Shown: piece by piece, positions 1 to 34,772 of the stretch
How the letters are laid out: the number at the start of each line of letters is the position of its first letter
Numbering within the stretch: the stretch's first letter is position 1
Assembly: GCA_030690545.1 (NCBI GenBank)
Contig: JAUYGN010000114.1
Coordinates: 1 to 34,772 of the forward strand
Direction of reading: 5' to 3'
Origin: Solirubrobacteraceae bacterium
GTDB taxonomy: Bacteria > Actinomycetota > Thermoleophilia > Solirubrobacterales > Solirubrobacteraceae
Length of the DNA stretch: 34,772 nucleotides
Translations under genes and position numbers: made by a program
The notes under the pieces: model-generated
Seen by the model: the letters and a program-made list of their open reading frames with translations, nothing else
Databases searched by the model: none
What the model was told of the DNA's origin: nothing

Positions 1-1
1 G

Positions 2-1903
<1,902 letters not shown>

Positions 1904-1904
<1 letters not shown>

Positions 1905-2389
1905 TGCCGATCGAACAGCTCCTCGAGCGCTTCGAGTCGGCCTGGTCGGCGGCCGACCTCGCGCAGGAGCTCGCGGCGACCTGCGCGGCGGATCTGCATT
2001 ACGAGGATCCGCTGACGTTCGCCGGGCCGCTGCACGGCCCGGGCGCGCTCGCCGAGCATGCCGCTCGCCTGCGCGTCGCCGCGCCCGACGCGCGCGTGGA
2101 GTCCAGCGGGCCGCGCTTGACCGACGGGCGCTTCGTGGCCGCGCCCGTGCGCCTGCTCGCCACCCACACCGGTGAGCTCGAGAGCTTCCCGCCGACCGGC
2201 CGCGCGGTCTCCGTGCAGGCGGTCCTGTACTGCGAGCTCGACGAGGACCGGACGCGCCTGTGGCGCGTCCGGGTGTTCTGCGATCTCTACGACGCCGCGA
2301 CCCAGCTCGGCGTCCTGCCCAAGCCGGGCTCGCTCGGCCAGAAGGCGATGCTGCTGATGCGCGGCTTCGGGCTGCGCCCTACTCAGTGA
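1904..2389 (+). CDS. NTF2-like / SnoaL-like protein
   Basis: A 161-residue protein with the cone-shaped NTF2 fold pattern: an N-terminal helix (QLLERFESAWSAADLAQ), a short loop with HYEDPLTFAGPLHG, then beta strands including WRVRVFCDLYDAATQLGVL. This pattern is shared by SnoaL polyketide cyclases, steroid delta-isomerases and many uncharacterised proteins, so no reaction can be assigned. The ATG overlaps the thiG stop (TGATG), so it is probably cotranscribed with the thiazole genes, though a thiamine role is not implied. Its last 11 bases overlap the convergent cupredoxin gene. GTG at 1901 is an alternative start. Confidence 0.8.
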
Positions 2390-2789
2390 CCGTGATCGTG
2401 CCGTCCTGGCCGGGATGGATCGTGCAGGTGTAGGCAATCGTGCCTGCCGCCGTCGGCGTGAACTCGTAGGTGTCGCCCTCGTTCATCGTCTCCGACGCGA
2501 AGTCGGCGCCGTCGGTCGCCGTCACGTTGTGCGGGATCGCCTCGTCGTTGCTCCAGCTGATCTGCTGGCCGACCTTGACGGTCACCTCCTCGGGGATGAA
2601 CTTGATGTCCTTCATCGAGACCCGGACGGTGTCGCCCGCGGCGGCCTCGTCGCTCTCCGTCGTGGTCGCCTCCGGCGCTGTCGTGACGGCGGCGGCGTCA
2701 TCGCCGTTGTCGTTGTCGTTGTCGCTGCCGCAGGCACCGAGCGCGAGCGCGAGCACGGTACAGGCGACGGCGATGGTGAGACGGGACAT
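2379..2789 (-). CDS. Cupredoxin (plastocyanin/azurin-like) lipoprotein
   Basis: A 136-residue exported copper protein. Residues 1-20 form a lipoprotein signal peptide with lipobox LGAC (C20). An acidic, Thr-rich linker (about 21-55) precedes a blue-copper domain. Copper ligands visible are H87 (IPHNVTA), C122 and H125 (YTCTIHPG). The usual axial Met is replaced by Q128 (HPGQDG). A weak-axial Gln is known in stellacyanin-type cupredoxins, so copper binding is still likely. A Shine-Dalgarno AGGAG (minus strand, 2794-2798) lies four bases before the ATG, and a TAGTCT -10-like box lies at 2817-2822. Likely an electron carrier on the outer face of the membrane; the partner is unknown. Confidence 0.9.
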   Translation of the reverse strand: MSRLTIAVACTVLALALGACGSDNDNDNGDDAAAVTTAPEATTTESDEAAAGDTVRVSMKDIKFIPEEVTVKVGQQISWSNDEAIPHNVTATDGADFASETMNEGDTYEFTPTAAGTIAYTCTIHPGQDGTITVTE

Positions 2790-2819
2790 GGTTCTCCTGA
2801 AGGGTCGGTTTGGGCGAGA

Positions 2820-3524
2820 CTAGCCGGAGGGCGCGACCTCGGGCGCCAGCACGCCGACGATCACCGGCGCGTGATCGGAGAGCCCGCCGCGGTCGGGGAG
2901 CTCGGGCGCGCCCACCGCGCGCAGCCCGTGCCCGAGGATGTGGTCGACGCGATCGCCGCCGAGCCGCGCGAAGCCCGCTGCCGAAGGCTCGCGGACGTTG
3001 AGGTCGCCGCCCAGCAGGACGGGGCCGCCGTCCGCCCAGCCGAGCGTCGCGGCGGCGGCCCGCTCGATGTCGGCCCGCGCGCGCTCGGCGCTGTGCACCT
3101 GGGCGTGAAGGTTGGCGCACCACAATCCGGCCGCGAGCGCGACGGCGTGGCAGACGCGCCGCTCCGGCCGGCGGCGCAGCACGAGGCTGCGGTGCTCGGC
3201 GATCGTCGAGTACGCGGTCCGCACGAGGATCGCGTTCGCGCCGCCGCCGTTTGACTTGATGAGATCGGGCGCGCGCCGTGCCAGGGCGCGGCGCACGGGC
3301 AGCAGCGCGTTGCGCGACGTCAGCGCCGTGCGCTGCTGCGCGTCGCAGGCGAGCGCCAGTGCCGGCGGCCACCAGGGCGGAACCTCCTGGAGCAGCGCGA
3401 CGTCCCAGTCCCAGCCCGCGAGCGCGGCCGCGAACGCACGCTGCAGGTCGCGTCCGGCGGGCGGCACGGCGCGGCCGTGAAAGAGGTTCCAGGTCAGGAC
3501 GCGCAAGCGATCACCACGCGACAT
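2820..3524 (-). CDS. Endonuclease/exonuclease/phosphatase family protein
   Basis: A 234-residue EEP-superfamily hydrolase, related to exonuclease III, DNase I and sphingomyelinase. It shows the N-terminal LRVLTWNLFHG (Asn ligand), the metal-binding glutamate in LLQEVPPW, an HAQVHS segment, GGDLNVREP (Asp/Asn) and the C-terminal catalytic SDHAPVIV. The substrate cannot be read from sequence, and no signal peptide is present. The ATG at 3524 was chosen because TWNLFHG must lie near the N-terminus; the frame is open far upstream through argF, but that part is not protein-like. The start codon overlaps the argF -10 box, so the two genes are divergent from a very tight promoter region. Confidence 0.82.
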   Translation of the reverse strand: MSRGDRLRVLTWNLFHGRAVPPAGRDLQRAFAAALAGWDWDVALLQEVPPWWPPALALACDAQQRTALTSRNALLPVRRALARRAPDLIKSNGGGANAILVRTAYSTIAEHRSLVLRRRPERRVCHAVALAAGLWCANLHAQVHSAERARADIERAAAATLGWADGGPVLLGGDLNVREPSAAGFARLGGDRVDHILGHGLRAVGAPELPDRGGLSDHAPVIVGVLAPEVAPSG

Positions 3525-3529
3525 AGACT
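3524..3529 (+). promoter_or_regulatory. -10 box TAGACT for leaderless argF
   Basis: TAGACT lies seven bases before the TTG start of argF and no Shine-Dalgarno lies between them, so transcription would begin at or next to the start codon. The same arrangement precedes ten other genes in the window. The box overlaps the start codon of the divergent EEP gene. Confidence 0.55.
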
Positions 3530-3536
3530 GCCCGGC

Positions 3537-4412
<876 letters not shown>

Positions 4413-4453
4413 GCTCGCGGCGGCGCCGGCTGGGCGGACGATCGGCGATCGTC

Positions 4454-4459
4454 TAGCGT
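4454..4459 (+). promoter_or_regulatory. -10-like TAGCGT before the phasin-like gene
   Basis: TAGCGT lies about 40 bases before the start of the phasin-like gene. AGGAGG at 4483-4488 provides a strong Shine-Dalgarno, so this gene would have a normal leader, unlike most first genes in the window. Confidence 0.35.
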
Positions 4460-4497
4460 CCGCCGCGAGGAGATCGATCTTCAGGAGGACACCGGTG

Positions 4498-4944
4498 GTG
4501 CAGCCGAAGCAGTCAGGATCGTCCGCTCGCGAGTCCTCGGACTCGCACGCCGCGGAGCCTCGCGAGGACCGGCTGCTCGCCGCCCTCGGCTCGCTGGGCG
4601 CGCTGCTCGGCAAGGGCGTCGCGATCACCGCCGACCGCCTGCAGGATGTCCTCGAGGAGGCCGTCCGGCGTGGTCGGATGACGGCCCAGGATGCCGACGA
4701 GCTTGCCAAGAACCTGTTCGAGATCGGCCGCCGCCAGACGCAGGACACGCTCGACGGCGTGCGCCGCGCGGCGGGCTTCGGCGACGCGCTGCCGATCGGC
4801 GGCTATGACGACCTCACGGCCGCGCAGGTCGAGCGGCGCCTCGCCGACCTCGACGACGGCGAGCTGCGCGCGGTCCGCGAGCACGAGCGCCGCAACGGCA
4901 ACCGCACGTCGGTGCTGACGGCGATCGAGCGCCGGCTGGGGTGA
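4498..4944 (+). CDS. Phasin-like / granule-associated helical protein
   Basis: A 148-residue, almost all-helical protein with no signal peptide. A Ser-rich N-terminus (1-25) is followed by an amphipathic region (about 28-82: LAALGSLGALLGKGVAITAD, LEEAVRRGRMTAQDADELAK, LFEIGRRQTQD) resembling the phasin domain of polyhydroxyalkanoate-granule proteins. The C-terminal block YDDLTAAQVERRLADLDDGE followed by LRAVREHERRNGNRTSVLTA is a recurrent actinobacterial module in such proteins. AGGAGG at 4483-4488 serves either of two adjacent GTG codons (4495 and 4498). A granule or lipid-droplet role is an inference; no PHA synthase is nearby. Confidence 0.75.
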   Translation: MQPKQSGSSARESSDSHAAEPREDRLLAALGSLGALLGKGVAITADRLQDVLEEAVRRGRMTAQDADELAKNLFEIGRRQTQDTLDGVRRAAGFGDALPIGGYDDLTAAQVERRLADLDDGELRAVREHERRNGNRTSVLTAIERRLG

Positions 4945-4976
4945 CCGCGCGCGGCTCGTTGCGTCCTTCCTGAGTC

Positions 4977-5023
4977 GGGTGGGGCGGATCGTCCTCGCCT
5001 GGCGAGGCTGATCCGCCCCACCC
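4977..5023 (+). terminator. Strong hairpin terminator
   Basis: A perfect 14-bp outer stem (GGGTGGGGCGGATC with GATCCGCCCCACCC) encloses a two-base internal mismatch and an inner CCTCG/CGAGG hairpin. It lies 32 bases after the phasin-like stop and before the rlmD promoter. There is no U-tract, which is common for terminators in high-GC actinobacteria. Confidence 0.75.
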
Positions 5024-5071
5024 CTCCTGGCGCAGGCGCATGGTCGCTCGTGACGCTGGCAAGCCGCCTCC

Positions 5072-5077
5072 TATGCT
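5072..5077 (+). promoter_or_regulatory. -10 box TATGCT for leaderless rlmD
   Basis: TATGCT is followed by eight bases (gaggcgcc) and then the rlmD ATG, so the transcript probably has no leader. Confidence 0.55.
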
Positions 5078-5085
5078 GAGGCGCC

Positions 5086-6438
5086 ATGGAGTCCTCCACG
5101 TTCACCCGGCCCGAGAAGGGCGCCGAGCTCGACCTGCGGATCGACGCGCTCGCCTACGGCGGCAACGGCATCGCTCGCCTGGAGGGCTACGTCGTCTTCG
5201 TCTCCGGCGCGATCCCCGGCGACCGCGTCCGCGCCGTCGTCACGAAGCGCAAGCGCGGCTACGCCGAGGCGCGCACGCTCGACGTGCTCGAGCCGAGCCC
5301 CGAGCGGATCGTGCCGCTCGCCGACCATCCGGGCGCGCCGTGGCAGGTGCTGCCCTACGAGCGCCAGCTCGCCGTCAAGCAGGAGCAGGTCCGCGACGCG
5401 CTGACGCGGATCGGCCATCTCGACGGCTTCGAGCTCGACGAGATCGTCCCCGCCGTGGAGCAGTGGCGCTATCGCAACAAGCTCGAGTATTCGTTCGGGA
5501 CCGATGCCGACGGCGCGCTGATCTGCGGCTTCCACGCGCCCGGCTCGTGGCACCAGATCGTTGCGGTGAGCGACTGCCTGCTGGCCTCGGAGCGCTCGAA
5601 CGTCGCGCGCGAGCAGGTGCTGGCGTGGTGTCGCGCGCAGGGCCTGGAGGCCTTCGATCGGCGCACGCACACGGGCCTGCTGCGCAACCTCGTCGTGCGC
5701 GAGGGCCGGCGCACCGGCCAGCTGCAGGTGCGGCTCGTCACCGGTCCCGGCGAGCTCGACGGCGCGAGCCTCGCGGCCGCCGTCGACTGTGACGGCCTGA
5801 CGTGGACGCGCACCGACGCGCTGGCCGAGACGACGCAGGGCGGCGTCACGGAGATCGTCGCGGGCGCCCCGTCGCTGGAGGAGGAGCTGTGCGGCCTGCG
5901 CTTCTTGATCTCGCCGCACGCGTTCTTTCAGACGAACACGGAGATGGCCGAGGTGCTCTACGGCGTCGCGGCGCAGCGCGCCGACCTGAAGGGCTGGGAG
6001 CGCGTCTATGACCTGTACTGCGGGATCGGCACCGTCGGCCTGAGCCTGGCGGCCCGCGCCGGCGAGGTCTGGGGACTGGAGATCATTCCCGAGGCGGTCG
6101 CCAACGCGATCAGCAACGCGCGCCGCAACGAGGTCAAGAACGCGAGGTTCTTCGCCGGCGACGTGCGACTGGCGCTGCGCGAGCTCGTCGACGAGGCCAA
6201 TCGGCCCGACGTCTGCGTGATCGATCCGCCGCGCGCCGGCCTCTCGCAGAAGGTCGTGCGGCGCGTGATCGAGGCCGCGCCGCGCCGGATCGTCTACATC
6301 TCGTGCAATCCGACGACGCTGGCGCCCAACGCGGCGCAGCTCGTCGAGACCGGCTACGTGCTCAGGCGCGTCTCCCCAGTCGACATGTTCCCGCAGACGC
6401 CGCACATCGAGTGCGTGGCGGTGCTCGACCGGGCCTGA
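5086..6438 (+). CDS. rlmD: 23S rRNA (uracil-5-)-methyltransferase RlmD-like
   Basis: A 450-residue class I SAM methyltransferase of the TrmA/RlmD family that makes 5-methyluridine in RNA. It has an N-terminal TRAM domain (about 12-70, IDALAYGGNGIAR), then ISPHAFFQTN (275-284), the SAM loop YDLYCGIGTVGL (308-319), DPPRAGL (380-386), the nucleophile C407 in SCNPTTLAPN, and the general-base glutamate E442 in HIEC. The four cysteines that hold a 4Fe-4S cluster in E. coli RlmD are missing (HPGAPWQVLPYERQLAVK where CxxCGGC is expected), so this is a cluster-less subtype. RNA target (23S or tRNA) is inferred. The last 11 codons come from the integrated element: the same tail recurs at 16992-17029. 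Confidence 0.92.
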   Translation: MESSTFTRPEKGAELDLRIDALAYGGNGIARLEGYVVFVSGAIPGDRVRAVVTKRKRGYAEARTLDVLEPSPERIVPLADHPGAPWQVLPYERQLAVKQEQVRDALTRIGHLDGFELDEIVPAVEQWRYRNKLEYSFGTDADGALICGFHAPGSWHQIVAVSDCLLASERSNVAREQVLAWCRAQGLEAFDRRTHTGLLRNLVVREGRRTGQLQVRLVTGPGELDGASLAAAVDCDGLTWTRTDALAETTQGGVTEIVAGAPSLEEELCGLRFLISPHAFFQTNTEMAEVLYGVAAQRADLKGWERVYDLYCGIGTVGLSLAARAGEVWGLEIIPEAVANAISNARRNEVKNARFFAGDVRLALRELVDEANRPDVCVIDPPRAGLSQKVVRRVIEAAPRRIVYISCNPTTLAPNAAQLVETGYVLRRVSPVDMFPQTPHIECVAVLDRA

Positions 6439-6442
6439 GGTT
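6405..6442 (+). repeat. Left attachment site in the rlmD 3' end
   Basis: This 38-base segment matches 16992-17029 at 33 positions. It has a perfect 12-base core (CATCGAGTGCGT), an inner TGCTCGA and a terminal CTGAGGTT. It contains the RlmD codons IECVAVLDRA and the stop, so recombination here restores a complete rlmD tail, including the catalytic Glu codon. Confidence 0.82.
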
Positions 6443-6451
6443 TCGGGGCGT

Positions 6452-6472
6452 GGGTACCAAACAGGTACCAAC
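6452..6472 (+). repeat. Paired GGTACCA repeats near the left att site
   Basis: GGGTACCAA (6452-6460) and GGTACCAAC (6464-6472) lie 10-30 bases inside the left att site. GTTGGTACCC (16859-16868), GGGTACCGAT (16887-16896) and GGGTACCGAA (16899-16908) lie just inside the right end. They may be integrase or directionality-factor arm sites. Confidence 0.4.
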
Positions 6473-6483
6473 TGACGGCCGGA

Positions 6484-6489
6484 TATGCT
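6484..6489 (+). promoter_or_regulatory. -10 box TATGCT for leaderless ATPase gene
   Basis: TATGCT with six bases (tccccg) before the ATG at 6496 and no Shine-Dalgarno. Confidence 0.5.
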
Positions 6490-6495
6490 TCCCCG

Positions 6496-7974
6496 ATGGC
6501 CGCTGGCCCCGGTGCAAGATCGAACTTTGGCGCGATTGACGCCGATGAAGATGCACTCCTGCGCGAGTGTTTTCAGGATCACGCGGCGTACCTTGCTGCC
6601 AAGTCGCACACGCATTGGCTCATCGTCGGCCGGAAAGGCAGCGGAAAGACCGCAATCTTCAAGCGCCTGATCACGGAGCGTGCCTTTGACCATTTCGCGT
6701 ACGGCCACACCTTCGATGATTACCCTTGGGAGCACCACGACCTTCAAGCACAGCTTGGAGTACCGGAAGAACGCCGCTATTTCCATAGCTGGAAATACCT
6801 CATCCTTGTCAGTCTCACGAAGGTCTTGCTCAACCAGGACCAGTCGCAACCTTGGGATGACGACAGCGCCGATGCGCTAGAGGGCCTCGAGAACTTTGTG
6901 GTCGATTCGTACGGCTCTCGGAATCCAGATCTAACGCAGTTGTTCAGTCCCGACCGTGAGTTGAAGCTTAAGGGGTCACTCAGGCTCGGTATTGCCAACG
7001 TTGATGCCGAGAAGATCACGATTCGCGAGCTGCCTGCACACGTGCAGGAGGTCAACGCCTCCGTGCAGCGTTCTGCGATGCAGGCATTGAACCCCGACCG
7101 CGACTACTACATCTGCTTTGACCAGTTGGACCTAGGGTTTACGGTTGACGACGAGCGGTACGCACAGCGGCTGGTGGGCCTACTCCTCGCCGCACGGGAT
7201 CTCAACAGGGCGGCTCGCGATGCGGGAAAGCGCATGTCTGTGATCGTTTTCCTTCGTGACGACATCTACGAGATGCTGCAGTTTGAGGATAAGAACAAGA
7301 TCACCGAAAACAACGTGTCCCGCGTGGAGTGGAACCGACCCGGCGGGACCCTGACCCTCAAGGACCTTATGGAGCGCCGGTTTGGCGAGGTCTACACCGG
7401 TGGTGGCACTGCGGACTGGTCCGACATATTTGATGAGAACAAGCAAATGCCTAGTCGGCAAAGCAAGTATGCGCATATCTGCGATCGCACCTTTCTCAGG
7501 CCGCGGGATATGATCAAGTTTTGCAACGAGGTCCTCGATGCATACACTGATCGACACGAGGATGCCGACGGCAAATTCGATAATGAGTCGGTGATCGCTG
7601 CACGCGAGGGATATTCGGAGTATCTGCTCCGCGAGCTCGATGATGAGATCGCGAAGCACGCCCCCGTGTATCAGGAGTACTTAGAAGTTCTGAAGACGAT
7701 CGGGAACATTCACTTCACCTCCGCGCAATTTGAGGAGGCTTGGGACGGGCGTCCGCGATTGGCCAAGGAGGATCGGCGAGAAGGCTTAGAGTCACTCTTC
7801 GAGTTTTCTGTGATCGGATACCTGAAGTCTGGTGGTGGTGGCGGCGGCAGCAAGTACGTTTGGCGATACATGGATCCACGTGCCCGATTCGACGCAGCGG
7901 CTGAGACATACCGGGTTCACGCTGGCTTCAAGGAGGCGCTGGACCTGGTTCAGCGGCGGGCGCGTAAGTCCTGA
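6496..7974 (+). CDS. P-loop ATPase, candidate defence cargo
   Basis: A 492-residue cytosolic NTPase. Walker A is GRKGSGKT (45-52). The Walker B-like strand is YYICFDQLD (204-212), followed by a sensor-like strand VIVFLRDDIYEML (249-261). The C-terminal third is helical and carries a run of six glycines before SKYVWRYMDP. The layout resembles the uncharacterised Sll1717-type P-loop ATPases that recur in mobile elements and near defence genes (family recalled, not searched). No transmembrane segment or nuclease motif is visible. GC is far below the chromosome (27 of 60 bases at 7261-7320), implying separate acquisition. Its last 47 bases overlap the convergent integrase gene. Anti-phage function is a hypothesis from position and family style. 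Confidence 0.8.
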   Translation: MAAGPGARSNFGAIDADEDALLRECFQDHAAYLAAKSHTHWLIVGRKGSGKTAIFKRLITERAFDHFAYGHTFDDYPWEHHDLQAQLGVPEERRYFHSWKYLILVSLTKVLLNQDQSQPWDDDSADALEGLENFVVDSYGSRNPDLTQLFSPDRELKLKGSLRLGIANVDAEKITIRELPAHVQEVNASVQRSAMQALNPDRDYYICFDQLDLGFTVDDERYAQRLVGLLLAARDLNRAARDAGKRMSVIVFLRDDIYEMLQFEDKNKITENNVSRVEWNRPGGTLTLKDLMERRFGEVYTGGGTADWSDIFDENKQMPSRQSKYAHICDRTFLRPRDMIKFCNEVLDAYTDRHEDADGKFDNESVIAAREGYSEYLLRELDDEIAKHAPVYQEYLEVLKTIGNIHFTSAQFEEAWDGRPRLAKEDRREGLESLFEFSVIGYLKSGGGGGGSKYVWRYMDPRARFDAAAETYRVHAGFKEALDLVQRRARKS

Positions 7975-9154
7975 CCTGAGCAGACGCGACTAAGGCGCTC
8001 AACGCGTCGGCGGCATCGCGCTTCGGAACGTGATGCACGTAGATCATCGTCGTCGTGACGTCCGAATGGCCCATGTACGCCTGCACATCGGACAGAGGCC
8101 AGACCTGTACCGCCAGCGTTCCAAAGGTGTGCCGCAAGTCGTGGAAGGTCATGGGCTTGTCGCCCGTGCGCTTGTGACCGAGCTCAGCCAACGTCAGCGC
8201 GGTATAGAACCGCCGCCGCATATCTCCGTCGTGGAGGTAGCCGCCGGTCGGGCTGATGAATACGAGGTCCTCCGGGTCGGTCAGACGCTCGCGGCGGCTC
8301 AGAGCGTCCAGCGCCTTTGCGGCTTGATCGATCAGCGGGACCGACCGCACCTTGCCGGACTTCGGTGTGCGCAGGCGGGTGTGCGTATAGCTGGCGCGGA
8401 CGTGCAGCGTTCCGTTGGCGAAGTCGACATCGCGCCAGCGCAGGGCGCGGAGTTCGCCCATGCGCAGGCCCGCGAACGCGGCGACGGCGTAGACAGCCGT
8501 GTCCTGCGGGGACTTCGCTTTGGCCATGACGGCGTGGACCTCCTCGGGAGTGAGGACGGCGAACTCTCCCGACTTCCGAAGGCCGATTCGCTCCACGTCC
8601 TCGCACGGGTTGACGGCGATCCACTTGCGCCGCTTTGCGTACCGGAACAGGCCGTTGGTGAAAACCATGACCTTGTGGGCGCTCGCGCGCGTCAAGCGGT
8701 CGGAGGACAGGAGCTTCACGCGCAGGGAGCCCACGTCGTCGTCGGTGATCGTGTCGATCGGCGTGGACGCGCCGAAGTGCTTCGTGATGTGGTTCTCCGC
8801 GATCCGCGTGTAGTCGCCGACGGTCGTCGGGGCGCGATCCTTCTCGAATTCGACGTGGTGCAGCCATGCCTTCGCGGCGTCCGCGAGCGTGACGACGTTG
8901 CGCGCGCTCGCCTGCCGCCGTGCTGCGTGTGCGCCCTCTCCCCGCCGCTCGTCGGTAAGGATCGACTGCAACTGGGCCTCGGCCATGCGACGGGTGAGAT
9001 ACCCATCAACGGGACGGCCACGCCCCGACCACACTGGGCCGAGGCGTCGCTTGAACTGTTCCCGTCCCACGCGCCACTTCGCGTACCACTGGTCCCCTCG
9101 CTGGCGCTCGACGACGAACACCGAACCGCTCACGCGGGGCGGGCGCTCATGCAT
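7928..9154 (-). CDS. int: Tyrosine recombinase / integrase
   Basis: A 408-residue site-specific recombinase. An N-terminal AP2-like arm-binding region (GDQWYAKWRVGREQFKRRLG) is followed by a SAM-like core-binding domain (about 85-190) and the catalytic domain. Catalytic residues visible are Arg in AGLRMGELRALRW, Lys in TPKSGKVRSVPL, His-x-x-Arg in FHDLRHTFG, His in MGHSDVTTTMIYVHH, and the Tyr nucleophile in that same block. AGGAGG lies nine bases before the ATG. It overlaps the upstream small gene by eight bases, so the two are one operon. It would act on the rlmD 3'-end att core. Confidence 0.95.
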   Translation of the reverse strand: MHERPPRVSGSVFVVERQRGDQWYAKWRVGREQFKRRLGPVWSGRGRPVDGYLTRRMAEAQLQSILTDERRGEGAHAARRQASARNVVTLADAAKAWLHHVEFEKDRAPTTVGDYTRIAENHITKHFGASTPIDTITDDDVGSLRVKLLSSDRLTRASAHKVMVFTNGLFRYAKRRKWIAVNPCEDVERIGLRKSGEFAVLTPEEVHAVMAKAKSPQDTAVYAVAAFAGLRMGELRALRWRDVDFANGTLHVRASYTHTRLRTPKSGKVRSVPLIDQAAKALDALSRRERLTDPEDLVFISPTGGYLHDGDMRRRFYTALTLAELGHKRTGDKPMTFHDLRHTFGTLAVQVWPLSDVQAYMGHSDVTTTMIYVHHVPKRDAADALSALVASAQVRTYAPAAEPGPAPP

Positions 9155-9359
9155 CGTTGCTCGCCTCCTGAGCCTTGCCCCACTCGCGCACGATCTGGCG
9201 CACGGCGGGGTCGCTCATCGACGGCCAGGCGTACCGCTTGCCGCTGCCCACGCCGATGCCCTGCTTGCGCAGGAACACGCGCAGGGGCTTGGGGTCAGTG
9301 CCGACCTTCGCCGCGACTTCCTTGACGCCGATGGTCGTGCTGCCTTCCTTGGCGGGCAT
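9147..9359 (-). CDS. Small HTH DNA-binding protein, candidate directionality factor
   Basis: A 70-residue protein. The block IGVKEVAAKVGTDPKPLRVF followed by LRKQGIGVGSGKRYAWPSMS is a helix-turn-helix of a type seen in actinobacterial phage and Lsr2-like DNA-binding proteins (recalled). The start is set by AGGAGG nine bases upstream of the ATG at 9359; a longer in-frame reading has no support. It is the first gene of the int operon and overlaps int by eight bases. It could be a recombination directionality factor or an accessory protein, so its role is inferred from position. Confidence 0.75.
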   Translation of the reverse strand: MPAKEGSTTIGVKEVAAKVGTDPKPLRVFLRKQGIGVGSGKRYAWPSMSDPAVRQIVREWGKAQEASNDA

Positions 9360-9389
9360 GTTGTGAGTCCTCCTGTGATCGGTTGGCGT

Positions 9390-9428
9390 GACCTGACTCA
9401 CGGTAAGACAATCCGTGGTCAGGTCTAA
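9390..9428 (-). promoter_or_regulatory. int-operon promoter covered by a dyad operator
   Basis: On the minus strand, TTAGAC (forward 9423-9428), a 17-base spacer and TACCGT (forward 9400-9405) form a promoter. It is covered by an imperfect palindrome at 9390-9425: GACCTGA/TCAGGTC outer arms and CACGG/CCGTG inner arms around TAAGACAAT. A dimeric repressor bound here, perhaps the XRE protein, would block RNA polymerase. Confidence 0.6.
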
Positions 9429-9639
9429 GGCCGCCAATCTGCCAACTCGGTGGACTACGCCCTGATGCATGTCGATTCAGCGGATCAACTCACAGGGCAG
9501 ATTTCAAGGGCTTGACAGCCGGCCAAATCCCGCTAAGGACCAGAGGGGTAGATAAAGAATCCTAAATCGCGGCGACTCGCACCCTGCGCGGGGCGATCAA
9601 GGCCCGGTCTCGCCCTGCTCGCGCCCCTCCTGTGGGCAT

Positions 9640-9695
9640 GGCCTGCGCCCGGCGTGCCGGACGCCCGACGAATGCCGCATTGGGCGTCGCAGGCC
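9640..9695. ncRNA. Three-stem fold-back element, possible small RNA or origin
   Basis: Stem A GGCCTGC (9640-9646) pairs with GCAGGCC (9689-9695). Inside are hairpin B CCGG-cgtg-CCGG (9649-9660) and hairpin C GACGCCC (9660-9666) with GGGCGTC (9682-9688), topped by AATG-ccg-CATT. All arms are perfect, giving a compact cloverleaf-like shape. Strand and function are unknown. Confidence 0.4.
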
Positions 9696-9713
9696 GCCGC
9701 GCAGGCCAATTCG

Positions 9714-9743
9714 CCTCGCGCGCGCAAGGAGGAACGCGCGAGG
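9714..9743 (+). promoter_or_regulatory. Hairpin presenting a Shine-Dalgarno-like loop
   Basis: A perfect nine-base stem CCTCGCGCG/CGCGCGAGG encloses a 12-base loop containing AAGGAGGA. It lies about 20 bases before the -35 box of the XRE gene. It may be a terminator of a rightward leader transcript or a protein- or ribosome-binding hairpin. Confidence 0.4.
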
Positions 9744-9763
9744 TAAGGGGTCAAAATGATGCC

Positions 9764-9793
9764 TTGACGCATCCTTCTCAGGAGCCATACCGT
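9764..9793 (+). promoter_or_regulatory. Promoter of the repressor-replication operon
   Basis: TTGACG (9764-9769), an 18-base spacer, then TACCGT (9788-9793), with eight bases to the ATG at 9802. The -10 box is identical to that of the opposing int operon. The transcript is probably leaderless. Confidence 0.6.
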
Positions 9794-9801
9794 TATTGGC
9801 C

Positions 9802-10146
9802 ATGCCTCCTACCTCAACGCCCACCCCAATCACATGGCTGCGATACTTCCGCATCGCGGCGGGCATGACGCTCGAAGCCTTGGAGGAAGCCTCCGATGTC
9901 AGCCTCGTATCGCTGTCACGAATAGAGAACCAGCGGGTGACTCCGCTACCCGAAACAAAGGCGAAGATCGCCGCCGTGTTCAACGTTCCGCCCGACGTCG
10001 TGTTTCCTCCTGCGGGTAACAGGACGCCGATGGATGTACTTAACGGGTGGGTGCTCATGTCGATTCGTAAGCGAGAAGCGATGGAAGTAGTCGACTTCTC
10101 CGCCATCCCTCCCAGCCCCGTGCGGGGCCGGAAGGCCAAGCGATGA
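9802..10146 (+). CDS. XRE-family repressor
   Basis: A 114-residue DNA-binding protein. The N-terminal helix-turn-helix spans about residues 9-62: WLRYFRIAAGMTLEALEEAS, then SLVSLSRIENQRVTPLPETK, then the AAVFNVPPDVVF closing helix typical of Cro/CI-like XRE domains. The C-terminus is basic. ATG at 9802 fits the leaderless promoter; TTG at 9796 is an alternative. As the first gene of the rightward operon, opposite the int operon, it is the likely lysogeny-type regulator of the element. Its stop overlaps the next gene by four bases. Confidence 0.85.
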   Translation: MPPTSTPTPITWLRYFRIAAGMTLEALEEASDVSLVSLSRIENQRVTPLPETKAKIAAVFNVPPDVVFPPAGNRTPMDVLNGWVLMSIRKREAMEVVDFSAIPPSPVRGRKAKR

Positions 10147-10541
10147 CGTACGAGGAGCACCGTATCCACGAGGCCAACCGCGGGGGTCCGCGCGGCGCAC
10201 GGCGACGATCAGAGCTCCGGCGCGCCCGCCGCCTGACGGAGTCCGGCCGCCTGGCTGATGCTCACCCGCTGGTCGTAGTGCTCGATGACGGTCGCGAGGT
10301 TGTGGAGCAATGGACCGAGTGGTTCCACCGTCGCGTGCAGCGGGCACGTCGTGCCAGGGCGTCGGGCCAAGTGGCAATAGGCGTCGCCGTTGCGGCTAGG
10401 GCTACGGGCGGCGCTCACCGTCGCGCGCCGAAGTCCGGTCGTCGTCGTGCGGCCCGACGCGTCGCGACTAGGTCGTCGTCTGACGACCCCGGCGAGCCGG
10501 CCCCACAACCCGAGGCCGCCCTTGCTGGGGGTCGGCCGTGA
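10143..10541 (+). CDS. Arg-rich hypothetical protein
   Basis: A 132-residue protein that I do not recognise. Residues 1-75 look ordered (MTYEEHRIHEANRGG, then LVVVLDDGREVVEQWTEWFH), while the rest is a low-complexity Arg/Ala/Pro tail. It starts with an ATGA overlap on the repressor stop and ends with a GTGA overlap into the zinc-ribbon gene, which supports real translation. The high positive charge suggests DNA or RNA binding. The tail may be poorly conserved. Confidence 0.6.
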   Translation: MTYEEHRIHEANRGGPRGARRRSELRRARRLTESGRLADAHPLVVVLDDGREVVEQWTEWFHRRVQRARRARASGQVAIGVAVAARATGGAHRRAPKSGRRRAARRVATRSSSDDPGEPAPQPEAALAGGRP

Positions 10542-10708
10542 GCCCGCGCAGTCGGACGACGCCGCCGCGCGAAAGCGACGGCACGCACAAGCGCCTGTGC
10601 GATCGGTGTGGCCTCAGGTTCGCTCCGCGTCACCACCAAGACCTGACGTGCCCGCCCTGCCTACGAGCGAGTGAGCGCAAGCGCACAGGTCGCCGGGGTG
10701 CGGCATGA
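10538..10708 (+). CDS. 56-residue zinc-ribbon protein
   Basis: A very short gene with two CxxC knuckles: LCDRCGLRFAPRHHQDLTCP followed by PC, a C4 zinc-ribbon pattern. Arg/Lys-rich flanks follow (RASERKRTGRR). The GTG start overlaps the preceding stop by four bases and its TGA overlaps the PrimPol ATG (ATGA), so it is the middle of a coupled chain. It may be an accessory replication or DNA-binding factor; the role is not known. Confidence 0.7.
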   Translation: MSPRSRTTPPRESDGTHKRLCDRCGLRFAPRHHQDLTCPPCLRASERKRTGRRGAA

Positions 10709-12804
10709 GCGATCCAATGCGTGCGCACGCACTCAAGCTCGCGCGCCGCGGCTTTCGCGTGCATCCGCTCAACGGCAAGGTTCCGATCCTCACCGGGTGG
10801 CCTGACCGAGCAACTGCCGACGAGCAAGAGGTGCGCGGACTCTGGGCGCAGCACCCACGAGCGAATGTCGGCATCGCCACGGGGCGAGGACTCGTCGTCA
10901 TCGACATCGACCCCCGCAACGGCGGCGTCGGATCGCGCGGCATGCTGGAGGAGACCTACGGCGAGATTCCGGGCGCGGTGCGAGTCAAGACCGGAGGCGG
11001 CGGCTGGCACTTTTACTGCCACGCGAACGGCTCGGGCGTGCCCTCGGGCGTCTTGGCTTCGGGCGTGGACGTGAAGTCCGAGGGCGGCCAGGTTGTCGCT
11101 CCGGGCAGCGTGCATCCCGACACGGGCAAGCCATACAGGTTCGCCGTGGGAGGCCGCGTGCGCCTCGATGACCTTCCCGTGGTGCCTGCGTGGATACCGG
11201 CGAAGCTTGCCGACGCGAGGGCAACGCCGGCTGCCCTGCCTGACGTGATTGAGGCGGGGGAGCGTGACGCGATGCTCACCAGCGTCGCGGGCTCGATGCG
11301 CCGACGCGGCGCAAGCGAGGCGGCGATTCTGGCGGCACTCACCGTCGAAAACAGCAAGCGATGCGACCCGCCGCTGCCCGTGTCGCAGATCAGGAAGATC
11401 GCCAAGAGCGCGGGCGGTTGGCCACCTGGCGTTCCTTCGTTTACATCGTTTCATTCGTCCAACGGCGGCCGTTGTCCGGCGCTTCCCGATGCGGCGCTCC
11501 AGGGTGTTGCCGGAGACGTGGTGCGCGCGATCGAGCCTCACACCGAGGCGAGCATGGCGGGCATCCTTGTGCAGTTCCTCGCTCTCGTTGGCAACGCGTT
11601 CGGTCGCGGTCCCGGGTTCGCCATCGAGGCTGACCGTCACGCATGCAACCTGTTCGTCGTTCTGGTCGGAGACACGTCGAAGGGGCGGAAGGGCGTCTCG
11701 TTCGGCCAGGCACTCAAGCCGGTCGCGATGGCTGCCGACGACGAGTGGCAGTCGCGCATCCTCACGGGCGCATCAACTGGCGAGGGGCTGATCCACGCGG
11801 TGCGCGACGAGCGCGTCAACGCCGCTGGCGAGGTCGTCGCTGAGGGTGTGGCCGACAAGCGCCTCGTGGACTACGAGCCTGAGTTCGCGTCCCCGCTTCG
11901 ACGGATGCGCGGCGAGAGCAACAGTCTTGGTGCGCTGTATCGGCAGGCATGGGACGGGGGCCGCCTTGGCACGTTGACCCGTGCCGATCCCCTCAGAGCT
12001 TCTGACAGCCACATCACCGTGATCGCGCACATCACGAGCACGGAGCTACGGCGCGAATTGAACGACACCGACACTGCCAACGGGTTCGCTAACCGGTTCC
12101 TGTTTGTGCGTGTCGAGCGGTCGAAGTCTCTTCCCCACGGTGGCCGGTTGGAGTCCGTCGATTGGGAGCCGATCGTGCGGCGTATCCGTCTTGCGATACA
12201 GCGTGCGCAGGTATCGGACCCGCTCATGCTGCCGTTGTCCGAGAAGGCGTCCCGACTCTGGGAGCGTGAGTACGAACGACTGTCCGAGGCAGCCCCCGGA
12301 ATGTTCGGCGCGGTCACGTCCCGAGGCGAAGCACAGGTGCGTCGCATCGCCGTCATCTACGCGATGCTCGCTGGTTCGCGGTCGGTCAAGGTGCAGCACC
12401 TCCGCGCCGCGTTGGCGGTGTGGGACTACTGCGAAGCGTCGGCCCGCGATCTGTTCGGCGACCGCAGTGGCGACGACGTAGCCGACCGCATCCTGGCCGC
12501 ATTGCGGGAAGCGCCCAACGGACTGACGCGGCAGGCGATCAGCAGCGAGGTGTTCGCCCGCAACGTGAGCAGTGCTCGTATCGGTGCCGCGCTGACGGAC
12601 CTTCAGTCGTCGGGCAAAGCCGAGTGCCGCAAGGAGTCCACCGGCGGACGCCCCGCCGAACGGTGGCACGTTCGGACGAATGTAACGAAGGAAACGAACG
12701 ATGTTGATACCGACGACGGCGCGACGAATGTAACGAAGGAAACGTGCAATGACGGCAACCCCGTCTCGGGGCCAAGTCGTAGATCGAGCGAAGAAAATCG
12801 ATGA
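10705..12804 (+). CDS. PrimPol-DUF3987 replication protein
   Basis: A 699-residue replication initiator with primase-polymerase and helicase-like parts. The N-terminal AEP domain (about 5-165) has catalytic DID (67-69, LVVIDIDPRNGG), GGGWHFYCH (98-106) and GVDVKSEGGQVVAPGS (120-135). A PriCT-1-like helical region follows (about 184-238), then the DUF3987 ATPase part with a P-loop-like GDTSKGRKGVSF (322-333), and a winged-helix C-terminus (about 585-650) ending GRPAERWHV. The last 45 residues carry a duplicated TNVTKET from a perfect DNA repeat. It would let the element replicate on its own after excision. It overlaps the Xis-like gene by four bases. Confidence 0.92.
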   Translation: MSDPMRAHALKLARRGFRVHPLNGKVPILTGWPDRATADEQEVRGLWAQHPRANVGIATGRGLVVIDIDPRNGGVGSRGMLEETYGEIPGAVRVKTGGGGWHFYCHANGSGVPSGVLASGVDVKSEGGQVVAPGSVHPDTGKPYRFAVGGRVRLDDLPVVPAWIPAKLADARATPAALPDVIEAGERDAMLTSVAGSMRRRGASEAAILAALTVENSKRCDPPLPVSQIRKIAKSAGGWPPGVPSFTSFHSSNGGRCPALPDAALQGVAGDVVRAIEPHTEASMAGILVQFLALVGNAFGRGPGFAIEADRHACNLFVVLVGDTSKGRKGVSFGQALKPVAMAADDEWQSRILTGASTGEGLIHAVRDERVNAAGEVVAEGVADKRLVDYEPEFASPLRRMRGESNSLGALYRQAWDGGRLGTLTRADPLRASDSHITVIAHITSTELRRELNDTDTANGFANRFLFVRVERSKSLPHGGRLESVDWEPIVRRIRLAIQRAQVSDPLMLPLSEKASRLWEREYERLSEAAPGMFGAVTSRGEAQVRRIAVIYAMLAGSRSVKVQHLRAALAVWDYCEASARDLFGDRSGDDVADRILAALREAPNGLTRQAISSEVFARNVSSARIGAALTDLQSSGKAECRKESTGGRPAERWHVRTNVTKETNDVDTDDGATNVTKETCNDGNPVSGPSRRSSEENR
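11430..11460 (-). repeat. Inverted, split copy of the replication-gene repeat
   Basis: Read on the minus strand, this stretch has GGACGAATGAAACG and then TAAACGAAGGAACG, close to the two halves of the 22-base repeats at 12675 and 12723, with extra bases between. It lies in the linker just before the DUF3987 domain. Confidence 0.4.
12675..12744 (+). repeat. Two perfect 22-base direct repeats
   Basis: Positions 12675-12696 and 12723-12744 are identical (begin GACGAATG, then TAACGAAGG, end AAACG) and are 48 bases apart. They lie in frame near the 3' end of the replication gene. They may be iterons bound by the replication protein. Confidence 0.6.
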
Positions 12805-13100
12805 GCTCACGACCGGCTCAGGCGCGCGTAAACGCCTCAGAAATAAACGGGCATGGTTCCGTTGCCTCGCGGGCGATCCAGCCCGTCAGCTCCGCCGGAA
12901 GCGGCCTCGAGCGCGACGGCCTGACGCGCCTCCTCACGGCCGATGACCTCGCCGCGCGCTGGAGCGTGACGGTCAAGCAGGTGTACCGACTGGCCCGTGA
13001 GGGCGACCTGCCCGCCGTGAAGGTGGGCCGCTACTACCGCTTCCGCCTCTCTTCCGTGCAGGACTGGGAGGCCCGACAGGAGGGCGCTTCGCATGCGTAG
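12801..13100 (+). CDS. Xis/AlpA-like helix-turn-helix protein
   Basis: A 99-residue protein with a poorly structured N-terminal 40 residues and an excisionase-type winged HTH at about 43-92 (LLTADDLAARWSVTVKQVYR, then LAREGDLPAVKVGRYYRFRL). This is the MerR/HTH_17 pattern of phage excisionases and AlpA-type activators. ATG at 12801 overlaps the replication gene's stop. Its place in the replication operon, away from int, would let it promote excision when the operon is switched on, or regulate the terminase genes. Confidence 0.8.
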   Translation: MSSRPAQARVNASEINGHGSVASRAIQPVSSAGSGLERDGLTRLLTADDLAARWSVTVKQVYRLAREGDLPAVKVGRYYRFRLSSVQDWEARQEGASHA

Positions 13101-13162
13101 TGCGTCGCATACCCCCAACACCATTGGTCGCTCACGCGGCGAGTACCACCGGAGGTACCAAC

Positions 13163-13645
13163 ATGGCACGTCGTAAGGACGAGTTGCGGGCTATGGCGCA
13201 GCACCCGAACTCGCTCGCCAACCTCAGGACGGGCGAAGCCCTCAAGCACGGCGCGCACTCGTCCATCCCCCTACGCCTGGCACAGGCGAAGGCCGCGGAG
13301 ATTGCGGCGGTTGTGCCTGTGCGTGGTGAGGATGGGGGGCCGCATCCGGCCGACGCGTACGCGGTCGAGCGCCTCGCGGAGGTGTTGTGCCGCATTGATC
13401 TGGCGACGGCGCACCTCGACGCGCACGGCCTGGTCAACAAGAAGGGTGAGGCGCACTCCTTGCTGCGGCATATCTCGCGGTGGGAGGCGCAGGCGCAGCA
13501 GTGGATGGAGTCGTTGGGGTTGACGCCGAAGGCTCGTGTTGCGTTGGGCCTTGGCATCGCGCAGACGGAGTCGTTGGTGAAGCAGTGGGCGCGTGAGGCG
13601 ACGCCGCGCGGCACGGTCGACGGGACCGCGAGGGACAAGCGATGA
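13163..13645 (+). CDS. Phage terminase small subunit (probable)
   Basis: A 160-residue protein. The basic N-terminus (MARRKDELRAMAQHPNSLAN) and helical core (YAVERLAEVLCRIDLATAHL, then HISRWEAQAQQWMESLGLTP) fit P27-like small terminases, which recognise the packaging site and hand DNA to TerL. The start is set by GGAGG before the ATG at 13163; a longer reading from 13100 has no ribosome site. Position immediately before terL is the strongest argument. The specific family is not certain. Confidence 0.75.
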   Translation: MARRKDELRAMAQHPNSLANLRTGEALKHGAHSSIPLRLAQAKAAEIAAVVPVRGEDGGPHPADAYAVERLAEVLCRIDLATAHLDAHGLVNKKGEAHSLLRHISRWEAQAQQWMESLGLTPKARVALGLGIAQTESLVKQWAREATPRGTVDGTARDKR

Positions 13646-13723
13646 CCCCCCGCCCTCACGTACGGACTGCGGTGTGCACCAGCCCCATACCCCCGATGCT
13701 TGCTGCTGCGGCTTTGGGAGTCG

Positions 13724-15412
13724 ATGAAGATGGTTGACCTCGCGACGCGGGCTCGCACCAACATCAAGGCGTTCGCCCTGCTGGTCGAGCGTCCACTGAC
13801 GCGCCGTCAGGCCGAGGCGGTCGCGCTCAACACGAAGCATCGCTTCATCGTCATCCTCGCGCCACGACAGGGCGGCAAGTCCGATGCCCTGGCGCTGCGC
13901 GCGGTGATGTGGGCGTTCACGCACCCCGGCGAGACCGTGCTGATGGTGTCCGCCAGCGACGAGTCGGCGAAGGTCACGCTCGATAAGGCGCGCAACATCG
14001 TCAAAGACGCGCCGATGCTCAACGAGGCGCTGACGGAGGACTTCTCGGCGTTGCTGCGGCTGTCCAACGGAAGCCAGATCCGGTCGGTGCCGCAGTCCGA
14101 GCGCCAGATTCGTGGCAAGACGGCCGATCTGCTCATCATTGATGAGGCGGCGCTGGTCGAGCGTGACGTGTTCATCGCGGCGTTCGGCACCGTCGCGGCT
14201 CGCAGCCGGCACGCAAAGATCATCCTCGCCTCGACGGCCAACCGCACCGACGGCATGTTCTACGACCTCGTGCAGCAAGCAGGGGTGCGCGACGACGTGG
14301 TGCTGCACCACTGGACTACGGACGACTGTCCGTGGATCACGCCGTCGTTTCTGGAGTCCCAGCGCGCGGTGATGTCGCCGACGAAGTACGCCGCCGAGTA
14401 CGAAGGCCACTTCGCCTCGGGTGCCGACGCCCTGTTCAGCCGGGAGATGATCGAGCGTGTCACCCGCGACTACGCGTCATCGCCGCTGGCATCCCTCGTC
14501 GGCCCCGCCCGCGTGGGCGCAGGCATCGACTGGGGCGCGACTAACGACCGCTCCACGTTCGTCGGCGTCGCGCGGTTGCCGCAGGCCGGGGATCGCGTCT
14601 TCGGCGTCGTGTGCGCGCAGCGGTGGGATGCCGGGGCGTCGCTTGAGGAAGTCGTCATCCCGCAGATCGTTGCCTCGCCCGCGCACGTGCAGCGCCTCAG
14701 CGTGGAGACCAACGGCCTGGGGTGGATGCCGACCGAGGTGCTGTTCCGACGCTGGCGCGAGCGAGCCGACGCCGCCGGGGGCGGGCTGGAGTCCAGTCAC
14801 GAGGCGATCCACCCGCGCGACCTCGATCGCCTCTGGCGACAGCTCGGCGGAGCGGGTGTCCAGCACAACGGTCGCACCTATCCCGACCGCCATCTCGTGC
14901 CAAAGCCCTTCCCTGGCCAAGACGCGCCGCCGCAGGCGTTCGAGACTCGCCTGCGCGCGATCCACACGACGACCGAGGTCAAAGCCACGGCGTACAGCGC
15001 CATGCGCCTGCTCGTCGATCGCGGCGCGCTCCTGCTCCCACGCGACGCCACCGAACTGCGCCGCGAGCTTCTGCTCCTGCGCGTGGAGTTGGCGCAGGGC
15101 GGCACCGAGAAGGTCGAAGCGGCGATCGGCCACGACGACCTCGCCGACGCCCTCGCGTTCGCACTTGGCCCGTACCGCCGCGAGGGCGACAAACGCTGGC
15201 GCACCTGGCTCGCCGACTTGGCCGATCCGTCGATGCCCGTGCCCACCCCCGCCCAGCACGTGCCGCTGGGTCTCCCGCGCCGCCCCGTCTTGCAGTCACT
15301 CGCAGGGCCGCAGTTGACGATCCCGCCCGGCGTGGACCTCAGCAAACCCAACGAACCGACCGCTGCAGCCGAAGCCGTCCTCGCCTACCGCGAGACCCAA
15401 CGAAAGGACTAA
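13724..15412 (+). CDS. Phage terminase large subunit
   Basis: A 562-residue DNA-packaging motor. The N-terminal ATPase has Walker A APRQGGKS (46-53), Walker B LLIIDEAA (136-143), and a coupling-type segment IILASTANR (167-175). The C-terminal RNase H-like nuclease has acidic residues D269 (GIDWGATNDRS), E328 (SVETNGLG) and the HDDLADALAFAL block (470-481). All motifs are intact, so it should be active. ATG at 13724 or 13730 is possible; GGGAG lies just upstream. No portal gene follows, which is unusual for a prophage. Confidence 0.93.
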   Translation: MKMVDLATRARTNIKAFALLVERPLTRRQAEAVALNTKHRFIVILAPRQGGKSDALALRAVMWAFTHPGETVLMVSASDESAKVTLDKARNIVKDAPMLNEALTEDFSALLRLSNGSQIRSVPQSERQIRGKTADLLIIDEAALVERDVFIAAFGTVAARSRHAKIILASTANRTDGMFYDLVQQAGVRDDVVLHHWTTDDCPWITPSFLESQRAVMSPTKYAAEYEGHFASGADALFSREMIERVTRDYASSPLASLVGPARVGAGIDWGATNDRSTFVGVARLPQAGDRVFGVVCAQRWDAGASLEEVVIPQIVASPAHVQRLSVETNGLGWMPTEVLFRRWRERADAAGGGLESSHEAIHPRDLDRLWRQLGGAGVQHNGRTYPDRHLVPKPFPGQDAPPQAFETRLRAIHTTTEVKATAYSAMRLLVDRGALLLPRDATELRRELLLLRVELAQGGTEKVEAAIGHDDLADALAFALGPYRREGDKRWRTWLADLADPSMPVPTPAQHVPLGLPRRPVLQSLAGPQLTIPPGVDLSKPNEPTAAAEAVLAYRETQRKD

Positions 15413-15416
15413 CGCC

Positions 15417-15671
15417 ATGCCCGCACGACCCAGCGACGACGAGCTCGCCGCATACCTGGCCGAGGAGTACGAGCTACAGGAGCGCACACGCCGCCAGAAC
15501 GCGCGCATGAACGCCCTGCTGCGAGGCCAGCCACCCCCCGCAGACGACGACGCCAGCGACGAGCCCGAGCAGTCCCACCACGCCGATGGCGAGCCGGCCG
15601 ACTTCAACGCCGTGATCCGCCGCGCCACCGGCCGCCCCTACGAGACCCGCAAGAACAAGGAGCACAAGTAA
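15417..15671 (+). CDS. Small acidic hypothetical protein
   Basis: An 84-residue protein that I do not recognise. The N-terminal half is a charged helix (SDDELAAYLAEEYELQERTR), the middle is Asp/Pro-rich and probably disordered, and the C-terminus is basic (RRATGRPYETRKNKEHK). AAAGGA lies eight bases before the ATG, four bases after the terL stop. The stop shares one base with the next ATG. Position after terL invites a packaging or capsid-interaction role, but nothing in the sequence proves it. Confidence 0.65.
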   Translation: MPARPSDDELAAYLAEEYELQERTRRQNARMNALLRGQPPPADDDASDEPEQSHHADGEPADFNAVIRRATGRPYETRKNKEHK

Positions 15672-16336
15672 TGCCACGACTCAACGTCCCAGACGCCATC
15701 GCGCAGCACCGCGCGATCCAGCCCGCAGTCGACGCCTACACCGCCCTGATCGCCGAGCAGACCCACGCGCGAGCCGAGGTCGGAGCCGCCAAGCGCGCCC
15801 TGCCGGTGGCACGCGAGGCCGACAAGCGCGCGTGGGCGACCGCGCTCGCCGCCGACACGAAGTCCAAAGACCCCGGCGAGAAGGAGACAGACAAGACGCG
15901 CCGAGCGATCCATCACGCCGAGCGACGCGTCGCCGCACTCAACGTCGCGGTGGCCGACGCCGAGGCAACCGTCCACGCCGCGATCACCGCGCACCACGGC
16001 GACCTCATGGCCACGCTCGGAGAGCGCATCACCAACAGCCAACACGCCCTCAACGACTCGCTCGACGCACTCGATACCCACCTCACCGCGAACACGACCG
16101 CGAAGGCCACGGCCAACTGGTTGCGCAACTTCCCCGACGGCAGCAACTCGATCGCCAAGGGCGTCTACGTCCCCGCCCTCGCGCTGCGCCAACGCAACAC
16201 CGGGCAGACCGCGGCCAGCACCCGCGACGTGATCGACGCCCTACGCGAGCTGCTCAAGCCATCCGAGCCACGCGGCACACCGATGGCCGTCGCGGGGTCC
16301 AACGCAGCGTTCCTCGGCGTGGAGCCCACGGAGTAG
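15671..16336 (+). CDS. Coiled-coil hypothetical protein
   Basis: A 221-residue, Ala-rich, strongly helical protein with no signal peptide. A long helical region (about 10-140) is heptad-like (AVDAYTALIAEQTHARAEVG, then RRAIHHAERRVAALNVAVAD). A different C-terminal part follows (TANWLRNFPDGSNSIAKGVY onward). AAGGAG lies eight bases before its ATG. It is the last gene of the terminase operon. Helical proteins in this position in satellites can be scaffold- or size-determination factors; I infer only that possibility. Confidence 0.65.
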   Translation: MPRLNVPDAIAQHRAIQPAVDAYTALIAEQTHARAEVGAAKRALPVAREADKRAWATALAADTKSKDPGEKETDKTRRAIHHAERRVAALNVAVADAEATVHAAITAHHGDLMATLGERITNSQHALNDSLDALDTHLTANTTAKATANWLRNFPDGSNSIAKGVYVPALALRQRNTGQTAASTRDVIDALRELLKPSEPRGTPMAVAGSNAAFLGVEPTE

Positions 16337-16353
16337 ACGGGTGACGCTGGCGA

Positions 16354-16800
16354 CTACGAGGTGCCGTCGATGTACCAGTCGCTGCCCACCCTCAGGAGCT
16401 TGAACGAGTTCGTGGCGAGCTTCGCCGTCGCCGCGTTAGCGCCGACCAGCGTTATGTCGGCTGAGGTTGACACGTCGCGGGACCGACGAGTCCTGGCCAT
16501 GTCCTCGGGTCCTGCGACGTCAAACGCCTTCTCCATACTCGCCTCGCACCCACTTGCTCCGTCGATCAGCGCGGTGGCCGCGATGACCTCCTGCTTCATG
16601 CTCCCCGTGAACATCGCGCACGCAGCCTTCGCATCTTGATCAAGAACGGCGTCCTGATAGCGATGCATCGCGCCGATGGCCTGCTCGCGCGGGTCGGATG
16701 ACGAGCCACTCGACGGACTGCTCTCCCCACACCCAGCAATTCCAACGGTCATCGCCGCGGCTGCGAGCCAGCACACGGTTCGGGTTCTCGAGGTCTTCAC
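16354..16800 (-). CDS. Lipoprotein with small NTF2/DUF4878-like domain, element cargo
   Basis: A 148-residue exported protein. The GTG start at 16800 gives a proper signal peptide (KTSRTRTVCWLAAAAMTVGI) with lipobox IAGC, followed by a Ser-rich linker and a domain beginning PREQAIGAMHRYQDAVLDQD and ending LLRVGSDWYIDG, the pattern of small NTF2-like lipoproteins. It is on the minus strand, convergent with the terminase operon, and just inside the right att site. This is a usual place for conversion genes expressed from the integrated state. A superinfection-exclusion role is possible but unproven. Confidence 0.72.
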   Translation of the reverse strand: MKTSRTRTVCWLAAAAMTVGIAGCGESSPSSGSSSDPREQAIGAMHRYQDAVLDQDAKAACAMFTGSMKQEVIAATALIDGASGCEASMEKAFDVAGPEDMARTRRSRDVSTSADITLVGANAATAKLATNSFKLLRVGSDWYIDGTS

Positions 16801-16858
16801 GAGGCCCGTATCGGCTCGTTTGCACTTGGCCTTGACTTGGGCTGCTCCAACCGCGCGA

Positions 16859-16910
16859 GTTGGTACCCGCCGAGCGAGATCCACGCGGGTACCGATCCGG
16901 GTACCGAACC
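16859..16910 (+). repeat. GGTACC repeats at the right end of the element
   Basis: Three GGTACC-centred copies (GTTGGTACCC at 16859, GGGTACCGAT at 16887, GGGTACCGAA at 16899) match the pair beside the left att site; the first is inverted relative to the left copies. Confidence 0.4.
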
Positions 16911-16991
16911 GCGCGGATCGAGGGGAACTGAGCGACCGTAGGAGGCCCGACAACGCCCGGCGCGGCCTCGCGCGACCCCGTCCCAGAGGTC

Positions 16992-17029
16992 CATCGAGTG
17001 CGTCGCGCTGCTCGAGCGCGGCTGAGGTT
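16992..17029 (+). repeat. Right attachment site with displaced rlmD tail
   Basis: This segment matches 6405-6442 at 33 of 38 bases. In frame it reads S-IECVALLERG-stop, a plausible RlmD C-terminus, so it is the original chromosomal 3' end of rlmD left behind by integration. Confidence 0.82.
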
Positions 17030-17031
17030 CG

Positions 17032-17859
17032 TCAGCGGTTCATCGCGATGCGCAGCTGGCGCTCGACGCGAAAGAACGCGGGGGTCTGGCGCCTGAGGCG
17101 GGCGGGGAGGTCGCCGGCCTGTCCCGGCGAGGTGAACGGCGCCAGCTGCTCGCGCGTGCGGATGACCGCCGCCTGGCGGCGGCGGACTTCCTGGTGCAGG
17201 CGGCGCAGCCCGCTCGGCGGCTTGAGGCGGCCGGTGCTGGCGTAGTTGGCGCGGATCGCGCTCAGCATCCGCGCGTTGATGGACACCGCGTCCGGGGTGA
17301 AGGTGGGCCCGCCGACGAGCGGGCGCAGGCGTCTGCGCTCGCGCTGGTCGGCACGGATGTACCCATCGCGGTAGTTGAGGAACAGGGCGCGGTCGGCGAT
17401 CGCGTTGCCGCCTCGACCGCAATCGCCGAGCTTCGCAGCTTGCGCCGCGCGATACAGCGCGTCGCCTCGCCGCCGCAGCTGATTGGCGGCGCGCTCACGC
17501 TCGTTCTCCTCGGTGATGAGGGTGATCGGTTCCAGCGACTGCACAAACGGATCGAGGGCCCGGTCAAAGGCGACGATCTGCGTGGAGGCGGCGTCCCCGA
17601 GCTCGTCGCGGAGGCGGTGCAATTCGGCGGAGGCGTCGGCCAGCGCGTTGCGCGAATCCTGCATCGAGGACCGCAGCGCGTCGAAGTCCTTCGGCCGTTG
17701 ACGGTGGCCAGCGATCTGCCCGTTCACCTTCGTACACGCGTCGCTGGCGGCGCGGACGTACCGTTCCTGGTCGGCGCGTCTCTGCGCGTCGCTCGGCCCG
17801 CCGCAACCGGCGATCACCGCGACGATCGTCAGCAGCGCGATCGGGTTGCGCGGCGCCAT
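17032..17859 (-). CDS. Helical lipoprotein of unknown function
   Basis: A 275-residue exported protein that I do not recognise. The signal peptide MAPRNPIALLTIVAVIAGCG has lipobox IAGC. The mature part is helical and charged with coiled-coil potential (DALRSSMQDSRNALADASAE, then ERAANQLRRRGDALYRAAQA), has two Cys (DACTKV, GDCGRGG), and ends in an Arg-rich region. ATG at 17859 is preferred over 17892 because it starts the signal peptide and sits nine bases after TACGAT. It begins three bases beyond the right att site, so it is chromosomal. Confidence 0.75.
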   Translation of the reverse strand: MAPRNPIALLTIVAVIAGCGGPSDAQRRADQERYVRAASDACTKVNGQIAGHRQRPKDFDALRSSMQDSRNALADASAELHRLRDELGDAASTQIVAFDRALDPFVQSLEPITLITEENERERAANQLRRRGDALYRAAQAAKLGDCGRGGNAIADRALFLNYRDGYIRADQRERRRLRPLVGGPTFTPDAVSINARMLSAIRANYASTGRLKPPSGLRRLHQEVRRRQAAVIRTREQLAPFTSPGQAGDLPARLRRQTPAFFRVERQLRIAMNR

Positions 17860-17861
17860 GG

Positions 17862-17889
17862 CCGTGCGATCGTAGTCCGAATCGCACGG
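17862..17889. promoter_or_regulatory. Dyad over the lipoprotein -10 box
   Basis: CCGTGCGAT (17862-17870) and ATCGCACGG (17881-17889) are perfect inverted repeats ten bases apart. The minus-strand -10 box TACGAT (forward 17869-17874) lies inside. This is a candidate operator, or a hairpin if transcribed. Confidence 0.5.
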
Positions 17890-17953
17890 CAACGCGAACC
17901 GTTGTGCTGGCTCGCGTGGATGGTCGTCTGGGGCGCGCCCGGGACGGCCTCGA

Positions 17954-18661
17954 TCAGCGGTTGCGTGTTCGGATGACGCGCGCTCCGCGGGTGCAGGTCG
18001 TCACGATGCCGCTTGCCTGCGACGCGGCCGACGTGCGGGTCGCGCAGCGGTAGGAGCGAACGGTCAGCGGGCAGGTGTTCGGGCGCGCCTTGCAGTGGCC
18101 GCGACGGAAGCGGGCGTGGTAGGTCGCGATCACGCGGCGGGCGACCGTGCAGGTCGTGCGCAGCGCGACGAGCCGCAGCGTCGCACCGCCCCTGGCGGCG
18201 CGCACGGTCCCGCAGCCCGTCTCGCGCGCCGCTGCCGGCCGCGTGACGCGCAGGTTCGCGGTCGCCTTGACGCGGCATTCGGAGCGACAGGCGAGGATCA
18301 CCCAAGGACCGGCGGGCAGGCGCGCCGGAATGGTGCGGCGCAGGCGGAAGCTTCCGCTGCCGTCCGTCCGCACGGTCGCGATCTCGTCCGCCTCGCTCTG
18401 CGGTGGGCCGATCCCGATCGACACCGCCTGGTTGCTGCCGAAGCCGGCGCCCGTGATCGTGATCGGCTGGCCGGCGCTGACCGTCGTGGGCGCGACCTTC
18501 ACGCTCGGCGCGGCGCGGACGGGCGTGGTCAACGGTCCGGCGACGGTGGCGAGTACCGCTGCCGCCAGCGCGACGACCAAGCGCACGCAGGTCGATGGCC
18601 GGTTCACGAGCCGTCCTGCGTTCGTTGCCTGTGTCGCTTCGCAGCTTGTCCACATCGTCAT
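17954..18661 (-). CDS. Secreted IPT/TIG-like domain protein
   Basis: A 235-residue exported protein. A signal segment at about 26-50 (VRLVVALAAAVLATVAGPLT, cleavage near VRAA) precedes an immunoglobulin-like IPT/TIG domain, with the opening VKVAPTTVSAGQPITITGAGFGSN represented by SAGQPITITGAGFGSNQAV. The C-terminal half is Arg- and Cys-rich (eight or more Cys), suggesting disulfides. The ATG at 18661 is six bases after TACCGT (forward 18668-18673), so it is probably leaderless. ATG at 18655 is possible. Function is unknown. Confidence 0.7.
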   Translation of the reverse strand: MTMWTSCEATQATNAGRLVNRPSTCVRLVVALAAAVLATVAGPLTTPVRAAPSVKVAPTTVSAGQPITITGAGFGSNQAVSIGIGPPQSEADEIATVRTDGSGSFRLRRTIPARLPAGPWVILACRSECRVKATANLRVTRPAAARETGCGTVRAARGGATLRLVALRTTCTVARRVIATYHARFRRGHCKARPNTCPLTVRSYRCATRTSAASQASGIVTTCTRGARVIRTRNR

Positions 18662-18667
18662 GGCGCA

Positions 18668-18673
18668 ACGGTA
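18668..18673 (-). promoter_or_regulatory. -10 box TACCGT for leaderless IPT gene
   Basis: Six bases separate this box from the ATG at 18661 on the minus strand. Confidence 0.5.
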
Positions 18674-18741
18674 GCTCTCCGGGCGTGCGATGGTGCCGGT
18701 GGGGGCCGGAGGCGGCTGATCCGCCGGTGCGCCGATCCGGA

Positions 18742-19239
18742 TCAGCGTTCGGGCTGGTCGACCGCTGTCAGGGCGGCGATGTCGCGCAGATCCGCCGCCC
18801 GCCCGCTGGCGCGCTTCATCGCGATCAGATCGTCGATCCCGGCTATCGCCAGGGGCAGGCCGTCGAGATCGACGACGAGCGCTCGGGCACGGAGATCGGC
18901 GTATGGCGGCGCGCCCGGTACATCGCGCATGACGTGCAGCTCGCCGTGACGCGTCGTCAACGGCGGCACGGTCGGGGCGGATGCGAGCTGCTGTGCCGTC
19001 GGCGGGCCCGCGCCGGGGGCGTCGCGCGGCCGGGCGTCGAGCTCCGCCAGCGCGCGCACCAGCCGGCCGATGTTCGCCTCGTCCGGGGCGGGGATGACGT
19101 CGAGGTCCTTGGTCGTCCGCCGATGGCCGTGTACCTGGACGGCGATGCCGCCGATCACGGTGTACCGGACGGCATGGCGATCGAGCGTTGCCAGCAGCGC
19201 ACGTACGTCCAGCGCGGCCGTTGGCGGACCCGTGCTCAT
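18742..19239 (-). CDS. Nucleotidyltransferase, toxin-like partner
   Basis: A 165-residue polymerase-beta-fold nucleotidyltransferase. The VIGGIAVQVHGHRRTTKDLD stretch (28-47) has the GG, RxT and DLD metal-binding residues. The C-terminal GIDDLIAMKRASGRAADLRD resembles AbiEii / DUF6036-type proteins. ATG at 19239 overlaps the stop of the preceding XRE gene (ATGA). The pair has the layout of a toxin-antitoxin module in which the enzyme modifies tRNA or another target; this is inferred from relatives. Confidence 0.75.
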   Translation of the reverse strand: MSTGPPTAALDVRALLATLDRHAVRYTVIGGIAVQVHGHRRTTKDLDVIPAPDEANIGRLVRALAELDARPRDAPGAGPPTAQQLASAPTVPPLTTRHGELHVMRDVPGAPPYADLRARALVVDLDGLPLAIAGIDDLIAMKRASGRAADLRDIAALTAVDQPER

Positions 19240-19580
19240 CGCGGTCGTCGGGACCGTCGCGCGCCCGCGCCCGCGATCTCGAGCTGCGTGGCGAGGAGGT
19301 TCCACGACGCCGACTCCGCGAGCCGCTGCTCGGGCGTCAACCGGCGAGCGTGGGCGAGGTCGCCGGGATCGAGCTCTGGGTCGAGTGGCTGCGTCTGAAG
19401 CACCGGGCGCTCTCCGAGCACGAGGAGCAACTGCGTGAAGCGCTCGTAGCTCGGCGACTCGGTGCCGGACTCGATGCGGCTGATCGCCGCTTGCGTCGTG
19501 CCGGCGCGCCGTGCCAGTGAGCGCTGCGTCACGCTGTGGCGCAGGCGCGCCGCGCGGAGCTCTTCACCGAGGATGGACAC
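19236..19580 (-). CDS. XRE-family antitoxin-like regulator
   Basis: A 114-residue protein with an XRE HTH at about 5-58 (LGEELRAARLRHSVTQRSLA, then TTQAAISRIESGTESPSYER) and a C-terminal extension containing RRLTPEQRLAESASWNLLAT, a motif common in actinobacterial regulators paired with nucleotidyltransferases. The GTG start at 19580 directly follows the perfect palindrome GGTATACC (19588-19595), a plausible autoregulatory site. Coupled to the downstream nucleotidyltransferase. Confidence 0.78.
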   Translation of the reverse strand: MSILGEELRAARLRHSVTQRSLARRAGTTQAAISRIESGTESPSYERFTQLLLVLGERPVLQTQPLDPELDPGDLAHARRLTPEQRLAESASWNLLATQLEIAGAGARRSRRPR

Positions 19581-19587
19581 CCGTATA

Positions 19588-19595
19588 GGTATACC
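19588..19595. promoter_or_regulatory. GGTATACC palindrome at the XRE promoter
   Basis: An eight-base perfect palindrome whose TATACC lies seven bases before the GTG start on the minus strand. It could serve as both -10 region and operator. Confidence 0.35.
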
Positions 19596-19669
19596 GGATC
19601 CGATGTCGACGGCGCCCGCCTTCCTGCTGGCGGGTTTCGGTCGGCAAGCCGTCGGGCAGCGGTCCGTGA

Positions 19670-19948
19670 ATGCCCGCTGACAGAAGTACACCATCTCCCG
19701 CATCCACGGTACGCGTCGTCTGGTGGCTCGTGCTCGTCCTCGTGATCGGCGCCGGCGCGGCACTTGCCGGCGCGCGGTTCGACCTCCCGCTCGCCGCGGT
19801 CGCGCTCGCTGCCGCCGCACTGGGCGCGGTCCTGCCGACCTATGTCGACGAGCGTCTGCGCCGGCGCCGGCCGTCCTGGCCGGCGGTGAAGCCGCGCGGT
19901 CACGACGCTCAGCGCCCGCGCAGCGCGCGCAGCTCGGCGCGCAGCTGA
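19670..19948 (+). CDS. Small two-TM membrane protein (tentative)
   Basis: A 92-residue reading frame with two hydrophobic segments (VVWWLVLVLVIGAGAALAGA and LPLAAVALAAAALGAVL) and a basic tail (DERLRRRRPSW). This topology is sensible for a small membrane protein, and the third codon positions are GC-rich. No ribosome site is visible, and the last 40 bases overlap the convergent yceH gene. It may be real or a by-product of GC-rich DNA. Confidence 0.45.
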   Translation: MPADRSTPSPASTVRVVWWLVLVLVIGAGAALAGARFDLPLAAVALAAAALGAVLPTYVDERLRRRRPSWPAVKPRGHDAQRPRSARSSARS

Positions 19949-20586
19949 CCGACCTCCGCCTCCAGGCGCGCGACGCGCTCTGCGAGCGGTGGCTCGGCAG
20001 GATGCTCGGCCTCCGGCGCGACGGGCATCGGACGCCCCGGCGCGCGCACGATCGGGGCTGCCGGCGTGGGTGCTGGCGCTGCGTGGGCCGGCTCGGGCGC
20101 CTCGTCGTCGCTCAGGCGGTGGACGTAGCGCTCCTCCTTCTGCCCCGGCCGGCGCGGCAGCTGGGCGACGAGCTCGCGCGCGATCAGCCGCTCGAGCGTC
20201 GCCTGCACCTCGGCGAGCGAGCCGAACGGATGCAGGCGCTCGCAGCGCCCCTTCAGCTCGCCCGGCGTCTGGCCGCCGCGCAGCATCAGCACGCAGAGCA
20301 CCGCCAGCTCGTCGGGCGCTCGCGTCAGCGACTCGTCGAGCAGGTGGCGGTACTTCGAGGCGCGGCTGCCGGCGCCGCTTGCCAGCCGCGCCCAGCGGCG
20401 CCGGCTCAGGCGGGTGACCGCGTCGCGGATCGTCGCCTCGTCGTAGGCGACGACGGGGTCGCGGTTGGTCGACTGGTTGCACGCCGCGCGCAGCGCGTTG
20501 AGCGTCAGCGGATAGGTGTCGGGCGTCGTGCGCTGCTTCTCGATCAGGCAGCCGAGGACGCGGATCTCGGCCGCGGTGAGGTCCAC
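19909..20586 (-). CDS. YceH/DUF480 family protein
   Basis: A 225-residue protein of two winged-helix-like halves. The opening LTAAEIRVLGCLIEKQRTTP and the following YPLTLNALRAACNQSTNRDP are the hallmark of the YceH family, whose biochemical role is unknown. A Pro/Ala-rich linker (about 160-195) joins a C-terminal coiled coil (LAERVARLEAEVGQLRAELR). The GTG start lies four bases after the M48 gene stop, so the two are cotranscribed. Confidence 0.88.
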   Translation of the reverse strand: MDLTAAEIRVLGCLIEKQRTTPDTYPLTLNALRAACNQSTNRDPVVAYDEATIRDAVTRLSRRRWARLASGAGSRASKYRHLLDESLTRAPDELAVLCVLMLRGGQTPGELKGRCERLHPFGSLAEVQATLERLIARELVAQLPRRPGQKEERYVHRLSDDEAPEPAHAAPAPTPAAPIVRAPGRPMPVAPEAEHPAEPPLAERVARLEAEVGQLRAELRALRGR

Positions 20587-20590
20587 TGCG

Positions 20591-21607
20591 CTAGTCGGGC
20601 TTGGAGGCGCCGCTCTTGGGGGGCTTGTCGTCGTCGCTGAGCGTCTTCAGCCAGTCCGACAGCTGGTTGCCGGCGGTGTTGACCTGCTCGCCGGCCTCGC
20701 GAAAGAGGTCCTTGAAGCGCTCGGAGTAGTGCGTCGCGGCACCGGCCGCCTCCTCGCGCGCCGGGCGCTCCTCGCCGCGGCGCAGGTAGTCGCCGCCGAC
20801 GATGCGGTCGTACTCGCCGCCACGCACCCAGGCGAGCAGCTCGTGCACGCGCTTGACGGGCAGCGAATGCGTCTGGCGCAGGTCGGTCAGCAACCGCTGC
20901 AGGCGGTCGAACCCCTCGCCGGTCTCGGTGTACTCCATCGCCTGGCGCATGAAGCCGTCGAGGTTGAGGTCGCCGGCCTTGGCGCCACCCGACATCGTCA
21001 TCAGCAGCTTGCAGACGGCGCGCGGGTCGCGCGTGACGATTGCGGCGGCGCGGTCACAGGTCAGCTCGGTCGCGCGCGACCACTCCAGCAGCGCGTGCTG
21101 GACGGCCATCAGCGGCAGGCCGGCGGCCATCGGCAGCCGCTGCCCGGTGATCCGCAGCAGGATCTGCAGCGCGGTGCGGTAGAGGACGTGGTCGGACAGG
21201 ACGTGCGCGACCTCGTGCGCGATGACCGCTTCGAGCTGGTCGTCGCCGAGCAGGTCGACCGTGCCGCTGTTGAGCACGATGATCGGCTTGCCGGCCCCGA
21301 TCGCCATCGCGTTGGCGACCGGATCGGCGGTCAGGTAGAGGTCGTAGACCTCGCCGATGTCGAGCACGTTGAGCACGTGCTGGTAGCGCGTCCAGATCTC
21401 CGGCAGCTGGTCGGTGCCCAGCCGCACCGACGCGCCGAGGTAGGTCTGGCGCAGCGCGCGCTCGTAGCCGAACTCGATCAGCTTGCGCACGACGTAGTCG
21501 AGCATCGGGATCGAGCCGAGCGCCGCCGTCGCCGCGCGATCGGCGGGATGCTCGTAGGCCTTCGGGGAGATGCCGGTGAGCCGGTAGGCCTCGGCTGGTG
21601 TCGACAC
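20591..21607 (-). CDS. M48-family metallopeptidase
   Basis: A 338-residue zinc peptidase. The HEVAH motif is at 131-135 (VIAHEVAHVLSDH), and the third ligand is the Glu in WSRATELTCDRAAA, the usual M48 ExxxD helix. LGTDQLPEIW and VLNSGTVDLL are also family blocks. No N-terminal signal or obvious multi-pass region is present, so it differs from HtpX and resembles the cytosolic or peripheral M48 group of actinobacteria. The C-terminal 60 residues are charged and helical. The GTG at 21607 is seven bases after TAAGCT; the longer frame was rejected. Confidence 0.9.
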   Translation of the reverse strand: MSTPAEAYRLTGISPKAYEHPADRAATAALGSIPMLDYVVRKLIEFGYERALRQTYLGASVRLGTDQLPEIWTRYQHVLNVLDIGEVYDLYLTADPVANAMAIGAGKPIIVLNSGTVDLLGDDQLEAVIAHEVAHVLSDHVLYRTALQILLRITGQRLPMAAGLPLMAVQHALLEWSRATELTCDRAAAIVTRDPRAVCKLLMTMSGGAKAGDLNLDGFMRQAMEYTETGEGFDRLQRLLTDLRQTHSLPVKRVHELLAWVRGGEYDRIVGGDYLRRGEERPAREEAAGAATHYSERFKDLFREAGEQVNTAGNQLSDWLKTLSDDDKPPKSGASKPD

Positions 21608-21614
21608 GTCAGGG

Positions 21615-21620
21615 AGCTTA
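21615..21620 (-). promoter_or_regulatory. -10 box TAAGCT for leaderless M48 gene
   Basis: Minus-strand TAAGCT, seven bases (ccctgac), then the GTG start. Confidence 0.55.
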
Positions 21621-21730
21621 GATGACCGGACCGGCCGCCGGGACCATCGCATGCGGGCGGCAGCGTGCAACGCGTGGAGGTGGTGAGCGCGTGGCGCTCG
21701 CGGCGGCGGCGACCGGCCAGCACGCCGGAC

Positions 21731-21736
21731 TAGACT
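21731..21736 (+). promoter_or_regulatory. -10 box TAGACT for leaderless oxidoreductase
   Basis: TAGACT with eight bases before the ATG at 21745. The hexamer matches the argF box. Confidence 0.55.
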
Positions 21737-21744
21737 GCGGCCCG

Positions 21745-22686
21745 ATGCGTGCCGCCACGATCCGCGACGGCGAGGTCCTCGTCGAGCAGCACCCCGACCC
21801 CGAGCCGGGCTCGGGCGAGGTGCTCGTCCGGTCGCGCGCGGCGGGCATCAACGGCGCCGATCTGCTGCAGCGCCGCGGCCGCTACCCGGCGCCGCCGGGC
21901 TCGCCGCCGGACATCCCGGGGCTCGAGCTCGCCGGCGAGGTGCGGGCGCTCGGCCCGGGCGCGGAGCGCTTCGCCGAGGGAGACCGCGTGATGGGGATCG
22001 TCGGCGGTGGCGGTCAGGGCGAGCTTGCGGTGGTTCACGAGCGCCAGCTGATGGCGGTCCCCGACGCCGTCGCGTTTCCCGACGCCGGTGGGCTGCCGGA
22101 GGTCTTCACGACCGCCCACGACGCGATCTTCACGCAGGCCGGGCTGCGGCCCGGCGAGCGGCTGCTCGTGCACGGCGCGGCGGGCGGCGTCGGCACGGCG
22201 GCGGTGCAGCTGGCGCACGCGCTCGGCGCGCACGTCACCGCGACGGTCCGCAACCCCGACGCGCGCGACGCGGTCGCGCGGCTCGGCGCGGACGCGGTGA
22301 TCGAGCCCGACGGGTTCGGCGAGCACGGCCCGTTCGACGTCATCCTCGAGCTCGTCGGCGCGCCCAATCTCGGTGCCGACGTCAAGGCGCTGCGGACCGA
22401 GGGCCGGATCGTCGTGATCGGCATCGGCGCCGGCGCCAAGGCCGAGCTGAACCTCGCCGTGCTGATGGCCAAGCGCGGGCGGATCATGGCCTCGACGCTG
22501 CGCGCGCGACCGCTCGAGCAGAAGGCCGCGACGGCGCGCGCGCTCGAGCGCGAGGTGCTGCCGCTGTTCGCGTGCGGCAGCGCGCGCGTGCCGGTCGCCG
22601 AGACGTTCGCGCTCGACGACGTGGCCGCCGCCTACGACCGCTTCGCCGCCGGCGGCAAGCTCGGCAAGATCCTGATCGAGCTCTGA
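21745..22686 (+). CDS. NADPH:quinone oxidoreductase (zinc-free MDR)
   Basis: A 313-residue medium-chain dehydrogenase/reductase. The N-terminal GroES-like domain has GINGADLLQRRGRYP, the motif of the quinone oxidoreductase / PIG3 group, and lacks zinc-binding Cys. The Rossmann fold has the cofactor loop LVHGAAGGVGTAAVQLA (about 145-161). The C-terminus, AAAYDRFAAGGKLGKILIEL, is typical. It probably reduces quinones or enones with NADPH. The ATG at 21745 is preferred because a leaderless -10 box precedes it and the family length fits. Confidence 0.92.
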   Translation: MRAATIRDGEVLVEQHPDPEPGSGEVLVRSRAAGINGADLLQRRGRYPAPPGSPPDIPGLELAGEVRALGPGAERFAEGDRVMGIVGGGGQGELAVVHERQLMAVPDAVAFPDAGGLPEVFTTAHDAIFTQAGLRPGERLLVHGAAGGVGTAAVQLAHALGAHVTATVRNPDARDAVARLGADAVIEPDGFGEHGPFDVILELVGAPNLGADVKALRTEGRIVVIGIGAGAKAELNLAVLMAKRGRIMASTLRARPLEQKAATARALEREVLPLFACGSARVPVAETFALDDVAAAYDRFAAGGKLGKILIEL

Positions 22687-22705
22687 GCTCGCGCCCGGCG
22701 CGAGC
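22687..22705 (+). terminator. GC-rich terminator hairpin
   Basis: GCTCGCG-cccgg-CGCGAGC starts at the base after the oxidoreductase stop. The stem can extend to nine pairs. There is no U-tract. Confidence 0.55.
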
Positions 22706-22817
22706 GGGGATTCGCCGAGCGGCGGTGGTCGCCGGGCCGAGCGTGCCGCGCTCGCGGGCGACCTGGTTGTCGGTTACGGGTCGCCATCGGAGACCCCAAG
22801 CCGCCAGACACGGCTGT

Positions 22818-23555
22818 CTACCGCGAGCCTGCCAGCAGCGCGCCGACGCGGTCGAGGTTGGGCAGCAGGAAGCCCGCCGCGATGAACGGCAGCGCCGGGA
22901 CCGCCTCGTCGAGCGCGACGCTGAGCATGAGCGCGCCGACGAGCCCGAGCACCATCCCGACGAGCGTCGGGGCGCGGCGAAAGCCGATTCGCCAGGCCCA
23001 GGCGGCGAACAGCGACAGGAAGACCGCATCGGACAGGCCGAGGTGCCCGGCGCCGCCACCCGTGCCCCAGGCCGGCAGGTCGAAGCTCAGCGGGTCGACG
23101 CGCTCGGTGCCGCCGGAGACCATCCGCGAGGTCGGCCCGGCGGCGACCGACCAGATGTCGATCGCCGCAACGAACAGCGGCACGGCGACGAAGATCGCCG
23201 GCGGCGCGGCCAGCCAGCGCGCGAGCAGCAGGCCGACGGCGCTCGCCAGCAGCGCCTCGGCGACGTTCGCGCCCGCGCCGACGCCGCGCGCGCCGTCGGC
23301 GTTCAGCGCGGCGACGAGCAGCCCCGCGCCGAGGACGATCAGCAGCGGGCCGATCAGCGTCTCGCGGGCCGGCAGCAGCGCGAGCGTGCTGGCGGCGACC
23401 ACCAGCAGCCCGACCGAGCCGGCGACGAGGATCGTCGCGTCGCCGGCCGGCAGCGCCGGCAGCGCCGGCGCGGCGAGGAAGTAGGCGAGCGCCGCGAGCG
23501 GGATCGCGAACACGATCGCGGGCGCGCCGGGTCGGCGGCGGATGGGCGTGCTCAC
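22818..23555 (-). CDS. Presenilin-like GxGD-type membrane protein
   Basis: A 245-residue, multi-pass protein (about eight or nine hydrophobic segments). Three features match intramembrane aspartyl proteases of the presenilin / signal-peptide-peptidase class: an Asp in a membrane helix (D133, AAIDIWSV, compare YD), LGLSD (172-176, compare LGxGD), and a C-terminal PALP (220-223, AVPALPFIAAG). The order and spacing of all three are right. The Gly before the second Asp is Ser, and the first Asp follows Ile, not Tyr. It may be an active protease with a variant motif or an inactive relative. The GTG start at 23555 gives a membrane-ready N-terminus. Confidence 0.7.
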   Translation of the reverse strand: MSTPIRRRPGAPAIVFAIPLAALAYFLAAPALPALPAGDATILVAGSVGLLVVAASTLALLPARETLIGPLLIVLGAGLLVAALNADGARGVGAGANVAEALLASAVGLLLARWLAAPPAIFVAVPLFVAAIDIWSVAAGPTSRMVSGGTERVDPLSFDLPAWGTGGGAGHLGLSDAVFLSLFAAWAWRIGFRRAPTLVGMVLGLVGALMLSVALDEAVPALPFIAAGFLLPNLDRVGALLAGSR

Positions 23556-23699
23556 GGCGCCGAGCGACTCATGCCGGCGAACGGGATCTGCGGGCGCAGA
23601 GGCTCGACCCTGCGGTCGGGTGGACCTGCTCGGGCGCGCCGCGAATCTCAACCCATCTCCGGGCGCGAGTGCTCGACCCTGCCCGGTCGGCGCTGCATT
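23556..23699. other. Intergenic region with a 12-base direct repeat
   Basis: GCTCGACCCTGC occurs at about 23603-23614 and 23670-23681, each followed by a CGGTCGG- or GGTCGGG-type sequence. No gene is seen. It may be a regulatory site or a decayed repeat. Confidence 0.35.
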
Positions 23700-24305
23700 T
23701 CAGTACGGCGGTAGGTCGGCGTACCACTCGCCGAGCACCCGCAGCGCCGTCCAGAAGGCGCGCTTGGCGCTCTCCTCGTCGAGCGCCTCGTCGATGTTCG
23801 GCACGTAGAGCGCCTCGATCGAGGGCGTCAGGCGCTGGACCTCGCCGGCGCGCGCTGCGACGTGCTCGGAGAGCGGCAGGTGCAGGTCGTTGAGCACCTC
23901 GAGCGCATCCTCGCCCATCACGACGACGATCTTCGGCTGCACGATCGCGAGCTCCTCGCCGATCCGCGCGACGCAGCCGGGATCGGCCAGCGACGTGTCG
24001 CTGACCGGGCACTTCACGCACAGCGTGCCGTAGACGGCGAGCGGATCGATCGACAGGCGCTTGAAGGCCTTCATCAGCGCGCTGCCGGCGCGGCCGTAGA
24101 AGGCGACGCCCTCCTCGATCTCGGCCGGCATCGGCGCGTGCTTGAGCAGGAAGACGTCGGCCTGGGGATGGCCCGAGCCGAGCACCGGCATCAGCTGGCC
24201 GCGCGGGCACTCCCGGCAGTCCTGCAGCTCACGCGTCAGCGTGTTCAGCTCACGGATCGCGCGCTCGAGGTACTTCTCGCGGATCTCGTCATCGGTCGTC
24301 GGCAT
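23700..24305 (-). CDS. Uracil-DNA glycosylase-like Fe-S protein with altered motifs
   Basis: A 201-residue protein with the UDG family 4/5 layout and four spaced cysteines for a 4Fe-4S cluster: C30 and C33 (DCRECPRG), C99 (LCVKCP) and C111 (GCVARIGEEL), followed by IVQPKIVVVMGEDAL. The active-site motif GEAPG is KHAPM (56-60), and the C-terminal HPS motif is VPN (about 168-170). Classic uracil excision may therefore be lost. ATG at 24305 is chosen by homology; a GTG at 24356 or ATG at 24353 would overlap the upstream gene's stop and extend the protein by 16-17 residues. Confidence 0.75.
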   Translation of the reverse strand: MPTTDDEIREKYLERAIRELNTLTRELQDCRECPRGQLMPVLGSGHPQADVFLLKHAPMPAEIEEGVAFYGRAGSALMKAFKRLSIDPLAVYGTLCVKCPVSDTSLADPGCVARIGEELAIVQPKIVVVMGEDALEVLNDLHLPLSEHVAARAGEVQRLTPSIEALYVPNIDEALDEESAKRAFWTALRVLGEWYADLPPY

Positions 24306-24352
24306 GCTCCGCGGTGAGTTCGACGGCTGCGACGACCGACCCTGCGCGTGCA

Positions 24353-26275
24353 TCACGACTTGCGCGTCGCCCGTCGCACCCGCCGGTCGCGCACCGCGCG
24401 GCGCGCGCTCACGGGGGTCGCCTTCGTCTCGAGGAACTTCAGCGCCTGCACGTACAGCAGCGACGACGGCTTCGTCGTGATCTCGGCCGTGCGCAGCGAT
24501 TCGAGGAACTCCTCGGCGCCCTCGAAGTCGTGCATCCGCACTCGCACGGAGCCGAGCCCCTGGGCGACGTGCGAGTCCGATCCCGCGCCGGCGAGGATCC
24601 GGTACTTGGCGGCGAAGCGCTGCGCCTCCTCGTTGAACGAGCCGATCGCGACGCGCGGGTTGTAGACCTCGATCGCGTCGATCTGCTCGATGATCGTCAG
24701 CAGATGCTCGTAGTCGGGGACCGCGTGCATGCGGTCGAACGGATGCGGCACGTAGACGAGCCCGCCCTGGCGCTTGATCTCGGTGACCGTCTCGGCGAGC
24801 GACAGGCCGCGCGGGATCTTCTGCTCGATGAAGAGGCCGATGACCTCGCCCTGGTCGGCGGTCTTTACCTCCTCGGCGACGATCACCTTGACCCCGAACC
24901 GCGCCGCCTTCTCGCGCGCCTCCAGGGCGCCGGAGACCTCGTTGTGATCGGTCACCGCGATCGCCCCGAGGCCCTGCTCGCGAGCGGTCGCCAGCAGCAC
25001 CTCGACCGGCGTCGCGCAGTCGTGCGAGTGATCGGTGTGCATGTGCAGGTCGACGTCGATCCGTGGGCGCGAGCGCAATCGCGCGGCGATCGTCGCGTTG
25101 CCGGTCAGCGGGTGGCGGCGCGCGACGACGCGCGCGTAGACCTCCTCGAGGTCATCGGCGACGCGCGGCCAGGTCAGCGTCGCGCGGACCGGCCCGGCGG
25201 CGGCCTGGAGGCGCTCGCGCAGCGTGGCGTCGGTGACGAGCCGCTCGAGCTGGCCGGCGAGCGTCTCGATGTCGCGCGGCTCGAACAGCAGGCCGAGCTC
25301 GCCCTCGCCGAGCGCCTCCTCGTAGACGGCCAGGCGTGACGCGAGCGGCACGGCACCGGCGCCGAGCGCGCGCAGCAGCAGCGTGGGCGCCGGCGACGCG
25401 CCGTCGGAGGCGGCGACGAAGACGTCGCTGGATGCCAGCAGCTCGGCTTCGGAGAGCTCGTCGGGCGTCGCGAAGCGCACGCGCTCGGCGAGGTCGTCGC
25501 GCAGCGGCGTGCTGCTCGACGGTCCGCGCATCGAGACGACCGTCGCCTCCCACGGCAGCTGCGGGTCGAGGCGGCGCAGCGCGCGCAGGAACAGGCGCAG
25601 CGCGGGGCGCTCCTCGTCGTCGACGAAGCCGAAGCGCACGCGGTCGCCGGCGGACGCCGCTCGCGGCAGCGGGGCGTCGGCGCCGGGCGCCAGCACGCGG
25701 TAGTCGGCCGCAAAGAAGCGCTGCATGAGGTCGCGCGTGGCGTGAAAGCTCGCCGTGCGGGCATCGAGCCGGCCGAGCACGAGCGAGACGACCCTGCGGG
25801 CGACCTGGGTCGACAGCAGGCGCTCGGTCGGCGCATGGAAGGTGCCGACGTTCAGCGCGCGCGAGTGGCGCAGCGCGGCGCTCGACGTCGACGGGGCGAA
25901 CGGCTCGTGGACATGGCAGATGTCGAGCGGCAGGATCGCCAGCAGGTTCTCGATCGTGCGCGAGACGTCGACCGGCAGCGCGGGCGCACGCCGCGCGCTG
26001 CCGGGCAGGTCGGGCAGCGCGTCGCCGACCGCGAGCACGCGCGGCGGGGCGCCGGGCTCGGGCAGCAGCGTGGCCGGGTCGTCGCGCGCGGCGCTCAGCG
26101 CGGCGCGGGTCTCGCGCACCGCCTCGCTGGAGCGCGAGGGAGCGATGATCAGCAGCTGGTGCCCGCGAGCCGCGAGCTCGGCGGTCGTGCGCTGCACGTA
26201 GGTCGTGATCTCGTGGCGGCCGGCACCCCACGGATAGGGCGTCACGTGGGCGATCGCGAGACGGTCGTCGAGCAC
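24353..26275 (-). CDS. Glycosyltransferase family 4-like / PHP phosphoesterase fusion
   Basis: A 640-residue two-domain protein. Residues 1-385 resemble GT-B family 4 glycosyltransferases (AIAHVTPYPWGAGRHEITTY, ICHVHEPFAP, GTFHAPTER, and a C-terminal LLFEPRDIETLAGQLERLV). The nucleotide-sugar EX7E region is weak (PAPTLLLRALGAGAVPLASR). Residues 405-620 are a PHP domain with all metal ligands: DLHMHTDHSHD, AVTDHNEVSGA, AEEVKT, VPHPFDR and GSDSHV. Substrates are unknown; a phosphoesterase acting on a glycosylated lipid or sugar phosphate is possible. The GTG start is seven bases after TATCCT. It probably forms an operon with the UDG-like gene downstream. Confidence 0.85.
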   Translation of the reverse strand: MLDDRLAIAHVTPYPWGAGRHEITTYVQRTTAELAARGHQLLIIAPSRSSEAVRETRAALSAARDDPATLLPEPGAPPRVLAVGDALPDLPGSARRAPALPVDVSRTIENLLAILPLDICHVHEPFAPSTSSAALRHSRALNVGTFHAPTERLLSTQVARRVVSLVLGRLDARTASFHATRDLMQRFFAADYRVLAPGADAPLPRAASAGDRVRFGFVDDEERPALRLFLRALRRLDPQLPWEATVVSMRGPSSSTPLRDDLAERVRFATPDELSEAELLASSDVFVAASDGASPAPTLLLRALGAGAVPLASRLAVYEEALGEGELGLLFEPRDIETLAGQLERLVTDATLRERLQAAAGPVRATLTWPRVADDLEEVYARVVARRHPLTGNATIAARLRSRPRIDVDLHMHTDHSHDCATPVEVLLATAREQGLGAIAVTDHNEVSGALEAREKAARFGVKVIVAEEVKTADQGEVIGLFIEQKIPRGLSLAETVTEIKRQGGLVYVPHPFDRMHAVPDYEHLLTIIEQIDAIEVYNPRVAIGSFNEEAQRFAAKYRILAGAGSDSHVAQGLGSVRVRMHDFEGAEEFLESLRTAEITTKPSSLLYVQALKFLETKATPVSARRAVRDRRVRRATRKS

Positions 26276-26282
26276 GTCACGC

Positions 26283-26288
26283 AGGATA
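26283..26288 (-). promoter_or_regulatory. -10 box TATCCT for the leaderless fusion gene
   Basis: Minus-strand TATCCT, seven bases (gcgtgac), then GTG at 26275. Confidence 0.55.
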
Positions 26289-26317
26289 CGCAGCGGCCGA
26301 AGGGCGGCCTCGCGGAC

Positions 26318-26347
26318 GTCGGGCTCCGCGCGGGCGCGGAGCCCGAC
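26318..26347. terminator. 14-bp perfect hairpin between genes
   Basis: GTCGGGCTCCGCGC and its exact complement are separated by two bases. It lies between the collagen-like gene's end and the promoter of the fusion gene. It is likely a second terminator. Confidence 0.5.
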
Positions 26348-26415
26348 CGGGCGCCGTCGGGGCGCCGGCGCACCTCGTCGCGGGTCGACCGGGTTCGCGG
26401 CGACGCTGCGACCGC

Positions 26416-26442
26416 TGCCCCGGGACGATCGGTCCCGGGGCA
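26416..26442 (-). terminator. Terminator of the collagen-like gene
   Basis: TGCCCCGGGAC, a five-base loop and the exact complement, 38 bases after the collagen-like gene's stop on the minus strand. Confidence 0.65.
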
Positions 26443-26480
26443 GGGGCGGCGGTGCTCGGTCGGCGAGCCGCCGCTGGGCG

Positions 26481-28043
26481 TCAGCGCACGACGACCTGGT
26501 GCCTGATGCTGGCGCGCGTCCGCGGGCCTGCCGGCAGCGTCGTCGTCACCGTGTAGCGCAGCCCGGCGCGCGCGCGGCCACGGGGCAGCCCGACGACGGT
26601 CGTCGTGCGACCGGCGCGCGCCGGTCGCTGTCCGCTCGCAACGACCCGGCCGGCGCGCCGCAGCGTCATCCGGACCGGGCCGGATGCGGATGCCGAGGCG
26701 CCGGTGAGCGTGCACTGGATCCGGTTGCGCCGCGCCCCGGTCAAGCGGCAGCTGACGCGGATGCTCGCCGCCGGGCCGCGCGGGCCGGTCTGGCCGCGGG
26801 GACCGGTCGCGCCGGCTGGGCCGACCGGGCCTGCGGCGCCGGTGGGGCCCGCGGGGCCACCGGGACCGCTGGGTCCCGGGAGGCCGATGCCGGGTGGTCC
26901 CTCGGGGCCGGCGGGACCCTCGGGGCCGGGGGGTCCCTCCGGGCCGGGCGGGCCTGCGCGCAGGCCCAGCGGCTTGTTCAGCTCGATCTTCGTGACGCCG
27001 GTGACGTGGCGGGCGCCGGCGCTGTCGCCCGGTACGACGAGGCGCGGCAGCCCGCCCGGCGTCGGCTCGAACGCCGACGGTGGATCGGTGACCTCCCTGA
27101 ACTGCGAGGCCAGCAGCACGTCGTTGTTCGCGAAGCTCGGGTCGAACTCGCCGTAGCCGACGAGCGTGCTGTAGCCGTCCTCACCGGCGGAGGCGGCGAC
27201 GTAGTGGCGCAGCCGGTCGTTGCTGACGGCGGCGTCGAAGCGCGGCTGCGCCTTGGCGAGCACGTCGCGCAGCAGCACGCCCTTCCACTCGCGCGTCGTG
27301 CCGCCGAACGTCGAGGTGATCTGCTGCTGGTCGGGGAACTGCGCGGCGTCCTCGAGCGTCTCCCTGGTCAGCACGAACGGGTTGGCGACGTTGCCCGTGA
27401 CGAGGACGTTGCCGTTGATCGGGGGGATGCCGGGCGACCCGAGGTAGGGCGGCAGGCCCGGGGCGCGATCGAACTCGACCTTCGAGACGCCGGTGACGTG
27501 GCGCCCGCCGCGGTCGTCGCCGGGGACGACGAGCCGCGGCAGGCCGCCCTCGGTCGGCTGGAACGGTGCTTCGGGGCCGTCGGCGGTGAGCCTGAACTGC
27601 GTCGCCAGCAGCACGTCCTTGTTCTGGAAGGTCGGCGCGATCTCGCCGTAGCCGACGAGCGTGTTGTAGCCGTCCGAGCCGGCGGTGACGGAGATGTAGT
27701 GGCGCAGGATGTCGCGGTTGTTGCTGATGCTCTCGTCGAGTCGCGGGACCGCTCGATCGATCACGTCTCGCAGCAGCACGCCCCTCCACTCGCGCTCGAC
27801 GGGCGGGTTCGCCCCGCTGCCGAACGACGAGGTGACCAGCTTGGATTCGAACGTGTCGGTGTTCTCGAGATCCTCGACGGTCAGCAGGAGCTCCTGGCTG
27901 ACGTTGCCGGTGATCAGGACGTGGCCGTCCGGGACCTGCGGACCACCTTGGGCGGAGGCGCCGGTGACGGCCAGTGCGAGCGTTGCGATCATCGTCGCGA
28001 TCGCGACGATGATCGGCCGCGCGGGCCGGAGGTTGCTGCGCAT
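26481..28043 (-). CDS. Exported tandem SUOX-fold protein with collagen-like stalk
   Basis: A 520-residue secreted protein. The signal peptide (about 1-31) ends VTGASAQG. Two homologous repeats (about 38-192 and 208-355) share [11 protein letters not shown] / [18 protein letters not shown] and [11 protein letters not shown] with [11 protein letters not shown] / [11 protein letters not shown], the pattern of the sulfite-oxidase molybdopterin-binding fold. Neither repeat has the molybdenum-ligating Cys. Twenty Gly-X-Y triplets follow (364-425), interrupted once by GI at 385-386. The C-terminal 95 residues form a beta-rich, Arg-rich domain with two Cys. AGGAG lies four bases before the ATG. Role is unknown; collagen-type trimerisation at the cell surface is likely. 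Confidence 0.85.
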
Positions 28044-28211
28044 GATGCTCCTGTCGTCGGAGGACTGTGGATATCGCGGCCGCGGCAGACCTGCCGAGGC
28101 CCGGACGCGCTATCCTATGCAATACCCATTTATTTGGGCTGCGGTGTGGACGCCGACTCGCGCGGCCCCGCGTGGACGGCGCGAGCCCGGCGACGACGGA
28201 TCGGCTGGCGT
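28044..28211. other. Intergenic region with AT-rich island
   Basis: No gene seen. An AT-rich patch (about 28110-28140) includes the inverted repeat CCCA-tttatt-TGGG and, on the minus strand, TAGGAT, a -10-like box that may serve the collagen-like gene through a leader. Confidence 0.35.
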
Positions 28212-30050
28212 TCAGTCCTGCGCGTAGAGCGCCGCGAAGTCGTCCGCGTAGCGCTCGTAGACGACGTTGCGCTTGACCTTCAGCGTCGGCGTCAGCTCCT
28301 CGTGCTCCTGCGACAGGTCGCGCTCGAGCACCGTGAACCGCTTGACCTGCTCGATGCGGGCGAACTTGCGGTTGGCGTCGTCGACGGCGAGCTGCAGCTC
28401 GGCGCGCACCGCCGGGTCCCGCGCCAGCGCGGCGGGCTCGTCCGACGCGGCGCCGACCTGCTCGGCGAGCGCCTTGCACTCGTCGGGATCGATCGTCAGC
28501 AGCGCCGTCAGGTAGGGCTTGCGATCGCCGAACACGATCGCCTGCGAGATCCAGCGGCTGAGCTTGAGCGCGTTCTCGACGTTCGAGGGCGAGATGTTCT
28601 TGCCGCTGGAGGTGATGATCAGGTCCTTCTTGCGGCCGGTGATGGTGAGGTATCCGTCGCCGTCGAGCTCGCCGAGGTCGCCGGAGTGCAGCCAGCCGTC
28701 GGCGTCGAGCGTCGCGCGCGTCGCCTGCTCGTCGTTGTAGTAGCCCTTGAAGACGTTCGGCCCGCGCATCAGGACCTCGCCGTCGTCGGCGATCCTCACC
28801 TCGCAGGTCGGCAGCGGGCGCCCGACGGTGCCGAAGCGGTGCTCGTCGATCGTGTTGAGCGTCTCGACGGCGCAGTTCTCGGTCATGCCGTAGCCCTCGA
28901 GCACCCAGACGCCGGCGGCGTGGAAGAACTCGAGGATCTCGGTGTCGATCGGAGCCGCGCCCGACAGCGCGAGCTTGATGCGCCCGCCGAAGAGGTCGCG
29001 GATCTTGTGCAGGACGAGCTTCTCGGCGAGCGCGTACTGCACCCTGAGGGCGAGCGGCGGGGTCCCGCCATAGTCCTCGCGCCGGCGCACGGCCCGGCCC
29101 ACGCCGACGGCCCAGTGGAAGAGCTTCGCCTTCACGCCGCCCGCGGCCTCGGCCTTCGCGGTCGCGGCGGTGTGGATCTTCTCGAAGATGCGCGGCACCG
29201 ACGGCAGGTGCGTCGGCTTGAGGATCGAGACGTCCTCGACGATCTTCTTCGGGTCGCGGCGCCAGTAGGCGATCTCGGCGCCGGCCTCGACGGCGATGAA
29301 CTGCACGACGCGCGTGAGCACGTGCGCGAGCGGGAGGAAGACGTACACGACGTCCTCGCCCGGCACGAAGTCGACGCGCTGCAGGACCGCGTCGACGTCC
29401 GCGCAGACGTTGCCGTGCGTGAGCATGCAGCCCTTCGGCGGCCCGGTCGTGCCCGACGTGTAGACGATCGTCGCCACGTCGTCGGCGCCGATCGCCGCCA
29501 GGCGAGCGTCGAGATCCTCGTCGGAGACCTCCGCGCCGCCGGCGCGCAGCTCGTCGAGCGTGATCGCGTCGCCGCCCGAGCCCTCGAAGCGGATCGTGTG
29601 CTTCAGCGCGGGCAGCCGGTCGCCGATCTCGGCGAGCTTGCCGAGCTGCTCCTCGTCCTCGAGGAAGAGGGCCGTCGCGCCGGAGTGCTCGAGCACGTAC
29701 TCGCACTCCTCCGGCGAGTTGGTCTGGTAGATCGGCACGACGATCGCGCCGGCGCAGATCGCGGCGAGGTCGGCGAGCGTCCACTCGGCGCGCGTGTTGG
29801 AGAGGATCGCCACGCGGTCGCCGGGCGCGACGCCGAGCGCGATCAGACCCTTGGCGACCGTCTTGATCTCGCTGCCGAGCTCGCGGTAGGACAGGCTCTT
29901 CCACGCCCCCGCGTCGGGGTAGCGCTGCGCGGTGCCGCCGTGGCGGGCGGCGGCGCCGAGGACAAGCTCGGCCAGCGTTCGGGCGGACGCGGCGGCTGTC
30001 GCGTTCGGGGACGTCTCTGCTGCGGTCGAGGTGCTGCCGTCCGTGTTCAT
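28212..30050 (-). CDS. Long-chain fatty acid-CoA ligase (AMP-forming)
   Basis: A 612-residue ANL-superfamily enzyme that activates fatty acids with ATP and CoA. It has the AMP-binding P-loop YTSGTTGPPKG, FLPLAHVLTRVVQ, the adenine-binding EGYGMTENCAVE, WLHSGDLGELDGDGYLTITG, and the hinge/lysine region GRKKDLIITSSGKNISPSNV. The length and the FLPLAH motif fit the FadD15/Faa-type group. Substrate chain length is inferred. The ATG is six bases after TAGCAT on the minus strand (30057-30062), so it is probably leaderless. It is divergent from the VapBC operon. Confidence 0.93.
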   Translation of the reverse strand: MNTDGSTSTAAETSPNATAAASARTLAELVLGAAARHGGTAQRYPDAGAWKSLSYRELGSEIKTVAKGLIALGVAPGDRVAILSNTRAEWTLADLAAICAGAIVVPIYQTNSPEECEYVLEHSGATALFLEDEEQLGKLAEIGDRLPALKHTIRFEGSGGDAITLDELRAGGAEVSDEDLDARLAAIGADDVATIVYTSGTTGPPKGCMLTHGNVCADVDAVLQRVDFVPGEDVVYVFLPLAHVLTRVVQFIAVEAGAEIAYWRRDPKKIVEDVSILKPTHLPSVPRIFEKIHTAATAKAEAAGGVKAKLFHWAVGVGRAVRRREDYGGTPPLALRVQYALAEKLVLHKIRDLFGGRIKLALSGAAPIDTEILEFFHAAGVWVLEGYGMTENCAVETLNTIDEHRFGTVGRPLPTCEVRIADDGEVLMRGPNVFKGYYNDEQATRATLDADGWLHSGDLGELDGDGYLTITGRKKDLIITSSGKNISPSNVENALKLSRWISQAIVFGDRKPYLTALLTIDPDECKALAEQVGAASDEPAALARDPAVRAELQLAVDDANRKFARIEQVKRFTVLERDLSQEHEELTPTLKVKRNVVYERYADDFAALYAQD

Positions 30051-30056
30051 GCACGC

Positions 30057-30062
30057 ATGCTA
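30057..30062 (-). promoter_or_regulatory. -10 box TAGCAT for the leaderless ligase
   Basis: Minus-strand TAGCAT, six bases (gcgtgc), then the ATG at 30050. Confidence 0.5.
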
Positions 30063-30112
30063 CGCCCGCGAGGAAGCGGCGCGACGCAGCGCGGTCATCG
30101 AATCGCCGGGTC

Positions 30113-30138
30113 GAGTCGATCGCGATGGTAGAGTCGAT
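30113..30138 (+). promoter_or_regulatory. vapBC promoter and candidate operator
   Basis: Two GAGTCGAT copies (30113-30120 and 30131-30138) flank the palindrome ATCGCGAT (30119-30126). The second copy overlaps the -10 box TAGAGT (30129-30134), which lies seven bases before the vapB ATG. This suits VapB/VapBC autorepression. Confidence 0.5.
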
Positions 30139-30141
30139 GCC

Positions 30142-30390
30142 ATGCGGGTTGCCATCGACGCCGCCGGACGGCTGGTGATCCCGAAGGCGCTGCGCGACGA
30201 GCTCGGCGTGAGCGGGGCCGCGGAACTCGACCTGCGGGTCGCGGACGGCCGCGTGGAGCTGACGGTGCCCGACGCTCCGGCACGCGTCGAGGAGCGCGAC
30301 GGGTTCGCGGTGATCGCGCTCGACGATCCCCCCACCGAGCCGCTGACGAGCGAGCAGACGCGGGCGGCGATCGAGCGCATCCGCCGGTGA
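30142..30390 (+). CDS. vapB: Antitoxin, AbrB/SpoVT type (VapB)
   Basis: An 82-residue protein. The N-terminal swapped-hairpin AbrB DNA-binding domain shows VAIDAAGRLVIPKALRDELG (residues 3-22). A C-terminal tail (VEERDGFAVIALDDPPTEPL onwards) would bind the toxin. Short length, a leaderless promoter with operator-like repeats, and a four-base overlap with the PIN gene make this a standard type II antitoxin. Confidence 0.88.
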   Translation: MRVAIDAAGRLVIPKALRDELGVSGAAELDLRVADGRVELTVPDAPARVEERDGFAVIALDDPPTEPLTSEQTRAAIERIRR

Positions 30391-30803
30391 TCGCGCCGGA
30401 CTCGAGCGTCGTGATCGCGGCGTTGACGCCGTGGCACGTCGCGCATCGCGAGGCGATCACGGCGCTCCGCGCTGCACCGCGGCGGCTGATCGCGCATGTC
30501 GCGTTCGAGACGACGTCAGCGCTCAGCCGCATGCCGGAGGGTCGTCGCGTCGCGCCCGCAGTCGTCCTCGAGGCGCTCGGTCACGACTTTCCGCAGCCGT
30601 GGCTCTCACTCGACGGCGCGCGGCTGCGGGCGGCGCTCGGTCGCGCCGTCGAGGCCGGCGTGCGGGGCGGTGCGCTCTACGACGCGCTGATCGCCGCCAC
30701 GGCGGCGGCGCACGACGTCGAGCTCGTCAGCGCCGACGAGCGCGCGCGTGGCACCTACGAGGCGCTCGGCGTCGCCGCGACGTTCATCAGCGCCGCGCGC
30801 TGA
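30387..30803 (+). CDS. vapC: PIN-domain toxin VapC
   Basis: A 138-residue PIN ribonuclease. The four acidic metal-binding residues are present: D5 (APDSSVVIAAL), E41 (AFETTSALSR), D99 (ALYDALIAATA) and D117 (SADERARGTYE). VapC proteins cleave tRNA or rRNA when free of antitoxin; this one's target is unknown. The GTG start overlaps the vapB stop (GTGA). A weak six-base hairpin (30796-30811) lies over its stop, between it and the convergent inositol-phosphate synthase gene. Confidence 0.9.
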   Translation: MIAPDSSVVIAALTPWHVAHREAITALRAAPRRLIAHVAFETTSALSRMPEGRRVAPAVVLEALGHDFPQPWLSLDGARLRAALGRAVEAGVRGGALYDALIAATAAAHDVELVSADERARGTYEALGVAATFISAAR

Positions 30804-30837
30804 CCAGCGCGGCCGGCGCCGCCTGCCTCGTCGCGCC

Positions 30838-32046
30838 TCAGCCGTTCTCGCTCGCCGCGGCCTCGCGGCCGGCCGGCGCCTGTCCCGTCGCCCTGCTCTG
30901 CGCCTTGCCCTTGTACTGCGCGATGAAGTCCTCCGTCGCCTCGTGCGCCTCGTCGTCGGGGCGTTGGTTCATCGGCGACTTCATGAGGTACGAGGAGGGG
31001 CCGTCGAGCTGGCCCGAGAGGCCGTGGTTGAGCGCGAGCTTGCAGCAGCGCACGGCGTCGATGACGATGCCGGCGCTGTTGGGCGAGTCCCACACCTCGA
31101 GCTTGAGCTCGGCGTTGAGCGGGACGTCGCCGAAGGCCTGGCCCTCGAGGCGGATGTGCGCCCACTTGCGGTCGGTCAGCCACGGCACGTAGTCCGACGG
31201 GCCGACGTGGACGTCGCCGGCGGGCAGCGTGTGGCCCATGATCGACGTCACGGCGTTCGTCTTGGAGATCTTCTTGGACTCCAGCCGCTCGCGCTCGAGC
31301 ATGTTGTAGAAGTCCATGTTGCCGCCGACGTTCAGCTGCGACGTGCGCATCATCTTCACGCCGCGGTCGTGGAACAGGCGCGCGAGGCTGCGGTGCACGA
31401 TCGTCGCGCCGACCTGCGACTTGATGTCGTCGCCGACGATCGGCAGGCCGGCCTTCCTGAAGCGCTTGTCCCAGTAGTCCTCGCGCGCGATGAAGACCGG
31501 GATGCAGTTGACGAAGCCGCAGCCGGCCTCGAGCACCTGCTCGACGTACCACTTCGTCGCCTGCTCGGAGCCGACCGGGAGGTAGGAGACGACGACGTCG
31601 GTGTGCGTGTCCTTGAGGATCTGCACGATGTCCGCGGTCTCGCCGGGCGCCTTGTCGATCTTCTCCTTGAGGTACTTGCCAAGGCCGTCGTGCGTCATCC
31701 CGCGGTGGACCTCGACGCCGAGGCTCGCCGGCACCTCGGCGAACTTGATCGTGTTGTTCTGGCCCGACCAGATCGCCTCGCCGAGGTCCTTGCCGACCTT
31801 CTCTGCGTCGATGTCGAAGGCGGCCGTGAACTCGATGTCGGAGATGTGGTAGCCGCCGAGGTCGACGTGCATCAGGCCGGGAACGTCCTGCGTCGCGTCC
31901 GCGTCGCGGTAGTACTCGACCCCCTGGACGAAGGCCGAGGCGCAGTTGCCGACGCCGACGATCGCGACGCGGACCTTGTCCTGCTGGTAGCGCGCGGCGC
32001 CGTTGGTGGGGGCGGCGCCGTGGCCGTTGCCGTTGCTGGGAGTCAT
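30838..32046 (-). CDS. ino1: myo-Inositol-1-phosphate synthase
   Basis: A 402-residue NAD-dependent enzyme that turns glucose 6-phosphate into inositol 1-phosphate. It has the NAD-binding [48 protein letters not shown], the catalytic-Lys region [15 protein letters not shown] and [12 protein letters not shown], all of the actinobacterial/archaeal short form. The disordered N-terminal 20 and C-terminal 30 residues are extra. ATG at 32046 is preceded by AAGGAACGAG. It is the last gene of the inositol-lipid operon and supplies the head group for the gene before it. Confidence 0.96.
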
Positions 32047-32108
32047 GTCAGGCTCGTTCCTTATCGTCAGAGCGTTCGCGGATCTAACACCCCGCGAGGG
32101 ACCGCTCG

Positions 32109-32759
32109 TTACATGGATGCCTCCGGCATCAGCTGCCGGCGGACGTGCAGGATGCGCTGGACGACGGTGATCGTCGAGAGGGCGGCGAGGACGTAGACGG
32201 CCGGCTCGAGCGCCCCGAGATCGGCGAACACGAGGCCCGCCGAGAGGATCACGACGCGCACGAGGCGGTCGGCGATGCCGACCTTGCACTCGACGCCGAG
32301 CGCCTCGGCCCGCGCTCGCGTATAGGAGACGACGAGCGACGACATGACCGCCACGACGACCGCCGCGACGGCGAGCTCGTCGCCGCGCTGCGTGAACGTG
32401 ACGGCGACGGCCGTCAGCACGATGCCCTCGACGATCCGGTCCAGCGTCGAGTCCAGGAAGGCGCCGAACGGCGTCCCCTTGCCCGACATGCGCGAGTAGC
32501 CGCCGTCGAGCGTGTCGCAGATCGAGCCGATGATGAAGACGACGCCGCCGAGGAAGAACTCGTGCTGCAGGACGAGCACCGCCGCGACGCAGTTCAGCGT
32601 GAAGCCGGCCAGCGAGATCTGGTTCGGCGTCAGGCGCGAGGCGATCAGCCGGTCGCGGATGGCCTCCAGCCGCTCGGCACCGGGCCGTCCGCGTCTGCGG
32701 CTGGGACGCGCGCTGGGCTCGGGTTCGGTCGGCGGCGGCGCTGCGGCGTCGACGGGCAT
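32109..32759 (-). CDS. CDP-alcohol phosphatidyltransferase, probable PIP synthase
   Basis: A 216-residue membrane enzyme. The family motif is complete: D82, D85, G86, R90, G99, D103 and D107 ([20 protein letters not shown], then FLDSTLDR), with Ser replacing the usual Ala before R90. About six membrane helices follow a disordered Pro/Arg-rich N-terminus. Because inositol-phosphate synthase follows directly, it most likely joins CDP-diacylglycerol with inositol 1-phosphate to make phosphatidylinositol phosphate, as in mycobacteria. Phosphatidylglycerol-phosphate synthase is the alternative. Its ATG shares one base with the preceding gene's stop. Confidence 0.85.
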
Positions 32760-33553
32760 CAAGGCGCCGCCGTCGCCCGGGCCGGTTGCGTCGCCGGGAG
32801 GAACTTCCAGGCGTGCGGTCTCGCCTTCGCCATCGCTCGCGCCGCGAGCGCGCCGATGCCGGCGGCGACGGCGCCCAGCAGGGCGTCGGCGATGAAGTGG
32901 TTGGCGGTGACGACGATCACGAAGACGACGAGCAATGGGTAGGCGTACCAGAAGACCTTCAACGCGCGCCATCGTACGAGCCTCGCGAGCGGGATGCTGA
33001 TCATCAGCGCGAAGCCGACGTGCATCGAGGGGACCGCGGCGTAGGGATTGAAGAGCTGGTTGATCGTGACGCTGTCCTGCCGCACGCCGGTGAAGTCCGA
33101 GACGGCGTCGAAGAAGCCCCACTCCGGGAAGAAGCGCGGCGGCGCCGTCGGGAAGACGGTGTAGCCGATCAGCGCGACGCCGAAGGCGACGAGGAACATG
33201 TTGCGCACGAAGTAGAAGCTCTCGTTGCGAAACAGGTACAGCCACACGAGCGCCCCGAGCGTGATCGAGGTCTGCGCGTTGATGTACATCCACGAGGCTC
33301 CGTCGATCAGCCACTGCTGGCTGGAGGCGAACGCCTGCACCGACGGCTCGATGAAGATGTTCAGCGCCTGCTCGACGTCGATCAGGCTGCGCGCGTTGGC
33401 GAACGCGGCGGTCGCCGCCTCGGGGTTGTTGGCCAGCCCGCGCGTGAGGCGGTACAGCTGGTAGGCGACCATGAATAGGAGCACCTGCCGCGCCAAGTCG
33501 AGCGGGCCATTGGGCAACAGGCGCGCCTGCAACGTGCTGAGGCGGGAGGGCAT
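32759..33553 (-). CDS. PAP2-superfamily membrane phosphatase/transferase
   Basis: A 264-residue protein with about six membrane helices. It has PSMH (175-178) and NHFIAD (218-223), which carry the two catalytic His of PAP2 enzymes. The first motif is [10 protein letters not shown] (131-140) rather than KX6RP, as in the inositolphosphotransferase/Aur1-like subgroup. It is immediately upstream of, and coupled to, the PIP synthase gene. A PIP phosphatase or an inositol-phosphate transferase role is suggested by context, not shown. TAACAT lies 12 bases before the ATG. Confidence 0.88.
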
Positions 33554-33624
33554 CGGAACGTGGTCATGTTACGGAAGATCACGACCGGCTCTGCGATCTT
33601 CGTCACGCACGGCGGCGGAGCTCG

Positions 33625-34770
33625 TCAGGACCGGCAGGAGGCGCCGGTCAGTCGCGTGCGCAGCTCGATCGTGCCGGCCTCGGGAAGCTGCAGGCGGGTC
33701 ATCCCGTCCGGCCCGGGATGCACGCAGCCGCGTCCGCCGGTGACGCGCCACCAGCGCGTGTAGCGCACGCGCAGCAGGACGCTGCCGGCCCGCGCGGCGC
33801 GGACCGTGACGCCGGTCGGGTGCAGCGTGGCGGTCGCGCCGCCGTCCGCCTGCACGAGCGCGGCCGGGCGTGCGACCGCGAACACGCGCCAGTGGCGGTC
33901 GCGCCAGACCTCGCGCAGGTACGGCAGGCCGTCCTCGATCAGCCGCGCCTCGTCGCGGCCGGCGTAGTCGAGCGCCACGTCGGGCAGAGCGACATAGGCG
34001 ACGGCGCGCTTGTCCAGCCAGGCGCGGTAGCTGCGGGCGTCGAGGCTGCCGTCGTAGAACAGCGCCCCGAAGCGACGGTCGAGCTGGCGCTCCCAGCCGC
34101 GCGCGAGCGCGACCCGCGGGGCGACGTGGCGTGCCTCCCAGTGGTTCTCGGTGAACGGGATCTCGACGCGGAACGCGCCGGGCCGCGACTGCAGGAACTC
34201 GATCAGCGGGGCGTGGTAGGCGGCCTGCAGCGACTGGTCGCCGGAGGCTCGGACGACGTCGCGCGCGGCGGGGTAGATCGCCCAGTAGGCGAAGGCGACG
34301 GCGAGCGTCGCGACGAGCGCCGGGTGGCGCCGGCCGGCCAGCGCGCCGAGCAGGATCGGGCCGGCGGCGAGCGCGCCCAGGCGCGTCGCGTTGCCGCCCA
34401 GCGGCGTCGCGACGACGAACGCGGCGACGAGCACGAGCGCGTACAGCAGCGCGCCGATCCGCAGCGCGCGCTCGCCCGGCGCAAGCAGGGCAGCGATCAG
34501 CAGCACGGCGACGAGCGCGGGCCAGAACGCCGACGCGACGAACGGCTCGCTGCCGCCCTGCGGGAACAGCACGAGCGTCAGTGCGATCGGCGCGAGCGCG
34601 GCGGCGACGATCGCGGTGGCCGTGCGCCAGCGCGCCGCGAGCGCCGCCAGCCCCCACGCCGCCGTGGCGAGCGCCAGGAAGAGCCCCGCGACCGGGCTCG
34701 CGAGCGTCGTCAGCGCGGCGAGCGCGGCGGCCGGCAGGCGGCGCTCGCGCGACAGCGCCAGCAGCGCGCC
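33625..34770 (-). CDS. Multi-pass membrane protein, 5'-truncated by the window
   Basis: At least 382 residues, with the frame open to the window edge. The N-terminal two-fifths are hydrophobic segments (LASPVAGLFLALATAAWGLA, VLLIAALLAPGERALRIGAL, LLYALVLVAAFVVATPLGG). The rest is a soluble domain with several WR/YR-rich strands (FRVEIPFTENHWEARHVAPR, then YTRWWRVTGGRGC). This resembles GT-C-type or related envelope proteins, but no defining motif is visible here. It is probably the first visible gene of the inositol-lipid operon. Confidence 0.7.
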   Translation of the reverse strand, partial: GALLALSRERRLPAAALAALTTLASPVAGLFLALATAAWGLAALAARWRTATAIVAAALAPIALTLVLFPQGGSEPFVASAFWPALVAVLLIAALLAPGERALRIGALLYALVLVAAFVVATPLGGNATRLGALAAGPILLGALAGRRHPALVATLAVAFAYWAIYPAARDVVRASGDQSLQAAYHAPLIEFLQSRPGAFRVEIPFTENHWEARHVAPRVALARGWERQLDRRFGALFYDGSLDARSYRAWLDKRAVAYVALPDVALDYAGRDEARLIEDGLPYLREVWRDRHWRVFAVARPAALVQADGGATATLHPTGVTVRAARAGSVLLRVRYTRWWRVTGGRGCVHPGPDGMTRLQLPEAGTIELRTRLTGASCRS

Positions 34771-34772
34771 GA

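Follow-up and report, generated by a model that had tools for sequence, protein, structure and literature searches.

Proteases of the presenilin type have been described in eukaryotes and archaea, and presenilin is the enzyme linked to Alzheimer's disease. Presenilins (PF01080, MEROPS A22A; PS1 and PS2 of gamma-secretase) are proteins of nine helices and 467 residues that carry the first catalytic Asp in a YD motif and the second in GxGD, followed by PALP. In PS1, the substrate joins the strands Y288-S290 and R377-L381 in a sheet, and cleavage is essentially abolished when these strands are removed (PMC10290658). The SPP/SPPL proteins (MEROPS A22B) have the same fold, and SPP and presenilin are given opposite topologies in a statement of PMC7366577 that cites Friedmann 2004. 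Archaeal PSH / MCMJR1 is prokaryotic and compact, with GxGD and a PPL without an obvious PAL (PMC2947513). No bacterial presenilin family is described in the literature that we searched, the coverage of which was limited; that the presenilin-like family of Thermoleophilia reported here was undescribed before is therefore probable rather than proven.

The window, i.e., the whole stretch of DNA that was analysed, comprises 34,772 nucleotides from a Solirubrobacteraceae bacterium. The presenilin-like gene P0002 (22818..23555, minus strand) encodes 245 aa, with a GTG start at 23555 and the stop at 22820-22818. A sequence-only reading had pointed to a membrane Asp, an LGLSD motif and a PALP in this interval, leaving the strand unstated, and in the minus-strand frame all three lie exactly at the residues it gave. 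The putative first catalytic Asp, D133 (23157..23159), is located in helix 119-139 (FVAAIDIWSVAAGPT) and is followed by SVAAGPT (136-142; 23130..23150), which represents a conserved SV..GPT and is aligned with presenilin DLVAVLCPKGPLRMLVE. The putative second catalytic Asp, D176, ends LGLSD (172-176; 23028..23042), for which the family consensus is LGx[P/S]D, and PALP (220-223; 22887..22898) lies where the last helix begins; all of these features are on the minus strand. The plus-strand frame over 22818-23555 is an Arg/Gln-rich shadow without support and was rejected.

Searched alone, P0002 matched nothing in Pfam or the PDB, and its only NCBIfam match is without meaning. When a profile of 25 members was searched against all PDB sequences, the best eight matches were presenilin-2 and presenilin-1 (E 6.1e-6 to 8.9e-3), and the ninth was unrelated (E 0.23). 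The alignment puts the first Asp on the Asp of presenilin YD, with GP common after it (VDalSVa.GPtkklvE vs YDLVAVLCPKGPLRMLVE), and continues in register with the second Asp on GLGD and PALP on PALP. Of 5000 shuffles per presenilin segment that preserved the hydropathy pattern, none scored as high as the unshuffled sequence (13.0 and 29.0 bits for the two segments; best shuffles 11.1 and 15.7). The Pfam family Presenilin (PF01080) matched 10 of the 25 members individually (best E 1.4e-4), and A24 prepilin peptidase had no Pfam match in sets of 25 and 58 members. Against the curated PF01080 cut-off of 34.3 bits, none of 149 genomes scored above it, the best match having E 2.3e-4 and 21.1 bits. 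The link is drawn from PF01080 and the PDB, as a search with PF06550 (archaeal/SPP) gave no match in 21 relatives. A Gaiellaceae-rich profile, built from the alignment A5 (P0002 and 57 others), retrieved presenilin-1 at E 1e-3 only, behind a designed coiled coil. Weak matches of single members to DUF4267, YwiC, SDF and NrsF were set aside as probable noise from membrane composition. Given this noise and the weaker Gaiellaceae-rich profile, the sequence evidence for presenilin homology appears good, if not overwhelming when taken without structure.

An AlphaFold2 model of P0002 with 57 relatives (pLDDT 84, pTM 0.82) contains eight long predicted helices (11-31, 37-60, 68-86, 93-114, 119-139, 174-190, 194-215 and 221-241). 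Two beta strands are predicted in the catalytic loop region: one at 157-160 (23076..23087, minus strand), a likely counterpart of PS1 beta1, and one at 169-173 (23037..23051, minus strand), directly before the second Asp, which would correspond to PS1 beta2, R377-L381. In a VIA-align search with this model, presenilin, SPPL2a and archaeal PSH account for all of the 24 best chains (Z 16.7-11.4, aligned over 156-202 residues), with SPPL2a (9k92/9k93) at Z 14.2-14.6 and PSH (4hyg, 4y6k) at Z 14.0; the first unrelated chain had Z 6.0. Foldseek ranked the same families first with weak E-values (best 0.012), and a model of the divergent member L171 matched presenilin and SPPL2a at Z 16.6-10.6. No A24 structure was among the fold matches listed, which we do not take as exclusion. 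By sequence profile, helices 1-5 align with presenilin TM2-TM6, a weak segment; the structure alignment instead opens at helix 2 against presenilin TM1. The fold match places D133 and D176 on the helices that bear the catalytic Asp of presenilin, and a facing of the two at catalytic distance would be implied through the fold alignment only. The presenilin likeness proposed from the letters is borne out both by profile search, in which human presenilins ranked first in the PDB, and by the predicted fold.

These results also bear on the view that P0002 is an ordinary polytopic membrane protein, such as a transporter, a channel or a prepilin-peptidase-like enzyme, with a few short motifs that resemble presenilin. 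The lack of a Pfam match for P0002 would fit it, as would the weak single-member matches to unrelated families, which indicate that membrane composition alone yields some. However, presenilin is matched in register at the catalytic motifs beyond all shuffles, in two models the structure match scores much higher than unrelated helical bundles, and Pfam gave no match to A24 prepilin peptidases; we consider this view very improbable. The product of the gene is probably an intramembrane diaspartyl protease with the presenilin/SPP fold, belonging to a bacterial sister family with Gx[P/S]D.

Conservation concentrates on the same residues. In an alignment of 25 diverse members (A2), G108, D133, S136, G140, P141, D176, F179, R193, A221, L222 and P223 are invariant; in A5, these are D133, S136, V137, G140, P141, G173, D176, F179, F183, R189 and R193 as well as T197, A221, P223, F229 and N233. 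A census of 136 non-redundant members found D133 in 128, D176 in 122, both Asp in 121 and PALP in 103, and the pattern of D133, D176 and PALP is more than chance. The residue before the first Asp is Ile or Val in most members and Ala in some (ID in P0002), and the Gly at -3 from the second Asp is kept in 120 of 136. Directly before the second Asp, the 122 members that have it carry Pro (67), Ser (36), Thr (6), Ala (6), Val (4), Leu (2) or Gly (1). The sequence-only reading had taken the Ser in place of the second Gly of GxGD as unusual. The departure from GxGD is real, but since 103 of the 122 members have Pro or Ser, the Ser before D176 is the normal state of the family and not a peculiarity of P0002.

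Whether such a motif permits catalysis is the main point on which an alternative has to be weighed. Larger residues at the Gly before the second Asp virtually abolish the activity of PS1 (PMC10290658), and in archaeal PSH the exchange G219A lowers it considerably (PMC2947513), both of which count against the protease reading of a family with Pro or Ser at this place. They would favour a presenilin-fold pseudoprotease, a scaffold binding TM helices (as a chaperone, in retention or in signalling) without cutting, in which the active site is obstructed by the residue that precedes the second Asp. Among the rhomboids, iRhoms are such non-cutting members. Two further findings weigh against proteolysis. 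The dN/dS of P0002 vs its congeners is 0.58-0.60 (NG86), indicating modest constraint only, and some lineages retain the gene after loss of one or both Asp. These Asp-lacking members are confined to one family and, within it, to a few genera; one group has kept the first Asp and has Thr at the second, another has lost both, and PALP is also lost or altered (PFTA, PATA, PVAP, PALT and similar). The two Asp are lost jointly much more often than chance would give (Fisher odds ratio 141, p 1e-7), although the members are related, so that few independent losses are involved. Against the pseudoprotease, both Asp are conserved not only in 121 of 136 members, drawn from many families, but also in a second lineage of the phylum, and the joint disappearance of Asp and PALP is what one would predict for residues that take part in a single reaction. 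As the Asp pair is almost invariant and goes missing jointly with PALP, an active family with an altered motif is likelier than the inactive family that the sequence-only reading had also considered, and we regard the pseudoprotease as unlikely for the family as a whole. The proteins of two sub-lineages are possible pseudoenzymes: genus g19 (L094, L095, L193 and other loci) and genus g20 (the L021-L028 group), where the gene was kept after losing both or the second Asp, and PALP.

The start of P0002 at 23555 is less certain than its body. In close relatives, the start is a GTG that overlaps the end of the upstream gene; in the window, about 140 extra bases (23560..23698, minus strand) stand between the stop of the upstream UDG-like gene and the gene body. 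They have no counterpart in close relatives or congeners, and through them the GTG that normally overlaps the upstream gene is displaced. The insertion contains an imperfect direct repeat, GCAGGGTCGAGC..CT.GCGCCC, present twice, and no copy of it was found elsewhere in the same genome, so it is not a dispersed repeat. One might therefore ask if the family is active while the copy in the window is decaying, the insertion having removed its usual start and its coupling to the upstream gene. The displaced GTG speaks for this, and so does the identity of P0002 to congeners, which is about 70-74 percent, compared with 83-87 percent for the neighbouring gene. Yet the body is open over its full length with all motifs intact, an in-frame GTG is available, and the relatives show similar rates among themselves; decay appears improbable.

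The genomic setting is conserved. Upstream of P0002, a gene for a UDG-superfamily protein (PF03167; 23700..24356, minus strand) forms a conserved operon partner, and the next gene of the same conserved run encodes a glycosyltransferase family 4 plus PHP domain protein (24353..26275, minus strand). A UDG-like gene directly precedes 106 of 113 presenilin-like ORFs on the same strand, often with overlapping stop and start; of the other seven, three lie where no upstream sequence is available, and in four the distance to the UDG-like gene is 560-802 bases. The glycosyltransferase-4/PHP gene is found further upstream in 93 of 103 loci. The UDG-like gene occurs in 142 of the 146 genomes of the window's family and the presenilin-like gene in about 30-35, roughly a quarter, so the partner does not depend on the presenilin-like gene, and a functional link between the two is no more than a possibility. 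The UDG neighbour has LLKHAPMPAE and VPNIDEAL at the positions of the expected family-4 active-site motifs, GEAPG and the HPS-type motif, respectively, and these replacements recur in syntenic relatives; it appears to be a divergent UDG-like protein without the usual motifs of that family. Also on the minus strand, the product of 26481-28043 combines molybdopterin-oxidoreductase-type domains with a collagen-like stretch rich in Gly and Pro. In other genomes, the presenilin-like protein appears to be fused in frame with a calcineurin-like phosphoesterase (L111:5001-6431 and L112:2841-4289) or with a methyltransferase-looking domain without a Pfam match (L080:3994-5529 and L081:3973-5511).

With P0002 alone as query, a first contig scan found no relatives. 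Subsequent counts depend on the query: P0002 itself detected homologues in 30 of the 146 genomes of its taxonomic family, and a profile detected them in 35 of 232 genomes at the level of the order and in 166 of 399 sampled genomes at the level of the class Thermoleophilia, nearly always as a single copy. One scan query was a Gaiellaceae-type subset of the members, and the carriers with named records are Gaiellaceae and Thermoleophilia metagenome-assembled genomes. Outside the class, among 346 genomes of the phylum scanned, the gene was found in only one other actinobacterial family (f23, 11 genomes). The sequences of that family have kept both Asp, together with PALP or close variants of it, and in 4 of 9 of its loci a UDG-like frame lies immediately upstream (tblastn).

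The charge of the loops points to the orientation in the membrane. Positive charge prevails at the N terminus, in 61-67 (family mean), in 191-193 (family mean K+R 2.7 vs D+E 0.25) and at the C terminus, and the loops 32-36, 87-92, 140-173 and 216-220 are net negative; the short turn 115-118 is the single loop at odds with the pattern. R193 (22977..22979, minus strand), conserved in 132 of 136 members, would mark the cytoplasmic end of the helix of the second Asp by the positive-inside rule. This distribution suggests that both termini are inside and that the catalytic loop and PALP are outside, which would be the orientation of SPP and the opposite of presenilin. In five members (L159, L168, L169, L170 and L171), about 110 extra residues separate the Asp helices, in the place of the large loop of presenilin. 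These inserts hold a domain resembling fibronectin type III, as seen in the model of L171 (residues 158-236, a region of low confidence; Z about 5, rmsd 2.3-2.8 A). Such domains in the catalytic loop fit an outside location. From an N-in/C-in orientation it would follow that N-in/C-out segments are the likeliest substrates, for instance remnant signal peptides or type II anchors.

Compared with presenilin, then, the family shares the order and register of both Asp and PALP, the GP after the first Asp (VDxxSVxxGPT vs YDLVAVLCPKGPLRML in presenilin) and the beta strand just before the second, and presenilins are its best sequence and top fold matches. It differs by Gx[P/S]D in place of GxGD, by the missing Tyr before the first Asp, by eight predicted helices and about 245 aa rather than nine helices and 467 aa, and by a catalytic loop that is probably extracytoplasmic. 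With SPP/SPPL it has in common the fold and the predicted orientation, including a cytoplasmic C terminus; its profile finds presenilins and not SPPs, and the motif and helix number differ. Relative to archaeal PSH, which shares the compact prokaryotic format and the fold, the situation at the motifs is reversed, as the family has PALP without GxGD. Of the features that define A22, a first Asp in a predicted TM helix, a PAL motif before the last helix and the presenilin fold are thus present, and YD, GxGD, nine helices and a PF01080 score above the curated cut-off are absent. The description as presenilin-like holds for the fold, the Asp pair and PALP; as strict presenilins these proteins fail by GxGD and nine helices. 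For these reasons, they are best called a sister family to the GxGD proteases in the presenilin clan.

By analogy, the family probably works like presenilin and SPP. Positioned on neighbouring helices, D133 and D176 would activate a water molecule inside the membrane for the hydrolysis of a transmembrane segment of the substrate, and the strand before D176 and the PALP turn might hold the unwound substrate, as in gamma-secretase. On balance, we lean towards an undescribed bacterial branch of the presenilin clan that is active with Gx[P/S]D, has eight helices and an inverted orientation, and can dispense with the Gly beside the second Asp. If this is true, that Gly, which was thought indispensable, is not required by the chemistry. 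A compact bacterial relative would test the roles of this Gly, of the ninth helix and of the gamma-secretase partners, and could offer structural and inhibitor studies a simpler model. Having kept PALP and changed GxGD, it would also bear on the origins of presenilin.
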